A stretch of DNA of 64,000 bases, from assembly GCA_012523035.1 (NCBI GenBank), contig JAAYJH010000113.1:1-64000 (forward strand), written 5' to 3'. Source of the DNA: Fibrobacter sp. GTDB taxonomy: Bacteria; Fibrobacterota; Fibrobacteria; Fibrobacterales; Fibrobacteraceae. This document shows positions 1-64,000 of this stretch, piece after piece. Each line of letters starts with the position of its first letter. The first letter of the stretch is position 1. The position numbers and the translations under genes were made by a program. A model generated the notes under the pieces. It was given only the letters and a program-made list of their open reading frames with translations. It made no database searches and was not told the origin of the DNA.

Positions 1-3
1 ACC

Positions 4-1110
4 ATGTACCCTGCTTCTCTCTTTCAAGCACGCCTAAAAGAAGAATTTCTTAGGACCAACAGAACTCACCAACCTTTTCTTTATATTAAAATTTATGCCA
101 GGCAATTCGATATTTTTGGATGGGCAAAACCTAACAAAGTCATATTACGAACTTGGAGTATTTGCGTTCTCTCTATTTTATCTCAAATAAAATTTGCAGA
201 TGTGATGGGCTACCTTTCTCAAGGTAGTGGTTTAGGGCTTATTTTACTAGACTCCGATATCTCTACCTTAGAAAAAATTCGTCGACAAATGCTTAGAAAT
301 CTGCACAAAGCTGGTTTACTCTCTCAACTTCGAAAAGAATTGCCTAAAACTCCTGTTATTGAGGCTTATGCCTATACAGGACTGTTAGAAAAAGAAGATC
401 AAGAGTTTGATTCTGTGATTGAAAAATTCAATAAAAGCAGTCAAGGTTTTATAAAACTTTCTCGTCTTTATTACTCTGAACTCATGAACTACAGTAAAAA
501 AACGGCGTGGCGTTATCTACTCAAACGAACAGTCGATTTAGGCCTTAGCTCCATAGCATTAATCCTCCTTTCTCCTTTGTTACTCTTACTTGCTTTGAGC
601 GTTAAAATCAGTGACTACAAAGGGCCCATTATTTTTAAACAAACCCGAGTGGGTAAAAACGGAAAGCCTTTTACTATGTATAAGTTTAGAAGCATGTATT
701 CTGATGCCGAAGAGAGAAAAGCAGAGCTTCAAAAGTTCAATGAATCTAGTGGCCCCACATTTAAAATGAAAAACGACCCCCGAATTTATCCTTTGGGCCG
801 TTTACTCCGTAAATTTAGTTTAGATGAACTGCCTCAACTCTTTAATATTCTCAAGGGAGATATGTCTATTGTTGGACCAAGACCCCCTGTGCCAAACGAA
901 GTTGCAGAATACCTACCTTGGCATAAAATGCGCTTGTCTGTCACTCCGGGATTGACCTGTTTTTGGCAAGTGAGTGGGAGGAGCAACACCTCTTTTGATG
1001 AGTGGATGCGTCTAGACAACCAATATGTTCGTCATGGCAATCTAGGTGTGGATGCCCAGCTTATAGCCAAAACTTTTAAAGTCGTCATCAAAGGAGATGG
1101 TGCTTACTAA
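4..1110 (+). CDS. polyprenyl-phosphate sugar-1-phosphate transferase
   Basis: Bacterial sugar transferase family (WcaJ/PglC-like C-terminal domain), which moves a sugar-1-phosphate from a nucleotide sugar to undecaprenyl phosphate and starts polysaccharide assembly at the inner membrane. The catalytic half (about residues 165-368) opens with KRTVDLG and a hydrophobic segment (about 180-200), followed by the diagnostic KFRSM, SLDELPQLFNILKGDMSIVG, PRPP and PGLTCFWQVSGR motifs. The N-terminal ~150 residues resemble the degenerate GGDEF-like module seen in some of these transferases (FADVMGYLSQ, LGLILLDSD); that part is inference. The reading frame stays open to the window edge, so the start at 4 could be internal. 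It converges on ilvE with only 9 bases between stops. Substrate sugar unknown. Confidence 0.88.
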   Translation: MYPASLFQARLKEEFLRTNRTHQPFLYIKIYARQFDIFGWAKPNKVILRTWSICVLSILSQIKFADVMGYLSQGSGLGLILLDSDISTLEKIRRQMLRNLHKAGLLSQLRKELPKTPVIEAYAYTGLLEKEDQEFDSVIEKFNKSSQGFIKLSRLYYSELMNYSKKTAWRYLLKRTVDLGLSSIALILLSPLLLLLALSVKISDYKGPIIFKQTRVGKNGKPFTMYKFRSMYSDAEERKAELQKFNESSGPTFKMKNDPRIYPLGRLLRKFSLDELPQLFNILKGDMSIVGPRPPVPNEVAEYLPWHKMRLSVTPGLTCFWQVSGRSNTSFDEWMRLDNQYVRHGNLGVDAQLIAKTFKVVIKGDGAY

Positions 1111-1119
1111 AGAGAGTGC

Positions 1120-2139
1120 CTAATCTATTTCTACCACTTCGGTCCAAGCAAATGGATCGGGTTTTTCTCCAAATTGAATGGCAGTGTATTCTTGGTACAA
1201 ACGAGTGCAAACAGGACCAGCTTCTTCTCCATAAAAAAATTCTTTTTGAAGCGTAGGGTCCACTATTCTTTTGATAGGTGTAATCACAGCTGCAGTCCCG
1301 CATTCAGCCACCTCGTCAAACTCAGAAAGCTCTTCGAAAGGGACAGGACGGCGTTCTACCTTGTAACCTAAGTGTTGTGCTAACTCTATGAGACTTTTGT
1401 TGGTAATGGAGGGTAAAATACTTTCTGAGGTAGGGGTAATGTAGGTATTTCCTTTAATTCCAAAGAAGTTAGCCGGTCCACACTCATCTATGTATTTTTT
1501 TTCGCGAGCGTCTAAATAAATAGTAGATGAATAACCTTCTTTTTTGGCAAGCTCTAGAGACATTAGACTAGCCGCATAATTTCCACCCACCTTTACATTC
1601 CCTGTTCCCAAAGGAGCCGCCCGATCAAAATCACGACAAATCATCATATCTACAGGTTTGAAACCATCTTTAAAATACGCACCCACAGGAAGAGCAAACA
1701 TAATCAGCAGGTAGTCTTTGGCAGGTTTCACCCCTACCTCGGGACTAAGCCCTATTAAAAGAGGTCGTATATATAAAGTGGCTCCATAACCATAAGGAGG
1801 AATAAAGCGTTTGTTCAATCGAATAAGTTTTTTCACCATTTTTTGAAAAAGTTCTACCGGAGGAGGAGCCATCAACACCCTTTCGGCAGTTTTTTGCATT
1901 CGTTTGGCGTTTTCTTCGACTCTGAAAATACGAATTTTATTGTCTTTTCCTGTATAGGCTTTTAGGCCTTCAAAACCTTCTTGTCCATAATGCAAGCAAG
2001 TCGCAGCCATATGCATATTAATGGTATTAGAAGAGGAAACTTCTATTTCACCCCAATTTCCATTGCGGTAATAACAGCGAACATTGTAATCTGTTTCAGA
2101 AAAACCAAAAGGAATATTTTTCCAATCTATATTTTGCAT
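1120..2139 (-). CDS. ilvE: branched-chain amino acid aminotransferase
   Basis: Fold-type IV PLP enzyme that interconverts Leu, Ile and Val with their 2-oxo acids using glutamate/2-oxoglutarate, in the cytoplasm. The order of motifs is that of BCAT: YGQEGFEGLKAY near the N terminus, IYIRPLL-like TLYIRPLLIG in the middle, the PLP lysine in GNVKVGGNYAASL, EKKYIDECGPANFF, and the late ECGTAAVITPI motif. About 339 residues, the usual length of the larger BCAT subfamily. I place the start at the ATG at 2139 (MQNIDW), because the in-frame GTG 18 bases upstream has no ribosome site. It sits alone, converging with the sugar transferase and divergent from the aminotransferase/citrate synthase pair. Confidence 0.93.
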   Translation of the reverse strand: MQNIDWKNIPFGFSETDYNVRCYYRNGNWGEIEVSSSNTINMHMAATCLHYGQEGFEGLKAYTGKDNKIRIFRVEENAKRMQKTAERVLMAPPPVELFQKMVKKLIRLNKRFIPPYGYGATLYIRPLLIGLSPEVGVKPAKDYLLIMFALPVGAYFKDGFKPVDMMICRDFDRAAPLGTGNVKVGGNYAASLMSLELAKKEGYSSTIYLDAREKKYIDECGPANFFGIKGNTYITPTSESILPSITNKSLIELAQHLGYKVERRPVPFEELSEFDEVAECGTAAVITPIKRIVDPTLQKEFFYGEEAGPVCTRLYQEYTAIQFGEKPDPFAWTEVVEID

Positions 2140-2715
2140 AAAAACCCTAAGCGGCACCTTTAATCAATACGATGCCATTATAAAAATCCATTGACAAAGA
2201 ACACCTTTAAAAAACTTTTTTGAAAAACATTTATAGCTACATTATTCACAGAAATTTTCTGTACAATGTTCACAATAAAGGAGCTCTCAAAAACAAAACC
2301 CATTAAAAATGATGCAATTTACTGCAAAAAATTGTGTAAACCTATTTTGCTCATTTTTAACAAACTTCTATTTTAAGACTCTCTAAAGGTGTTTTAAATC
2401 AGTACCTCAATTAAAAACACCCTAAGTTTTCATAAAAGCTTTTTCTAATATGTGCTAAATATAAATATAGCATTCTAAACGCACTTGCTCCAACTAAAAA
2501 AGATTTTATAGCACTTTTTAACTTTAAGTCCAAGATAAAAGCTTTCAAATACACCTTTAGCTTCTCATTTTAAAGTTTATTATTTTAAATAAAGCATGAA
2601 AACCGATAAAAAGGACTTTTAATACTAAATTTTATTGAAACGAACTACAAAAAAGCAAACGATTTTTTTATTTTTCACACCGTTTGTTCACCTTTAACCT
2701 ATTGCAGGATTCCTA
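2140..2715. other. AT-rich divergent intergenic region
   Basis: About 575 bases between the divergent ilvE and aminotransferase genes, strongly AT-rich with many A and T runs. No convincing ORF: the longest I could read by eye is about 25 codons without a ribosome site. The one clear structure is an imperfect inverted repeat at about 2388-2422 (arms around GGTGTTTT and AAAACACC, loop of about 15), which has no T-run and is therefore not an obvious terminator. Promoters for both flanking genes must lie here, but I cannot pick hexamers confidently in such AT-rich DNA. Confidence 0.5.
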
Positions 2716-4014
2716 ATGACTTTTCATCCTTTAGCTCAAGCCCTTAATCATGAACTTTCTTCAGAGGGTTGCTCTATTTTGAATATGCTTTCAAAACAAG
2801 GAAAAGCCATTTTCTTTCCGAGTAAAGGCATTTTAGGGCAAGGCGCCGAAGCCAAAAATGCACCTATTAATGCTACCATTGGTACAGCTCTAGAAGACGA
2901 CGGTTCCCCTTTAACTTTAACATGTGTACAAGATGAAATTGGGACAGCCAAGTCTAGTTTTTTGTACGCACCTAGCTTTGGGGTTGAAAAGCTGAGAGAG
3001 GTTTGGAAATCTCAAATCACTAAAAAAAACCCTAGCTTACAAGGAAAAAACTTTTCTTTACCCGTAGTGACCGCTGCTTTAACTCATGGTTTATCCTGTG
3101 CCTCTTATCTGTTTTTAGATCCAGAAGAAGAGGTGATTATGCCGGATTTATATTGGGATAATTATGAGCTTATTTTTGAGTGTGGACGAAACGCCAAAAT
3201 AAGCACTTTTAATACTTTTAATCAAAATTCTTTTGATGTTGTGGCTCTTAAAGAAGCCATTTCAAATTGCAAATCATCCAAAAAAACAGTGCTTTTAAAT
3301 TTCCCAAATAATCCTACTGGTTATACACCGACCGAAACCGAAGCCAAAGCAATTGCTCAAGTTTTACTAGAAGCTGCAGAATCTGGCGATCAAATTGTAG
3401 CCTTATTAGACGACGCTTATTTTGGATTAGTTTATGAAGAAGGGGTTTACACAGAATCTTTATTTTCAATGTTAGCCGATATGCATCCTAATATTTTAGC
3501 TGTAAAACTTGACGGTCCCACCAAAGAAGATTATGTTTGGGGTTTCAGAGTCGGTTTTATTAGCTTTGCATTTAAAGGAGCGACCGAAGCACAGCTAAAA
3601 GCACTAGAAGCCAAAAGTGCCGGGTTTATCAGGGCCAATATTTCTAATGCACCCAACCCATCGCAACAAGCTTTGATTGAAGCCTACACTTGCGATCAAT
3701 ATCTGAAACAAAAAGAACAAAAATACACCGTACTTAAAAACCGATATGAAGAAATAAAAAAAGAGCTTAAAGCCAAGCCTCATTATCAAAATGCATTTGC
3801 CGTGATGCCTTTTAATAGTGGGTATTTCATGTGTGTGCGGCCTATAGGTATCGATGCAGAAAGCATTCGTAAAGACTTACTCAAAGACTATGGAACTGGA
3901 GTGATTGTGTGTTCTGGTTTAATTCGATTGGCTTTTTCTTCTGTACCTATCCACCAAATCCCTCTTTTATTAGAGAATATTTATAACGCTATTGTAAAGA
4001 GGCAAAATATATGA
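2716..4014 (+). CDS. class I/II PLP aminotransferase (aspartate/aromatic type)
   Basis: Fold-type I aminotransferase, 432 residues. Visible family features are the substrate/PLP segment LNFPNNPTGYTPT (about 195-207), the PLP-phosphate region ALLDDAYFGL, the PLP lysine within KLDGPTKEDYVWGFRVGF (about 265-280), and the C-terminal carboxylate-binding arginine in LIRLAFSS. The DGPTKEDYVWGFR sequence resembles a bacterial subgroup annotated only as 'aspartate/tyrosine/aromatic aminotransferase'; the true amino donor is not predictable here. The stop overlaps the citrate synthase start (ATGA, 4 bases), so the two are translationally coupled. That places the enzyme next to production of citrate/2-oxoglutarate and suggests a glutamate-linked role, which is inference. 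A weak AGGA ribosome site precedes the ATG. Confidence 0.85.
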   Translation: MTFHPLAQALNHELSSEGCSILNMLSKQGKAIFFPSKGILGQGAEAKNAPINATIGTALEDDGSPLTLTCVQDEIGTAKSSFLYAPSFGVEKLREVWKSQITKKNPSLQGKNFSLPVVTAALTHGLSCASYLFLDPEEEVIMPDLYWDNYELIFECGRNAKISTFNTFNQNSFDVVALKEAISNCKSSKKTVLLNFPNNPTGYTPTETEAKAIAQVLLEAAESGDQIVALLDDAYFGLVYEEGVYTESLFSMLADMHPNILAVKLDGPTKEDYVWGFRVGFISFAFKGATEAQLKALEAKSAGFIRANISNAPNPSQQALIEAYTCDQYLKQKEQKYTVLKNRYEEIKKELKAKPHYQNAFAVMPFNSGYFMCVRPIGIDAESIRKDLLKDYGTGVIVCSGLIRLAFSSVPIHQIPLLLENIYNAIVKRQNI

Positions 4015-5303
4015 CCGAAAAAGTATCTCTTTCCTACAAAGGAAAAACCTACGAATACTCTACCATCACAGGTTCTGAAAACGAAGAAGCTTTTGATATT
4101 TCTTGTTTACGCCGTGAAACAGGGTTGATCACCATGGACTATGGCTATCAAAACACAGGTAGCACCAAGAGTAGCATCACCTATGTAAATGGTGAACAAG
4201 GGATCCTTCGATACCGTGGGTATTCTATTGAGGACCTTGCAGAAAAAGCCACCTTTCCAGAAACAGCTTGGCTTTTAATTTATGGAGAGCTGCCTACCGA
4301 AGAAGAACTCACTGTTTTTAGGCGTTTGCTCACCGAAAACTCTCTTGTACATGCTAATTTACTTCATTTTTTTAGAGAAGTCCCCCCTTCGGCACACCCC
4401 ATGGGTATTTTGAGTTCCGTTGTAAACGCTCTCGGTTTGTTTGCACCTAAATATTACGATGCAGAAACCGATGCCAGCGAGCTTGAGCTCATGATCACTG
4501 CTTTGATTTCAAAAATTAGAACCATTGCTGCTTTTTCTTATAAAGCAAGCATTGGCGAGCCTTTTGTTTACCCAGAAGCCAATCGAAGCTATTGTGCCAA
4601 CTTCTTAAATATGATGTTTTCTAGCCATACCAAACCCTATGTGGTGAATCCCATCATGGAAAAAGTGCTAAACACATTGCTCATTATACATGCCGACCAC
4701 GAACAAAACTGCTCTACAAGCACGGTTCGAATGGTAGGGAGCTCTCAAGCCAATCTTTATGCTAGTGTTTGTGCCGGTATTTGTGCTTTATGGGGACCTC
4801 TTCATGGAGGGGCTAACCAAGCTGTGCTAGAAACTTTGATACGAGTCCAAAAAAGTGGTATGACCATCAAAGAAGTCTTAGAAAAAGCCAAAAGCAAAGA
4901 AGACCCCTTTAAGTTGTCTGGTTTTGGCCACCGTGTTTATAAAAGTTACGATCCTAGAGCCAAAATCCTCAAAGGTTTAATGGAAAAACTCTTTAACGAA
5001 GAAGACTCTCAAGATCCATTGATTGACATTGCTCGTGAATTAGAACACCAAGCTCTACAAGACGATTATTTTATCGAAAGGAAACTCTACCCTAATGTGG
5101 ATTTCTATTCTGGTATTCTTTATCGTGCGATGGGGATCCCTACCAATATGCTTACTGTGATGTTTGCAATAGGCCGTTTGCCAGGTTGGATTGCTCATTG
5201 GAAAGAAATGCACAATGACCCACAATCTAAAATCAACAGACCTCGTCAAATCTACACCGGTCCCTCTCAAAAAAAATGGATAGATCGAAACCTACGCGGT
5301 TAA
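4011..5303 (+). CDS. gltA: citrate synthase
   Basis: Condenses acetyl-CoA and oxaloacetate to citrate, the entry step of the oxidative TCA branch. The 430 residues match the hexameric type II bacterial enzyme in length and in its N-terminal beta-rich extension. Catalytic motifs are all present: the histidine in GPLHGGANQ, the histidine in FGHRVYKSYDPRA, and the aspartate in NVDFYSGILY; the HADHEQNCSTSTVR substrate-binding block is also intact. Translation is coupled to the upstream aminotransferase through an ATGA overlap, and transcription ends at the hairpin at 5320-5352. No aconitase or isocitrate dehydrogenase is nearby. Confidence 0.96.
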   Translation: MTEKVSLSYKGKTYEYSTITGSENEEAFDISCLRRETGLITMDYGYQNTGSTKSSITYVNGEQGILRYRGYSIEDLAEKATFPETAWLLIYGELPTEEELTVFRRLLTENSLVHANLLHFFREVPPSAHPMGILSSVVNALGLFAPKYYDAETDASELELMITALISKIRTIAAFSYKASIGEPFVYPEANRSYCANFLNMMFSSHTKPYVVNPIMEKVLNTLLIIHADHEQNCSTSTVRMVGSSQANLYASVCAGICALWGPLHGGANQAVLETLIRVQKSGMTIKEVLEKAKSKEDPFKLSGFGHRVYKSYDPRAKILKGLMEKLFNEEDSQDPLIDIARELEHQALQDDYFIERKLYPNVDFYSGILYRAMGIPTNMLTVMFAIGRLPGWIAHWKEMHNDPQSKINRPRQIYTGPSQKKWIDRNLRG

Positions 5304-5319
5304 AAAAACTAAAAAAAAT

Positions 5320-5352
5320 AAAGGCTAATGGAAAACTCCACTAGCCTTTTTT
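5320..5352. terminator. bidirectional intrinsic terminator
   Basis: A 13-bp stem with one mismatch (arms at about 5320-5332 and 5337-5349, short loop) followed by a T-run on the plus strand and preceded by an A-run, so it can terminate both the citrate synthase operon (plus) and the hydrolase gene arriving from the right (minus, stop at 5366). Confidence 0.85.
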
Positions 5353-5365
5353 GATCCACTGAAAA

Positions 5366-8251
5366 TCACCTTAAACGACGAAGCCCCAACGGCATTTTGA
5401 GTTCTTCGCCAGACTCACCTAAAACATATAGATTGTCTAGACTAATATACCCCTTGCCCTCGATCCTTCCTCTAAATACAAAATCTTTTATTTTATCGGC
5501 TAAAAGCTCCTCGATACTTAGCCCCCAACCCTCTTGTTTTAAATCGGCCCAAAGGATAGTATCTCGCACCCAAGCACCACGAGTGTTTTTTAATCGATAC
5601 ATAAATTCATCGTAATCTTTGACTTGTGTAGAAGTGAAAAGTACCTCGTGATAGCCTTTGGGATTATCGTGATGAGTGGCGTAATCTAAAACGATGCCCA
5701 CAGAATTTTTGATTTTTGGAGGGGCGGGATAATGTGCTCCTGCAAAATTTGGCCATGTTTGATTCACAGGCTGCTCTATAAAGAAGTCGTGCCGCATGTA
5801 ATTGCCTTGAGGTGGCCCCCCTTTGACTATCTTAGCATCCATCGAAGTTCTATTGTCTCCGTTGGTCACAGGAAACCAATTTATAGAATCCAAAGGAGAC
5901 TCGAAATCTTCTATAATAGAAGTGCTTCGATACTCTCCTCGTACTCTAAAGGGAACTTCAAGGACAGTGCTTTGATTCCCCAAGCCCATTAAATCAATAT
6001 AAAGGTGTTTTTTTCCTAAACTCGCTTCTTTTGGAATAGGAATTTTTAAGGAAAAAGACTCTATGCTAGCATTCCACAAACTATCTTGAGGCTTAAAGCT
6101 TTTGGAATATTTAAAATCTGGAATCCTTAACTTTGCATAGGTCAATTGACCCTCTTTTTGATAGACCGTACCAAAGAGCTCTAGTGTATCACCTGCTAGC
6201 ACCACTGACTTTAAAAGTTTTAAGTGGAGGGCTTTAGGAGAATGGTCTTTTTGAAGAGGAGTTTCGAAATGCACCACTGCCACGCTCAAAGGTGCTAATT
6301 TAAAGGTGGCTACAGAAGAATCTCTTAGGCGCATGCCCATAGGCCCCATTGCAGGATTTGGGTATGCTTTTGCTGTACGCCCCACCCACCGATATTGATC
6401 TTCGCTAAAGACATCCACTTGAATACGAGATTTTTTAGCCTTTTTTCTGTGCAATTGAACTTCTTTGCTTTCTTCTGTAAAATTCACCAACAAGACTCGA
6501 CTAGAATCCTTTTCTCCAATGGCATAAGCTGCCACAGAAGGATCTGAAACCACAGTAGGGTAAACAGACCAAGCATCTTTTGCAAAGCGACTGAAAGCCA
6601 TATACACCCCAAAATACTCTGCAGTAGGCTCTAAAGGACCCCAATTATTCCATGAGCCTTCTCTAGCAAGCAAACTCAAACTCATGGTGCCCCACGAGCT
6701 ATCTGGACCTTGATACATGCCTCCATAGGTATCCCACGGGAGCAAGTGCCCTCGGTCTCCAAAACGAGTGATAAACTGAGCAGCAAGATTGGCCATAGAA
6801 GCTCCATGCACCGCACGCATCAGGTGTTCTGTCCCTAAAATAGTAGAGGCAAACTCAGACAAATGCACTCGTCTCTTGCCTTCTAAATGCCTTTGCATCC
6901 ACACAGAAAGTGTGTCTAAATTGGGCCCTAGTTTGAGACTGGCTTGGATCAAATCTTTGGCATTTAAATTATTATCTGCCCAATATGGATAGGCGTGCAA
7001 ATCCACTACATCTAAAAAGCGTTTTTGTTCTTTTTTTTCTGCTTCTCCAACCACTCTTAAAAACTCTTCCATCCAATATCGACCATCCAAAAGGCCCGCC
7101 CCTTTTTCTTGCAACAAGTAACTACTATAAAGAGGCGCATGCAAAAGGATAGTAGAATCCACGGCCTTCATGGCACGAGCAAAGTCCAAAAAACGCATGG
7201 CATATTGTCTAGCCGACAAAGGGCCTGCCTCTTCCCATTCCCCGTCTAATTCATTTCCAACTTGCCAATTTTTAATGTTGTACTTTTTTATTTGGTTTGC
7301 ATATTTCACCCACGCCGCCGCTTCTTGAGGCATTCCAGTAGCGGCGTTCACTCCAATCACGGCTTCGGAATTTTTAAATTGCTGGATATATTCCATAAAG
7401 CTTTCAAAATCCCAAGGAATACCGGTCCAGTCTGTTCTAGCAAAATCACCATAACGAGTAGATATCGCATAAATTTTTGTTTTTGGATTGTCCAGTACAT
7501 TACGACCCTGACTATAAAAAGCCACTTCACGAATTTGCACCCCTTCTTTTGGCAAGTCTTGGCTATCAAATCGTAGTGCAAAATACTTAGACTTAGTGCT
7601 CAATTTTGCCTTTGTCTTAGAGCCAGAAACTTTAATTTTTGCAGCTCTTTTTAAATGATTGACCAAAGATTGATGCACTCCAGGATACACCGCATGCTCT
7701 AAAGTCCAATAAGCCAACTCCACATTTTGAGGGCGAAGGTCTCCCCACAAAATCTCTAAAGAATCTAAAGAAACTGCTTCTAAAAACTCAAAAACTACCC
7801 AAGGCGGATCTGTTTTATCGTATAGGGCTCCCCACCATAGGGTGGAAGTGTCGTGATCGGTCAAGTGAGAAGGTCTAGCAAAGCCCCAGTTGTCTTTACT
7901 TGTCCCCCTATATAAAGTTTCTCCCAAAAATCCAGGTGCATAAGTAGAATCAGAAGAATGCCAAACCCCTGTAGAATCGTAGCGGCCAACTCCATTCCAG
8001 TGGTAATCATTAGCCAAAGAGCCATTAGGGAATCTAAAATAATTGAAGGGAATTTCTGTGAGTGCCGGTTTTAATTCTTGATAACGCGAGGGAGAATTCC
8101 AAATAGCCAGGTCCGCTCCAAACATGGATTGAGTGGACAACTTCAACTGAGGTGCTGTATTGTCAATCTCTACAATCACTGGCGACGCCCATATCACAGA
8201 AAAAAAGACTAAAAATAAAAAGCTAAAAGGCTTCAATGGATGAAATTTCAT
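5366..8251 (-). CDS. secreted multidomain clan GH-A glycoside hydrolase
   Basis: A 961-residue exported protein (signal peptide about 1-22). The catalytic (beta/alpha)8 domain is split: FRFPNGSLANDYHWNG near residue 73 belongs to it, then a discoidin/F5-8C-like jelly roll is inserted at about 115-250 (HLTDHDTSTLWWG, REVAFYSQGRN), and the barrel resumes. The acid/base is probably E334 in VGNELDG and the nucleophile E466 in VHLSEFAS, as in clan GH-A; DLHAYPYW lies between them. A beta-sandwich follows (about 570-670), an Ig-like region, and a C-terminal CBM11/CIA30-like domain starting IIEDFE (about 800-950). The family is unresolved: GH44, GH51 and GH39-like enzymes are the closest in feel, acting on xyloglucan, mannan or arabinan. 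No typical sorting domain is evident. Transcribed alone. Confidence 0.72.
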   Translation of the reverse strand: MKFHPLKPFSFLFLVFFSVIWASPVIVEIDNTAPQLKLSTQSMFGADLAIWNSPSRYQELKPALTEIPFNYFRFPNGSLANDYHWNGVGRYDSTGVWHSSDSTYAPGFLGETLYRGTSKDNWGFARPSHLTDHDTSTLWWGALYDKTDPPWVVFEFLEAVSLDSLEILWGDLRPQNVELAYWTLEHAVYPGVHQSLVNHLKRAAKIKVSGSKTKAKLSTKSKYFALRFDSQDLPKEGVQIREVAFYSQGRNVLDNPKTKIYAISTRYGDFARTDWTGIPWDFESFMEYIQQFKNSEAVIGVNAATGMPQEAAAWVKYANQIKKYNIKNWQVGNELDGEWEEAGPLSARQYAMRFLDFARAMKAVDSTILLHAPLYSSYLLQEKGAGLLDGRYWMEEFLRVVGEAEKKEQKRFLDVVDLHAYPYWADNNLNAKDLIQASLKLGPNLDTLSVWMQRHLEGKRRVHLSEFASTILGTEHLMRAVHGASMANLAAQFITRFGDRGHLLPWDTYGGMYQGPDSSWGTMSLSLLAREGSWNNWGPLEPTAEYFGVYMAFSRFAKDAWSVYPTVVSDPSVAAYAIGEKDSSRVLLVNFTEESKEVQLHRKKAKKSRIQVDVFSEDQYRWVGRTAKAYPNPAMGPMGMRLRDSSVATFKLAPLSVAVVHFETPLQKDHSPKALHLKLLKSVVLAGDTLELFGTVYQKEGQLTYAKLRIPDFKYSKSFKPQDSLWNASIESFSLKIPIPKEASLGKKHLYIDLMGLGNQSTVLEVPFRVRGEYRSTSIIEDFESPLDSINWFPVTNGDNRTSMDAKIVKGGPPQGNYMRHDFFIEQPVNQTWPNFAGAHYPAPPKIKNSVGIVLDYATHHDNPKGYHEVLFTSTQVKDYDEFMYRLKNTRGAWVRDTILWADLKQEGWGLSIEELLADKIKDFVFRGRIEGKGYISLDNLYVLGESGEELKMPLGLRRLR

Positions 8252-8389
8252 AATATTCTCAACAAAAAAGATTTTCTCATAATATAATTCTTTAAATTCA
8301 TTAAAGCGAGTCCATCACTACATTCTATAGCAAAACACAAAGGCCTTTGATTGTTAAACAAGCCCCAAAACCCCTCTTTACACTAAAAA

Positions 8390-9523
8390 TCAAAGTACAT
8401 TCATTTTTTGAATTTCTTGCAATGCGTATTCCAAATCTTGAGTTTCCACCAAAAGACTCAGCACAATCCAGCCTTCCCCCCAATCAAATAAAAAACCAGG
8501 TTGCACCCAAACACGAGACTCTCTTAAAAGTCTCAAACAAAACAAAGCATCGTCTTCGCAACCCAAATACAATGATGCATACCAAGACCCCTCCACAATT
8601 GGAGCCAAAGGAAAATATTTTCGATAGAGTTCTAAGTTTTTATAAAGTCTCTCTAGGACTGGCTTTTGAATATAGCTCACCTGCGGTAAAAGTTTAGATG
8701 CGGCCACTTTTGCAAATGCAGAACAAGTCAAGTAAGCATCGACCACATATTCCAAAGCATTTCGAAGTTTCTCTACCCTTTTGGGTGGGCATTGATACGC
8801 AATCCACGAAAGCTTTAAATCTGGATTTCCAATAGTTTTACTTAGACCGTTCAAATAAAAAACAGAGACTTCACTTTGGAGAGCCTCAAAACGGAAATTT
8901 TCTAATACAAAAGAATAGTCCGCAAAAACCTCATCGACAATAAGCACTAAATCTCGTTCTTTACAGAATTCTAATATAGCCCTCCACTCCCCTCTTGAAA
9001 GCACATGACCTGTGGGATTGTGAGGAGACACGAGCATCAGGATTTTGGCATCAAAAGGAGCAGAAATCAAAGAATCCACATCTATTTCAAACCGAGAAGC
9101 TTCTGTTTTAGGCTTTTTTAAAAAATATGGGTAAGTTTTTAGACCTTCTAATCTCGCTAGATTCTCTAATAAAGGATAACCTGGCTTTTGAACTAAAATC
9201 GTATCTCCTGGATCACAAAAAACTTTAAATAGAATAGAGTAGGCCTCACTAGTACCAGAGCAAAGCACTATATTATTTGGATCCAAAAGTGCCCCCTTGC
9301 CCTTATAATATTCAGAAATCACTTTTTTGACAGCCTCGTCAGCACTTTGAAAAGGATTCTTTAAAATGATTTCATCAAAAACAGATTCGTCTAAAATACG
9401 AGCATGCCAAGGAGAACTAAGGCTCAAATCAACATGTTTTTTTTGTTTCTCTAGCTCTACAGATTTAAAAAATGAACTAGTGCTCAAATCCAAAGGGAGA
9501 CGATTAGAAAAATGCCCATTCAT
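8390..9523 (-). CDS. class I/II PLP aminotransferase
   Basis: Fold-type I aminotransferase of 377 residues. Visible motifs are LVSPHNPTGHVLS (cofactor/substrate asparagine), LVLIVDEVFADY (aspartate to the pyridine nitrogen), and FYLNGLSKTIGNPDLKLSW, where the lysine forms the PLP Schiff base. The unusual NPDLK after the lysine replaces the more common G.PG.R and suggests a divergent substrate. It is the last gene of a compact minus-strand unit (GH3, SMR exporter, small membrane protein, this gene), and its ATG overlaps the stop of the 48-codon gene upstream as ATGA. Substrate unknown; family assignment is secure. Confidence 0.82.
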   Translation of the reverse strand: MNGHFSNRLPLDLSTSSFFKSVELEKQKKHVDLSLSSPWHARILDESVFDEIILKNPFQSADEAVKKVISEYYKGKGALLDPNNIVLCSGTSEAYSILFKVFCDPGDTILVQKPGYPLLENLARLEGLKTYPYFLKKPKTEASRFEIDVDSLISAPFDAKILMLVSPHNPTGHVLSRGEWRAILEFCKERDLVLIVDEVFADYSFVLENFRFEALQSEVSVFYLNGLSKTIGNPDLKLSWIAYQCPPKRVEKLRNALEYVVDAYLTCSAFAKVAASKLLPQVSYIQKPVLERLYKNLELYRKYFPLAPIVEGSWYASLYLGCEDDALFCLRLLRESRVWVQPGFLFDWGEGWIVLSLLVETQDLEYALQEIQKMNVL

Positions 9524-9666
9524 TCTTTTTTAAAAAGAGCAAGCAAAAGGCCTGCCAACAAAAGTCCAGCAGGAACGACTAAAATCAAAAAAAGTAAGAG
9601 GACTTTTTGAGAAGTAGGTAATTTTTTTAATTTTTGTTTCCATATCGAAATATCAGAAAAATTCAT
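9520..9666 (-). CDS. 48-residue single-pass membrane protein
   Basis: A short gene read directly from the sequence: MNFSDISIWKQKLKKLP at the N terminus, then an uninterrupted hydrophobic stretch (about residues 22-43, rich in Leu, Val and Ala), and a basic tail ending KKE. The topology prediction is one transmembrane helix. The best evidence that it is translated is its ATGA overlap with the start of the following aminotransferase and its place in a tightly packed unit. The ribosome site is weak. I recognise no family; it could be a small regulator or partner of the neighbouring SMR exporter, but that is a guess. Confidence 0.5.
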   Translation of the reverse strand: MNFSDISIWKQKLKKLPTSQKVLLLFLILVVPAGLLLAGLLLALFKKE

Positions 9667-9698
9667 CCCAACAATATAAGTTTTTAAGTATTAAAAAG

Positions 9699-10025
9699 CT
9701 ATGAAGAAAAAAGTTTTAGCCCCACAATCGAAAGGATTAAAGTGATTAGAAAAAACACTCTAAAAAAAGAAAGGGGCTCGTTAAAAACAAAAATTCCAAA
9801 CAGAACAGTCCCTACGGCACCAATCCCAGTCCAAACAGCGTAAGCGGTTCCAATAGGTAGAGTTTGAGTGGCTTTGACCAAAAGCACCATACTTATCGCT
9901 AGATTCAATACAAAAGCCACATACCAATAAACAGCCAGTCTGCCGGTAGCTTCATTTGCTTTGCCCAGACTAAAAGCAAAAAAAGTCTCAAAGAAACCGG
10001 CAACAATCAATACAATCCAATCCAT
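9699..10025 (-). CDS. small multidrug resistance transporter, Gdx/SugE type
   Basis: A 108-residue four-helix SMR protein that works as a dual-topology dimer and exchanges cations for protons at the inner membrane. The essential glutamate is in the first helix (GFFETFFAF). The segment GTAYAVWTGIGAVG matches the Gdx/SugE branch, whose characterised members export guanidinium; Qac/EmrE members read differently here. It starts 7 bases after the GH3 stop, so it shares a transcript with the beta-glucosidase. There is no room for a guanidine riboswitch directly upstream, and I saw none before the GH3 gene. Guanidinium specificity is inferred from similarity only. Confidence 0.88.
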   Translation of the reverse strand: MDWIVLIVAGFFETFFAFSLGKANEATGRLAVYWYVAFVLNLAISMVLLVKATQTLPIGTAYAVWTGIGAVGTVLFGIFVFNEPLSFFRVFFLITLILSIVGLKLFSS

Positions 10026-10032
10026 AAATCTC

Positions 10033-12420
10033 TCAATAAGTTAAACCGAAATCATACTCAAACAATGGTTTTTGACCATCCCCTTGATTGATAGGGATTT
10101 GACTAGAAGCACTAGGCCATTGGTGTGAAAGTTTACCTGTAGGAGCATAGTCACCAAACAAAACATCGGCAACCCCTGCCCCTTCTGTACCTGGGAGCCA
10201 AGCCACCACAAAGGCATCACTTTTTTCTATCAAAGGGCTCACAGGCAAGGGCCTTCCTGTAATAAAAACGGTGACCACTTTTTTATTGGAACTCTTAAAG
10301 GAATCTATCGTTGATAAATAACCCAAGCTCTCTAGACTTTTAAACTCTGGACCATTATTCCAATCAAAAGACTGAAACAACATCCCATCAAAATTAGCAG
10401 ATCGATAATCTCCATACCACTCTGCATAAGGCTTTTCTCCTATCACATACACCACAATGTCTGCATCATTTGCAGAGCTTACAAAAGAAGCCCCAGACGC
10501 CACTTGCTTCATACCATTTAAGATATTGGTTCCACCAGGAAAATCTGCATCACCACTCACTCCTTGCCAGCCTGCCGTCCAGCCACCGCATTGATAGCCT
10601 ATATTCGAAGCAAAGTTTCCCGTGACAAAAATCTTTGCATTTTTAGAAAGGGGCAAAGCCTGTGACTCATTTTTCAACAGCACCATACTTTTACGAACCG
10701 CTTCACGGGCGAGCTCTCGATGGGCAGCGGAGCCAATCACATTCGTTTTGGAACGGTATTCCGAAGGTCCCGAAGGATTGTCCATACGACCCGCCCGAAA
10801 CTTTGCCCTAAGGATACGGCGAACCGCATCGTTGACACGAGCTTCTGACACTTGGTTAGAACTCACCAAAGACTTTAAGGTGCTACCAAAAGAAGAGTAG
10901 GTATCGGGGACCATCGCCATATCTATGCCAGCATTAATGGCCTTTTTAATCGCATCAGAAGAAGAAGAAGTGCCAGAAGAAGCACCGCTATAATTGCCGG
11001 CCTCTCCGGGTCTTTTAGAGTTTTCGATACCCTCCCAATCGGCAATCACATAACCATCAAAAGCGAGCTCTGTTTTTAGCCACCCTGTCAAACGCAAAGA
11101 ATCCACATGTTGATGCACCCCATTAATCTGGTTAAAACTAGCCATAATGCTCAAAACGCCTTGTTCTACCACCGCTTCATAGGGGGGCAAATGGATTTTT
11201 CGAAGTTCCTCATCAGAAATAGTGGCATTCCCGCGATCATAGCCCAAATTAGTCGCTCCATCGCCCAAAAAATGCTTTGCAGTCGCAATCACACGGTGGC
11301 TGGCATCGAAGTGATCCCCCTGTAAACCACGAACCATAGCGGCTCCCATCTCAGAAACCAATTCAGGGCTTTCTCCATAGCCTTCGTAAACTCTCCCCCA
11401 CCGTTCATCTCTTGGCACACTAATCGCTGGAGAAAAGTTCAAGTCGATATTAGCAGCCCACATTTCTTTGGCAATAGCCTCTCCAATACGACGCACCAAC
11501 GCCGAATCTCTAGTAGCTCCAAGGCCAATATTATGAGGGAATATAGTAGCTCCTTTAACATCTCCCATACCGTGCACATTATCTTTACCATAGGTCATGG
11601 GGATTTTTTTACTCCAAGCCGAATTCGCAAAATCGCTCAAATAAAGTCCGCCTCCTTGAAGGGCACTACCAAACGCAAAAGTCCCTGTAGAAGTAGCAGG
11701 AGCAAGCCCTTGCATCATTTGGCCAATTTTATCATCTAGACTCATAGAAGCCATCACAGAATCAATTCGCGTCTCTAGAGGGTCTTTTTTTAGCACAATT
11801 TCACCAACATTCCCCGCCATCAAAGAGCTCAAGGCAAGAGACTCTGGCAAATAACCCTCTTTTTTCACCACCAAAAACTGAGCTAAATCAGAAGCCGTCA
11901 AGGCTAAACTTTGTTTTTTTGCAGAGGTAGCAGTCAAATAAGCTTTAGAGGCTGTAGCATGGGACTGGTGATGGACTGAACCCAAAAAAATCTGTTTAGA
12001 ATCCACACTGGCAAAAACAAAATACACACCAAAAGCAGCCTCACTTAGCAAAGCCTTTGGAGACTTTAGTGTATTGTGCCCGCCCATAGCCTGTAAAAAC
12101 ACCTCTTTTTGCAATTCTCCGCGAGTATTCACAGCAAAAACTCGAACGCTTTGACTATTTGCAGCATAAAAACTAAAAGGAAGCTCTCTTTTAAAATGCA
12201 TCTTGGGGTTTAAAACACCCGCCACCTCGGCTTCTAAATGGAAAACCCCTTGAGCATCGGTCAAAACGCGCGCCAAAGCATGCAAATCAGAGCCCGATTT
12301 CAATTGCACAGAAGCGTTTTGAATAGGTGCATTGGAACTAGAAACAACAGTCCCCGATACAGAAGCTGAGCTCGCCCAAAGATGCACTCCCAAAAACAAG
12401 ATTAATAGCAAAAAAGGCAT
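10033..12420 (-). CDS. secreted GH3 beta-glucosidase/exo-glucanase
   Basis: Start chosen at the ATG at 12420 (MPFLLLI), preceded by TGGAG at good spacing; this gives 795 residues. A signal peptide (about 1-17) is followed by a carboxypeptidase-regulatory-like beta domain (SVSGTVVSSSNAPIQNASVQL) and a spacer to about 215. The GH3 N-domain then runs from DDKIGQMMQG, with NLNFSPAISVPRDERWGRVYEGYGE, TAKHFLGDG and the nucleophile aspartate in VIADWEG (about D461). The GH3 C-domain contains KSMVLLKN and ends at FEYDFGLTY, so the FnIII domain of many GH3 enzymes is absent. This short form resembles cellodextrin-releasing 1,4-beta-glucan glucohydrolases. First gene of a four-gene unit. Substrate beta-glucan or cellodextrin is inferred. 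Confidence 0.9.
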   Translation of the reverse strand: MPFLLLILFLGVHLWASSASVSGTVVSSSNAPIQNASVQLKSGSDLHALARVLTDAQGVFHLEAEVAGVLNPKMHFKRELPFSFYAANSQSVRVFAVNTRGELQKEVFLQAMGGHNTLKSPKALLSEAAFGVYFVFASVDSKQIFLGSVHHQSHATASKAYLTATSAKKQSLALTASDLAQFLVVKKEGYLPESLALSSLMAGNVGEIVLKKDPLETRIDSVMASMSLDDKIGQMMQGLAPATSTGTFAFGSALQGGGLYLSDFANSAWSKKIPMTYGKDNVHGMGDVKGATIFPHNIGLGATRDSALVRRIGEAIAKEMWAANIDLNFSPAISVPRDERWGRVYEGYGESPELVSEMGAAMVRGLQGDHFDASHRVIATAKHFLGDGATNLGYDRGNATISDEELRKIHLPPYEAVVEQGVLSIMASFNQINGVHQHVDSLRLTGWLKTELAFDGYVIADWEGIENSKRPGEAGNYSGASSGTSSSSDAIKKAINAGIDMAMVPDTYSSFGSTLKSLVSSNQVSEARVNDAVRRILRAKFRAGRMDNPSGPSEYRSKTNVIGSAAHRELAREAVRKSMVLLKNESQALPLSKNAKIFVTGNFASNIGYQCGGWTAGWQGVSGDADFPGGTNILNGMKQVASGASFVSSANDADIVVYVIGEKPYAEWYGDYRSANFDGMLFQSFDWNNGPEFKSLESLGYLSTIDSFKSSNKKVVTVFITGRPLPVSPLIEKSDAFVVAWLPGTEGAGVADVLFGDYAPTGKLSHQWPSASSQIPINQGDGQKPLFEYDFGLTY

Positions 12421-12841
12421 AAAAACTCCACAAAAAATTATTAGGTTTAACAAATATAAATTCTTTTTACTCTAAAAACAAAAGACTTTCAAAATCCATT
12501 CTTTTTTTATTGAAGTCTCACACACGCCTGGCTAAAACTGGGGCTATCCAATCTTTTAACACTTTAAAGGGCTATAGCTCCAAAAACACAATTAAAAAGC
12601 TTTTTTTATAAAAACCATTTCAAATCCTTCATTTTCCTTCACAAAAACCACTATTTTTTAAAGTTAAAGGCTCTATGTTTTCCAAGTCTTTGAGATTTTC
12701 TAAAGTTTAGAATTTCCTAAACGACAAATTCTTACTATATTATCAAAAATAGAATGGGTGTCCAATTCAAAAGACCAGCACAAATTGGATTGAAATTTAT
12801 CTTACCCAATTAAGGTTTATTATTTTAGAAAAAGGTGTCTC
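12421..12841. other. divergent intergenic region containing a dispersed repeat
   Basis: About 420 bases between the divergent GH3 and DUF4321 genes. Mostly AT-rich filler with no supported ORF. It contains one copy of a 23-bp sequence (12511-12533) that recurs exactly, inverted, at 55946-55968, next to a patch that is richer in GC than its surroundings (about 12511-12580). AAAGGTG before 12842 is the DUF4321 ribosome site. Confidence 0.5.
12511..12533 (-). repeat. 23-bp dispersed repeat, copy 1
   Basis: Exact reverse-complement match of 55946-55968. The minus-strand core is AGCCAGGCGTGTGTGAGACT plus TCA. Both copies are intergenic. A chance 23-base identity in 64 kb is very unlikely. Confidence 0.75.
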
Positions 12842-13165
12842 ATGTATCGTAAAAGTAATTTTTCTAGACTTCTGCTTTTTATATTACTTGGCTTTATTAT
12901 CGGTGGTATTTTAGGAGAAAGCCTAGGGCTTTTATTTGGGGAATTGGGCGAATTGATGAATGCCGGTGGCTATGATAACATAGTTCGCAATTTTTTTGTA
13001 GCACCTTTTCACTTTAACATCGGGCTTGGCAACAATGTGGACCCAATCTATATAGATTTATATATGATTAAATTTGCCCTTGGTTTTGGTCTAAAACTCA
13101 ATGTAGTAAGCATCGTCGGTGTGGTACTCGCTCTTTATATTATGAAATGGTCTGGAGAAAGATAA
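12842..13165 (+). CDS. DUF4321 family membrane protein
   Basis: A 107-residue protein with two hydrophobic segments, about 8-32 (LLLFILLGFIIGGILGESLGLLF) in two halves and about 82-102 (LNVVSIVGVVLALYIMKW), joined by a ~45-residue loop. The layout and the closing NVVSIVGVVLALYI pattern match DUF4321, a family of unknown function. The ribosome site is AAAGGTG. Its stop overlaps the gatA start (TAATG), so the two genes are coupled. Location is predicted to be the inner membrane. Confidence 0.72.
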   Translation: MYRKSNFSRLLLFILLGFIIGGILGESLGLLFGELGELMNAGGYDNIVRNFFVAPFHFNIGLGNNVDPIYIDLYMIKFALGFGLKLNVVSIVGVVLALYIMKWSGER

Positions 13166-14577
13166 TGTACAATCTTGAAAGTCTAAAGTCTCAGTTAAAT
13201 CAAAACGCAAGTACTTCTGTACAGTTAATCGACTCTTCTCTTCAAAAATTAGAAGAGAACAAAGATTTAAACGCGTTTATCTCTGTCCTTACTGACGAGG
13301 CCAAAGCCCAAGCCCTAGAATCCGACAATCGTCGTCAAAAGGCCGCACTCCACAGCGAAATCGATGGTATTCCTATAGCCATCAAAGACAATCTGTGTTT
13401 ACAATGCAGCAAAACCACAGCAGCCTCCAAAATGCTCGAAAACTTTGTCTCTCCTTATACTGCCACTGCGGTGCAAAAACTAAAAGATGCTGGAGCCATT
13501 ATCATTGGAAAAACCAACATGGATGAATTTGCCATGGGAGTTTCTAGTGGCAGCTCTTATTTTGGGCCAGTCAAAAACCCTTTAGATACATCTAAGGACC
13601 CGGGAGGTTCATCGGGAGGGAGTGCAGTCGCCGTTGCAGCTAAAATAGTCCCTTTAGCCTTGGGCTCAGACACTTGTGGTTCGGTTCGTCAACCAGCAGC
13701 TCAAACAGGCATTGTTGGTTTTAAGCCTTCTTATGGTCGAGTTTCTAGGTACGGTTTAATAGCCCTTGCCTCTAGTTTAGACCAAATAGGTTTTTTCACA
13801 CATACCGTTCGAGACGCCGCCACCGCACTCTCCATAGTCGCGGGGCTTGACCCCAAAGACAACACCACAATCGACGCAAAATCTGACTTTTCAGAAAAAC
13901 TAGGCGAAAGCTTAGAAGGCAAAAAGATTGGAGTCCCCAAAGAATATTTTGGCAAAGAATTAGACCCTCAGTTCAAAACACAAATAGAAGCGACCATTGA
14001 CTTGCTTCAAAAAAATGGAGCCACAATTCAAGAAGTCTCGCTCCCCCACTTTTCTTATGCAATGCCATGCTATCAAGTCATATCTACAGCAGAAGCTTCT
14101 AGCAATCTTAGCCGTTACGATGGTGTCCGTTACACCTATCGCAGCTCAGAAGCCAAAAACTTAAACGACCTATACAGCAAAACTCGCGGAGAAGCTTTTG
14201 GAGAAGGTGTGAAGCACCGTATCTTATTGGGTTCCTATGTGCTCGGTGCCGACGCCTTTGAAAACTATTTTATACAAGCCCAAAAAATGCGTACTTTAAT
14301 TTCAGAAGATTTTGATAAAGCATTTGAAACCTGTGATGTGTTATTAAACGCCACCACCCCCAAAGCACCTCTTGCCATAGGTGAATCTTCTAGTTTTACA
14401 GAATCAGATATTTACACTGTGAGTGCTAGTTTAGCGGGTTTACCTGCTATTTCTATCCCTTGTGCTAAAGTCGGAAACTCTCCTGTAGGCTTGCACTTGA
14501 CTGGAAATTACCTTCAAGAAGCCGAGCTGTTATCCATAGCCAGTGCTTGTGAATCGATTATCCAATACCAAGCTTAA
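13165..14577 (+). CDS. gatA: Asp/Glu-tRNA amidotransferase subunit A
   Basis: Glutaminase/amidase subunit of GatCAB, which converts Glu-tRNA(Gln) and/or Asp-tRNA(Asn) to the amidated forms in the cytoplasm. Start set at the ATG at 13165, which overlaps the DUF4321 stop and has GGAG upstream; an in-frame ATG 18 bases earlier lies inside the previous gene. The 470 residues show the amidase Lys-cisSer-Ser triad: lysine in GIPIAIKDN, the GGSSGGSAVAVAA signature, and the nucleophile serine in GSDTCGSVRQPA. gatB and gatC are not in this window, so the complex is encoded at more than one locus. It converges with the ABC ATPase gene, 12 bases apart. Confidence 0.94.
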   Translation: MYNLESLKSQLNQNASTSVQLIDSSLQKLEENKDLNAFISVLTDEAKAQALESDNRRQKAALHSEIDGIPIAIKDNLCLQCSKTTAASKMLENFVSPYTATAVQKLKDAGAIIIGKTNMDEFAMGVSSGSSYFGPVKNPLDTSKDPGGSSGGSAVAVAAKIVPLALGSDTCGSVRQPAAQTGIVGFKPSYGRVSRYGLIALASSLDQIGFFTHTVRDAATALSIVAGLDPKDNTTIDAKSDFSEKLGESLEGKKIGVPKEYFGKELDPQFKTQIEATIDLLQKNGATIQEVSLPHFSYAMPCYQVISTAEASSNLSRYDGVRYTYRSSEAKNLNDLYSKTRGEAFGEGVKHRILLGSYVLGADAFENYFIQAQKMRTLISEDFDKAFETCDVLLNATTPKAPLAIGESSSFTESDIYTVSASLAGLPAISIPCAKVGNSPVGLHLTGNYLQEAELLSIASACESIIQYQA

Positions 14578-14589
14578 AAACGAAAGCCT

Positions 14590-15519
14590 CTAAAAGTACT
14601 TTTGATATTCTTTAGATAAAGTGTTTTTTTGAATTTCAATACTTAGGACTTCTATTTTTTCTTGGACTAATTTTTCTAGGATCCAAGGATTTCTTTGTTG
14701 AGCATTAGAAGTATTGAAACTGAATGTATTTGTCGTGAAGCTCAAATCCACTTCACCCTCAAAAAGTATTTTTAACTGTTGCTCATTCACTGGTTTATTC
14801 AAAGTCACCAAAACTCGCATAGACTTTTTATTAAAATCCTCAATCTGGCCAGCTTGAATAATTTCTCCTTCTTTAATAAAAGCATAATCAGTCACCATCT
14901 CTTCTAACTCAGCAAGCACATGCGAGCAAACCACAAGGGTGCCCCCGGTACTTTGACTCCATTTCAACAAATATTCCCACACCATAATCCTAGAAATAGG
15001 GTCCAAATGAGCCACGGGTTCATCTAAAATCACAAGCTCTGGATGGTGCAAAAAACACCTTGCAATTTGCACTTTTTGTCGATTTCCAAGTGAAAGTCTT
15101 CCCATTTTTTGGTTCAAATAAATTTTAAAATCAAAATCATCCAAAAGCTTTTGGATCTTCAAGTGAGGGTTTTGAAGCTGATAAAGTCGAGCAAAAAAAA
15201 GCAAATACTCTTGGACTGTCAAACTCGAATAAACCCCTGGATTTTCTAAAAGCACTCCCACCTTTTGAGGGTCCATACTGATATTTTTGGAAGCATCGTT
15301 TTTTTCTTTTCTTAAACTAGAGTCCAAGACGATTTTTCCTTTTTTAGGCTGCATGCGTCCACAAAGCAAACGCAACAAAGTAGTCTTGCCTGCTCCATTT
15401 GGGCCCAGAAGAGCAAACACCGAAGCCTTAGGAATGCTCATCGAAACTCGATTTAAAGCATTAAAAGAAGCCTTGGGGTAAGCATAATCTAAGCTTACAA
15501 ACGAAGCAATATCAGGCAT
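14590..15519 (-). CDS. ABC transporter ATP-binding protein
   Basis: A 309-residue ATPase subunit: Walker A GPNGAGKTT (about 38-46), Q-loop region ENPGVYSSLTVQEYL, signature LSLGNRQKVQIARC (a variant of LSGGQ), Walker B LVILDEPVAHLDP and switch SHVLAELEEM. The C-terminal ~90 residues form the accessory domain seen in DrrA/CcmA-like exporter ATPases. No permease gene is adjacent: it follows glyA by 3 bases and converges on gatA. Its membrane partner must be encoded elsewhere. Substrate unknown. Confidence 0.88.
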   Translation of the reverse strand: MPDIASFVSLDYAYPKASFNALNRVSMSIPKASVFALLGPNGAGKTTLLRLLCGRMQPKKGKIVLDSSLRKEKNDASKNISMDPQKVGVLLENPGVYSSLTVQEYLLFFARLYQLQNPHLKIQKLLDDFDFKIYLNQKMGRLSLGNRQKVQIARCFLHHPELVILDEPVAHLDPISRIMVWEYLLKWSQSTGGTLVVCSHVLAELEEMVTDYAFIKEGEIIQAGQIEDFNKKSMRVLVTLNKPVNEQQLKILFEGEVDLSFTTNTFSFNTSNAQQRNPWILEKLVQEKIEVLSIEIQKNTLSKEYQKYF

Positions 15520-15522
15520 AAA

Positions 15523-16758
15523 TCAAAGGTAAAGAGGGTGTTTTTTACAAAGAGTCACCACTTCCTTACGAATTTCAGAAAGGGCTTCTTTATTTTCTCT
15601 AGCTTGAATGGTTTTATCCATGATATCTACGAGCTCCACACAATCCTCTGTTGTAAAACCTCGGGTAGTGATAGCTGGAGTACCAATACGAAGACCAGAA
15701 GGGTCCATTGGTTTGCGAGTATCAAAAGGAACGGTACTACGACTAGTCGAAATCCCCACCTCTTCTAAAGCCACCTCTGCTTCTTTACCACTCACTCCTT
15801 TAGAAGTCATATCAATCACCATCAAATGATTATCGGTACCATTAGAAACCACTTTATAACCTCTATTCATAAGCTCTTGAGCCATGACTTGGGCGTTGAC
15901 AATCACTTTTTTGGCATAATCTTGAAACTCCGGCTGTAAAGCTTCGAGAAAAGCCACGGCTTTGGCTGCATTCACATGATCGTGCGGCCCCCCTTGCATT
16001 CCAGGGAACAAACCTCTATCAATAGCCTTTGCAAACTCGTTTTTACACATAATAACAGCACCACGAGGACCACGAAGAGTCTTGTGCGTGGTGGTAGTGA
16101 CAATGTCAAAAAATGGCACTGGAGAATCAATGGCTTTACCTGCTATCAAGCCAGCCACATGTGAAATATCCGCCATACTAATCGCCCCTACTTCGTCGGC
16201 AATTTCTTTAAAAGCTTTCCAATCTAAATTTCTACTATAAGCAGAAAATCCTGCTAAAATCATTTTTGGTTTTTCACGAAGAGCTATCTCTCTCACTTTG
16301 CCCATATCGATAAGGCCACTTTCTTCTTCTACTTCGTATTGAACAAAATCATATAGCATTCCAGAAAAATTCACTGGATGCCCATGAGAAAGGTGTCCAC
16401 CATGATCCAGCTTTAAGCCTAAAACTTTATCACCGGGTTTAAGCACAGCAAAATACACCGCAGCATTGGCAGGCGAACCAGACAAAGGCTGCACATTGGC
16501 GTGCTCACATCCAAAAAGAGCCTTACAACGATCTATCGCTAACTGCTCCACCTCATCAATGACCTCGTTACCACCATAATAACGCCTTCCCACATAACCT
16601 TCGCTATATTTATTAGTCAAAACGGAGCCAGTGGCTTCCATCACAGCCTTTGAAACATAATTTTCCGAAGCAATAAGCTCAATACCATGCTCTTGTCTTT
16701 CTGTTTCTTTTTGAATAAGGTCTAAAATAACTGAATCTGTGTCTTTTAACGATTTCAT
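15523..16758 (-). CDS. glyA: serine hydroxymethyltransferase
   Basis: PLP enzyme that converts serine and tetrahydrofolate to glycine and 5,10-methylene-THF, feeding one-carbon metabolism. At 411 residues it is the normal bacterial length. Motifs include IELIASENYVS, NKYSEGYVGRRYYGGNE, DHGGHLSHG, DISHVAGLIAG and the PLP lysine in TTTTHKTLRGPRG. An AAGGAG ribosome site sits 7 bases before the ATG. The ABC ATPase gene follows after 3 bases, so the two are probably cotranscribed. I saw no glycine or THF riboswitch in the 120 bases upstream. Confidence 0.97.
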   Translation of the reverse strand: MKSLKDTDSVILDLIQKETERQEHGIELIASENYVSKAVMEATGSVLTNKYSEGYVGRRYYGGNEVIDEVEQLAIDRCKALFGCEHANVQPLSGSPANAAVYFAVLKPGDKVLGLKLDHGGHLSHGHPVNFSGMLYDFVQYEVEEESGLIDMGKVREIALREKPKMILAGFSAYSRNLDWKAFKEIADEVGAISMADISHVAGLIAGKAIDSPVPFFDIVTTTTHKTLRGPRGAVIMCKNEFAKAIDRGLFPGMQGGPHDHVNAAKAVAFLEALQPEFQDYAKKVIVNAQVMAQELMNRGYKVVSNGTDNHLMVIDMTSKGVSGKEAEVALEEVGISTSRSTVPFDTRKPMDPSGLRIGTPAITTRGFTTEDCVELVDIMDKTIQARENKEALSEIRKEVVTLCKKHPLYL

Positions 16759-16880
16759 GGAAAACTCCTTCTAAGAATAAAGCAAAGATAACAAAAAGAG
16801 TTTTTTTTGTCGAGAACTTCTAGACTTTGTCATAGAATATCCTCTTTTGTTTTTATGAAGTTTTAGAAGCGCCTAACCTT

Positions 16881-18953
16881 TTAGCGAGGCCCCGCCTCCA
16901 TTTGAATTCGTCTAGCCAAACTCGATTTTGCCTTATCCAAAATATACTTGTAACTAGGCTTAGAGATTGCATCTTCAAAAACACCATCACTCCAAAGCAG
17001 CCAATCCCCTAAACTAAACACCTTTGCATTTTCTTTTTTGATTGTATTTTCTACATTGAAAATATTTCCTTCTAAATAGCATGTAGCTAAGTTTAGACAC
17101 TGCAACGCATAATCCTCTGTACTCACAAAAAAGTTATTGTAATAATGAGCAGGATTTCCATGATTTAGAATTGCAGAAGACTCTAAGTCCACAAAATAAT
17201 TGTGATGAGCGGTAAAAAACTCCATAGTATCGTGATAAATTTCTGGATTCAGCCCAAGCAAAATAGCATGACCACTATTTTGAAATCTAGACCAAGAAAC
17301 CGTCACCGAGTCCGACTTTCGCTTCACATCCATAAGCACTAGAGGATAATCTTCGAACAAGCAATGATCCACCCACACATTTTTACTTTGATTGTGAATC
17401 GAAAGAGCCCGTCTAGAAGTGGAATCTTTCTCTGTAATGGCTGGCGAAGTAAAGTGTAGATTTTCAAAAATCAAATGCGATGCAGAGTCCGCCAAAATAC
17501 CCATCCCAGCAATTTTAACTTGGCGGCCTCTACCATCTATGGTTTTAAAAGACTTGATTCGAAGCGGGGCACTCAATCTATAAAGCCCATCCTTTTCAAA
17601 CTGTATCCAAACGGGCTCTTCTTTCATAGCACATTCCCTTAAAGAGCCTGGTGCTACTGTATAAGACTCATCTTCATTTTGCAAAATATCCTCTTCGGTT
17701 TTCACAATACAAATAGAGCCCCCCGCCCCTCCTTGAGTCTGGAGTCCATACCCTTCTACTTCTTTTAATAAAACATCATGTTTGGACCAATCTTCTCCGG
17801 GAAACTCCGATTTTTTTGACTCCAGAAGATTCATTTGGAGCTTTTCCAAATCTTTTGCAGCCAAAGGAGCCATAGAAATATCATCTAAAAACACATTTTT
17901 AGAAGTCGTACTAAAATAAATTCGATTCAAAGTTAAATTCTTGTTTTTTGCTTTTCCTAACCCTTTCATTTCGGCTATAGCTATCGCATAAGAAGTCCAA
18001 TTCTTTTGTAAAATCACAGTATCTACCAAAGCGTTTTCCAAATCACCATATTCTCCATAGGCAAGCCCCACTACCATAGAACCACTACCTTTAGCAGTAA
18101 AATAAAGAGTATCCACAGACTCTAAAATATAAGTAGAGTCTATAGAGCCAAAATAAAAGCCAAAATAATCTTTAAGGTGCACACAAGATCCAGCAACACA
18201 ATCCTTCCCTCCGACAAAAGGCTGCATAGAAGTGGGAGTCCAAAGTGGTGTCAAGTTTTCTCTTTTGTAATCCAAACTAAACCAATAAGCATCTCCCAAA
18301 TACGCTGCCGTTTTAGCATAACCTAAAAAACCTTCGAAATCTTCTAAAATAAAAGCTTTAGTCACCTCAAATTCTATTTCTAAATTCTCCACTCCAGTTT
18401 CCACATTTAAACTTAAACTTCCTTTATTGGACTGACTCTCTATCCAAAGATTAAAGATTCCTTCTGGCAAAGAATCTATAGTAAAATACCCAGAACTATC
18501 GGGAACCACAAATCGTTCTAAACCTGCAATCCTTATCACAGAAGGGCCTTCTCCCTTAGCTATTTGACCTTCTATAGAAGACAAATTAAATAAACTCAAA
18601 GAGTCCAAAAACTTCTTTTCTTTTTCTTTGATTTGAATTTCTTCTACTGCCCCCAAAGCAAGCTCTGCACTAGCATAACGCAATTCTATGGTATAAAAGC
18701 CTGGCTCCACATCCACGAACTCTATTTTGCCATTTTTATCTGTGTTTAGCCATGGTTTTTCATCTTTACCATTAGACATATAGCTAGAACTTAAAAATCG
18801 AACGCGAACGACACTCAAATCCACATCGCTTGGAGCCACCACTCGAAGAGCTATGGTAGACTCTGCCTCTGTACCGCCTGCAACCTTAGAAGAACAGGAC
18901 AACAGCAAAGGGATAAAGAGACTCAAGACAAAGAATGTGTTCATTTTAGACAT
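16881..18953 (-). CDS. lipoprotein with PL1-like pectate lyase fold, active site degenerate
   Basis: A 690-residue lipoprotein (lipobox LLLSC, Cys20). In order: two carboxypeptidase-regulatory-like beta domains (about 30-110 and 125-195), a CBM11/CIA30-like jelly roll beginning ILEDFEGF (about 202-362), and a PL1 right-handed beta-helix (about 405-690) with GSLRECA, TIDGRGRQVKI, NVWVDHCLFEDY and TAHHNYF. The PL1 identity is clear, but the catalytic arginines that follow HHN in active PL1 enzymes (RxPxxR) are replaced by Ser593 and His598, and the HDK lysine and one calcium-site Asp also appear lost. It may therefore bind rather than cleave pectate. The gene overlaps the stop of the TIGR02147 regulator by 8 bases and has GGAG inside that gene, so the two are coupled. 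Last gene of the pectin locus. Confidence 0.78.
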   Translation of the reverse strand: MSKMNTFFVLSLFIPLLLSCSSKVAGGTEAESTIALRVVAPSDVDLSVVRVRFLSSSYMSNGKDEKPWLNTDKNGKIEFVDVEPGFYTIELRYASAELALGAVEEIQIKEKEKKFLDSLSLFNLSSIEGQIAKGEGPSVIRIAGLERFVVPDSSGYFTIDSLPEGIFNLWIESQSNKGSLSLNVETGVENLEIEFEVTKAFILEDFEGFLGYAKTAAYLGDAYWFSLDYKRENLTPLWTPTSMQPFVGGKDCVAGSCVHLKDYFGFYFGSIDSTYILESVDTLYFTAKGSGSMVVGLAYGEYGDLENALVDTVILQKNWTSYAIAIAEMKGLGKAKNKNLTLNRIYFSTTSKNVFLDDISMAPLAAKDLEKLQMNLLESKKSEFPGEDWSKHDVLLKEVEGYGLQTQGGAGGSICIVKTEEDILQNEDESYTVAPGSLRECAMKEEPVWIQFEKDGLYRLSAPLRIKSFKTIDGRGRQVKIAGMGILADSASHLIFENLHFTSPAITEKDSTSRRALSIHNQSKNVWVDHCLFEDYPLVLMDVKRKSDSVTVSWSRFQNSGHAILLGLNPEIYHDTMEFFTAHHNYFVDLESSAILNHGNPAHYYNNFFVSTEDYALQCLNLATCYLEGNIFNVENTIKKENAKVFSLGDWLLWSDGVFEDAISKPSYKYILDKAKSSLARRIQMEAGPR

Positions 18954-19842
18954 TTTTAGTCTCCTTTATTCCAGATTTTGATCTTCTTATTTTCCTTTCT
19001 TTACCCTTTGAATGCCCCTCATTTTCTAATCCTTTACTCATAGGAAAAAGCTGCATCCCGAGTTGATAGATTCGGTCTGTTTGTTTAGAGTTTTGTACTT
19101 TTCTCAAAACTTCTTTTCTAAAATCTCGCATCATTTTCACCACTTCTCCATAGGTTTTTTTATCACAAGAAAAAACCAAAGTGGATAAATTTCGTTCTTG
19201 ATTAGAAAATCGTTCCAGAGCCGTGGTGGCTATTTTCAAGTTTTGTTGTATGTATTGATTCACTTCTGTTTTATGAGAATCAAAGCCACTACTAATGAAG
19301 CCCTGACTTTGTTCAAATCGACCCTTTTTGTTTTTTTGAATCAAAGACAAACGCTCCAAAAGAATGATGGATTTTTTTACCTGCGACACCGTCAATGGAG
19401 GCTCCACCATCGAAGCCATCGCTCTAAAGTCCGCTTGGTTTTCGACCAACACCAAAAGTTCTCGAAGCACCGCATGATACCACTTATCAAAATATTCAAA
19501 TTGGTCTCGAAGCAATGGATGCACTTCAAAATCCTTGGATTCCACCAAGCGTTCCAAATAAAAGCGACTTTCTGAATGTGTTTTAGCCTGATTAAAGTAC
19601 ACCAAATTTTTAAAATACTCTTTCTCAGCAAGATGAATGCAAAATAGATCTGCAAAAGCATCAATTAAACGAGGAGTCAAATCGCGAGACCCTTGCAAAA
19701 TTTTACTAAACATCGAGGCATCCATTTTGATCATAGAAGCTATATAACGATGACTAAAATGCCAATCTTCTGCATGCCTTTGCTGGTATGCATCTCTTAA
19801 AAACTCTCTGTAGTTTAAGTATTTAAAAATTGAAATTGACAT
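18946..19842 (-). CDS. TIGR02147/DUF4423 family putative transcription regulator
   Basis: A 298-residue member of the family described as Fibrobacter paralogous family TIGR02147. The N-terminal ~80 residues (IFKYLNYREFLRDAYQQRH, FSHRYIASMIKMDASMFSKI, LTPRLIDAFADLFCI) look like a Cro/C1-type helix-turn-helix; the rest is the DUF4423 alpha-helical part, ending in the shared IYQLGMQLFPMSK motif. DNA binding is a family-level expectation, not shown here. AAAGGA precedes the ATG. It lies within the pectin operon after the CE12 genes (65-base gap that could hold its own promoter) and overlaps the PL1-like lipoprotein gene. The same arrangement occurs at 59.2-61.6 kb. Confidence 0.85.
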   Translation of the reverse strand: MSISIFKYLNYREFLRDAYQQRHAEDWHFSHRYIASMIKMDASMFSKILQGSRDLTPRLIDAFADLFCIHLAEKEYFKNLVYFNQAKTHSESRFYLERLVESKDFEVHPLLRDQFEYFDKWYHAVLRELLVLVENQADFRAMASMVEPPLTVSQVKKSIILLERLSLIQKNKKGRFEQSQGFISSGFDSHKTEVNQYIQQNLKIATTALERFSNQERNLSTLVFSCDKKTYGEVVKMMRDFRKEVLRKVQNSKQTDRIYQLGMQLFPMSKGLENEGHSKGKERKIRRSKSGIKETKNV

Positions 19843-19907
19843 TTTTCCTTTAAATCCATAATCAAGTTAAAATTATAAAAAATTAAAGTTTATCTTCTTC
19901 AAAACTT

Positions 19908-21653
19908 CTAATCCCTTGCACTTTTGACACGCAATTTTTGTTCCAATAAAACTTGTCCATTTTGAACTCCTTTGATAAAATAAGTACCCGAAGCCAAAAC
20001 ACTCAGCAAACGATCTTCCTCTAAAGAAGAATTCTTTTGTTGAAGAACGCAAACTCCTTGCGCATCAAATACAAAAATAGACATCACTGGATTCATTGGC
20101 GTTTTATTTTTTGAATTTTTAACAACGCTTGTGCTTAGACTAGGCCGTGTCAGTCCAAATACACTAAAGCCTATAGCATCTATATTTGGCCCACCTTGTT
20201 CACTCTCTGACTCCAAAACTAGGGGCATTGTCACAGCATCTATCCACACCCCTTCTACAAAAAGTGTATCCCATGTATCCCAACTCAATGTAGGAGGAAA
20301 CGAAAGTAAATAAGTCCAACCATCAAGAGAAAGTTTCATATTTCTAGCGTCTGGAGTGCCATTGGCATATCGAATCGCAAGCACTGCATTGGTCGAAGCA
20401 TTTTTAGATTCTAACTGATAAAAAGCCTGGCTTCCCCAAAAATTATCTATATTCCAAAAACCGTCACCTGTAAAACCTTCATGGTTCGTATCGGTGCTAC
20501 CAGAACCAGAATCTGGATTTGCCATATCCACCCAAGATAGAATTTCAATTGGATTTTGAACAACACTACTAGAAGAGGTGATACTTTCACTGCTAGAAGA
20601 TGGTGGTGGAGTCGCTTCTACACAAGTAGATCCCCCCTTAAAGATGGCTGTATAAGTGGTCGCTTTGTCAGGAGCTTTTATTCCATAATAAATTTTAGAT
20701 CGAGAAACTTCCTTGCAATTTTCATCGGCCCAGTATTCAAAGTTATCTCCTTCCGCTGCTTTGACTCGTAATGTCAAGGGAGCCCCAGCGGGGAACAAAG
20801 CCGTCTTCGAAAGTATTCCAGAAATATTTTTGTTTGTTTTCACTTCCACTGGATGAAGAGGTTTCAGTGCATTGATCAAAGGCAATAGACTGGACTTTGC
20901 TTCGTTTGACAAGTGAGTGGCCGATGATAGTGAAGCAATCTCTTCAGCAATCCATCTGGAATTGCTCACAGAACCATTTTCTTGAAAATGTGTACCATCA
21001 TTGGAACCTTGCGGCCAATTGGGATAATCTTCTGGTTCATAACTATGATATATAAAAGAACTAATATAAGAGAAACCCCAACTTTTTAAATCTTCATAAG
21101 ATTTGGTGTTTAGATCTAAAAAAGCGACATCTCTTTTTTTGGCGAGATTTTCCATCACTCCACGATAATCAGAGCCTTCTTCTGTAAACACATTACGCAT
21201 CTGATCGTTTTTCCAAGCATTCATCACCATGGGAGAGATTAAGACAGGAATTGCATTCCAACTTTTTGCTGAATCCAAATAGATTTCTAAAAAGTAAGAA
21301 AACGAATCCAACGGCACCTGACGAGCATTGGTGCCAAAATAGCGATCATTGTGGCCGAATTGAATGAACAGATAATCTCCTGCTTTGACTTGAGATTTTA
21401 AAGAATTTAAACGGCCATCTGTGAAAAAAGTTTTAGAGCTCCTCCCGCCAATCGCTACATTGTTAATCTGAGCTCGATCAGAGTGAAAAAAAGAAGCTAT
21501 GACTTGCCCCCATCCTGTCTGTGGATAAACCGATTGATTATAAGTGGAAACTGTCGAATCACCAATCACATGAATCGTAAAAGAAGAAGGATTCGTCTTC
21601 GCTATATTGACCAACACAAATAAAAGAAATAAGCTTGTGAGTATTTTTTTCAT
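19908..21653 (-). CDS. secreted CE12 rhamnogalacturonan acetylesterase with CBM and sorting domain
   Basis: SGNH-fold esterase expected to remove acetyl groups from rhamnogalacturonan I. After a signal peptide (about 1-20) the four blocks are visible: HVIGDSTVS (catalytic Ser), IGGRSSKTF, FGHND, and the Asp-His pair in NDGTHFQ. A beta domain like an InlB-type bacterial repeat follows (about 270-345), then a Ser-rich linker, a CBM6/CBM35-like module (about 368-500; FTGDGFWNIDNF, RYANGTPDARN, GGPNIDAIGF), and a ~70-residue C-terminal domain of type IX secretion sorting style (SIFVFDAQGVCVLQQ ... LASGTYFIKGVQNGQ). Starts 11 bases after the next CE12 gene. Substrate assignment rests on the family and the neighbouring PL11 lyase. 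Confidence 0.86.
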   Translation of the reverse strand: MKKILTSLFLLFVLVNIAKTNPSSFTIHVIGDSTVSTYNQSVYPQTGWGQVIASFFHSDRAQINNVAIGGRSSKTFFTDGRLNSLKSQVKAGDYLFIQFGHNDRYFGTNARQVPLDSFSYFLEIYLDSAKSWNAIPVLISPMVMNAWKNDQMRNVFTEEGSDYRGVMENLAKKRDVAFLDLNTKSYEDLKSWGFSYISSFIYHSYEPEDYPNWPQGSNDGTHFQENGSVSNSRWIAEEIASLSSATHLSNEAKSSLLPLINALKPLHPVEVKTNKNISGILSKTALFPAGAPLTLRVKAAEGDNFEYWADENCKEVSRSKIYYGIKAPDKATTYTAIFKGGSTCVEATPPPSSSSESITSSSSVVQNPIEILSWVDMANPDSGSGSTDTNHEGFTGDGFWNIDNFWGSQAFYQLESKNASTNAVLAIRYANGTPDARNMKLSLDGWTYLLSFPPTLSWDTWDTLFVEGVWIDAVTMPLVLESESEQGGPNIDAIGFSVFGLTRPSLSTSVVKNSKNKTPMNPVMSIFVFDAQGVCVLQQKNSSLEEDRLLSVLASGTYFIKGVQNGQVLLEQKLRVKSARD

Positions 21654-21664
21654 AGCAATACCTT

Positions 21665-23461
21665 TTACTGAACATGGATTAACTTAGATGATACCCGTTT
21701 TGAGTTTTGATAAACCAGCACATAATAAACTCCAGCCGCATGCAGACACTCTTTCACTTGTGTCAATGGGTCAATCCCCATTGTGTTTTCATTTTTTTGA
21801 ACCAAGAGTTTTCCATGCAAATCAAACACAGAGATTTGAATGTGTCCTTTTTGGGAGTTTAAAATTTCTAAACTTTTAATGGGACTAGGCTCTTCGCTTT
21901 GTCGTTTAATGTTTTCCATATTAAATCCAAACATATCAATATTAGGGCCACCTTCATCACTCATAGAAATAAACTCCAAGATGCCTTCTCCACTGATTAA
22001 ATTCAATTCAAACAAAACAGTGTCCCAAGTAGTCCAACTTCCTGTGGGTGGAAAATCGATATAATAATCATGATCCAAATAAATGTTCAAAGGTCTATTG
22101 TTTTGACCACCATTTGCATAAATAATACCCATCGTCGCTTGTCCTGCATTTGGAAAGGACATTTTATAATTTGCAAAAGAAGCTTTTTCATTTTGAAAAT
22201 TCCAAAAGCCTTTTCCGTGAAAACCTGTATTATTGAATTCAGAAAATCCATGGCCTGTATCTGGCATAAAAGCATCAAAAACACTTTTGAACTTAAACTC
22301 CATCATCGAAGAAGAGCTACTTTCTATTACAAGATCTGAACTACTAGAGCTGTGAATATTTTGTTCTAAAGTTTTTGGAGTACCCACAGGAAATTCTGTG
22401 AGAGCACTTCCATCACCTGTATATAAAACTGCAGAACCTCCTTCATAGACAGCCGTATATTGAGTCGAAGAGGACTCCATGACCAGTGTATGAATGTAAG
22501 GAGAAAGTACTGAAACTATACTATTTCCACTGACTTTTTGACCTTGACCATTGTACCAACCCAAAAACTTTTTTCCATTTTTAGGAGTGGTTTTTAAAGT
22601 GACGGTCATTCCTTTTGGGTAATAAGCACTCACCGAAGTGAATGAATCTGCACCCACTGGGCTCACCTTCACGGCGACTTGATACATTGGCACCAAAAAA
22701 TCAGAGAGTTTTTTAACATTTAAATCTTGGTGCACTCGAATTTGTTCCGTGACAATACGGCCCATCGCGTTTGCACCATTTTGTTGTAAATGTTGATTAT
22801 CAGTTTGAACAGAACTGTAATTGGTATATTCTCCTTCATCTAAAAACATATTGATATAGTGATTAGAATAATAGGGTCCAAGAGAAATAAGCAAATTACG
22901 AGAAAGTGTATCTAAATCAATTAAAGGCACCTTCAAAGAATCTGCTACTTGCCGCATAAAAATGGGGTAAGCATGATACGACTCATAAATAGAGTCCAAT
23001 GAAGTGAAACTAGAACGACGAATAGGAGTGAGTAAAATAGGAAAAGCTCCTTTCTCTTGACTTTGCTTGACCATGGCACCGATACTTTTTTTAAAGTTTT
23101 CTTCGCCTGTTCTATAGCCGTTATCATTGGCTCCAAACATGATCATTACATAATCCCCTTTTTGGATCAAACTCGACACAGCCGGATAGGTGACGCCATT
23201 TTTAGTGAAGCCTTGACTCCAATGCCCATCGTAATAAGTTTGAGAAGTCGTCCCTCCACGACCTGCATTATACACATCCACAAAGGCGTTATTAAAAAAG
23301 TAGGCAAAATCTTGCCCCATCCCTTGTTTAGGGTAATAGCCTAAAACCCAATCTTGCATGGTAGAGTCACCACACATATAGATTGTGATTTTAGCCCAAA
23401 TATTAGTGTACAAAACTAAGAATATTAGCACGATAAAACTAAAAAGTTTTATTTTTTTCAT
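21665..23461 (-). CDS. secreted CE12-like esterase with CBM and sorting domain
   Basis: Second CE12/SGNH enzyme of the locus, with the same architecture as its neighbour but diverged. Signal peptide about 1-23; blocks YMCGDSTMQDW, NAGRGGTTSQTY (GRGGT in place of GGRS), MFGANDNG (GAND in place of GHND), and DNQHLQQNG as the Asp-His block. A bacterial-repeat-like beta domain is followed by a Ser-rich linker, the same CBM6/CBM35-like module (about 405-530; FHGKGFWNFQ, YANGGQNNRP, GGPNIDMFGF) and a sorting-type C terminus (IQISVFDLHGKLLVQ ... AAGVYYVLVYQN). It sits 24 bases after the PL11 gene in the same operon. The altered oxyanion blocks suggest a different acetylation site or substrate from the other CE12. 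Confidence 0.83.
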   Translation of the reverse strand: MKKIKLFSFIVLIFLVLYTNIWAKITIYMCGDSTMQDWVLGYYPKQGMGQDFAYFFNNAFVDVYNAGRGGTTSQTYYDGHWSQGFTKNGVTYPAVSSLIQKGDYVMIMFGANDNGYRTGEENFKKSIGAMVKQSQEKGAFPILLTPIRRSSFTSLDSIYESYHAYPIFMRQVADSLKVPLIDLDTLSRNLLISLGPYYSNHYINMFLDEGEYTNYSSVQTDNQHLQQNGANAMGRIVTEQIRVHQDLNVKKLSDFLVPMYQVAVKVSPVGADSFTSVSAYYPKGMTVTLKTTPKNGKKFLGWYNGQGQKVSGNSIVSVLSPYIHTLVMESSSTQYTAVYEGGSAVLYTGDGSALTEFPVGTPKTLEQNIHSSSSSDLVIESSSSSMMEFKFKSVFDAFMPDTGHGFSEFNNTGFHGKGFWNFQNEKASFANYKMSFPNAGQATMGIIYANGGQNNRPLNIYLDHDYYIDFPPTGSWTTWDTVLFELNLISGEGILEFISMSDEGGPNIDMFGFNMENIKRQSEEPSPIKSLEILNSQKGHIQISVFDLHGKLLVQKNENTMGIDPLTQVKECLHAAGVYYVLVYQNSKRVSSKLIHVQ

Positions 23462-23485
23462 ATCGTCGCCATCTCTAAAGACTCA

Positions 23486-26092
23486 TCAGCGAATGACACT
23501 GATTTTGCTACGAGCGATAATTTTTTGATTTAGAGTCACTTGAACCCAATAAATCCCTTGATTCCAAGAATTGGAGTTCAATGGAACAAAAGTTTCTCCA
23601 GCTAAAACATTCCTTGTCAAAGAAGAAACTTTATTGCCTAACATATCATAGACGCAAATTTCAACAAGTCCATCAGAAGATGTTTTAAGGATTCCTGTAT
23701 TAGGCTGATAAGCATTGACGGTGTAGACTTTTTGATTCATAGAAGTGCGATCTTCATACAAAACGATACCCTTTTCACTAAAGCCAAAAACATCGATATT
23801 AGGCCCACCATCACTCATCATAGAGTTAAATTTCAACTCATTTTTAGCTTCCTTTAATGGGATGGTCACAGATACTGTTTCCCATGAAGTCCAACTCCCG
23901 GTCCCTGGAAATGAAATTGTCTTTGCATTTTCACCGTTCACAAGTAAAGTCATATCACGAGAGGCTGTGCCACCATTTGCATAAGTGATGCTAAGCGTGA
24001 CACTCGAGGCTGCCTTTGGAGAATAAATATTCCACACTCCATAACTACTGAGAGAATTGTTGAAATTATAATAACCATCTCCTGTAAAGCCTAAATTAAG
24101 GTCTTCAAAAACACCCTCCCCTTCATCAGGATAGGCTGCATTGACCACAGACAAAATATTAGACGAGTTAGGACTCGAAGAAGAACTGTTTGGCAAAGGA
24201 GTTGAAGATGAACTTGAAGGAGGAGTAGAGCCGGTGTTGGGGTTCACTAAGTAAACATCTGGAGGAGTGATTCCATTTTTAACCGCATCGGGTAAAAAAT
24301 ACCCTAAATGCGGAGGTTGGTTATACGCCACATTTTGCCAAGCAATTGAAACTCGGTAATGAGGGTCGTGCATCAAAGTATAAACCCTGTGAGGCGAAGG
24401 AATGGTCGTTGTAAAAATATTTATCTGGGCGGGGTTGCTGGAGTTCATGTAGATCACTTCTTCTCGCCAGTCTCCAAAAAGATCTGCAGACAAATTTGGA
24501 GTTGATTTGGTTCCATTGATAGCCACCGAGCCATTCATATTAAAAGTGAACAAACGAGAGACTCCATTTCCATTCCATTTGTCTACCTTAGGGCCATTTG
24601 AACTTCCTGTCACATCTAAAAGCTCATCGTACAAATCTCCGTCCCAGTATATTCTAAAGTTGACTGAAGGTTTATTTGTGGAAATCACCTTTCCTTTCAC
24701 ATTGAAAACTTCTGAACCAGAGGCACTCCAAAGTTCAAAACCTCGATGAGTGGAATCGATATCTGCTGCCAAACCACGGCCATTGTCAGTGCCCGTTTCT
24801 TTTCCAAACAAAATTTTCCCATCGGCACCTCGAAGTGTATACCCATAGGCCGAACTTTTACTTTCGTAGACATCCCAAACTTCTAAACCAGGGACATCGG
24901 GGTCTAAATCCGAAACATGCAAGGCATCTCCATGCCCCAAACCTGTCCTATACAAAAGACTACCATCGTGTTTTAATGCAGCAGCTCCATAAACAATATC
25001 GTCATACCCATTTCCATTCAAGTCAGCCACACTCAGCTGATGATTCCCTTCTCCAAACAAACCTTGTCCTGAGCTTTCACTTTTATGAAACCACCTTTCG
25101 CTTAAAGATTTACCATCAAAATCATAAGCCACCAAATAAGCTGCAGTATAATAGCCTCTAGCCATAATCAAGCTCGGTGTTTTGCCATCTAAATACGCAA
25201 TAGCAGCAAGCATTCGCTCGGAACGATTTCCATAATTGTCTCCCCATTGACTGGTGGTGCGAACATTTCTATTAGGCTTGTAATCAATGGTCGTGATTGC
25301 CGCTCCAGTACGCCCATCAAACACAGTTAAAAACTCATTGCCACTCATAATAGTCCCGCTAGAAGTTCGATAATCTGCATTCGCATTTCCAATCACTTTT
25401 CCTGTGCCATCCACAGTAGCATCACTGGTTTTCATCGCAATCTCGGCAAAGCCATCACCGTCTAAATCATAAACCATAAATTGTGTATAATGAGCTCCCG
25501 CTCGAATGTTTCGACCTAAATCAATACACCACAACTTTTTTCCATCGAGTTTATAGGCATCGATATAGACATTCCCTGTATAACCACTGTGAGCATTATC
25601 TTTTGCATTGGAAGGGTCCCATTTTACAACGAGCTCGTACTCTCCATCACCATCTAAATCCCCAACACTCATATCACCAGGAGTATAAGTGCAAGTAGAT
25701 CCATCGGGCATAGTCAATGCCTTTGGCCTGTCTAAATTCAGGACTTTATATTGCTCTGCCCAGACACTCACTTCTTTTGACTTTTCTTTTTCTTCTCCTG
25801 CAATCACAGCACTCACTGTGTACTTAGCAGAAGCATTTCCAGAAGCGTCTGTATAGTTTGTGGGTTCTGTTGCAGAAATCGTTTTTAGCAAAGTATTGTT
25901 TTTATAGACATTAAATTGTGTGTTAGGGGGATCAGAAGCCAAAAGCCTCCAACTTAAAAAAACTCCCCCTGAAACTTTAACCGCCACCAAGCCACGGTCC
26001 AAAAACTCCATTTGACGAGGAGCTGCTACACTCGTAGAAAAAGCTACCAGTAGCAAAAACATTAAAAACGAGTTTAAGAATTGACGACCCAT
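23486..26092 (-). CDS. secreted PL11 rhamnogalacturonan lyase with CBM and sorting domain
   Basis: Beta-propeller lyase of the YesW/YesX family that cleaves the rhamnose-galacturonate backbone of rhamnogalacturonan I. I start it at the ATG at 26092 (MGRQFL): the strong GGAGG lies just inside an upstream in-frame ATG, which therefore cannot be the start. Signal peptide about 1-24, then the PL11 opening MEFLDRGLVAVKVSGGVFLSW and calcium-binding repeats such as DLDGDGEYELVVKWD, DLDGDGFAEIA and DLNGNGYDDIVYG. A Ser/Pro linker leads to the CBM6/CBM35-like module (FTGDGYYNFN, YANGGTASRD, GGPNIDVFGF) and a sorting-type C terminus. First gene of the five-gene pectin operon. Confidence 0.92.
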   Translation of the reverse strand: MGRQFLNSFLMFLLLVAFSTSVAAPRQMEFLDRGLVAVKVSGGVFLSWRLLASDPPNTQFNVYKNNTLLKTISATEPTNYTDASGNASAKYTVSAVIAGEEKEKSKEVSVWAEQYKVLNLDRPKALTMPDGSTCTYTPGDMSVGDLDGDGEYELVVKWDPSNAKDNAHSGYTGNVYIDAYKLDGKKLWCIDLGRNIRAGAHYTQFMVYDLDGDGFAEIAMKTSDATVDGTGKVIGNANADYRTSSGTIMSGNEFLTVFDGRTGAAITTIDYKPNRNVRTTSQWGDNYGNRSERMLAAIAYLDGKTPSLIMARGYYTAAYLVAYDFDGKSLSERWFHKSESSGQGLFGEGNHQLSVADLNGNGYDDIVYGAAALKHDGSLLYRTGLGHGDALHVSDLDPDVPGLEVWDVYESKSSAYGYTLRGADGKILFGKETGTDNGRGLAADIDSTHRGFELWSASGSEVFNVKGKVISTNKPSVNFRIYWDGDLYDELLDVTGSSNGPKVDKWNGNGVSRLFTFNMNGSVAINGTKSTPNLSADLFGDWREEVIYMNSSNPAQINIFTTTIPSPHRVYTLMHDPHYRVSIAWQNVAYNQPPHLGYFLPDAVKNGITPPDVYLVNPNTGSTPPSSSSSTPLPNSSSSSPNSSNILSVVNAAYPDEGEGVFEDLNLGFTGDGYYNFNNSLSSYGVWNIYSPKAASSVTLSITYANGGTASRDMTLLVNGENAKTISFPGTGSWTSWETVSVTIPLKEAKNELKFNSMMSDGGPNIDVFGFSEKGIVLYEDRTSMNQKVYTVNAYQPNTGILKTSSDGLVEICVYDMLGNKVSSLTRNVLAGETFVPLNSNSWNQGIYWVQVTLNQKIIARSKISVIR

Positions 26093-26390
26093 ACCATCCT
26101 CCATAAAAGTTTTTTAAGATTGCCTTCTTTTGACAATCTACTTTAATTTAAACTATTTATAAAAAAAGTCAACAGTTTTTCTCTAAATAACTGATGTTCA
26201 TAGAAAAAGAACTTAAGAATTTACTAAAAAAGTCTACACTTAAGGTTTTTATACCTCCATTAGACTTTAGTCCTAATTCAAAAGGAGACTTTTTCTCCAG
26301 TGCTATGACTTAAGACTGTAAAACTATTTTTACATTTTATCTAAGTTGAATATTCTAAGTTTAAGACATCCACAAAAGGGTCACACTAAA

Positions 26391-27353
26391 ATGCATTTGT
26401 TTTCTAAACAACATTCTTTCGAAGAAATTGTAGATTATTACACTGCAAAGTGCCCTAACTTTGTTAAAATCATCGTTTTATCTACAAAATCTTTTTTGTA
26501 TTACCACGGCATGACGCGAGCAGCTGCATTAACCTATACCTCTTTTTTAGCAGCCATTCCTCTTTTAATTTTACTCACAGCCATAGGTTTAGCTCTGGGG
26601 CTTGGGCATTTTGCCACCGACTACCTGCCCTACTTCAACCAACTTTTTTCTTGGGACTTTCCCATGGATGACTTGCTTCCTTTACTAGCCAATGCCGAAC
26701 ACATCCCCCTTGCAAAACTTGGTTTTATTGGTTCTGCTACTCTTTTTGTGACCTTTTTATTGGCTATTGGAAGCTTAGAGACTAACTTCAATGTAGTATG
26801 GGAAAATAAAACTTCTAGGAAACTTTACCATCAAATTTTGGTTTATACCCCAATACTGCTTGTTTTGGGTGGATTCATAGGCATTTTTGCGGGACTAGTG
26901 ACTCAATTTCAAGAAAGTATCACCACTATAATCGTCGAGGGCTTGCACTTTAGTGAAAAAGATCTTGGTGTTTTTTTTAATGCTTTTTGGTGGTTTTCAC
27001 TCAATTTTGGAGTCATTTTAATCATTTTTTTAATGCTTTATGCTCTCCCTTCTAGGCCAGTCAAAATTCCCAAAAAGAAATTGCTCCTCACTTCTGTTTT
27101 TGCCGCTATTCTTTCTTGGTTGGCTATTTATTTATACAGTCTTATCTTATTTTTAGTCCAATCCACTATGATTGTCCGCATGTCTTTATTTTATGGCTCT
27201 TTAGCTTTTATTCCACTCATTTTACTTTTTGTATTTGGAGTTTGGTCTATTGTGTTGTTTGCCAATAGTTTAGTGTGGTCTATTTGCACTTGGCCACAAT
27301 CCAAGGATAAATTGTGGAACTGGATAGGCGGTTCCTCTTCTATGCAAGGCTAA
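26391..27353 (+). CDS. YihY/BrkB family inner membrane protein
   Basis: A 320-residue polytopic protein of the YihY/virulence factor BrkB family, once mistaken for ribonuclease BN; its role is uncertain. Start set at the ATG at 26391 (MHLFSK) with AAAAGGG upstream rather than an earlier TTG. The family's early motif GMTRAAALTYTSFLAAIPLL is present, as are about six hydrophobic segments and the late LFYGSLAFIPLILLF helix. It is followed after 2 bases by the UvrA-like gene, so the two are probably cotranscribed. Confidence 0.87.
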   Translation: MHLFSKQHSFEEIVDYYTAKCPNFVKIIVLSTKSFLYYHGMTRAAALTYTSFLAAIPLLILLTAIGLALGLGHFATDYLPYFNQLFSWDFPMDDLLPLLANAEHIPLAKLGFIGSATLFVTFLLAIGSLETNFNVVWENKTSRKLYHQILVYTPILLVLGGFIGIFAGLVTQFQESITTIIVEGLHFSEKDLGVFFNAFWWFSLNFGVILIIFLMLYALPSRPVKIPKKKLLLTSVFAAILSWLAIYLYSLILFLVQSTMIVRMSLFYGSLAFIPLILLFVFGVWSIVLFANSLVWSICTWPQSKDKLWNWIGGSSSMQG

Positions 27354-27355
27354 AA

Positions 27356-29599
27356 ATGGCTTCGTTTATCTCTATTCATGGGGCTTATTTACACAATCTC
27401 AAAAAAGTCCATGCAAAATTCAAACTCAATGCCATCAATGTGGTTTGTGGGCCTTCGGGGTGTGGTAAATCCTCTCTAGTATTGGACACCCTTCACGGTG
27501 AAAGTCGTAGGCGTTATTTAGAATCTTTAAGCCCCTTTGCTCTTCGTGTCTTAGGGGGGAACCCTTATATTCCTATTGAATCAGCCACAGGCCTGCTCCC
27601 AAGCATCGCTATCTCTGCCACCAGAGGAGAAGCTTCTGAAAAATCAAAAGCTTACACTATTGCGAATATAGATGAAGCCCTTCACCGTATCTGGGCACAC
27701 TTGGCCAAACCCACTTGCCCTACTTGTGACAAACCCATGCAGTCTTTCACAAGAGAAGAAATTATCACGCAAATAGCCAATCTACCTGTTGGCTCCAGGC
27801 TTCAATTTTTAGCTCCCATAGAAACAAAACAAAAAAAATTAGACTCCCTTGCTTCTGTATTTTTAGCTCAAGGATACACTAGGGCTTTAGTGGATCAAAA
27901 AAACATTTCTTTAGCCGATTTGTCTGAAAGTGAAAAAGAACTCATCCCTCAAAAGTTCTTTTTAGTCATCGATAGAATCATTATTCGAGAAAACACTCGC
28001 ACCCGTATTGCAGAAGCTACGGACGCTTGCCTTAAAATCACCCACACTTTACTTGCCGTTCATTTTGATGATAGAATGCTTTTTTATAGCACAGAACCAT
28101 GGTGTCCAGAGCATCAAATCCAAACAGCTCCTTTACAAGCAGCTTCTTTTTCTCCTTTCAAAGAAGAAAGCAAGTCTAAATCCGTACAAAACTCAAGTTT
28201 TAAAGGGCTCTTGTGGAAAGATCTTATCCAACAAAACTTTGAAAGCATAGCCCAAACACTAAACTCTTTATTAAGCTCCGATATACCAGCCTATTTAGAA
28301 CCCACCGCCCAACAACTCACACAAAAAGTCCAAGCAGTCATTCAATTAGGCCTCCACTACCTTTCTCTAGACAGAGCAGGCAACACTTTATCTGGGGGCG
28401 AGCTCCAGAGATTGAGACTTTCTACCATTGCTACAGGCTACTTGAACGGCATGCTTATTTGCCTTGATGAACCAGCTAGTGGTCTGCATAGTCACGACAT
28501 TCAAAAACTGTGGAAAGTCTTTACAGAAATAAAAAATGCGGGGAACACTTTGGTCTTGATTGAGCACCATCCAGACATTATCCATAAAGCAGACTATCTT
28601 ATAGAAATGGGCCCCAAAGCAGGCTTCGAAGGGGGTGAAATTTTATTTGAAGGTCCTGCTAAAACAGTGCTTGAAAATCCCCGTTCTCCCACGGGACTTT
28701 GGCTAAAAAAACTTAAAGAAAAACCTGTTCAAAAAGATATTAAATTCAAAAAAACACATACAATAAAAAACTTCCATATTTACGATATGCTCCCTGTCTC
28801 TGACTTTATCCCCATCCACGCTTTTACGGTCATCACAGGAGAATCTGGGAGTGGAAAATCGAGCCTTATATTCCAATATATTATTCCAAAATTTGAAAAA
28901 GGAGGCTTCAAAAATTTAGGGGTTGAAGCTATCTCATTTCTATCCACAGGAAACTTTCAAGGGAGCAGGCGAAGTACCGTAGCCAGTGCCACTCAAATAC
29001 TCACTCCCCTTAGGGAGCTTTTTGCTAGACTACCCGAAAGTAAAATTCGAGGCTACACTTCTGCACACTTTGCCTTGCATGCCAGTGGTGGTCGTTGCAA
29101 CACCTGTAAAGGCGAAGGCTCTTTATTAGACCCTTTGGGCTACCAAGAAACTCCTTGCTCTGTTTGCCTTGGAAAACGCTACAAAGATGAGATTCTAGAG
29201 ATTCGATTCAAAACTCACTCTTTTTCTGATATTTTATCTTTATCCATACAAGAAGCAGCCATACTCTTCGAAGATTTCCCTCATATCGCACAAAAACTCA
29301 AACCTTTACTTAAAACAGGTTTAAGCTACCTAAAACTAGGGCAATTCACCTCTCAATTGTCGGGGGGCGAACGGGCTCGTTTACGCTTATCCATACATTT
29401 AAGCAAGGCAAGTGCTCCACACACACTCTTTATTTTTGACGAACCAGCGAGAGGCCTACACGAAACGGATATACACCTGATGCTCCTCATCATCGAAGAG
29501 CTTCAAAAAAACGGCCATACTATTATAGCGATTGAACAATCCAAAGACTTTTTGCAAAAAGCCGATCATATTATAGAGCTTCAACGGCGTTCTCAGTAA
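27356..29599 (+). CDS. short, divergent UvrA-like ABC ATPase
   Basis: Twin-ATPase protein of the UvrA family, about 747 residues against about 940 for canonical UvrA. Start placed at the ATG at 27356 with AAGG upstream; an in-frame GTG earlier overlaps the YihY gene. Walker A motifs are GPSGCGKSSL and GESGSGKSSL, signatures LSGGELQRLRL and LSGGERARLRL, and Walker B regions CLDEPASGLH and IFDEPARGLHE. The second zinc module (CNTCKGEGS ... CSVCLGKRY) is intact. The first is broken: CPTCDKP and CPEH remain, but the usual NSPFGACPTC stretch is replaced by SPFKEESKSK. It resembles UvrA-like paralogues linked to drug or DNA-damage tolerance rather than the housekeeping repair protein. The role is inferred. 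Confidence 0.82.
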   Translation: MASFISIHGAYLHNLKKVHAKFKLNAINVVCGPSGCGKSSLVLDTLHGESRRRYLESLSPFALRVLGGNPYIPIESATGLLPSIAISATRGEASEKSKAYTIANIDEALHRIWAHLAKPTCPTCDKPMQSFTREEIITQIANLPVGSRLQFLAPIETKQKKLDSLASVFLAQGYTRALVDQKNISLADLSESEKELIPQKFFLVIDRIIIRENTRTRIAEATDACLKITHTLLAVHFDDRMLFYSTEPWCPEHQIQTAPLQAASFSPFKEESKSKSVQNSSFKGLLWKDLIQQNFESIAQTLNSLLSSDIPAYLEPTAQQLTQKVQAVIQLGLHYLSLDRAGNTLSGGELQRLRLSTIATGYLNGMLICLDEPASGLHSHDIQKLWKVFTEIKNAGNTLVLIEHHPDIIHKADYLIEMGPKAGFEGGEILFEGPAKTVLENPRSPTGLWLKKLKEKPVQKDIKFKKTHTIKNFHIYDMLPVSDFIPIHAFTVITGESGSGKSSLIFQYIIPKFEKGGFKNLGVEAISFLSTGNFQGSRRSTVASATQILTPLRELFARLPESKIRGYTSAHFALHASGGRCNTCKGEGSLLDPLGYQETPCSVCLGKRYKDEILEIRFKTHSFSDILSLSIQEAAILFEDFPHIAQKLKPLLKTGLSYLKLGQFTSQLSGGERARLRLSIHLSKASAPHTLFIFDEPARGLHETDIHLMLLIIEELQKNGHTIIAIEQSKDFLQKADHIIELQRRSQ

Positions 29600-29628
29600 A
29601 TAGTATCACTTTTACCGCCATAAAGCAT

Positions 29629-29653
29629 TAAAAAAGCACCCTTTTGAGGTGCT
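29629..29653 (-). terminator. intrinsic terminator after tRNA-Gly
   Basis: Stem AGCACC/GGTGCT (29635-29640 with 29648-29653) and a 7-base loop. On the minus strand it is followed by a T-run (29634 downward), so it fits termination of the tRNA transcript. The plus side ends ATTTT, so it may also serve the UvrA-like gene. Confidence 0.7.
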
Positions 29654-29660
29654 ATTTTAG

Positions 29661-29733
<73 letters not shown>

Positions 29734-29808
29734 TTATATTAGAATTGATGTTTATAATTTAACAAAAAAAACCTTTTATTTAAAGAGAATAATGTGTTTT
29801 AAATACTT

Positions 29809-30810
29809 TTAATCTAAGCAAAGCTTCCACTCCCCTGATTTATTTAGTTTTAGAATTTTTTGAGTGTTTAAACTTTCCAAATCTTGAGTGGCATTTTCAA
29901 GGCTAGTTTTGGTGATTTTAGCCCATTTTTTGGTCGTCAAGTGACCTTTAAAATCATGGAGCAAAAGCTTTAAGACCTTTTTTTGTCTTGAGTTTAAGTT
30001 TTTTGAAGAGTGATGGCTCTTAAAATCGTGTTTTATTTTTTCTTTATGAAATTGTTCTTTTATTTTTTGAATTAAAACCTGGATTTGTTCCAAATACCAT
30101 AGCAACAACCCTGTGAGATCCAAGCCCGACTTTCTAGAAATTTCTAATTGCTTTTGGTAGTCTTTTTGATTTATTTGAAGCGCAGGAGCAATCCCCATAA
30201 AAATCTCTTTTCTTAAATAAAAGTCTCCTGCCACGCGAGCCATCCAATCATTTTCTGATGCGTATGGGTACAAAAGCTTCAACCACCAGTGAGCAATGGC
30301 AGACAAGACATAGTGATTGCTTTTTATTTGACTCAGATGCTTAAAAAAAAGTGAAAATTGCTCTCTTAAATCTTGAGAATTTGGTGCTTGGTAAATCACT
30401 CGTTCTCGTCCAAAATCGCAAGAAGACATTTGTAAAGCGTCTTTATCTTTTCGATATATTGAGCTTGTGTTATCAAAAAACTGTTCATAGACATCTGATA
30501 AATAAGCTTCTGTTAAATGCCCTTTAAAAAACGCCTTGGAATTATAGAAAAGTTGATAAAAAACACTTTGGTATCGCTTTGTTTTTAAAGACAAGGGAGC
30601 ATGGTTATTGAATTTGTTTTCTCCTTGGAGTGCCATATTTGCAGAAAAGTCTAAAAACCTCAATTCGTTTTGAGTGTTTTTAAAAACTTCTGTGTTTTTT
30701 GAGAACAACTCTATCTCTAAAACTTCTTTTTGAATGGCCAAAGAGTGTGTCTTTAAAAGAACTTCATCCCATTGGATTTGAGGCCATTTTGGATGCAAAT
30801 AAACATACAT
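29809..30810 (-). CDS. Fic-fold protein with degenerate catalytic motif
   Basis: A 333-residue protein with the layout of a DUF4172-Fic-wHTH protein. The N terminus YLHPKWPQIQWDE is the DUF4172 opening, the middle is the Fic helical core, and the C terminus (LNSRQKKVLKLLL to the end) is a winged-helix domain. At the active-site loop, the canonical HPFxDGNGRxxR aligns without gaps to YPYASENDWMAR (residues 181-192). Only the Pro, the Asn and the last Arg remain; the catalytic His, the Asp and the glycine-rich phosphate loop are gone. The N-terminal inhibitory (S/T)xxxE(G/N) motif also cannot be found in normal form. AMPylation activity is therefore unlikely; DNA binding or scaffolding may remain. 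The frame is intact, so it is not simply decaying. It begins 2 bases after ispF. Confidence 0.7.
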   Translation of the reverse strand: MYVYLHPKWPQIQWDEVLLKTHSLAIQKEVLEIELFSKNTEVFKNTQNELRFLDFSANMALQGENKFNNHAPLSLKTKRYQSVFYQLFYNSKAFFKGHLTEAYLSDVYEQFFDNTSSIYRKDKDALQMSSCDFGRERVIYQAPNSQDLREQFSLFFKHLSQIKSNHYVLSAIAHWWLKLLYPYASENDWMARVAGDFYLRKEIFMGIAPALQINQKDYQKQLEISRKSGLDLTGLLLWYLEQIQVLIQKIKEQFHKEKIKHDFKSHHSSKNLNSRQKKVLKLLLHDFKGHLTTKKWAKITKTSLENATQDLESLNTQKILKLNKSGEWKLCLD

Positions 30811-30812
30811 AC

Positions 30813-31292
30813 TTATCGATAAACACTAGCTACAGCGTGGGCCACTATCCCTTCTTCTCGACCTATATAACCTAATCGTTCAGAAGTACTCGCTTTGACT
30901 CCAATTTGTGAGATGTCGATATTTAACGCTTCTGCAATGTTTTGCTTCATCGCCTCTCGATGAGGGTTGATTTTGGGGTATTCACACACCACCACACTAT
31001 CAATATTAGAGATTTGGTAATCTGCTTTTTTGACTTCTTCGGCCACTCTTTTTAAAAGGTCCATACTATTTGCATCTTTAAAAACGGGGTCGGTGTCTGG
31101 AAAAAATGTACCAATATCTCCCAAACCAGCCGCTCCAAGCAAAGCGTCAGAAATTGCATGCAAAAGCACATCGGCATCACTATGACCCATTAAACCTTTT
31201 TCAAAAGGAATATGAACTCCACCAATAATACAAGGCCTGCCTTCTACCAAACGATGCACATCAAAGCCAATCCCTGTTCTAAAAATCTTCAT
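30813..31292 (-). CDS. ispF: 2-C-methyl-D-erythritol 2,4-cyclodiphosphate synthase
   Basis: MEP-pathway enzyme that closes CDP-ME 2-phosphate to MEcPP for isoprenoid (quinone and undecaprenyl) synthesis. The 159 residues are the family length. Zinc and substrate motifs are DVHRL, GHSDADVLLHAISDALLGAA, LGDIGTFFPDTD and ASTSERLGYIGREEG. It starts 2 bases after nuoN, so it is probably carried on the complex I transcript, with the Fic-fold gene next. Confidence 0.96.
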   Translation of the reverse strand: MKIFRTGIGFDVHRLVEGRPCIIGGVHIPFEKGLMGHSDADVLLHAISDALLGAAGLGDIGTFFPDTDPVFKDANSMDLLKRVAEEVKKADYQISNIDSVVVCEYPKINPHREAMKQNIAEALNIDISQIGVKASTSERLGYIGREEGIVAHAVASVYR

Positions 31293-31294
31293 TT

Positions 31295-32722
31295 CTATAC
31301 TATCAAACCTATTTTAGGAATCACACTCAATATTAATAAACTAAGGGCTGTCAATAAAACACCTAATTTTAATAAATAAGAGCGAGAATCTGGTGTATTG
31401 TGTTTTAAAGTTTCTTTTGGCTGCTGCCCAGAAGCAAAAAGCACATAAGCAATGCGAATATAATAAACGGCGGCCACAATAGAAAGCAAAAAGCCTGTGA
31501 TGGCCACAGCATGATATTGAGCACTAAATAAACCAGAAAATAAAACAAATTTTGCCATAAAACCAGCAACAGGAGGGATTCCAGCCAAAGAGGCCAAGCA
31601 AACAATAACACTCATGCCCACTAATGGATTGGTGCGGCCCATGCCTCGAATTGAATCTAAGTTTTCTTTTTCATCGTTTTCACCAGAAAAATAAGAGATT
31701 CCTGTGAGAGCACCTACAGAAGCAATAGCATAGGTCAATAAGAAAAAGTACATGGGGCCCAAATGCACTGAATGATTAGAAAAGTTAGGCAATAAAAGTC
31801 CAAGCACCATAAAACCTGCATTCATCACTGCAGAAAAGGCTAAAATACGGCGGATTGATTTTTGAGCCAATCCAGAAAGAGCCCCAATGATAATCGATAT
31901 AAAAGCCACTGATAAAATAATGATTTCTAAAGAATGGGTGTGCTTTAAGAGCATAGTCGAAGGGATTGTAAGCCAAACTGAACTCAATGCCGCCAAAGCA
32001 CCTACTTTAACAACTGCAGCCATAAATGCAGTGACCGAAACAGGGGCTCCGGTATAAACATCGGCAACCCAATAATGAACTGGGGCTGCTCCTGCTTTAA
32101 ATAAAAGTCCAAAAAGAACGAGTAAAAAACCTGCAATATAAAGATTTTCTCTGCCTTCTAAGACTACGCTTGCAAAATGGGTGCTGCCTGTGGCTCCATA
32201 AATCAAAGAGACTCCATATAAAAACACTACACTGAACACCGCACCAGAAAGAAAATACTTAAAAACAGCCTCGTTTCCTTCTTGGCTTTTGCGTCGGTAA
32301 GCGACCAAAGCATAAATTGGAAAAGAAGCTAGCTCCATCCCTATGAATAAGGCTAGATAATCCATCGAGTGGAGCATCAAAAGCACACCAGTGGTCGCTA
32401 ATAATAAAAGCCCATAAGCTTCACCACCTCGAGACTGTTCCTTGGCCAAAGTAAATTGTATGCCGCCAATCCCCACAAAAGCACTCAAAAGCACTCCATA
32501 AGCCAAGAGCCTTTGCAAAGGGTTCATGGTGAAAAGACTATGGATATCCGCTTGGACTGCAAAAAGATATGGCACCGCTGCAAGCACTATGAAGCTAGCT
32601 GATACCCAGGGAATAAAACGATGCTTACTCGTATTTTTGAGTAAGGGTTCTAAAACAATAGACACAATAGCACCAATGGCTAAGATCACCACAGGACTAA
32701 GATTTATAAAATTAAAAGGCAT
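31295..32722 (-). CDS. nuoN: NADH-quinone oxidoreductase subunit N
   Basis: Antiporter-like membrane subunit of complex I, 475 residues and about 14 hydrophobic segments. The proton-channel landmarks are the helix with GMELASFPIYALVAYRR (buried Glu) and FKAGAAPVHYWVADVYTGAPVSVTAFMAAVVKVG (two lysines and the broken-helix proline). Its start overlaps the end of nuoM by 11 bases. Last nuo gene of the operon. Confidence 0.95.
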   Translation of the reverse strand: MPFNFINLSPVVILAIGAIVSIVLEPLLKNTSKHRFIPWVSASFIVLAAVPYLFAVQADIHSLFTMNPLQRLLAYGVLLSAFVGIGGIQFTLAKEQSRGGEAYGLLLLATTGVLLMLHSMDYLALFIGMELASFPIYALVAYRRKSQEGNEAVFKYFLSGAVFSVVFLYGVSLIYGATGSTHFASVVLEGRENLYIAGFLLVLFGLLFKAGAAPVHYWVADVYTGAPVSVTAFMAAVVKVGALAALSSVWLTIPSTMLLKHTHSLEIIILSVAFISIIIGALSGLAQKSIRRILAFSAVMNAGFMVLGLLLPNFSNHSVHLGPMYFFLLTYAIASVGALTGISYFSGENDEKENLDSIRGMGRTNPLVGMSVIVCLASLAGIPPVAGFMAKFVLFSGLFSAQYHAVAITGFLLSIVAAVYYIRIAYVLFASGQQPKETLKHNTPDSRSYLLKLGVLLTALSLLILSVIPKIGLIV

Positions 32723-34226
32723 CTTGAGAAACCTCCACTTGGATTGGTTCTGCTAAAACAGCTTCTTCTGATTCGAGCTCTTGGAGTGAATTTTGTGTTG
32801 TGATTTCTACTGGATTTTGCAAAGATTTGCTAATCCAATTGGGTTGAAGTCCCCATAAAATGATCAATAAAAGCAAGCTACCCACAGCGAGTGCATCGGA
32901 GACAGACAATCGCTGGCAAGGAGTTTTGGATTTTTTAAGGGGGCCAAAAACCACCGCTTGCACAAAACGAAGTGTATAAACCACTGAAAAAATCATGCAC
33001 AAACCCACCACTAATACTAAAGTGGGCCAAAATTCCCAAAAAGAAATTAAAGCCATGAGTTCTCCCACAAAGCCAATGGTACCCGGAACGGCCAAAGATG
33101 CAACCCCTGCAAATACAAATAAAAAGCCGAAGACTCCGTTTTTAGAAGCATATCCACCCATTTCTTGGAGTTTTCTGGAACCCGAGAATCGCTCTGCGAC
33201 TCCTGTGAGTACAAAAAGTGCAGAAGATGACAAAGCGTGTGCGACCATTAAAATCAAAACTGTAGAAAGCATGGTAGTAGAGCCAGTGAAGACTACCGCC
33301 ACCACAAGGCCCAAATGACTCATAGAGCTAAAGGCTAATAGTTTTTTGGCGTCACTTTCACGCATGGCCACTAAAGCTCCATAAAGTGCTGTGAAAAGGG
33401 ATAGAAACAAGACTTTGTTTTGTATTGAAGCAGACAAATCAAATACAGGGAGCAACCAGTATATAAATCCAAATACGCCTACTTTGGACATGGCACCTGT
33501 TAAAACAGCCGACAATGGAGATGGGGCTTCGGCATAAGCTTTTGCTTGCCAACCATGAAATGGAAACAAGGGGGTTTTCACCAAAAAAGCTAACATAAAA
33601 GAAAAGCCTAAAAGAGTCTTTGTGGATGAAGGTAAATTTTGAGCCACCAGTGCAAGCTCTATCACACTCGCTCCACTACTCAACGACAACATATACCACA
33701 AAGCCAAAAGCATTGGAGCAGATCCCACTAAAGTGTATATCGCGAAATCCATGGCAGCCCTTTTTCGATCGGCTCCGCCATAAGCTGCTATCAATAAAGC
33801 GGCAGGCAAGACCATTGCTTCAAAAAAGAAAAAGAATAAAACAGCATCTGTGGCTAAAAATGAACCATTCATAGCCCCCATTAAAGCAAAAATACCCATA
33901 GAAAAGTTTTTGTAATGGAGACCAAAACTATCTTTGGCGGCGATGAGTGCCACTAAAGAGACAAAACTCGATATAAAAACTAGCCACGAATTTATCCCAT
34001 GAGAAGCCAAAGAATAAAAAATAGGAACCGAAGTGCCCGGTAGTCTAAACCACTCTATGGCTTCGGTACTTTGAGAACCCAAAACAATAGAAAGAACAGA
34101 AAGGGCAGATATTAAAATGCCAAAAAATATAGCCAGTCTCGCTGTGGATTTGCTATCAAAGCCAGAGCTTGCTAGCATCAATAATGCCGATACAAAAGGG
34201 GCTAATACAAGTAAGTGTAGTAACAT
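32712..34226 (-). CDS. nuoM: NADH-quinone oxidoreductase subunit M
   Basis: Antiporter-like subunit of 504 residues. Landmarks are FFFFEAMVLPAALLIAAYGG (conserved Glu in the fifth helix) and KTPLFPFHGWQAKAYAEAPSPLSAVLTGAMSKVG (lysine and the HGW..A..EAP motif of NuoM). The C-terminal ~45 residues are hydrophilic and acidic (ELESEEAVLAEPIQVEVS), an extension beyond the usual last helix. Start and the nuoL stop share base 34226. Confidence 0.95.
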   Translation of the reverse strand: MLLHLLVLAPFVSALLMLASSGFDSKSTARLAIFFGILISALSVLSIVLGSQSTEAIEWFRLPGTSVPIFYSLASHGINSWLVFISSFVSLVALIAAKDSFGLHYKNFSMGIFALMGAMNGSFLATDAVLFFFFFEAMVLPAALLIAAYGGADRKRAAMDFAIYTLVGSAPMLLALWYMLSLSSGASVIELALVAQNLPSSTKTLLGFSFMLAFLVKTPLFPFHGWQAKAYAEAPSPLSAVLTGAMSKVGVFGFIYWLLPVFDLSASIQNKVLFLSLFTALYGALVAMRESDAKKLLAFSSMSHLGLVVAVVFTGSTTMLSTVLILMVAHALSSSALFVLTGVAERFSGSRKLQEMGGYASKNGVFGFLFVFAGVASLAVPGTIGFVGELMALISFWEFWPTLVLVVGLCMIFSVVYTLRFVQAVVFGPLKKSKTPCQRLSVSDALAVGSLLLLIILWGLQPNWISKSLQNPVEITTQNSLQELESEEAVLAEPIQVEVSQDAF

Positions 34227-36166
34227 TAGACTGCTCCTCCATATACATAGACTATGAGAATAACAAACAAGATGCCCACAAAACTAAGCCCCATTTGCAA
34301 ACGAACTTTGCGTACTTGTATAGCACGAGCTCCATCGCTTAAGATTTCGACAATGCCTACCAATAACCACTGTACAAACAACACAAAATGATTCACAACC
34401 ACACTCATAAACCAAGAGGCCATTTTCACCAAAAACACAGAAGTCCACTGGTGTATGGTGTCCCATAAAAATGTCCAAGAAGCTCCAAAGCCCTTGGGAT
34501 CAGAAGAGTCTTTTGAAAGAGGAACAGGTCTATTGAAAATAAACCAAGCTAAAAAGAGTCCAAAGAAAGCAGCCACTGTACCAACTAGAGCAAAAACAAG
34601 CGGTGACAAGTGGATCACACTTTGGACATGAATGTGATTTTGTGCACTAGACAGTACCGGAGCAAGTGTTTGTTCAAACCAATTGGCTCCAGGAATTAAA
34701 GTGGCCCATAAATACCCCGCAAAAGCAGAACCTATGGTTAAAATAAGCATTGGGACAAGCATGCTAAAACTAGGGTCATGTATCGATTCGGATTTTTCTA
34801 AAGAGCCTCTATAAGAGCCAAAAAAGGTCATGATGATCAAACGACCCATATAAACGGCGGTGAGCACTGCAGTTAAAAGAGCAAATGCATAGAGGTAAGG
34901 TCCCATAGCTCCAAACTCAAATAGTTTTTCTAAGATTAAATCTTTGGACCAAAAGCCTGCAAAACCAGGAAAACCTATAATGGCAAAAAAACCAAAAAGC
35001 ATGACAATGGCGGTGATAGGCATTTTTTGTATCAAGCCACCCATCTTTCGCATATCTTGCTCTCCGGAAAGGGAGTGTATCACAGCACCAGCACCCAAGA
35101 ACAATGCGGCTTTAAAAAACGCATGTGTGAAAACATGGAATATGGCAACATCGAAAGCTGCAACACCTGCTGCCATAAACATAAATCCAAGCTGAGAAAT
35201 GGTAGAATAAGCAAGCACCTTTTTAATATCATTTTGAAATAAACCTGCGACTGCAGCCCAAAAAGCGGTTAAAAGACCTATCCACAAAACAATAGACAAT
35301 ACACTAGGGACTAGGACAAATAAATTGGACAATCTGGCCAAAAGATACACACCCGAAGTCACCATAGTGGCTGCATGGATGAGTGCAGAAACTGGTGTAG
35401 GACCGGCCATGGCATCGGGAAGCCAGGTCAAGAGTGGGATTTGAGCACTTTTACCTGTGCAGCCAAAGAAAAAGAAAAACGCAGCCAGAGCGAGTGCTGG
35501 TATAATCTTGACAAGTTCTGCTTGACTTAAACCAGCTAAACCCGCATTCAAGCCTTCGTAAGAAAGGAACGCAGAACCACCTACACTCAACAACACAAGC
35601 ATGGCTATTAAAAAACCTATATCTCCTACCCGATTCACGATGAAGGCTTTGTTCCCAGCAATGGCATTTTGTGAATCTTTGTGCCAAAATCCAATCAGCA
35701 AATAAGAGCAAAGGCCCACACCTTCCCAGCCTAAAAATGTGAGGGGTAAAGAATCGGCTAGCACCAAAATAATCATGCTAAATAAAAAGAAATTCATATA
35801 AGCAAAAAAACGAGCAAAACCGCGATCGTGTTTCATGTAGCCTATAGAATACCAAGTAATCAATGAGCCTATTCCAGTGACAAATAAAAGCATCATTTTG
35901 GACAATGAGTCAAACAAGAATCCAAACTGAATTTGTAAAAAAGAAATATCAATCCAAGTGCCTAGTGTTTCTTGAATAGGAGTGTTTGCCCCCCCAAAAG
36001 AAAGGCTGAGCACTGCCATAAAAGAGAGCAAGGGAAAGAGTAGTCCTATAAAACCAAGCAAAAATTCTGGTGCTCCTTTTTGGGAATCAGAAGATGCAAG
36101 ACTAATAATGCCAAGTATTATAGCACCAAGTAAAGGAAATAAAGGTATTAGCCAAAGAGGTATCAT
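34226..36166 (-). CDS. nuoL: NADH-quinone oxidoreductase subunit L
   Basis: Largest antiporter-like subunit, 646 residues, with the long lateral-helix C terminus. Landmarks are LGWEGVGLCSYLLIGFWH, GKSAQIPLLTWLPDAMAGPTPVSALIHAATMVTSGVYL and STISQLGFMFMAAGV. AAGGG before the ATG is the ribosome site. It lies 4 bases after nuoK. Confidence 0.96.
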   Translation of the reverse strand: MIPLWLIPLFPLLGAIILGIISLASSDSQKGAPEFLLGFIGLLFPLLSFMAVLSLSFGGANTPIQETLGTWIDISFLQIQFGFLFDSLSKMMLLFVTGIGSLITWYSIGYMKHDRGFARFFAYMNFFLFSMIILVLADSLPLTFLGWEGVGLCSYLLIGFWHKDSQNAIAGNKAFIVNRVGDIGFLIAMLVLLSVGGSAFLSYEGLNAGLAGLSQAELVKIIPALALAAFFFFFGCTGKSAQIPLLTWLPDAMAGPTPVSALIHAATMVTSGVYLLARLSNLFVLVPSVLSIVLWIGLLTAFWAAVAGLFQNDIKKVLAYSTISQLGFMFMAAGVAAFDVAIFHVFTHAFFKAALFLGAGAVIHSLSGEQDMRKMGGLIQKMPITAIVMLFGFFAIIGFPGFAGFWSKDLILEKLFEFGAMGPYLYAFALLTAVLTAVYMGRLIIMTFFGSYRGSLEKSESIHDPSFSMLVPMLILTIGSAFAGYLWATLIPGANWFEQTLAPVLSSAQNHIHVQSVIHLSPLVFALVGTVAAFFGLFLAWFIFNRPVPLSKDSSDPKGFGASWTFLWDTIHQWTSVFLVKMASWFMSVVVNHFVLFVQWLLVGIVEILSDGARAIQVRKVRLQMGLSFVGILFVILIVYVYGGAV

Positions 36167-36170
36167 ATAC

Positions 36171-36485
36171 TTATCCCTTCATGTTAGAGTAATTATCAAT
36201 GTCCATACTATCTTGACTTCTAAAAATCAAAATAATCATAGCGAGGCCCACGCAGGCCTCTGCAGCAGCGATAGCAATAGTAAATAAGGGTACAATTTGC
36301 CCTGCGATGCTAGCTTCAAAAGCTAAAGTTTTGGCAAAGCCAATAAAACTAAGATTCACCGCATTTAAAGAAAGCTCAACCCCCATCAACACAAAAAACA
36401 CATTGCGTCTGGTCAAAGCGACAGCAATCCCTATGGCGAAAAGAGCGAGGGCAAGGATTTGAATGTAAGAAGCATGGAGTTCCAT
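36171..36485 (-). CDS. nuoK: NADH-quinone oxidoreductase subunit K
   Basis: A 104-residue three-helix subunit. The two buried glutamates that form part of the proton path are in FVLMGVELSLNAVNL and IAAAEACVGLAMI. Its start overlaps the nuoJ stop by one base. Confidence 0.95.
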   Translation of the reverse strand: MELHASYIQILALALFAIGIAVALTRRNVFFVLMGVELSLNAVNLSFIGFAKTLAFEASIAGQIVPLFTIAIAAAEACVGLAMIILIFRSQDSMDIDNYSNMKG

Positions 36486-37027
36486 TAGATTTCCTCCTCA
36501 TTATTTTCAAGATTTTTGGAGCTTAGATTTTTTTTGGCCATGAGGACCGCGGCCACCATAGCCGATAACAACAAAAGCCCAATCCCTTCAAAAAGCAAGT
36601 AATAACCAGGACCATCACTATTCACATTGAAGAGGTTTTTTGAAGTGAGCTCTACAGAAACCTTAGCTGCACTAGGGTCAAAAGAAATACCACTAGATAA
36701 TAGAGCAAAAGCCAAAAGGGCGGCCAAAATGAGAATAGCTGGAAACACAAAAAGGGAAACCCTATCAAACATGGGCGTTCTAGAGTCTCTAGCACCGTTT
36801 AGGACCATGATCACAAAGGTTAAAAGCATGATGATAGCCCCCGCATAAACCATAATTTGGACCACACCAATAAACGGACTCCCCAAAAGGCCATAAATTC
36901 CGGCCAAAGAGACCATGGTCACCACCAAAGAAATGGCTCCATACAAAGGATGCCTAGAAAGCAACACACAGAGAGCACTCCCCACAGCGATGCCTCCTAA
37001 AATTATAAAATAAATCAATGCTAACAT
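36485..37027 (-). CDS. nuoJ: NADH-quinone oxidoreductase subunit J
   Basis: A 180-residue membrane subunit. Start set at the ATG at 37027 (MLALIYF), which overlaps the nuoI stop as TAATG with AAAGGT upstream; an earlier TTG lies inside nuoI. The conserved third helix, with FIGVVQIMVYAGAIIMLLTFVIMVLN (the pi-bulge region), is intact. Confidence 0.93.
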   Translation of the reverse strand: MLALIYFIILGGIAVGSALCVLLSRHPLYGAISLVVTMVSLAGIYGLLGSPFIGVVQIMVYAGAIIMLLTFVIMVLNGARDSRTPMFDRVSLFVFPAILILAALLAFALLSSGISFDPSAAKVSVELTSKNLFNVNSDGPGYYLLFEGIGLLLLSAMVAAVLMAKKNLSSKNLENNEEEI

Positions 37028-37599
37028 TAGTTTACCTTTAATCCCCAAGAATCTAAAGCTTCTTTGTTTCTTTTACCACCTGGAGCCACTTGGCTTTGAA
37101 AGTCGTCTTCGGGATAATCTTTGGGATCCCAATCCATAAGCTCTTCCATCGAAGTGATAAAACTTTGCCTGTCTCTATGCACATAGCTTGTCTCGCGGGT
37201 ATCCATGCGAATAGCATCTACGGGGCAAGCTTCTACACATAAACCACAAAACACACAGACTAAATGATCGATATCAAAACGCTGGATGCTTTTTTCGATA
37301 CGGCCATCGGCACTAGTGGAGGCCTCTATATAGATGCACTTAGCAGGGCAGGCTGTGGCACACATTTGACAAGCCACACAGCGAGGAGAACCATCTGGTC
37401 GGAGCATAAGACGGTGCTTGGCTCTATAAGCATGATTTATCTCTGGTTTTTGTTCGGGATAGGGCACCGTGGGTAGAGTTTCGTAGCGAAACACACCTCG
37501 GAGAGCATGTTTTAAGGTGACATAAAGACCACGAAAAGCTTCGAAAATATAGAGTTTTTCGATCCAGTTCATGGGTTTTTGTTTGACTTGTCGTACCAT
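37027..37599 (-). CDS. nuoI: NADH-quinone oxidoreductase subunit I
   Basis: Ferredoxin-like subunit that holds clusters N6a and N6b between the peripheral arm and membrane. Both tetracysteine motifs are complete: CVACQMCATACP and CVFCGLCVEACP. The 190 residues are near the family length, with an amphipathic N-terminal helix. It begins 3 bases after nuoH. Confidence 0.96.
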   Translation of the reverse strand: MVRQVKQKPMNWIEKLYIFEAFRGLYVTLKHALRGVFRYETLPTVPYPEQKPEINHAYRAKHRLMLRPDGSPRCVACQMCATACPAKCIYIEASTSADGRIEKSIQRFDIDHLVCVFCGLCVEACPVDAIRMDTRETSYVHRDRQSFITSMEELMDWDPKDYPEDDFQSQVAPGGKRNKEALDSWGLKVN

Positions 37600-37602
37600 A
37601 GA

Positions 37603-38958
37603 CTAGTCTCCTATCAGTTTGACGATAAAAGCGGTAATCACTAAATTCACTATCGCCACATTTAAAATCACTTTCCAGCCTAAATTCATCACATGGTCAT
37701 AGCGAAATCTCGGGAGAGTCCAGCGAATCCAAATCCAAACCCAGCAAAAGAACACCGCTTTGGCCAGAAGCACTAAAATTTGAATAAATGCGGTACCAAG
37801 AGCCACACCAATACCATAAACGGCTTGTCCATCGATAAGAGTGTATGCAGGCTTAAAATACATTATCGAAATCACCCCGGCAGCCAGTAAAAGTGCAGCT
37901 GCAGCCCAGCCAACTATTTTATACAAAGAATACTCTCTAAGTATAGCACTTTTGTTGGCATATGAACTCTTTTTGAGGTAGCGAGAATAGCGATATAAAA
38001 GGTGTAAAAAGGCTAAAATGGCAAATACAAATACAAAAGCAAGCACTCCTAGTGAAATACCCACATTCGACTGAATGGTTGAAGTGCTTACAAAAGGTAT
38101 GGAATAACCACCAAAAAATAAAATAGACACTAAGATACTGTTGATCCCTATATGACTGTATTCACCCATATAAAAAAGACCAAACTGCATGGCACCGTAT
38201 TCGGTGTGAAAACCAGCCACAAGCTCGGGTTCACCTTCTGCAACATCAAAAGGAGCACGACCAGTCTCGGCAATCATAGCGATAAGAAAGCAGAAAAAAG
38301 CCACTGGCTGTGCCACCACACCCCACACATGAGCGTCTTGCCAAGCGATAATTTGATCTAAACGAAAGGAGCCTGCCAAAAGCAATATACCCATAATAGA
38401 AATACCCAAGCAAACCTCGTAGCTAATAATCATAGCTGTAGTGCGAAGTCCACCCAGTAAAGAGTATTTGGATTTAGAAGCCCATCCTGCAAGCACAGCA
38501 CCATACGCAGAGAGTGCAGAGATTGCAAACAACAACAAAAGCCCTACATCGGTATTCACATTTTGACCAGAGATTCTAATCACCTCTTCTCCAAAAGTAA
38601 ACACCATGGGGGCAAACCAAGGGATCACCGCCGGAGCAATTAATACCACCGCAAAAGGAATAGCAGGGGCTAGCAAAAACAACAATTTATTCACACCATG
38701 AGGGGCGTAATTTTCTTTGAAAAAAAGTTTTAGACCGTCGCTAGCATTGTGTACCCATCCAAAAAGACGGATTTTTCCAAAATAAGGGAGTCTAAAGTAA
38801 GAACGATTAGGCCCTTGCCTGTCTTGAATAAAACCAGCACCTCTTCTCTCTAATGGTATGAGCAGTAAAATAAAAAGGACCGGGACAAAAGCAAAAGCGA
38901 ACTTCGCAATATTAATCAACCACTCTATCCAGTGCTTGGATTGAATTATCTCTATCAT
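37603..38958 (-). CDS. nuoH: NADH-quinone oxidoreductase subunit H, enlarged
   Basis: Quinone-site membrane subunit. Core motifs are LLIPLERRGAGFIQDRQGPNR, GWVHNASDGLKLFFKE, AETGRAPFDVAEGEPELVAGFHTEYG and the final WIRWTLPRFRYDHVMNLGWK. At 451 residues it is about 100 longer than common NuoH. The extra sequence lies between FVSTSTIQSN and GVALGTAFIQ (about 295-390) and includes two additional hydrophobic stretches and a basic loop (RYSRYLKKSSYANK). The frame is clean, so this is an insertion rather than an error. It overlaps the nuoG stop by 4 bases. Confidence 0.94.
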   Translation of the reverse strand: MIEIIQSKHWIEWLINIAKFAFAFVPVLFILLLIPLERRGAGFIQDRQGPNRSYFRLPYFGKIRLFGWVHNASDGLKLFFKENYAPHGVNKLLFLLAPAIPFAVVLIAPAVIPWFAPMVFTFGEEVIRISGQNVNTDVGLLLLFAISALSAYGAVLAGWASKSKYSLLGGLRTTAMIISYEVCLGISIMGILLLAGSFRLDQIIAWQDAHVWGVVAQPVAFFCFLIAMIAETGRAPFDVAEGEPELVAGFHTEYGAMQFGLFYMGEYSHIGINSILVSILFFGGYSIPFVSTSTIQSNVGISLGVLAFVFVFAILAFLHLLYRYSRYLKKSSYANKSAILREYSLYKIVGWAAAALLLAAGVISIMYFKPAYTLIDGQAVYGIGVALGTAFIQILVLLAKAVFFCWVWIWIRWTLPRFRYDHVMNLGWKVILNVAIVNLVITAFIVKLIGD

Positions 38959-40553
38959 ACTACACCCTCTAATTTAAGGCCTGTGCTCAAAATGGAATCC
39001 CTTTGGTATGCTTTGAGTGTAGGAATACGATCTTGCACTTGCTTCCATGCGGCAGAAACTTCTGTGATTTCTATTCCAGCAAGAGCAAAAAGCACTTGAT
39101 ATGCAGGCTTCAAGTCACCATTTGGAGCTGTGGGGGCTGCATTTAACTTTTGTAAAATTTGAAGGCTATTGATCATACTGCCCGAAACTTCTGTCCAATG
39201 TTTGACACCAAATGCCAAAGTGGCAGCATTTGCAGTACAATCTTTGAATGCACTCAAAACAATACGATTAGGGATCTGTTTTAACTTTTCGAAAGTAGGG
39301 TCTTCTCCGATTAAATCACTATGGATCGTAATCAATGTATCAAAGTCAGAGATTTTTTGTAGAAGCTCTTGAAGATTAGCATCGGGCACTTGCATGGCTT
39401 TAAAACCAGCACGATTCGCCAAAGGATCTCCACTTTTGGAAATGCCATCGGGCTCCACAACAGGGATGCTAGTCCCCCCAAAAAGCTCTGCTTTTGCCCC
39501 TAAAGATTCTTGAAGGGCTTTTATGGCCGCCAAATCTTCGAGAGTACAAGCTCCACCAGCGACAATGGCCACTTTTTTGGCTGCAAAAACGGTGCTTTGC
39601 AAAGTCTCTATAGGAGCGGCTTCGAGGCGATCCTTATCGAAATTCAAATAAGCCAATCGACTTGTATTAGAAATCCAACTCCTATTCACTTCGGGATTGC
39701 AACGAGGCATTAAACGCCAAATTTTCCCGTGATTATGGTCTATCCATAGATTGGCTCCCAAAGAATCATCCATAGAAACACTAGGAGTACGAGACAGCAT
39801 CCACACTCGTTGCTGGAATCTAAAATTGTTGGCGGTGAGGGCTCCTACAGGGCAAACATCGGTCACACACAAATCGTATTCGTGATCCAGTTCTTGACCT
39901 GGAAAGGTAGTGATATAAGTGCTATCACCACGAGAGGCGAGCTGCAATTGTTCGTCTCCGGCTACAAAACGCATAAAACGCACACAACGGTCACACTGCA
40001 CGCAGCGTTCTTCGTCTAAAGTGACTCTAGGGCCTAGAACTACTTGTTTGCCACCGCGAGTTTGCCCTTTACTATCTATAAAAGCATGGTCTGGACTGCC
40101 GTGATAGTGTTTTCCTATATTTTCTCTGAGACGAGAATCGTGACCACTTTCCATGTAGTTGGCTTGTAAGGAACATTCTCCAGCTTTATCACAAATAGGG
40201 CAATCTAAGGGGTGATTGACCAGCATAAATTCATTGGTGGCTTTACGGGCGTTTTTCACTCGTAAACTAGTTTTGGGTGTGAAAACTTTCATCCCTGGAC
40301 TAACAGGAGTGAAACATGAAATAATAAGACTTCGTCCGCGAGGTCCTTCTTGTTCGACCAAACATTGACGGCAATTCCCAGAAACCGGCAAAAATGGATG
40401 GTAGCAAATGCTTGGAGTTTCTATCCCTACCGCTTTTAAAGCTTCTAATAGATTAGTGTCTCCGGGGACAAAGGTTTCTTGGCCATCGACAAAAATCGCC
40501 ACTTTGGGACTTTCTGCCGTAGGTAATTTGGGCATATCGTAATAATTACTCAT
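38955..40553 (-). CDS. nuoG: NADH-quinone oxidoreductase subunit G, short form
   Basis: Iron-sulfur subunit. Start set at the ATG at 40553 (MSNYYD), 4 bases after nuoF; the longer frame upstream lies within nuoF. The 532 residues hold the [2Fe-2S] domain (CYHPFLPVSGNCRQC), the His/Cys ligands of N5 (HPLDCPICDKAGEC) and the N4 motif (CVQCDRCVRF ... VCPVGAL). The C-terminal molybdopterin-oxidoreductase-like domain is cut to about 280 residues, and I see no CxxC set for N7. Short NuoG forms are known; this one is complete at both ends. Confidence 0.93.
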   Translation of the reverse strand: MSNYYDMPKLPTAESPKVAIFVDGQETFVPGDTNLLEALKAVGIETPSICYHPFLPVSGNCRQCLVEQEGPRGRSLIISCFTPVSPGMKVFTPKTSLRVKNARKATNEFMLVNHPLDCPICDKAGECSLQANYMESGHDSRLRENIGKHYHGSPDHAFIDSKGQTRGGKQVVLGPRVTLDEERCVQCDRCVRFMRFVAGDEQLQLASRGDSTYITTFPGQELDHEYDLCVTDVCPVGALTANNFRFQQRVWMLSRTPSVSMDDSLGANLWIDHNHGKIWRLMPRCNPEVNRSWISNTSRLAYLNFDKDRLEAAPIETLQSTVFAAKKVAIVAGGACTLEDLAAIKALQESLGAKAELFGGTSIPVVEPDGISKSGDPLANRAGFKAMQVPDANLQELLQKISDFDTLITIHSDLIGEDPTFEKLKQIPNRIVLSAFKDCTANAATLAFGVKHWTEVSGSMINSLQILQKLNAAPTAPNGDLKPAYQVLFALAGIEITEVSAAWKQVQDRIPTLKAYQRDSILSTGLKLEGVV

Positions 40554-40557
40554 AGTT

Positions 40558-41871
40558 TTACCAAAATGCTCCAGGTCTAAAAGTGGATGAAATTCTTGAA
40601 GCCTTTTTATCTTTGTTCTTTTGGATATAGCTTTCAAATTCGGATCGATACTTTTGGATAAAAGCGGTAGAAGCCATACCTAATGATGGGGCTAAAGGAC
40701 AAATAGTGGTCCCATCGAATTGTTCGGATAAACTTAAAATCAACTCCAAGTCTCCTTCGTGACCCTCGCCTTTGTGTATAGATTGAAGAATCCTTTGTAC
40801 ATAGCCTGCTCCATCTCGACAAGGCGTGCATTGCCCACAAGATTCGTGAGCATAAAAATTCCCAAGGCTTTTTAAAAGGGGCACCATATCTCGAGTTTCA
40901 TTGATCACCATCACGGCACCCGAGCCAAACATTGTCTTCAAAGAAGCCATGCTCTCGTAATCCATGGTGGCTTTTTCGCATTCTTCTGCGGTTAAAATAG
41001 GGCAAGAAGAGCCACCGGGTATCACTCCCTTGAGTTTCCCTTCGATGCCTCCAGCATATTGAGGAGAATTCAAAAGCTCCATCAAAGGCACACCAAGCGG
41101 GGCCTCGTAAACCCCTGGCTTTTTGACATCGCCAGAGATACAAAAAACTTTGGTACCCCCCGCTTGTAAAGTTCCCAAAGCAGCGTAAGCTTCGGGTCCA
41201 TTTTCTAATATCCAAGGGATAGCCATGAGCGTTTCGACATTGTTCACGCAAGTGGGTGAATTCCATGCACCACTCACGGCTGGAAATGGAGGCTTTAATC
41301 GAGGCTGGCCTTTTTTACCTTCTAGCGAATTGATCAAAGCAGTTTCTTCTCCGCATATATAAGCCCCTGCTCCACGATGCACAAAAATATCAAAGCTAAA
41401 ACCCGTTCCACCAATATTTTCTCCTAGCATGCCTGCTTGGTAAGCTTCACTAATAGCCTTATTCAGAGTTTCGATGCAAGATAAAAACTCGCCTCGCACA
41501 TAGATATAAGCAGTTCTAGAACCCAAGGCCCAAGCTGCAATAGTCAAGCCTTCAATGAGTCGGTGTGGGTCTTCTTTCATTAAAAAATGATCTTTAAAAG
41601 TACCGGGCTCCCCTTCGTCTGCATTGACCACAATATAAACTGGTTTATCGGTGTTTCTGGGCACAAAGCTCCACTTGAGTCCAGTAGGAAAGCCTGCTCC
41701 ACCACGACCACGCAAACCTGACCGTTGGACTATATCAATAATTTCAAACTGAGAAAGATCAAATAATTTAGAGGAAACACAAGAGTAACCTCCTAATTGT
41801 TTGTACACAGAGATGTCACTGGCCCCTTTACCAAAATTAGCGGTACACACTTTTACTGTTTCTGTGCTCAT
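40558..41871 (-). CDS. nuoF: NADH-quinone oxidoreductase subunit F
   Basis: NADH-binding flavoprotein subunit with FMN and cluster N3, 437 residues. GLRGRGGAGFPTGLKW is the NADH/FMN glycine-rich region, NADEGEPGTFKDH and GAGAYICGEETALINSLEG bind the cofactor, and the N3 cysteines are in SCGQCTPCRDG and TTICPLAPS. The C terminus has a short basic extension (IQKNKDKKASR). It shares base 41871 with the nuoE stop. Confidence 0.96.
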   Translation of the reverse strand: MSTETVKVCTANFGKGASDISVYKQLGGYSCVSSKLFDLSQFEIIDIVQRSGLRGRGGAGFPTGLKWSFVPRNTDKPVYIVVNADEGEPGTFKDHFLMKEDPHRLIEGLTIAAWALGSRTAYIYVRGEFLSCIETLNKAISEAYQAGMLGENIGGTGFSFDIFVHRGAGAYICGEETALINSLEGKKGQPRLKPPFPAVSGAWNSPTCVNNVETLMAIPWILENGPEAYAALGTLQAGGTKVFCISGDVKKPGVYEAPLGVPLMELLNSPQYAGGIEGKLKGVIPGGSSCPILTAEECEKATMDYESMASLKTMFGSGAVMVINETRDMVPLLKSLGNFYAHESCGQCTPCRDGAGYVQRILQSIHKGEGHEGDLELILSLSEQFDGTTICPLAPSLGMASTAFIQKYRSEFESYIQKNKDKKASRISSTFRPGAFW

Positions 41872-42908
41872 TATTTTGCCTCCACTTCTAAAGAGGGTTT
41901 GGCCACTCGTTCACCACTGGTCGCAATCATTCGGTAAACAGAGCCCTTTTCGCCACTGGGGTCTATAATCTCTGTAGTTCTCACAGGAGGTTCCGCCACT
42001 TGTTTCCATATGGAGCCTTCTTTTTTTTCTAAAAGCAAATGGGTGAAATCTGGAGCACATTTCCAAGAAACTTGCACTCCACCATCTATAAGAGCAGCTT
42101 GAACCCCTAAAACAGGAGAAGGTGGTGCATAATTTTTGGATTGGACCTTGGCAGTAGCTCCTGGAGCCCCAGGATGGCCTTTGTGCCCAAGAATAGGCCC
42201 ACCAAGAGCGTCTCGAGTGGGCTCTTCTTTTAAGTTTTTGGCCCTTTCGCGGCACCAATTTAAGATTTTATCGACTCGTTCTTCGTTTAAGCTAGTGCCT
42301 GGAAGCATGCTTAGCTTGGAATCTTGAACATCGGTGGCATAATCATCGTTGACAAGCATCACAGGTGCATTTGCACAAGCCCCTAGACACTCCACTTGCA
42401 CTATAGTAAAAAGGCCATCGGGAGTGGTCTCGCCTGTTTGAATACCCAGTGACTTTTCGGTATAGGCAATTATGTTAGAAGCTCCTTTTTGTTCACAGCA
42501 AATATTCCTACAAAATTGAAGTAAAAAACGACCTGTGGGGGCATGTTTATACATGGTATAAAAAGTAGCGACACTAAAGGCATGCACCGGAGAGCACTCA
42601 CAAATACCCGCTGCATAGCGAATAGCTTCTCTTGGAACCCAACCCAAAGCCTCTTGGATCAACCACAAAACTTCCAACAAAGCCCCTTGCGGCTCTGGAT
42701 ATCTAGACAGCAAATCATCTAATCGCTGCTTTATGGCTGGAGTTTCTAATTTAGGTAAAATTTCTTCTAAGCTAGGCTGTTCTTGCTTTTTATATTTATG
42801 TCCCACTTGATCTGCCGCTGATTTTTGAGGATCAAAAGGAGAGGGGCCTTTTTCGAATTGCAATCGATTGTTGGCAACATAGTGTACAGCACCTTGAATT
42901 TTATTCAT
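41871..42908 (-). CDS. nuoE: NADH-quinone oxidoreductase subunit E fused to a FnIII-like domain
   Basis: The thioredoxin-like [2Fe-2S] (N1a) subunit occupies about residues 45-225. Its ligands are C133 and C138 in CRNICC, and C174 and C178 in ECLGAC. The protein is 345 residues, against about 160-220 for usual NuoE. After a Gly/Pro-rich linker (about 235-262, GGPILGHKGHPGAPGATA) comes an ~80-residue beta-rich domain with FnIII-like features: VQVSWKCAPDFTHLLLEKKEG, an IIDPSG turn and VYRMIATSG. Such a domain on a cytoplasmic complex I subunit is unusual. The N-terminal ~40 residues are also extra. It overlaps the nuoD stop by 4 bases. Confidence 0.9.
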   Translation of the reverse strand: MNKIQGAVHYVANNRLQFEKGPSPFDPQKSAADQVGHKYKKQEQPSLEEILPKLETPAIKQRLDDLLSRYPEPQGALLEVLWLIQEALGWVPREAIRYAAGICECSPVHAFSVATFYTMYKHAPTGRFLLQFCRNICCEQKGASNIIAYTEKSLGIQTGETTPDGLFTIVQVECLGACANAPVMLVNDDYATDVQDSKLSMLPGTSLNEERVDKILNWCRERAKNLKEEPTRDALGGPILGHKGHPGAPGATAKVQSKNYAPPSPVLGVQAALIDGGVQVSWKCAPDFTHLLLEKKEGSIWKQVAEPPVRTTEIIDPSGEKGSVYRMIATSGERVAKPSLEVEAK

Positions 42909-44098
42909 CGATCAAGTTCTCCAGCAATAATGTTCAAACTAGAAAGTGTGGCCACCGAATCGGCAAGCATAGATCCTTCGACCAATTCTTGAAAAGCAGC
43001 AAACTGTGTGAGACAAGGCGGTCTCACTTTGATACGCCAAGGTTTTCCAGTGCCATCGGAAATTAAAGTGAAGCCCAATTCACCGTTTGCCACCTCTGAA
43101 CCACTGTAAAACTCTCCCTTGGGGACACGAACACCCTCGTAAACGCTTTTGAATCGGCCTATTAAAGACTCCATGTCTTGATAAGTTAAATCATGGGCAG
43201 GGACTCGGATTCTGGGGTCCACAATATCTATGGGACCTGGTTTTAGGCGTTTTAGGGCTTGCCTCACAATTTTAATAGACTCTTCCATTTCTACAAGACG
43301 CACCATAAGCCTATCGTAAACATCACCTGTGCTTCCTGTGACCACACTCCAATCATATGTCTCGTAGTCGTAATAAGCTTCGTCTTTTCGAAGGTCACTT
43401 GCCACTCCAGTCGCTCTTAAACAAGGACCAGTCCAACCCCAGTCAATGGCTCTTTCTTTACTGATTTTTCCAACTCCCACGGTCCTGTCTAAAAATATTC
43501 GATTGCGATCAAAAACGGCATGGATATCTTTTAGATTTTTTTCGGCCTGTTTGCACACCTCGAGCACATCGTCTTCGAAACCATGGTAAGTGTCTCGATA
43601 AAGCCCCCCAATACGAGCATAACTGTTGGTGAGACGAGCTCCGGTGAGCTTTTCCCATATCACCATCATCATTTCACGGCTATCAAAAAGATAAAAGAAT
43701 CCAGTGGTAGAGCCTAAATCTTGTGCGGCGGCGGCCACGCAAATACTATGGTCTGCCATGCGAGAAAGTTCATTGACAATCACTCGAATCACTTTATTTC
43801 TCTCTGTGATCTCGATCTCGTAAGCAGACTCTACCGCCCTACAATAAGCAATATTATTCATCATAGCAGAACAATAATTGAGCCTATCGGTGTAAGGGAT
43901 CACTTGCTGCCAAGTCCCTTGTTCGGCCATTTTTTCAAAACCACGGTGCAAATACCCTATTTCGGTGGCAGTAGCCACAATAGACTCTCCATCTAGGGCA
44001 CAAAAATAGCGTAAACACCCATGAGTGGCACCATGCGATGGGCCCACATTGAGTGGCATTAGGTTTAATTTTTCACCATTAGGAGCTAGGACTTTCAT
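42905..44098 (-). CDS. nuoD: NADH-quinone oxidoreductase subunit D
   Basis: 49-kDa-type subunit that forms the quinone cavity with NuoB. The 397 residues start at the conserved NVGPSHGATHGCLR and include EIGYLHRGFEKMAEQ, RTVGVGKIS, GPCLRATGVASDLR and the terminal IIAGELDR. It is separate from NuoC, not fused. Its start overlaps the nuoC stop by 4 bases. Confidence 0.96.
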   Translation of the reverse strand: MKVLAPNGEKLNLMPLNVGPSHGATHGCLRYFCALDGESIVATATEIGYLHRGFEKMAEQGTWQQVIPYTDRLNYCSAMMNNIAYCRAVESAYEIEITERNKVIRVIVNELSRMADHSICVAAAAQDLGSTTGFFYLFDSREMMMVIWEKLTGARLTNSYARIGGLYRDTYHGFEDDVLEVCKQAEKNLKDIHAVFDRNRIFLDRTVGVGKISKERAIDWGWTGPCLRATGVASDLRKDEAYYDYETYDWSVVTGSTGDVYDRLMVRLVEMEESIKIVRQALKRLKPGPIDIVDPRIRVPAHDLTYQDMESLIGRFKSVYEGVRVPKGEFYSGSEVANGELGFTLISDGTGKPWRIKVRPPCLTQFAAFQELVEGSMLADSVATLSSLNIIAGELDR

Positions 44099-44697
44099 TT
44101 TTGAATACTCCCTGTTAAATACTCATCGTCATTGGGGAGCACTTCTTTGGAACGCTCCAAAATTTTGTAACCCTTTTCTTCTAAACGGGCCTCTAAAACA
44201 TCTAACAAAAAATCATTGGTCGAAAGCCACTGGCGTTGGTGAACAGGGTAGTCCTTTCTGAGTGGGTGGCCCTTGAACTCGACATGGTTGAGCAATCGAC
44301 GAAGATCGGGGTGCCCTTCAAAATGAATCCCGTATTGATCGTAAACTTCTCGTTCTTGCCAATTGGCTATGGGGTACAAATCAGAAATAGTGGGGACTTG
44401 GGGTGAATCTTCGGACAAGCATACCTTGAGGCGTATTCTACTTTGAGGAGAAGATAGGCTTTTGAACACATAAATCACCGCAAATCGAGGCCCTTCGTGA
44501 TGAAGGTAGCCCAAATAATCCACCCCTACAATATCTAACAAAACTTCCATTTTGACTGGGGCTTCTTTTTTAAGGAAAGAGACACAAGAGTGGAGCTTAG
44601 AAGCCTCGATGAGCACGGAGTGATCTAAAGCTGAAGGATCTGGAGCGGCCCCAAACTTATCTTGCAATAACAGAAAAACTTCTTCAAAAAAACTCAC
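44095..44697 (-). CDS. nuoC: NADH-quinone oxidoreductase subunit C
   Basis: 30-kDa-type peripheral subunit of 200 residues. The diagnostic stretch is WQEREVYDQYGIHFEGHPDLRRLL followed by GHPLRKDYP. A ~45-residue tail follows (WLSTNDFLLDVLEARLEEKG). It begins 1 base after nuoB. Confidence 0.95.
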   Translation of the reverse strand: MSFFEEVFLLLQDKFGAAPDPSALDHSVLIEASKLHSCVSFLKKEAPVKMEVLLDIVGVDYLGYLHHEGPRFAVIYVFKSLSSPQSRIRLKVCLSEDSPQVPTISDLYPIANWQEREVYDQYGIHFEGHPDLRRLLNHVEFKGHPLRKDYPVHQRQWLSTNDFLLDVLEARLEEKGYKILERSKEVLPNDDEYLTGSIQK

Positions 44698-44698
44698 T

Positions 44699-45337
44699 TT
44701 AAGACCCCTTTTTTAAAGAAATAGTATTTAAAGCTTTGGAGACTTTGGACCGTACTGTATTGGACAAGTTTTCGGATGTGTTTTTGGCATAATCTTGAGC
44801 ACTAGCAACGCAGGCCTTGGATTTTTCTTGTAGAGCTTCTACTTGCTCTCGAAGTCGCTCGGCCCTTTGTTTCATGTAGGATTCGTCGGCGACCTTGTTT
44901 TGCAATTCAAACATAGCATCAAAAAAAGACTCTGGACGAGGAGGACAACCCCCAATAAAAATATCTACAGGTATAATATGATCGATGCCTGGAACAGTAC
45001 AATAACAATCGTAGAATCCACCCGAAGAGGCACAAGCACCCATAGCAATAACCCAACGAGGTTCTGCCATTTGTTCGTAAATTCGTTTCAATATAGGGGC
45101 TTGTTTGTAAGTGATAGTCCCTGCGACAAGTAAAACATCGGATTGTCGGGGGGTGAAACGGACATATTCAGACCCAATTCGAGACAAGTCATACCGTGCT
45201 GTTTCACTGCTCATAAATTCGATGGCACAACAAGCGGTGCCATAGGGAAAAGGCCAAAGGGAGTTTTTTCTACCCCAATTGACTAAAAAATCAAGAGAAG
45301 AAGTAAATATATTAGCTTCTTGGTTTTTTGTTGTCAT
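44699..45337 (-). CDS. nuoB: NADH-quinone oxidoreductase subunit B with helical C-terminal extension
   Basis: Subunit that holds cluster N2, the last electron carrier before quinone. Start set at the ATG at 45337, with AGGA upstream. Ligands are in YGTACCAIEFM, MGACASSGG and CTVPGIDHIIPVDIFIGGCPPRPE. After residue ~155 a ~55-residue tail not usual for NuoB follows. It is charged and heptad-like (KQRAERLREQVEALQEK), then Ser/Lys-rich (KVSKALNTISLKKGS), and probably forms a coiled coil. This is the first gene of the nuo operon: there is no nuoA before it. Confidence 0.95.
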   Translation of the reverse strand: MTTKNQEANIFTSSLDFLVNWGRKNSLWPFPYGTACCAIEFMSSETARYDLSRIGSEYVRFTPRQSDVLLVAGTITYKQAPILKRIYEQMAEPRWVIAMGACASSGGFYDCYCTVPGIDHIIPVDIFIGGCPPRPESFFDAMFELQNKVADESYMKQRAERLREQVEALQEKSKACVASAQDYAKNTSENLSNTVRSKVSKALNTISLKKGS

Positions 45338-45401
45338 AGACAATGTCCTCAGAAAAATCCATAGCTAAAATAGAATAATCTTAAAATTTTTCGAAAGAAA
45401 A

Positions 45402-45432
45402 CTTGAAAAAAATCATATTTTTTGGTTTCAAG
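45402..45432. repeat. inverted repeat in the nuo leader region
   Basis: Seven-bp perfect arms CTTGAAA/TTTCAAG with A- and T-rich inner flanks, about 65-95 bases upstream of the nuoB ATG within the 276-base gap between the DUF486 and nuoB genes. It could be an operator, a leader hairpin or a terminator for DUF486; the sequence does not decide. The rest of the gap is AT-rich and holds no nuoA-sized ORF. Confidence 0.45.
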
Positions 45433-45613
45433 TTCAAATTCTTTGTTTTTATTCTTCTTTTTAGACTAAAGTATGAGTTTTAACACAAAAATCTGCTCCA
45501 CCAAACATACATTCAAAAATAACTTTTAGCTAGATTTTTTAGAAAATCAAGAAACAGAGGCATAGAGTAGTATAGGCGCTTCTGACTACCCACCAAAATA
45601 AAAGCTTTAACGG

Positions 45614-45970
45614 CTAAGATCTGAACATAAAATAGACCGCCCCCAAAAGACAAAGGGCTGCCCAAAGGTAATCCCATTTAAAATCTTGTTTCATGTAAAA
45701 GACCATAAAAGGGATGAAAACAGAAAGTGTGATCACCTCTTGAAGGATTTTAAGCTGGGCCAAACTATAAAACTGATAGCCCAAACGATTGGCTGGGACC
45801 ATAATCATGTACTCAAAAAATGCAATGCTCCAGCTCAATAAAGCGGCCACATACCATGCCTTGTGGTTTAAATTTTTTAAATGGCCATACCACGCAAAAG
45901 TCATGAAAATGTTGGAACATATCAACATAAGGATACTAAGGAGCGGAGCCTGAGTTAAAAGTCGAATCAT
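45614..45970 (-). CDS. DUF486 (DMT-superfamily) membrane protein
   Basis: A 118-residue four-helix protein. The N-terminal CSNIFMTFAWYGHLK, the central SWSIAFFEYMIMVPANRLGY and the QLKILQEVITLSVF stretches are the signature of DUF486, a small group in the drug/metabolite transporter superfamily with unknown substrate. It follows the DUF4416 gene after 1 base, so the pair is one transcription unit. Confidence 0.85.
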   Translation of the reverse strand: MIRLLTQAPLLSILMLICSNIFMTFAWYGHLKNLNHKAWYVAALLSWSIAFFEYMIMVPANRLGYQFYSLAQLKILQEVITLSVFIPFMVFYMKQDFKWDYLWAALCLLGAVYFMFRS

Positions 45971-45971
45971 T

Positions 45972-46538
45972 TTACTGGCTCTTTCTGTGGCGATAAGCTC
46001 TACCTGTGGTGTGCTGGTAGGCGAGTTTTTGACGCACTGTTTCTAGATACTGTATGTATTCGGGGCTTTGGTAGTCGCGATAAGTCCAATCAAATGGATG
46101 AAAGTGTCCATTTTGAAAATAAAGGGTGGGCTCGATAAAAATTCCATCACGAATATAAACTCGTTGTCGTTGGTCTTTGGTGCTTGCTAAAAAAAACTGT
46201 CCCAAAGTCATATAGCCCGGGTCTAAATTGATAGGACGCTTGGTGGACAAAGCGTTTTCAGCCGCTATTTGTAGTTCTAAAGCGTTGGTCCACAGCTTGA
46301 TATCTACGATTTCTTCTCTGGATAGGAGCTTTTCAAAAGAAAAAAAACCTCGATACGGAGACTCTCCAATCTCTTCTTTGTAATAGTTGGTGAACAAAAA
46401 CGGAAAAGGAGGGAGTAGAGTTTCAATAGGCCCAAATCGTTCTTCTAAAATGATTTTCACTTGATCAAAATAAGCCTGTTCTCCAAACAATGCTCCAATG
46501 ACTAGCTTTACCGCTATCGGTTTTTTAATGATTCCCAT
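45972..46538 (-). CDS. DUF4416 family protein
   Basis: A soluble protein of 188 residues. Family features are the early LVIGALFGEQAYFDQ, FTNYYKEEIG, DIKLWTNALE, the RPINLDPGYMTLGQFFLASTKD block, YIRDGIFIEPTLYF and WTYRDYQSPEY. Function is unknown. The ATG at 46538 has no ribosome site; a TATAAT hexamer lies only 6 bases before it (see the divergent promoter), which predicts a leaderless message. Confidence 0.85.
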   Translation of the reverse strand: MGIIKKPIAVKLVIGALFGEQAYFDQVKIILEERFGPIETLLPPFPFLFTNYYKEEIGESPYRGFFSFEKLLSREEIVDIKLWTNALELQIAAENALSTKRPINLDPGYMTLGQFFLASTKDQRQRVYIRDGIFIEPTLYFQNGHFHPFDWTYRDYQSPEYIQYLETVRQKLAYQHTTGRAYRHRKSQ

Positions 46539-46572
46539 ACTTATATTATAGCAATTATTCTATAATTCAAGT
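46539..46572. promoter_or_regulatory. symmetric divergent promoter, predicted leaderless on both sides
   Basis: The 34 bases between the divergent starts form a near palindrome. On the plus strand TATAAT is at 46561-46566, followed by 6 bases and the ATG at 46573. On the minus strand TATAAT is at 46550-46545, followed by 6 bases and the ATG at 46538. A -10 element at this distance puts transcription initiation at or next to the start codon. Neither gene has a Shine-Dalgarno sequence. -35 elements are weak and would overlap the opposite gene's start. Confidence 0.6.
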
Positions 46573-47289
46573 ATGGCTATTTCTACTCTTCTTTTTTTGG
46601 CAGCATCCCTTCAATCTTTTGTGGTCGTCGACTCCTTGCCACACCATCCGGAGCATTTTGTGCAAGGCCTCAATTTAGACGGGAAAGAATGGATTGAATC
46701 CACTGGTCTCCACGGAAAATCTGCCCTTTATAGAAAATTTTATCACGGCGAAATACTAGATTCTATTAAAATCGATGAACGGCATTTTGGAGAAGGCTCT
46801 GTATTGCTTGGCAACCGTGTATTTTGGCTCACCTGGAAAAGCAAAAAAGCTTTTGTATTAGACGCTAAACCCTTTCGATTCCGTAAAGAATTCAAAATCC
46901 CCTCCGAGGGCTGGGGCCTTAGCGTTTGGAATGGACTTTTACTGATGAGCAACGGGACTCACGAACTCTACCAACTCTCTCCCGAAAATTTAGCGGTACT
47001 AGGAGTGATAGAAGTAAAAGATCAAGGTCAAAAAATCCAAAAACTCAACGAATTAGAAGTCGTCGGCAACACACTCTACGCCAACATTTGGATGTCGGAC
47101 TCCATTGCAGCCATTGATTTAAAATCTGGACAAGTTCTATATTATCTAGATTTCCACGATTTGGCCTCCGCACTTCGAAAAAAACACCCCCAAGCCGAAG
47201 TTTTAAACGGCATCGCCTATGAAGCCCCTTATTTATGGATCACAGGTAAAAATTGGCCAAAACTCTATAAAATAAAACTCAATCCTTAA
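46573..47289 (+). CDS. glutaminyl-peptide cyclotransferase (beta-propeller type)
   Basis: Member of the glutamine cyclotransferase family, which converts N-terminal glutamine of exported proteins to pyroglutamate. At 238 residues it is close to bacterial homologues. A short hydrophobic N terminus (about 1-16) suggests export. Recognisable segments are HHPEHFVQGLNLDGKEWIESTGLHGKS, EGWGLSVWNGLLLMSNGTHELY, LNELEVVGNTLYANIWMSDSIAAID and LNGIAYEAPYLWITGKNWPKLYKI. It is preceded by no ribosome site and uses the compact divergent promoter. Type IX substrates often carry pyroglutamate after signal cleavage, which may link it to the sorted enzymes here; that is inference. Confidence 0.87.
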   Translation: MAISTLLFLAASLQSFVVVDSLPHHPEHFVQGLNLDGKEWIESTGLHGKSALYRKFYHGEILDSIKIDERHFGEGSVLLGNRVFWLTWKSKKAFVLDAKPFRFRKEFKIPSEGWGLSVWNGLLLMSNGTHELYQLSPENLAVLGVIEVKDQGQKIQKLNELEVVGNTLYANIWMSDSIAAIDLKSGQVLYYLDFHDLASALRKKHPQAEVLNGIAYEAPYLWITGKNWPKLYKIKLNP

Positions 47290-47512
47290 TTTTCATACTT
47301 TTTTATAGGGGAACATCCCACATTTTAGCCTAGGGCTAGAAACGAATCGATTCTATCCTTTTATTTCGCACATTTTTTAACGATAGTGAAGGCTCAAACC
47401 CAATAGAAAAAATTAAATGTCGAAACTCCAAGTTTTTATTTATCAAAAATGGCCTTAGCCCGTTGAACTCACCAAAGAAAAGAGGATTAGTGCATTCAAT
47501 TCAAAGCAAAAA

Positions 47513-49459
47513 TCAATTTAAAAAAGTCCAAATGATCCCATAAGAAAATCGAATACCTTCGGGGGCGTAGCCTACAGCTGGGGCATAACGACTGTGGTTG
47601 AGATTGTCGATACGAGAATACAACTCAAAACTCAGTATTTGCATTTTGGCCTCGAAATTCAAGGCTAAATAAGGATCTAAAACCACTATCTCTGGAAGAT
47701 AATCTTCGTTGATCCCTGCATCTAAACGACGGTCAAACCACTGTAAATCAAACCTCACACTCACTCCAAGTCGTTCACTCACAAATCGATTGGACCAAAA
47801 AACAGACGCCTTGTAATACAAATCTTGGGCATCCATCAATCGAATGTTTCGAGACAAAAGCTCTCCCCTTTCTATATAAAACTTCCAATTTTTCACATGA
47901 AATCCAGTCGAAAAAGACCAAGACCACTGGATGATATTGTTAGCCAAATTGACCCATTGAAAAGCTCTAGCCACAGAGTCTAAGCCACCATTGGTAATCC
48001 ATCGAGGACGAATAGCGTTTTCTAAATTTTCACGATAAAAATTCAAACCATAAAATAAAACTTCACGGTCCCACTCCAGTGAAAGCATGTCTCGAGTTCG
48101 CTTTTCTCCAATTAAATTTTTATTTGGAAATTCGTAGCGAGCCCGATTGATGATATTTAACTGGTTGATATCTGGAAACTGTGTGCTATGCTTTCGAGAA
48201 AGAGAAGCTTGTAAATGGAAGGGCAAATCTAAATAAAGCTGCCACGAATAAGTTTTGGCAAAATCCACTGTATTTAGATAACTACTGTTCCGTTGAAGCC
48301 CCAACTGAGCGTTAAACGAGGCAAAGCCCAAAGTGTCTTGGACTTGCAAATACCCCAAAGCTCTGTCTTGATAATGAGTTTTTTTCAGGTCACTTAGATT
48401 GTAAAACTCAAAATTATACACCAAAGCTGGGTTCAAAAGCGTTTGATAAGAAAGCATAGAATGATTCACAATCGTTTGGTAATCTAAATTTTGCTCGAGA
48501 ATCAAAGAATCAGAAGCCTCAAAAATAGAAAGAGGTTTTTCTAAAGGTGGAAGGCTATCGTAATGGACCTGATGAAATCCAAAACCCAAAATATTTTGAA
48601 GCTTTAGTTTGGAACTTGCTTTCCATTTGGACTCCAAAGCATAGCTTTGAGCTCGAATAGATACCAAATAAGGATCTTCTAAATAAACAAGAGAAGTTTT
48701 ATCTATAGAATCTGCCTTGACAATATGCAAAGTGGCATCGCTATTGTCTAAAAACAAAAATTGAGTGTGAAAAGCAAGCTCTGCATTTGGTAAAAAATAT
48801 CGAAGCGATGGCTGCAAATGAATGCTATTCATAGCCATGTTTTTTCCAGAGAAAGGAATGCTAGAAGAATCCCTGCCCATACTAAAAAAGGGTTGATGGG
48901 TCACATCTTGATACAAAAACTCCTTAGTGAATCGATTTGAAAAACTAGCAATCCCTAAGTCTAATTGAATGGAATCGGTGAGCAGTCGTGAAAACTGTAA
49001 CTTTAGCGAATTGCCCTCAAACGCAAACCGCTCCCACGCAATATCTGTAATGGGAGTGTCTATAGGTAGGGATCGCCTAGGCACATATAAAACCGCATTT
49101 TCTCCATTGAGAGACAAAGTATGTATGTCTAAAACAGGTTTGGGAGCATACAAGCCCGCTAATTTGGTGGGGTAACGCATGGTGAGCGAAGCCAAAGCAA
49201 AAAGCTCAAAAGAAAACTCGGGACTACCTAAGATCGAGGTTCCAAGCAACCATTCAGATTTTTGCCCTGGCAAATCATAACTTCTATCCAAAAGTCCAGG
49301 AACATTCACAGAATATCGAGAAACAGCAATTTCTCTAGAAGTTGCTTCGGGGCTTTTGGCTGCAAAAATAAAGCCACTCCAAAAAAAGAAAAGAAAAAAC
49401 GCCAATGATTTTCTCAAATTAACTCTAATTTTGATTTTTTTATGTGATAAATCAAACAT
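47513..49459 (-). CDS. outer-membrane beta-barrel protein (TonB-receptor-like, no plug)
   Basis: A 648-residue exported protein: basic N terminus, hydrophobic segment LAFFLFFFWSGFIFA (about 19-33), then repeated amphipathic strands with aromatic girdles, many in antiparallel pairs. It ends in a strand closing with IIWTFLN, a typical barrel terminus for the BAM machinery. Late segments such as RIDNLNHSRYAPAVGYAPEG and the QFPDINQL/RYEFPNKNLIGEK region resemble the C-terminal half of TonB-dependent receptors. I cannot see a TonB box or a plug domain. Function could be porin-like or transport of an unknown ligand. Divergent from trxA. Confidence 0.65.
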   Translation of the reverse strand: MFDLSHKKIKIRVNLRKSLAFFLFFFWSGFIFAAKSPEATSREIAVSRYSVNVPGLLDRSYDLPGQKSEWLLGTSILGSPEFSFELFALASLTMRYPTKLAGLYAPKPVLDIHTLSLNGENAVLYVPRRSLPIDTPITDIAWERFAFEGNSLKLQFSRLLTDSIQLDLGIASFSNRFTKEFLYQDVTHQPFFSMGRDSSSIPFSGKNMAMNSIHLQPSLRYFLPNAELAFHTQFLFLDNSDATLHIVKADSIDKTSLVYLEDPYLVSIRAQSYALESKWKASSKLKLQNILGFGFHQVHYDSLPPLEKPLSIFEASDSLILEQNLDYQTIVNHSMLSYQTLLNPALVYNFEFYNLSDLKKTHYQDRALGYLQVQDTLGFASFNAQLGLQRNSSYLNTVDFAKTYSWQLYLDLPFHLQASLSRKHSTQFPDINQLNIINRARYEFPNKNLIGEKRTRDMLSLEWDREVLFYGLNFYRENLENAIRPRWITNGGLDSVARAFQWVNLANNIIQWSWSFSTGFHVKNWKFYIERGELLSRNIRLMDAQDLYYKASVFWSNRFVSERLGVSVRFDLQWFDRRLDAGINEDYLPEIVVLDPYLALNFEAKMQILSFELYSRIDNLNHSRYAPAVGYAPEGIRFSYGIIWTFLN

Positions 49460-49543
49460 TTAAACACTTTGTTCCATAATAAGCATATACAAACCCCTTT
49501 AAATTAATTATTTTTAATCAAAATTATTCATGGAGGTATAAAA

Positions 49544-49861
49544 ATGCCAGCGATTCACTTGACTTCTGAAAGTTTTGACAAAGTTATTCAATCTGGCCAG
49601 GTTGTTTTAGTTGATTTTTGGGCTTCTTGGTGCAGACCTTGCCAAATGATGGGGCCTATTTTAGATCAACTCGCTGATGATTTTAAAGATCGAGCCATCA
49701 TCGCCAAACTAAATGCTGATGACTGCAAAGAGATTTGCTCTCGTTATGGGATCACTAGCATACCTACTTTTAAGCTTTTCAAAAATGGGGTTGAACTAGA
49801 TAATGCTGTAGGGGCTGTCCCCAAAGAAACTCTACAAAACTTGGTCGAAAAGCACCTCTAG
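49544..49861 (+). CDS. trxA: thioredoxin
   Basis: A 105-residue cytoplasmic disulfide reductase. The fold is complete: VVLVDFWASWCRPCQMMGPILDQLA with active site WCRPC (Arg in place of the usual Gly), the NADDCKEICSRYGITSIPTFKLFKNG cis-proline region and a C-terminal helix. An extra Cys pair lies at DDCKEIC. GGAGG lies 7 bases before the ATG. A hairpin at 49881-49909 ends the transcript, so it is monocistronic. Confidence 0.95.
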   Translation: MPAIHLTSESFDKVIQSGQVVLVDFWASWCRPCQMMGPILDQLADDFKDRAIIAKLNADDCKEICSRYGITSIPTFKLFKNGVELDNAVGAVPKETLQNLVEKHL

Positions 49862-49880
49862 TTTTTACTTTTTTCATATG

Positions 49881-49909
49881 AAGCGTTGTCCGTTGACAAC
49901 GCTTTTTTT
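49881..49909 (+). terminator. intrinsic terminator after trxA
   Basis: Ten-bp perfect stem AAGCGTTGTC/GACAACGCTT with a 4-base loop, followed by TTTTT. It lies about 20 bases after the trxA stop. Confidence 0.9.
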
Positions 49910-49921
49910 ATTCCCACTCTC

Positions 49922-49953
49922 TTTTATAAAATAAATACCTTATTTTTATAAAA
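49922..49953. promoter_or_regulatory. AT-rich inverted repeat upstream of PL10 gene
   Basis: Arms TTTTATAAAATAA (49922-49934) and TTATTTTTATAAAA (49940-49953) are complementary with one extra T, and the loop is 5 bases. It lies 60-95 bases before the pectate lyase start and is a candidate operator. It could also act as a weak second hairpin behind the trxA terminator. Confidence 0.4.
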
Positions 49954-50014
49954 ATGGGTCAAAGGCTTACTTTTATTTATAAGAGGTGAGCTGTAAATTT
50001 CTAAAGGAGTGCTT

Positions 50015-51841
50015 ATGTCTTTTAAAAAATCTTGGATTCTGGTCTTGATCATCCACACCTACTTGATAGCCTATACACCTCCTTCAGAAGCTGTTTCTAG
50101 ACTCAATAAATACAGAGGCTATTCTGAACTCACTAAAGCTATGGGCTCCATGGACAAAGACCTTTTCACTTATAATTTGAGCACATGGCAAATCGATCAC
50201 GGTGGTTTTTACAAGGCCTTTGCCTCTAAATACACAAATCCTTGGAATGGAAGCGATGCGAAGTCTGATATCATTAAAAATGGCAAAGCCCTTGGCACCA
50301 TCGACAACGATGCCACCATTCAAGAAATGCGTTTGCTTGCTGAGCAATACAAAACCACTAAAAATGCTACTTATAAGGCCAAATTCAAAGAAACTTTTCA
50401 AAAAGCCCTTGCTTTTTTACTCGATTCACAACGCTCCAAAGGTGGATTTCCGCAAATGCACCCCAAACGAGGCAACTATTCGGACCAAATCACCTTCAAC
50501 GACGACGCTATGATTCGAGCCATGCTCCTTTTACAAGATATTTTAGAAGCGAATCCTCCTTTTGACTCGGATATTGTGCAAAGCAACCACATCGCCAGCA
50601 TACAAAACAGCTTGAATAAAGCCGTGGACTTTATATTAAAATCTCAAATTGTAAATCAAGGAGAGCTTACAGTTTGGTGTGCTCAACACGACACAAACTC
50701 TTATGCCCCAGTAGAGGCTAGATCTTATGAACTACCCTCTAAATCAGGATTGGAATCTGCTGGAATTGTATGGTTTTTAATGAACTGGAAAGATCAAAAT
50801 GCAGCCGTGCAAAAAGCCGTCAAAGGAGCCATCCAGTGGTACAAAAAAAACAGAGTGCCAGACTTAAAATACTCTAGTGGAAATTTTGTCTCATCGTCGG
50901 GAGCATCTATGTGGTATCGATTTTACGAAGTGGATAAAGACCAATACTTTTTTTGTGATCGAGAAGGAGTTTCGAGCAAAACCACAGATATCACCAAACT
51001 CTCAGAAGATAGACGATATGGCTATCAATGGGCTGGTGATTATGGCTCTCTTTTACTCGCCGCCGAAGCCAGTTACTTAAAAGCTATAGAAAACATTCAA
51101 ATAGAAAGCCCAACAGACTCTTCTACCCACCCAGAACCCACAGAAACAGCCTCTCCTTTGGATTCTTGTGAGGATCAAAAGTGCAAGTCTATTTTAGAAG
51201 GAGAAAACTTTTGCTATGTCGATGGTGTTTTTGAAAATAAAAACCAAGGCTTCTCGGGAGAAGGCTATGTGAACCCCGATAATGAAATCCACACCCAATT
51301 ACAGTACAAGCTAGAGTCCAAAAACTCTCAAGACTATACGATTTACATTCGCTATGCCAATGGAGGAGAAAGCTCTAGAAATGCAAGACTCAGCACCAAA
51401 CAAAATCATAGTGTAGATATTGACTTTGCCCCCACCACCACATGGGAATTGTGGAAAACCATATCCCTTACGATGTTTTTTGAAAAAGGAGTCCACACCA
51501 TAACATTTGAAGCCCTCACCAACGATGGCTTGCCCAATATAGATTGGATTGCTTTTAATAATGAATCTCTTATGGAATCTAGCTGTGAATCCACCAATGT
51601 TTTAGTAAATACCCCTAAAAACTCTGCACTTAAAGCCACTATTAAAGACCAGTTTTTACACCTTGAAAATACGAATCACCAAGCCACCACAATCAAAGTG
51701 ATGGACCTTCACGGAAAAACCATAAAAAAGATTCACACGACTCAGTCCACTATCGATCTAAGCTTATTAAAACCAGGGCTTTACTTATTTGAAATCTTAG
51801 AAACAGAGAAAAAACATTACTTTAAACTCCCTCTTTTTTAA
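50015..51841 (+). CDS. secreted PL10 pectate lyase with CBM and sorting domain
   Basis: Start set at the ATG at 50015 (MSFKKSW) because AAAGGAG lies 5 bases upstream; the earlier GTG is too close to it. Signal peptide about 1-22. The catalytic domain (about 30-355) shows PL10 hallmarks: GTIDNDATIQEMRLLAEQY, SKGGFPQMHPKRGNYSDQITFNDDAMIRAM, LTVWCAQHD, SLESAGI-like SGLESAGIVWFLMNW and the late RRYGYQWAGDYG. A linker leads to a CBM6/CBM35-like module (about 375-510; FSGEGYVNPDNE, RYANGGESSRN, DGLPNIDWIAF) like those of the RG-I enzymes, then a sorting-type C terminus (IKVMDLHGKTIKKI ... LKPGLYLFEI). It would cleave homogalacturonan by beta-elimination and lies 24 kb from the main pectin operon. 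Confidence 0.9.
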   Translation: MSFKKSWILVLIIHTYLIAYTPPSEAVSRLNKYRGYSELTKAMGSMDKDLFTYNLSTWQIDHGGFYKAFASKYTNPWNGSDAKSDIIKNGKALGTIDNDATIQEMRLLAEQYKTTKNATYKAKFKETFQKALAFLLDSQRSKGGFPQMHPKRGNYSDQITFNDDAMIRAMLLLQDILEANPPFDSDIVQSNHIASIQNSLNKAVDFILKSQIVNQGELTVWCAQHDTNSYAPVEARSYELPSKSGLESAGIVWFLMNWKDQNAAVQKAVKGAIQWYKKNRVPDLKYSSGNFVSSSGASMWYRFYEVDKDQYFFCDREGVSSKTTDITKLSEDRRYGYQWAGDYGSLLLAAEASYLKAIENIQIESPTDSSTHPEPTETASPLDSCEDQKCKSILEGENFCYVDGVFENKNQGFSGEGYVNPDNEIHTQLQYKLESKNSQDYTIYIRYANGGESSRNARLSTKQNHSVDIDFAPTTTWELWKTISLTMFFEKGVHTITFEALTNDGLPNIDWIAFNNESLMESSCESTNVLVNTPKNSALKATIKDQFLHLENTNHQATTIKVMDLHGKTIKKIHTTQSTIDLSLLKPGLYLFEILETEKKHYFKLPLF

Positions 51842-51957
51842 CACACTCGTTTTTTTATCGAAAAAAAGACAGAATCTTGTTTTAATAAAAAGATTAGTAT
51901 TCAAATCAAAGCCATAATGCATAAAAGTTTAAAGGCCTAGTCCTTGTACTATAAAAA

Positions 51958-51977
51958 AAGAAGGCCTGAGCCTTCTT
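51958..51977 (-). terminator. intrinsic terminator of the GLUG-protein gene
   Basis: Eight-bp perfect stem AAGAAGGC/GCCTTCTT with loop CTGA. On the minus strand it runs into a T-run (51959 downward), 25 bases beyond the stop of the GLUG-repeat gene. Confidence 0.82.
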
Positions 51978-52001
51978 AAATTGTGGAGTTTAATATTGAG
52001 T

Positions 52002-54818
52002 TTATGGAATAAAAACTCGAAGCCTTTCTCTCTGCATCACCGCAAAATATAAACCTGCCTTTAGAGATTCTAAAGACACGACTTCACCAGAAGAAACTTG
52101 CTTTTTCAAAAGTAAATTCCCTTTCAAATCATATAAATGAAGTTTTTGTGGGTTTTGCATAGAACTTTGCACCTTTATATAAGGATAAGGGACTCGAAAG
52201 AAATACTGAAGTTTAGAATCTCCGTGTCGATGCTCTAAATTCACAATTTCAGGGGCGATTTCACAGCCTTCCGGAGGCAATGTGCCGGGGACATACTCAT
52301 AACCTTCACAAGGATCTACTTCGGGTTCTTTCGGCTCTTCAGGGACAATTTCACAGCCTTCCGGAGGCAATGTGCCTGGAACATACTCATAGCCTTCACA
52401 AGGATCTACCTCGGGTTCTTTCGGCTCTTCAGGATCGATTTCACAGCCTTCCGGAGGCAATGTGCCTGGAACATACTCATAACCTTCACAAGGATCTACC
52501 TCGGGTTCTTTCGGCTCTTCAGGGGCAATTTCACAGCCTTCCGGAGGCAATGTGCCTGGAACATACTCATAGCCTTCACAAGGATCTACCTCGGGTTCTT
52601 CGGGCTCTTCAGGATCGATTTCACAACCTTCCGGAGGCAATGTGCCTGGAACATACTCATAACCTTCACAAGGATCTACCTCGGGTTCTTTCGGCTCTTC
52701 TTCGTTTTCAAAAATCCCCACCAAATTTAAAACCACTTGTTTATACAAAAGTTCATCTTTATAAATCTCAAAACTCACCTCACCTGGTTCAAGGGCCTTC
52801 ATTTTCACCAAAGACTCCTCTATGACTTCTCCTTTTTGCACATGATTTTCGGGCGAATAGTCCCACAAAAATTCAAAATTTTTCACTAAAAAACTCGAAG
52901 ACACCGCCAAGACATTTTCTGGTGCTTTCAAAATAATAGGGGCACTGGCCACACGCATAGCTGGCTCTTCTGTTAACTCTATTAAACGCGGATAAAAATC
53001 TTTAGAAAAAGCCCACAGCTCATTCGACAAGCCTTTTTGGGTATCATCGTTGAATTTTAAAGCTTCATGCAGCATATCCCTCGTCATTAGAGCTGTATTT
53101 TCAATAGAATTTTCACGGTTAAAAATAGCCCGCTCCAAAGGGCACATTTGTTGGTCATAAAAATTATTAAACACCAAAGTGTCTTCGACAAATTCAAAGA
53201 AAGCGTCTTCATCTGTTAGCACCTCTCCTATCAAAGCACCTACGCTGATTTTTCCTTCAACAAAAGCCACATTCACCGCTTCTTGAATTTTACCCACCGC
53301 TGTTTTTAAATAGCTTTGGAGATCTTGATCATAGTACTCTGTCACATCTATAAAAAGCTCACCTGCAATCCCTCCCACTGCAGAGTCTCCTTTGACAATA
53401 CCGCTATTCAAGGCAGCAAAAATTTCTCCACCCTCTGCCGCACCTACAAGACCACCCACATTATTTAAACCTATAACACCCCCCAAATTGATTGATTTTT
53501 CTATGAAACTAAAAGACGCTCTCCCTATTAAACCACCCACCTCATCTTCGCCACTCACAGGCCCTACATTTATAGAATGATGCAAATGTGCCGATCTCGC
53601 AGCACCTATAATACCTCCAACACTCGCTTCTCCTTTCACAGGCCCTGTCGTCAAAGACCGATAAACCAAAGGTACTCCAAGCTCTCCATATCCTAAATTT
53701 CCCACCAAGCCACCCACTTCGAATAGACCTTCAACTTTTCCATAGGCAGTATCTTCTACAATCCAAGTCCCCCTCACCTCTCCAACAAAAGCAGCCACCA
53801 TAGACTCCCCTTGCACCTCTCCATAAGCACGACTCTTAAAAATCAAGGCACCAACTTCTTGAAGGCTTTCAAGCAAACTATCTCTGGTCACAGGATTTTC
53901 AAAATCCTCAAAATCATTTGGCAGTCTAACACTATAAGAAGTCCCAACCAATCCACCCACCTTTGAATTTCCCTTCACCAAAACATATGAAGTCGAATTC
54001 ACAATAGAACTATTGTGATTATCTCCAACCAGACCTCCTACCATAGTCGAAGCTTCCACCTCTCCTCTGGCCTCCACATTTTTCAAAACAGAATTTTCAT
54101 GGCTTCCCACCAAAGCCCCCACAGCCTTTTGTCCTTGAACCACTCCATCAAAACTAGACTCCGAAATTTCACAATAAAAGCTATGCCCAATCAAGCCACC
54201 CACACCATAGCCTCCTTTCACCGCCCCCTTCACATGGACATCACTCACTTTTAAAAGGCCATCCATTTCTACATAAGCCACCAAAGCCCCTGTTTTAGCC
54301 GTTCCTTCCACCTCTCCACTCAAAGAAACATTAGAAATACTGTATTCTCTCTCGTCTTCCACAAAAGACCTAAAATTTGCCACCAAAGCGGCCGTATAAT
54401 TGGAACCATAAACCCGATAAGCCTCTAAATTCAAATTCCGAATCTGTGCACCCTCTACCCAGCCAAAAAACGCAGAATTCATTTCATTTGCATCTCTATG
54501 ATTCACATATAAATTTTTAATACTATAGCCATTTCCATCAAAAACACCCTTAAACGGTTTCGATAGAGTGCCTATTGGAGTCCAACTTTGCTCCACTCCG
54601 CCCACGCTTTCTCCATATTTTGAAGCCAAATCAATATCTGCCATCAAGTGTGCCTCGAAATCACCTGGCAGTCCCCCATCATTGACCAAATCTCTAAAAC
54701 TCTCTAAATCTTCCAAAGTCTCAATTAAATACGGATTTTGCACTGGATCTTGAGCGGCACAAGCCATTGCAGCAACAAATATCCATAAAAATGATGTTTT
54801 CAATCTAGCCAAACGCAT
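52002..54818 (-). CDS. GLUG-motif surface protein with Cys/Pro tandem repeats
   Basis: A 938-residue exported protein. A signal peptide (about 1-22) and a leader (PYLIETLEDLESFRDLVND, WTPIGT, FKGVFDGNGYSIKNLYV) are followed by about 14 GLUG-type beta-helix repeats of the form VGGLVG or VGALVG with serine- and asparagine-rich rungs (about 110-560). An Ig-like segment (about 620-700) precedes five near-identical 30-residue repeats (about 706-854). The C-terminal ~75 residues form a sorting-type domain (LHLYDLKGNLLLKKQ ... LKAGLYFAVMQRE). GLUG repeats occur in adhesins and other surface proteins; adhesion to plant material is plausible but unproven. It is transcribed alone toward its terminator. 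Confidence 0.8.
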   Translation of the reverse strand: MRLARLKTSFLWIFVAAMACAAQDPVQNPYLIETLEDLESFRDLVNDGGLPGDFEAHLMADIDLASKYGESVGGVEQSWTPIGTLSKPFKGVFDGNGYSIKNLYVNHRDANEMNSAFFGWVEGAQIRNLNLEAYRVYGSNYTAALVANFRSFVEDEREYSISNVSLSGEVEGTAKTGALVAYVEMDGLLKVSDVHVKGAVKGGYGVGGLIGHSFYCEISESSFDGVVQGQKAVGALVGSHENSVLKNVEARGEVEASTMVGGLVGDNHNSSIVNSTSYVLVKGNSKVGGLVGTSYSVRLPNDFEDFENPVTRDSLLESLQEVGALIFKSRAYGEVQGESMVAAFVGEVRGTWIVEDTAYGKVEGLFEVGGLVGNLGYGELGVPLVYRSLTTGPVKGEASVGGIIGAARSAHLHHSINVGPVSGEDEVGGLIGRASFSFIEKSINLGGVIGLNNVGGLVGAAEGGEIFAALNSGIVKGDSAVGGIAGELFIDVTEYYDQDLQSYLKTAVGKIQEAVNVAFVEGKISVGALIGEVLTDEDAFFEFVEDTLVFNNFYDQQMCPLERAIFNRENSIENTALMTRDMLHEALKFNDDTQKGLSNELWAFSKDFYPRLIELTEEPAMRVASAPIILKAPENVLAVSSSFLVKNFEFLWDYSPENHVQKGEVIEESLVKMKALEPGEVSFEIYKDELLYKQVVLNLVGIFENEEEPKEPEVDPCEGYEYVPGTLPPEGCEIDPEEPEEPEVDPCEGYEYVPGTLPPEGCEIAPEEPKEPEVDPCEGYEYVPGTLPPEGCEIDPEEPKEPEVDPCEGYEYVPGTLPPEGCEIVPEEPKEPEVDPCEGYEYVPGTLPPEGCEIAPEIVNLEHRHGDSKLQYFFRVPYPYIKVQSSMQNPQKLHLYDLKGNLLLKKQVSSGEVVSLESLKAGLYFAVMQRERLRVFIP
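52257..52702 (-). repeat. 90-bp coding tandem repeat, five copies
   Basis: Five consecutive 90-bp units, nearly identical, each encoding 30 residues of the pattern DPCEGYEYVPGTLPPEGCEI followed by a PEEPxEPEV spacer. Each unit has two cysteines. Differences are single bases, mainly in the spacer (Asp, Ala or Val after the second Cys motif). Such arrays can change copy number by slippage or recombination. Confidence 0.95.
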
Positions 54819-55079
54819 AGAAACTCCTTAAAAATCAAAAACAATGAAACTTAATTCAATAAAACATATAAAACATACTGAATTAAATTTATTTTCAAAT
54901 TCTAAAAGTGAGCTACTTCACATTCAAAAGAATTGTAAAAGAAAGTTTGCATGCAAAATAATAAAATTTTAATGGATAACAACAAGAAACTCATGGAAAC
55001 AAACTTAAAAAACAAAAAATCTTTGCATACTAAACAACAATTTTTCAACAATCAATTCCACTCTCTTTTGCTGGGCGTG

Positions 55080-55215
55080 TTCAAGCACAAGCACATAAAA
55101 AAAACACACTGCTTGAAACGGGCTATATTGCAAGGGTGTAGTGTCAAAACTCATAAAAAATGCCACACACCTCTTGCAACGAAGCCTTGTCTAAAACAAG
55201 TCTTCGCCCTACGGG
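55080..55215. other. chain of adjacent hairpins, candidate structured RNA
   Basis: Four stems in sequence: TTCAAGCA/TGCTTGAA (55080-55087 with 55110-55117); 16-base arms at 55128-55143 and 55164-55179 with small bulges (TTGCAAG ... CTTGCAA); CGAAGCCTTGT/ACAAGTCTTCG at 55180-55190 and 55196-55206, one mismatch, loop CTAAA; and a small CCC-TAC-GGG hairpin at 55207-55215. The second and third abut directly. No recognised RNA family, and strand cannot be fixed from symmetry alone. Confidence 0.4.
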
Positions 55216-55404
55216 TCACTATCCCTCACGCATAGCCCCAAAAGCATTCCTTTTTAAGTCTAAACAAAACCTTAATCTACGAACATCATGCTTTCATCCT
55301 TATAAAGATGCAATGCATACCAAAGATGTAAAAATGTACAGAGTATAAATAAAATCTGTGCACAAATGTGCTGGGATGCGTGTCTGGAAATTGGGATGGC
55401 ATTG

Positions 55405-55578
55405 TGCGAAAAGTGTGCCAGAAATGAAGGGTGAATGCTTTGCGAAATTCGTGCCAGAATAGTGGGAAGTGCTTAGTGTTAGAGATGTTATGCAAATTCG
55501 GAGGGGACGGTGCGAAAAGTGCTACATTGAGCCTGTCGAAGTGCGTGCTAGGAATGCTATGCGAAATTCGTGCCAGAA
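55405..55578 (+). repeat. degenerate direct repeats around TGCGAAATTCGTGCCAGAA
   Basis: Full 19-base copies at 55441-55459 and 55560-55578 are identical; extended to 27 bases (55433-55459 and 55552-55578) they differ at one position, 119 bases apart. A diverged copy is at 55405-55423 and fragments at 55491-55500 and 55511-55522. Related words occur inverted at 55804-55830 (rc of AGAGATGTTATG and TGCGTGCTAG). TTGAGCCTGTCGAAGTG at 55527-55543 lies among them. Confidence 0.65.
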
Positions 55579-55945
55579 AATGTAAGGATTCATGGAATAT
55601 AGGTAAAATGCATGAAAAAAAGTCGATAAACTCTAAGTGCTACTCACGAGCCGCTTTACTCGTTGTGGCGAAGGCTTTTGTCCGTTGACGAACTTTGCCT
55701 GTTGACGGGCTTTGGTCGTGGCAATCTAGGCGAAATAGAGGTAGGAAGTTAAAAGTTGTAAGTTTCTGCAGATGAACTTTTTTTTGCAAATGCATCCACC
55801 TTTCTAGCACGCATTTCACATAACATCTCTCACACGCATCCCCGCCTTTACCTTCTCCATTATTCTGGCAATCCATACAAGACGACATTTTGATAAAGCT
55901 GTTCATCTCTAAATTCTAACAACTTCTCACTTTTTACTTCAAAAA

Positions 55946-55968
55946 AGCCAGGCGTGTGTGAGACTTCA
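55946..55968 (+). repeat. 23-bp dispersed repeat, copy 2
   Basis: Exact match, in opposite orientation, to 12511-12533. In this copy one frame would read PGVCETSLFKRVVLA then a stop, but there is no start or ribosome site, so it is not called as a gene. Confidence 0.75.
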
Positions 55969-56149
55969 CTATTCAAAAGAGTTGTTTTAGCTTGAATGGA
56001 TTGAAATGGAGCCAAAATATTGGACGCCTGCTCATTGCTATATGCTTTGGCCTGTGAAATTCAGTCTAATCTTTTAGATTTATTGTTTTTATGAGGATGG
56101 TAATTTTGTATATTAAAATAGATTTTTATTTTTTGACCCCATTGAATAA

Positions 56150-56166
56150 TTGACAAATTTTGTCAA
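56150..56166. promoter_or_regulatory. perfect 17-bp palindrome upstream of cinA-recA
   Basis: Eight-base arms TTGACAAA and TTTGTCAA around a single T, 45 bases before the cinA ATG. The left arm contains a consensus-like -35 hexamer, and TATATT at 56177-56182 may be part of the -10. Shape and position suit an operator that controls cinA-recA. It does not look like the TGC-N-GCA type LexA box reported for Fibrobacter, so the regulator is unknown. Confidence 0.5.
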
Positions 56167-56210
56167 AGCCGTTTGGTATATTTGTAATATCACACCGCAA
56201 AGAAGGTTTT

Positions 56211-57464
56211 ATGAACACACCCAAAATCGCCATAGTAAGCATTGGCACCGAACTCACTCAAGGCTTTACCTTGAATACCAATACCCATTGGCTTTCAGAA
56301 AAATGCCGTAATATGGGTTTTGAGGTGGCTTTTCATTTGAGTTTGCCCGACCAGTTAGATTTTTGGAAAGAATCCTTCCAAATGTTTATAAGATCAAAAG
56401 TTCAAACTGTGATTGTGACTGGAGGCTTGGGCCCTACTTCTGACGATATCACTCGAAATCTAGTGGCCAATACTTTTAATAAAACTTTGGTTTATGACCC
56501 TCAACAAGAAAAAAACATCCAGCATTGGTTTCAAAAAAGAGGGATCCCATACCTTGAAACAAACAAAATTCAAGCTTATTTTCCAGAAGGTGCACAAGTT
56601 TTAGAAAATAAAATAGGAAGTGCTCCAGGATTTTTAATAAAAGATGAATTGACTTTATTTAGTTTGCCAGGAGTCCCGTCAGAAATGAAATCTATGTTTC
56701 AGCTTCAAGTGATTCCAGAACTTCAAAAACAAAATTTAAAACCTTATTATTTTAAGGATTTACGGCTATTTGGAATTTCTGAATCGGCTTTAGAATCTAT
56801 TTTACAATCGTTTCAATTTGAAAAAGGTGTGTTTTGGAGTAGTTTACCTACACCAGAGGCTTTAATTTTTAGACTTTATACCTCTAAATCTATGGATTCT
56901 TTAGAAAAAGCAAAAGCTCTATTGCTCAAAAATTTAGGTCCTAGCGCTTCTCAAATGCTTATTTCTGATAACGGCGAAACATTGGCACACTCTATTATTC
57001 GCCTTTTAAGAGAGTCCAACCAAAAAATTGCCTTTGCTGAATCTTGTACTGGCGGGCTTTTGTCCTATTCTCTTATTCAAGAGGCTGGAGCCTCGGATGT
57101 ACTTCAAGGCTCCGTGATAGCGTATAATAACGAAATTAAAGAAAATCTTTTGAAAGTTCAGGCCCAAACACTTCTAAATCATGGGGCGGTGAGTCAAGAA
57201 ACTGTCCTTGAAATGGCCCAAAACACTTTAAAAATCTTTAACTCCGACTGGGCTATAGCCACTTCTGGAATAGCAGGTCCTACTGGTGCTACTCCAGAAA
57301 AGCCAATTGGTTTGGTATGGATTGCAATTGTAAACAAATGTAAAAAAACGGCCTTTTCTGAAATTTTTATAGGGAATCGTAAAGATATCCAAGAGAAAAG
57401 CGTCTATAAAGCATTGAATAAACTTCGAATTGAAATTATTGAACAAAAAAACACTTGCTCATAA
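56211..57464 (+). CDS. cinA: CinA-family protein
   Basis: A 417-residue two-domain protein. The N-terminal MoCF/COG1058 domain (SIGTELTQGFTLNTNTHWLSEKC, TGGLGPTSDDITR, LPGVPSEM) has ADP-ribose pyrophosphatase activity in studied members; the C-terminal PncC domain (FAESCTGGLLSY, GSVIAYNN, ATSGIAGPTGATPEKPIGLVW) deamidates nicotinamide mononucleotide. Start set at the ATG at 56211 (MNTPK), preceded by AGAAGG. recA follows about 50 bases downstream, the widely conserved cinA-recA arrangement. Confidence 0.95.
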   Translation: MNTPKIAIVSIGTELTQGFTLNTNTHWLSEKCRNMGFEVAFHLSLPDQLDFWKESFQMFIRSKVQTVIVTGGLGPTSDDITRNLVANTFNKTLVYDPQQEKNIQHWFQKRGIPYLETNKIQAYFPEGAQVLENKIGSAPGFLIKDELTLFSLPGVPSEMKSMFQLQVIPELQKQNLKPYYFKDLRLFGISESALESILQSFQFEKGVFWSSLPTPEALIFRLYTSKSMDSLEKAKALLLKNLGPSASQMLISDNGETLAHSIIRLLRESNQKIAFAESCTGGLLSYSLIQEAGASDVLQGSVIAYNNEIKENLLKVQAQTLLNHGAVSQETVLEMAQNTLKIFNSDWAIATSGIAGPTGATPEKPIGLVWIAIVNKCKKTAFSEIFIGNRKDIQEKSVYKALNKLRIEIIEQKNTCS

Positions 57465-57513
57465 GAGCAGTATATACTATATTTATTTAAGACTCTAAGA
57501 ATTGGAGAGAGAT

Positions 57514-58590
57514 ATGGCTAAAAAAGCTTCCACTGCACCCGTTGCAAATAATGAAAAATTCAAAGCAATTGAGGCTGCAATTGCACAAATAGAAAAAAAT
57601 CATGGAAAAGGTTCTATCATGACCTTGGGTAGTCAGCCATTAGAAGACATACCCGTGATACCTAGTGGCTGTATTCAACTCGATGTGGCCCTTGGTGTGG
57701 GGGGCTTTCCCAGAGGTCGTATCATCGAAATTTATGGGCCCGAATCTTCTGGTAAAACCACCCTCACGCTGCACGCTATTGCAGAGGCTCAAAAATTAGG
57801 GGGAGTCGCAGCCTTTATCGATGCTGAACACGCCTTTGACGCTGCATATGCTCGCAAATTGGGAGTCAAAGTAGAAGAACTTTTAATGTCTCAGCCTGAC
57901 ACCGGTGAGCAAGCACTGGACATTGCCGAAACTTTGGTTCGATCTGGAGCAGTAGATATTATAGTAGTCGATTCTGTGGCTGCTTTAGTCCCGCAAGCAG
58001 AGATCAATGGCGAAATGGGAGACAGTCACATGGGACTCCAAGCCAGACTCATGTCACAAGCTCTTCGCAAGCTCACGGCTATTATCTCCAAATCCAACAC
58101 CTGTTTGATTTTCATCAACCAACTACGCATGAAAATTGGTGTTATGTTTGGAAGCCCAGAAACCACCACTGGTGGAAATGCACTCAAATTTTACGCCACC
58201 CAAAGGATAGATATTCGACGCATCGCAGCTATCAAGACCGGAGAAGATGTGATAGGCAACCGCACTCGAGTCAAAGTGGTTAAAAATAAAGTTGCAGCAC
58301 CTTTTTTACAGTGTGAATTTGACATTTTATATGGTCAAGGTATTTCCAGAGAAGCTTCTATCTTGGATTTAGCTGTGGAACTAGACCTTATAGAAAAGAG
58401 TGGTTCTTGGTTCTCTTATGGCACCGAACGGATCGGCCAAGGTCGTGAAAACGCTCGTTTATTCCTCAAAAACAACCCCGATATTGCGGCCAAACTCGAG
58501 ATGCAAATTCGTGATAGCATGAGAGATGTTCAAATGTTTGAACTTGGCGAAGACGAAGCGGTAGTTGTAAGCGAAGACAAGGAAGACTAA
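57514..58590 (+). CDS. recA: recombinase RecA
   Basis: Strand-exchange ATPase for homologous recombination and SOS co-protease, 358 residues. Start set at the ATG at 57514 (MAKKAS) with GGAGAGAG before it. Walker [20 protein letters not shown], the [19 protein letters not shown] block, Walker [15 protein letters not shown], the L2 region [25 protein letters not shown] and an acidic C-terminal tail ([16 protein letters not shown]) are present. No recX or lexA is next to it. Confidence 0.98.
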
Positions 58591-59176
58591 TCTCACACAT
58601 AAGCTGTGCTAACTTCGTGTCTCAATCTTTGTGAGTGAAGAGCCATAGATGCAAACTCTATGTCTATTAGCTTGTGTAGGGCTTCTATTTCATAGTTCCT
58701 TTACACAAGCCTTTGTATCTATTCTGTATCTAAAAAGACCTTTTGAATCCATCTTCTAAAAAACAGAAGCACCATTTCAGCAGGTTTTGCAGTTTTTCAC
58801 CTGTATTCATAGTATATTCGACGATAAACACTAATGTTTTATCAAATTTCTGCTCTTTTTATAAAACTTGACGAATATAAAAGCATCAATCATAAAAACT
58901 TCAGCGAAAAGTATAAAAATCTTCAATCATGCTCCTTAAACAAAATTCTAAAATTGAATCCTAAAGAAAAATTTTTAGGTCTAGCACTTTATATCGAAAG
59001 AAAGGCCAAAAGCAATAGGTAAAAAGAGAAAAGGCGAAAAAACTAGTTTCAAAGACACAAGTCACTCCACTAGAAAGCCATAAAAATTAGCATTTCAAGG
59101 AGCTTAATACATTAAAATTCACCCAAACTTTAATCTCTTGAATGCTTAGACTTTGCTTAAAATTCTTAGCTTTTAG
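58591..59176. other. intergenic region after recA
   Basis: About 586 bases between convergent recA and the LamG lipoprotein gene. It is AT-rich. A 62-codon frame at 58834-59022 (plus) has no ribosome site, signal or family likeness, so I do not call it. A weak CTCACA...TGTGAG pairing just after recA (about 58592-58635) has no T-run. Nothing else seen. Confidence 0.5.
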
Positions 59177-60745
59177 TTAATTTTTAACCGCTTTTTGAGT
59201 TTCATAACTCAAACGAATCCACTCCTGATTTCGAGCCACCGATTCTATCCTTATCTCATCTAAAACACCATTCCAGGTTTCGGTATCCACTTCGTTGCCC
59301 CCAATTCGTAATGGAACTGTTTCGGACAGAATTGCCGGAGCAAAAGGGCTAGACTCACCCTGAATTTCTCCATTTAAATAAACAGAAATAAAACCATCTT
59401 CAAAGACTAAATTCAGATAAGCCCATTCCATTAACGGAAGATTCAAATCATTTAACTTATTCCTTTGGTCATTGTGATTATAAACGGCAAAAACATCGTT
59501 GATATTGTCAAAATGCCATTGAAACCTAGAAGTTGAGTCAGACCAAAAGGAGCGTTGAGAAAATAAAATTTGATGCTGGTCGTTTTTACCATACCAATAC
59601 ACCCACAAAGATAGCGTGAAATCGCCTTCACAAGGGTCTAACAAGCCCAAATCTAAATACTGAGACTCTGCAAGAGAAAGCCCTTTGCCAATAAAACCAC
59701 TATCTGCTCGAATGGCCTTTCCTTGATGCACCACTAAATCCTCATCATTTAAATGCAGAACTGCCATCACTCCATCTTTTTCTCGAAATGGAGAGTTTTG
59801 CAATGCCTTTTGTTTGTTAAAAGAAAATACAAGGACAGAATCTTTGGATCGAATAGAATCAAGACGCACCCATAACAGGGCTTTTTTCAAGTCCGCATCC
59901 CAATAATCCACTTCAAAATCTATAGGATTTTTATCTGCATTAAGGATTTGAAATTCAAAAGAGTCCAGCCCATCTAAAAGTTCAAAAGACTTATTTTTTA
60001 TAGGCAATGGGAGCACAAAATTTTCAAAGTCTTGGGAGAGGGCAAAATCTTGGAGAGGGTAAGTTAGCCGTAAAATCTCTGTATTATTAGAAGCAATCTC
60101 TGGTGGAAGCTCTTCTAAGTCTATTTGGATGCCCTCAAAAGCAGAATCTTGATAATATCGGGAATCGGTGATTTCTAGCCACGATTCTACTGATTTTGCT
60201 TGGATTAAGTCTGGAAGTTGAAGTGAATCTCTAGTGTCTGTGGTTTTAAAAGAAAGGCGACTTTCTGCAATAGAGTCTCCATAAACAAGGGTTAAATCTC
60301 CTGAAGGGACTTCGCTGAGTTCAAAAGAACCATCTTTGGCTAGCAAAGTTTTTTGAGATTGCCCCACAATTCGAACCCAGCCCGAAGATTTATCTCTGAT
60401 TCGACTGAAAATCCGTTTGTGTCGGGCTAATTTTAAAGTATCCGAACTTTGGGATAAAATTGAAAAAGAATCCTTTTCTGCAAAAAGAATATAAGGCTCA
60501 GATTTAGAGATTCCTTTGAGCAAAAACTCACCTTTTTCGTTGGATCGAGTTTCTATAGAATCTGTAACACTGGTATCCTTCCAAGAATCCATATAAACAA
60601 GCACTCTAGCATTTGCCAAAGGCTTTCCATGGACATCTAAAACAAGTCCAGCGACTGAATTGCCTATATCCGTCACCCCTTGTGCTGTATCGGTAGAACA
60701 AGCTGCAATAAAAAAAATAAAAAAGCAAAGCCATAATCTTTTCAT
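59177..60745 (-). CDS. lipoprotein with DUF2341 and LamG-like lectin domains
   Basis: A 522-residue lipoprotein (FFIAACS, Cys16). A carboxypeptidase-regulatory-like domain (about 30-100; SVAGLVLDVHGKPLANARVLVY) and a second short beta segment (about 115-180) are followed by DUF2341 (about 230-320; FVLPLPIKNKSFELLDGLDSFEFQIL, ALLWVRLDSI). A concanavalin/LamG-type jelly roll comes last (about 330-510; FTLSLWVYWYGKNDQHQILFSQ, ISVYLNGEIQG, GVLDEIRIE). DUF2341-LamG pairs are common in surface proteins that bind glycans. No catalytic domain. Its ATG overlaps the TIGR02147 gene stop by 4 bases, the same regulator-lipoprotein pairing as at 16.9-19.8 kb. Confidence 0.82.
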   Translation of the reverse strand: MKRLWLCFFIFFIAACSTDTAQGVTDIGNSVAGLVLDVHGKPLANARVLVYMDSWKDTSVTDSIETRSNEKGEFLLKGISKSEPYILFAEKDSFSILSQSSDTLKLARHKRIFSRIRDKSSGWVRIVGQSQKTLLAKDGSFELSEVPSGDLTLVYGDSIAESRLSFKTTDTRDSLQLPDLIQAKSVESWLEITDSRYYQDSAFEGIQIDLEELPPEIASNNTEILRLTYPLQDFALSQDFENFVLPLPIKNKSFELLDGLDSFEFQILNADKNPIDFEVDYWDADLKKALLWVRLDSIRSKDSVLVFSFNKQKALQNSPFREKDGVMAVLHLNDEDLVVHQGKAIRADSGFIGKGLSLAESQYLDLGLLDPCEGDFTLSLWVYWYGKNDQHQILFSQRSFWSDSTSRFQWHFDNINDVFAVYNHNDQRNKLNDLNLPLMEWAYLNLVFEDGFISVYLNGEIQGESSPFAPAILSETVPLRIGGNEVDTETWNGVLDEIRIESVARNQEWIRLSYETQKAVKN

Positions 60746-61596
60746 TCAGAAGGACCTCCTTCTTTTAATATAGCTTTACTCATAGGATATAAAACGACCA
60801 TCAGCTCATAAATTTTTTCTACTGACATATCACTGGCGGCACGGCTTATGATTTTTTGTCGAGCTTCTTCCAAAACTTGAACCGCATAACGATAAGACTC
60901 TTCACTCATTGTCAAGGTTGTAAAAGTCGAAAACCGTTCATCTTTGCCTTTTGACTCAATGCTTCCAATGGCATGTTGAATATATTCTCTTCGTATTTGC
61001 CTCAGTGCAATGGGGGGTATTTTTTGGGCATTGAGCATATGAGAAGTGGTTTTATAAGTGTCGTCACTTGATTTTTCTATCAAAGCCCATTCTATTAGTT
61101 TTTTGACTGCCAAGCGGGCTTCTTCTGTAGTGATAGGAGGGTCCAAACTACGAGCTAATTTAATATAGTCGCCTTTCCAGTCCAAATGAACCACCAATTC
61201 ACGAAGCACTGGATAATACCATTTAGAAAAATAATCTTGTTGTTCGTGTTGGATTTGTGTGAACTCTAATTGCTGACGGATTTTTAAAATCTGATTCCAC
61301 GCATGGTCCCGTTCTTCTGGGTGTACCGCCTGATTATAAAACACAAGAGCAGAAAAATAAGACTTTTGCAAGTCTGTAAAAGAGACGGCTTTAGAAAACT
61401 TTTCAATGGATTTTACAGTAAAATTAAATCGGCCACGAATCACATTTAAACAATAAGAAGAGGAACTAAAGCCCGCTTTTGCTGCAAAAAAACGATGCGA
61501 AAAAACAGGTTTTAGCTTTTTTTGCTCTTCGAAATAATCTTTGAGGAAAACTCTAAAATCGTCGTAATCAAATAATCGCCCAATCACTTGTTCCAT
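60742..61596 (-). CDS. TIGR02147/DUF4423 family putative transcription regulator
   Basis: A 284-residue paralogue of the gene at 18946-19842. It shares the N-terminal pattern (LFDYDDFRVFLKDYFEEQK, FSHRFFAAKAGFSSSSYCLNVI, FTVKSIEKFSKAVSF), the middle VFYNQAVHPEE and the C-terminal IYELMVVLYPMSKA. The first ~75 residues look like a helix-turn-helix domain. A good promoter candidate lies upstream on the minus strand: TTGACT, 17 bases, TAAATT. No clear ribosome site is visible. Translation is coupled (ATGA) to the DUF2341-LamG lipoprotein. Confidence 0.85.
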   Translation of the reverse strand: MEQVIGRLFDYDDFRVFLKDYFEEQKKLKPVFSHRFFAAKAGFSSSSYCLNVIRGRFNFTVKSIEKFSKAVSFTDLQKSYFSALVFYNQAVHPEERDHAWNQILKIRQQLEFTQIQHEQQDYFSKWYYPVLRELVVHLDWKGDYIKLARSLDPPITTEEARLAVKKLIEWALIEKSSDDTYKTTSHMLNAQKIPPIALRQIRREYIQHAIGSIESKGKDERFSTFTTLTMSEESYRYAVQVLEEARQKIISRAASDMSVEKIYELMVVLYPMSKAILKEGGPSE

Positions 61597-61744
61597 ACTT
61601 AAAATATAGATTATTTACACAAAAAAGCTATAAAATTTATTACTACACTGAATTTAAGTCAATTTTTAAGGTTTATGCTGGAAAACGCCACACCTATGAA
61701 ATTATATTTACACGCTTAATGGCATAAAAACACTGGATATTCAC

Positions 61745-61972
61745 TTATTTGCCGTGCCACCTATAGCCTTGACCTTCCATGCAAGCAATAATAAGGTCTC
61801 CCTGCTCTACCTGAGTCACCTTATTGATACCCACTTCATATTTGCATTTTGCTTCTGCAGTTTTAATGTCTTCTTTAGAAACGTTTTTTTTGTACCACCC
61901 ACTTTTTGCTGCACAAGATGACATGAATAAAGACAATAAAACAATACTGATGAACAGCCACTTATTTTTCAT
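61745..61972 (-). CDS. small lipoprotein
   Basis: A 75-residue precursor with start at the ATG at 61972 (MKNKWL), preceded by GGAG. The lipobox LFMSSC gives an N-terminal acylated Cys at about 20. The mature part reads GWYKKNVSKEDIKTAEAKCKYE ... CMEGQGYRW. This W..K....S..D...A...C ... CM..GY pattern is shared by many small envelope lipoproteins of unknown function, and the two cysteines probably pair. It is flanked by gaps of about 130-150 bases and looks monocistronic. Confidence 0.75.
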   Translation of the reverse strand: MKNKWLFISIVLLSLFMSSCAAKSGWYKKNVSKEDIKTAEAKCKYEVGINKVTQVEQGDLIIACMEGQGYRWHGK

Positions 61973-62101
61973 TTCCAAACTCCAAAATTTTCATAGATGG
62001 TGATTCATACAAAATATAATAAAAAATCCATCTAAAAGCAATAAAAACCTTCTTTTGGGATGATTTTGGTGAAAATATGCTAAAAAAGGGAGAAAAGGGC
62101 G

Positions 62102-62983
62102 TTAAAAGCCTTTTAAATAATAATGTGGACGAATCCCTAGTATATTCTCACTCTCACTCACAGTTTCTATGGGGGTGTTTCGACCTAAAACCAGTGCAGT
62201 GTCTATCCCCGCCACTGTGGCCCCTAAAATATCGGTACCTAGGGTGTCTCCAATCATAATCGCTTTATTTTGTTTTGAAAAAGCAGCCAAGGCTTTGTGA
62301 AATAATTCTGGAAATGGCTTCCCTAGGTAATGGATTTTTGCTTGGCTATCTTCTGCTAAATATTGAGCAAATGCCCCACAAACAGGCACTCTTTTAGCGT
62401 CTGGCGTGGGTGCCCAAGGGTCTGGATTCAATACAATTAAAACCGCTCCCTCTTTTTTTAATAAGTTTTTAGCTTTTAAAATCAGCGTCTTGTCTTGAGA
62501 CACAGAAGACACAATCACCACTGGGTTCATAGTATCTGCATTGCTTTGAATCCCGGCGGCTTCCAAAAATGAAGCACCTGTGTCTTTTCCTATGTATAAA
62601 GCTTCTGTGTGCTTCCATTTTTGATTATTTTCGATGAGCAAAGACCCAGAACTAAAAACATCTTCGAATCGAAAATCAAAACCCATCAACCACAAATCTT
62701 TTAATAAAAGTTCAATGGGTTTAGAAGCCGCATTGGTCACCAAGCGAACTGATTTGCCTTTGCTTTTTAAATAGCGAAACATCGACAGTGCCCCAGGATA
62801 TACAAAATGATTGTGATTATAAAGAGTCCCAAACGCATCTAACAAAAACACATCATAGCGAAAAGCAAGCTGTTCTATAGTAGCATTTTGGGTGGTGGCT
62901 GGTAGATTTTCAAAGGCATGAGGATTTTGTGTTTTTAATTCTGTAATATATCGCTTAAAAATAAGTGCTTCTAATTTTTCCAT
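62102..62983 (-). CDS. HAD-superfamily subclass IIA phosphatase (NagD-like)
   Basis: A 293-residue cytoplasmic HAD hydrolase with a C2-type cap. Motif I is FLLDAFGTLY, with Phe where the second Asp usually sits, a variant known in some IIA members. Motif II lies in RLVTNAASKP, the motif III lysine in YLGKPFPELFHKAL, and motif IV in AIMIGDTLGTDILGATVAG. The GAFAQYLA segment is in the cap-core region. Sugar-phosphate or nucleotide-phosphate substrates are typical; nothing here narrows it. It lies 1 base after the partial gene to its right. Confidence 0.85.
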   Translation of the reverse strand: MEKLEALIFKRYITELKTQNPHAFENLPATTQNATIEQLAFRYDVFLLDAFGTLYNHNHFVYPGALSMFRYLKSKGKSVRLVTNAASKPIELLLKDLWLMGFDFRFEDVFSSGSLLIENNQKWKHTEALYIGKDTGASFLEAAGIQSNADTMNPVVIVSSVSQDKTLILKAKNLLKKEGAVLIVLNPDPWAPTPDAKRVPVCGAFAQYLAEDSQAKIHYLGKPFPELFHKALAAFSKQNKAIMIGDTLGTDILGATVAGIDTALVLGRNTPIETVSESENILGIRPHYYLKGF

Positions 62984-62984
62984 T

Positions 62985-64000
62985 TTATCGTCTCAAAAGT
63001 CCCCAGGCTTCAATGTGTTTTTCGTTTTTTTGACTTTGATAGATTATATCTCCATCGTAACTTAATCGCAAGTCTATATCTGCCAAATACACTCCGGTTT
63101 GCACCAAACGCCCTGCTTCACTCTGGTGATTCCATCTTAAAAACAATCGAGTCCCTGACTTATTAAAACGAGCATCAGAACCAAGTAAACTATGGCTATA
63201 AGAGGCCACATAAGCCCCAAGATTAGTGAAAATTGAAAGTTTCAAGTCTATTTTTAATTGAGAAGCTTGGTAATCTAAAACAGACTTAGAATGCTTTAAT
63301 AAGGCTTCTTCTTTGAGCATGCTTTCAAATTCTGGTCCGCCGATGTCAATGGCCACACCCAGAGCAGTATCGTTTGGAAAAGCAGCATTCAAGTCTAAAA
63401 ACTCAAGAGAAAAAATTGTTTGTGGTCTTTGATTAGAGGCAATATAAGAAGCTGATTTTACGGTATAAATTTCAAAAGGATAAGTCCCCTCTAAAAAATG
63501 AAATGCTTTAGTCTCTATTGGATTTTTTGACTCATCTATCACACAAGATTTTAGGATACGGATTGAATCTCTTGGTTGTAAATTTCTTTTACTCTGAAAA
63601 CTAGAATCTTTCACTAAAACTAAAACACTTGGATCTAGGCTTGGCAAAATTTCTGCATGTAAAAAATCATAAACTGCAGAATCCCTATTGTTTTTATACT
63701 CTACAATAAAATGGCATTCTGGTTTTATAGACACTGGTTCAGAAAAATAAAGAGACAGGGTGTCATTTCCATTTTTTCTATGGCTTTTTAAAAAAGATTT
63801 TTTCAAAACTGGTGGCATGGCATCTTTCATAGAAATCTTAAAGACTTCTCCATTATTTTGGTATAGCTTTGCAATGGCATATTCTCCATACCGATAGTCA
63901 TGGAGTGAGGTTAAAAAACTTTGAATGGAAAATGTATCGGGCAAGTCAAAATAAACCACTCGACTATTGAGACTGTCTATTTTTAAATCGGTGGAAGCTA
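62985..64000 (-). CDS. partial surface-type protein, N terminus outside window
   Basis: The frame is open to the window end on the minus strand with no stop and no convincing start, so this is the C-terminal part (about 338 residues) of a longer protein. It shows beta-sandwich-like strands (KDAMPPVLKKSFLKS, DTLSLYFSEPVSIKPECHFIVEY, SLDPSVLVLVKDSSF, DSIRILKSCVIDESKNPIETKAF) that resemble Ig-like domains with a 'calculated bonding' style. The end (SIFTNLGAYVASYSH ... RLFLRWNHQSEAGRLVQTGVYLADIDLRL) is like the FlgD-type Ig domain at the end of many Fibrobacterota secreted proteins. Whole-protein function is unknown. Confidence 0.6.
   Translation of the reverse strand, partial: ASTDLKIDSLNSRVVYFDLPDTFSIQSFLTSLHDYRYGEYAIAKLYQNNGEVFKISMKDAMPPVLKKSFLKSHRKNGNDTLSLYFSEPVSIKPECHFIVEYKNNRDSAVYDFLHAEILPSLDPSVLVLVKDSSFQSKRNLQPRDSIRILKSCVIDESKNPIETKAFHFLEGTYPFEIYTVKSASYIASNQRPQTIFSLEFLDLNAAFPNDTALGVAIDIGGPEFESMLKEEALLKHSKSVLDYQASQLKIDLKLSIFTNLGAYVASYSHSLLGSDARFNKSGTRLFLRWNHQSEAGRLVQTGVYLADIDLRLSYDGDIIYQSQKNEKHIEAWGLLRR

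Follow-up and report, generated by a model that had tools for sequence, protein, structure and literature searches.

Organization of the regulator-lipoprotein locus

The window, that is, the whole 64,000-nucleotide stretch of a Fibrobacter sp. contig analyzed here, encodes on its minus strand a cluster of five closely spaced genes, of which the fourth is a predicted transcription regulator. The first gene of this putative operon encodes a PL11 rhamnogalacturonan lyase with a CBM and a Por-type C-terminal tail (23486..26104; RGL11_C, E 1.4e-206). It is followed by the genes for two GDSL esterases, both probable pectin/rhamnogalacturonan acetylesterases with partial PaeY matches (21665..23461, Lipase_GDSL_2; 19908..21653, Lipase_GDSL), a TIGR02147/DUF4423 regulator (18946..19842) and a partner lipoprotein (16881..18953). 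The last two genes, denoted module 1, are present as described in an earlier note on this DNA, including the 8 bases that the two ORFs have in common (ATGTCTAA); the GGAG ribosome-binding site of the lipoprotein gene lies inside the end of the regulator gene.

The module 1 regulator is a clear member of TIGR02147 (Fsuc_second)/DUF4423 (PF14394), as the earlier note had proposed: it scores 279 bits against a TIGR02147 cut-off of 50, aligns with model positions 2-271 of 272, and also matches DUF4423. The AlphaFold model (pLDDT 90.6) consists of an N-terminal Cro/C1-like HTH, a helical middle part, a winged helix and long C-terminal helices. The Foldseek matches were local and no more than weak, with domains of the HigA and MarR types; no TPR-type or RRNPP peptide-binding regulator was among the matches listed, the C-terminal part being a winged helix with long helices. 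The protein has no transmembrane segment and no recognized ligand-binding domain. An HTH_3 domain was detected in a Bdellovibrio homolog (E 1e-4), and TIGR02147 proteins in general appear, from these models, to be soluble DNA-binding regulators. The literature search returned no functional study of TIGR02147 or DUF4423, in agreement with the earlier statement that the family has no settled function.

The partner lipoprotein has a lipobox (Cys20) followed by the architecture already outlined in the earlier note. Two CarboxypepD_reg/transthyretin-like beta-sandwich domains (approximately 18375..18857; AlphaFold strands in about residues 33-193, pLDDT about 80) precede a CBM11/CBM30-like domain (approximately 17859..18356), for which a low-confidence model gives Foldseek matches to CBM11, CBM30 and CBM29 with probability about 1.0 (6r31 and 1wzx, 1.0). 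This middle domain has no Pfam match and is missing from several orthologs. The beta-helix (16971..17774) aligns over about 240 residues with PL1 pectate lyases and VexL (Pectate_lyase_4, E 7e-17 in Pfam; VexL, E 6e-27); because AlphaFold confidence is low outside the N-terminal domains, the PL1 assignment rests on sequence. Unlike these enzymes, the window protein and every ortholog that covers the site have the RxPxxR region, which contains the catalytic arginine, replaced with ESSAILNHG, LRGVLARHG, SNDGILSHG or similar stretches, so that the domain is predicted to be a catalytically dead pectate-lyase fold.

A second pair that the earlier note had placed at 59177-61596 was also found on the minus strand. 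This module 2 consists of a TIGR02147 regulator (60742..61596; 214.6 bits) and a lipoprotein with CarboxypepD_reg and LamG domains (59177..60745), whose genes overlap by 4 bases; the lipoprotein was likewise identified as a partner in the genome-wide search with partner N-termini described below. Altogether, nine TIGR02147 genes are encoded in the genome from which the window derives (2.2 Mb, 125 contigs), and all nine adjoin a gene for a lipoprotein with a characteristic N-terminal motif, eight of these downstream on the same strand and the ninth, on contig C103, divergently upstream. Plant-wall enzymes are encoded beside three further modules of this genome, namely, GH9 (L015), GH10 and GH43 (L016), and PL11 (L013). 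In the neighborhoods of all nine modules, no kinase, sigma factor or transmembrane partner is encoded alongside.

Pairing of TIGR02147 regulators with motif-bearing exported proteins

TIGR02147 is represented in 113 of the 121 Fibrobacterota genomes and in none of the 14 control genomes, with up to 88 first-look candidates in a single genome. The enrichment survey suggested in the earlier note covered ten family-level groups (f1-f9 and f13), with 181 distinct TIGR02147 genes in all; the sampling is uneven across families, the genomes are partly incomplete, and genes and lipoboxes were called by simple scripts. Directly downstream of 172 of these genes, there is a same-strand frame whose N-terminus fits the partner (lipoprotein) model, itself built from the same gene set; the gene ends mostly overlap, with 4 bases as the most frequent length (77 of 172). 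In a background of 245 other close same-strand gene pairs (0.8 Mb of the complete genome G016), a lipoprotein is found downstream in 17 (about 7%). Because the first model came from the tested set itself, it was retrained on Fibrobacteraceae only and scored in the other families at 10 bits, where it recovered 76 of 89 partners compared with about 10 of 713 controls (about 1.4%). The pairing is far above chance, and coincidence, the outcome under which the earlier note would have abandoned its proposal, is not supported. The remaining nine regulators have no adjacent partner. One group of orphan regulators (L013, L057) is retained next to PL11 genes and has no cognate neighbor. In two loci (L064 and L053), one regulator is followed by several lipoproteins that bear the motif.

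The partners share a short N-terminal signature but differ widely in their distal domains. The consensus is C-x(3-20)-V-A-G-G-x-S-E-T-x-N, that is, the motif lies about 3-20 residues past the lipid-anchor cysteine, and usually precedes one or two CarboxypepD_reg-like domains; CarboxypepD_reg was recognized in 60 of 94 partners. The recognized distal domains of these 94 proteins are mostly binding folds, including LamG (16 partners), NHL and other propellers, CBM4_9, LRR, Kelch and FISUMP. Neither of the two lipoproteins of the window has a SusD or SusC domain, nor do the families listed for the 94 partners include one. Envelope proteomics of F. succinogenes S85 identified four lipoproteins with carboxypeptidase-regulatory-like domains that drop on cellulose (PMC6851124); these may be partners of the TIGR02147 type.

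In module 1, the motif is AGGTEAESTIAL (residues 25-36 of the lipoprotein; 18846..18881), which is invariant in 12 of 12 orthologs even as these are only 40-48% identical to the window protein and differ in their signal peptides. The motif codons vary synonymously among the orthologs, so selection must act at the protein level, and a DNA-level element embedded in these codons is ruled out. The motif of module 2 is AQGVTDIGNSVAG (60647..60685), and the module 2 ortholog in G016 carries AGGVTDIGNSIAG; in general, the motif is strictly conserved inside an ortholog group and differs between groups. The distances between regulators correlate weakly with those between motifs (Spearman 0.26, compared with 0.20 for the next domain), which could be explained by shared inheritance of the operon, and with a signal this weak, co-adaptation was dropped as proof of an interaction.

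To survey whole genomes, an 80-residue N-terminal model was used. In the genome of the window, nine matches and no more fall below 1e-6; every one of the nine TIGR02147 genes has one of them as its neighbor, and the match ranked tenth is at 5e-4. There are three matches for three TIGR02147 genes in G052, two for two in G054, and, up to 3e-4, 12 for 13 in G016, where one regulator has lost its partner. The best match in seven genomes that lack TIGR02147 is at 0.0013, and such matches do not contain the motif in its usual form. Across 41 genomes of the family, the number of motif-bearing partners tracks that of TIGR02147 genes (Spearman 0.93), with the model, at 1e-4, undercounting in genera with divergent partner classes. 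The motif was not found in other lipoproteins in 0.8 Mb of the complete genome G016. A generic lipoprotein sorting signal can be ruled out, given that the motif is confined to TIGR02147 neighbors (G000 and the G016 sample). It resembles the lipoprotein export signals of Bacteroidota, which are also short motifs directly after the lipidated cysteine, but differs from them in its restriction to TIGR02147 partners, its variable distance from the cysteine and its occurrence without a lipid anchor.

The last feature is apparent in Bdellovibrionota. Homologs were sought there with a consensus-like probe, used as bait only, with nine matches confirmed by tblastn; scanning genome contigs with the Bdellovibrio plasmid protein gave no match. 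In nine genomes, nearly all labelled as Bdellovibrionota-type, 5-33 TIGR02147 genes were found each, above the cut-off in all nine. Within 20 regions, 16 of 18 TIGR02147 genes are followed by a same-strand gene, nearly always one with an export signal, and on a Bdellovibrio plasmid (AP029177), a DUF4423 regulator gene overlaps by 4 bases the gene for a signal-peptide protein. Some of the regulators, chiefly those found with the probe, have no such downstream gene and instead have a divergent exported gene. Most of the mature partner N-termini, lipidated or not, are glycine-rich like those of Fibrobacterota and contain sequences like GGEIGNGK, GGTEVGSGGS, VGNGGDVV or GGTTIGNP. A strict pattern matches 7 of the 14 partners that remain after signal-peptide filtering; among the other exported proteins, it matches 5 of 113 (Fisher 2e-5), and one of these five is a partner that the ORF filter missed.

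At the level of sequence, these comparisons demonstrate that regulator and partner genes follow each other near-obligately and with overlap, that the mature partners carry at their N-termini a motif specific to them, and that regulators and partners co-occur one to one.

Operator-like sites and the putative regulon

At nine loci orthologous to module 1 in Fibrobacter, direct repeats of TGTGGAC or TGTAGAC, 23-24 bases apart, are located upstream of the regulator gene, mostly near a TATATT element. When all positions of the window are scored with a matrix built solely from the promoters of these orthologs, which draw on other genomes only, the first and second ranks go to two sites in the PL11 cluster promoter. 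Both are on the minus strand: site 1 (TGTAGACTTTTTT; 26226..26238) lies 134 bases ahead of the PL11 start, and site 2 (TGTTGACTTTTTT; 26162..26174) overlaps a possible -35 box. The pattern TGTNGACTTTTTT, chosen post hoc after the window promoter had been seen, occurs twice in the whole 2.2-Mb genome, both times in this promoter. The module 1 repeat also precedes the gene for a GH43 arabinan endo-arabinosidase in two other Fibrobacter genomes, and three further matches are inside ORFs. Every promoter site found stands before genes for rhamnogalacturonan-I enzymes or before the regulator gene.

A distinct repeat characterizes the largest partner class (AGTATDTENT), namely, GTGTTC repeats with a spacing of 11 bases and a third copy close to the start. 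In the sequence sampled, this pattern has 13 exact matches, each of them upstream of a TIGR02147 gene, and in nine of nine whole genomes there is one perfect site, directly upstream of the regulator of this class; near matches occur at about the level of a reversed-pattern control. For module 2, no clear repeat emerged between the two orthologs compared.

Comparison of promoters thus reveals that the regulator genes of the ortholog groups examined have direct-repeat, operator-like sites in their own promoters, and the regulators of these groups therefore look like private autoregulators. In module 1, given the sites at the PL11 cluster and GH43 promoters, the regulator is predicted to control rhamnogalacturonan-I degradation. 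We consider it very probable that it binds these repeats and controls its own operon, which in the window is the rhamnogalacturonan-I cluster of PL11, GDSL, GDSL, regulator and lipoprotein. The link to pectin drawn in the earlier note is corroborated by the gene context, the conserved pseudo-lyase ectodomain and the operator-like sites at pectinase promoters.

Possible routes from the partner to the regulator

The arrangement is reminiscent of the regulators of polysaccharide utilization loci (PULs), such as SusR and the hybrid two-component systems encoded with SusD or SGBP, in that a substrate-specific regulator is encoded beside a surface glycan-binding lipoprotein and matching enzymes. However, the module has no adjacent SusC/SusD pair, histidine kinase or transmembrane sensor, and the regulator is a soluble HTH and winged-helix protein. 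The earlier note had compared the pair with SusD/anti-sigma systems; because no SusD, ECF sigma or anti-sigma element adjoins module 1, this comparison is one of logic only.

The tag is restricted to the partners, with or without lipidation and whatever their distal fold, so its reader should be specific to the module, and the regulator is the sole component regularly encoded beside the tagged partner. We infer that the partner provides input to regulation and is not an output alone, with the motif being read by the regulator or by a shared factor, and that the lipoprotein may be a sensor that signals to the regulator. The general proposal, that each TIGR02147 regulator is dedicated to one operon and is made together with an exported partner that serves as its input through the motif, appears to us evenly balanced between being right and wrong.

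How the motif might be read is a more tentative matter. Of the routes without a transmembrane link, the most economical would be for the regulator to contact the motif while the partner is still a precursor, either ahead of export or in its course, such that export of the displayed glycan-binding partner would feed back on transcription of the operon; we put forward these two steps together as a plausible but somewhat doubtful scheme. A precedent for such logic is FlgM/sigma28, where regulation is coupled to export: here, too, the regulator could sense whether its partner is still in the cytoplasm. In contrast to that system, the predicted DNA-binding protein here is the regulator itself, its partner is exported through Sec or as a lipoprotein, and no sequence relation is expected. 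Substrate specificity of the module would be supplied by the ectodomain, in module 1 the predicted catalytically dead pectate-lyase fold. Contact before export does not alone account for the sensing of an extracellular glycan.

Three other explanations were weighed, here in the order of falling likelihood. The partner could, although this is unlikely, serve purely as an output: it would be a glycan-binding surface lipoprotein like SGBP or SusD, its motif would be a display or localization tag for which the envelope has dedicated machinery, and the regulator would answer some other cytoplasmic cue. Local regulators often sit ahead of the gene they control, the partner ectodomains resemble glycan-binding proteins, and the extra motif-bearing lipoproteins after a single regulator in L064 and L053 also fit such a simple role. 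Against this, a general sorting signal would not be expected to be confined to TIGR02147 partners and missing from the other lipoproteins in the sampled part of the complete genome, nor to vary in its distance and reappear behind non-lipid signal peptides in Bdellovibrionota; moreover, the regulator has no recognized domain with which to bind another ligand.

Less probable still is a route in which the partner senses its ligand in the envelope and an inner-membrane relay, which recognizes the motif and is encoded elsewhere, informs the regulator of the bound state. The glycan-binding ectodomains and the match of gene cluster and regulon to the substrate would be compatible with such sensing, and a reader shared by all modules would fit with motifs that vary around one theme, but no linked relay gene was present in the neighborhoods examined, and with up to tens of paralogs in one genome, a relay shared by all of them would erode the specificity that is private to each. 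Re-import of a peptide cut from the partner N-terminus, by analogy with lipoprotein-derived pheromones and their RRNPP regulators, is very improbable: a cytoplasmic Cro/C1-type HTH regulator encoded next to an exported protein or peptide, and a motif that is strict within an ortholog group and different between groups, are common ground, but the regulator model has no TPR-type domain and the conserved element follows the cysteine, whereas the signal peptides vary, so that a signal-peptide pheromone was not our first choice.

The reading that we favor, then, is that the regulator reads the tag of its own exported, ligand-binding partner and sets the expression of one substrate-specific operon, with no linked transmembrane transducer. 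That this constitutes a previously undescribed class of control, spread over at least two phyla with up to tens of private copies per genome, we regard as a serious candidate whose chances are slightly below even. New here for TIGR02147/DUF4423 are the near-obligate exported partner, its motif, a putative operator and a putative regulon. The earlier note had overlooked the common motif of the partners, the putative operator and the presence of such pairs outside Fibrobacterota.

The control of plant-wall enzymes in Fibrobacter is a stated open question, with a handful of regulators noted near cellulase genes (PMC3079729). The present data yield one regulator together with its probable operator, a probable regulon of rhamnogalacturonan-I enzymes and a candidate sensor lipoprotein. 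Thereby, an unannotated and heavily expanded family becomes a set of predicted operon-specific switches, and the private N-terminal tag offers a handle on a possible new signalling route, also in Bdellovibrionota. The pair in the window appears to switch on pectin-degrading enzymes and so provides a way into enzyme control in the fibre-digesting Fibrobacter.

Regulators with a missing partner or a split reading frame

Orthologous TIGR02147 regulators, 77% identical, are encoded in the genome of the window (G000, contig C103, 3877-4725; locus L013) and in genome G033 (contig C1, 7234-8082; locus L057); the cognate downstream lipoprotein is absent at both loci, and PL11 rhamnogalacturonan lyases adjoin both regulators. 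The partner has also been lost from the regulator at 1722583-1723422 of contig C1 in genome G016, where the following gene is oppositely oriented and resembles a mobile-element or PDDEXK-type gene. Another TIGR02147 gene of G000 (locus L016, contig C5, 2886-3746) is split by an in-frame TAG, representing either a broken gene or an assembly error; this module is flanked by GH10+CBM6 xylanase and GH43+CBM6 genes.

Additional lipoproteins and candidate partners

At locus L064 (354-7436), five consecutive lipoproteins follow a single regulator, and the four extra ones contain a VAGGDSEE-like motif but lack the usual beta-sandwich domain. An N-terminus with the partner motif, encoded at 3391-3630 of contig C1 in genome G041 and with no TIGR02147 gene listed adjacent, may belong to an orphan partner. 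Upstream of module 2, and sharing its strand, is a gene for a small lipoprotein of 77 residues (window positions 61745-61978) from which the motif is absent. In published proteomics (PMC6851124, Table 3), FSU_2817, FSU_1088, FSU_2134 and FSU_0627 are categorized under peptidoglycan biogenesis and decrease on cellulose; these four lipoproteins contain carboxypeptidase-regulatory-like domains and may be partners of TIGR02147 regulators.

Paralogs in Bdellovibrionota-type genomes

Each of the Bdellovibrionota-type genomes G134-G142 encodes 5-33 TIGR02147 paralogs, many accompanied by exported partners with GNGG-type N-termini. In predatory bacteria, these paralogs may thus represent an extensive set of private regulons.
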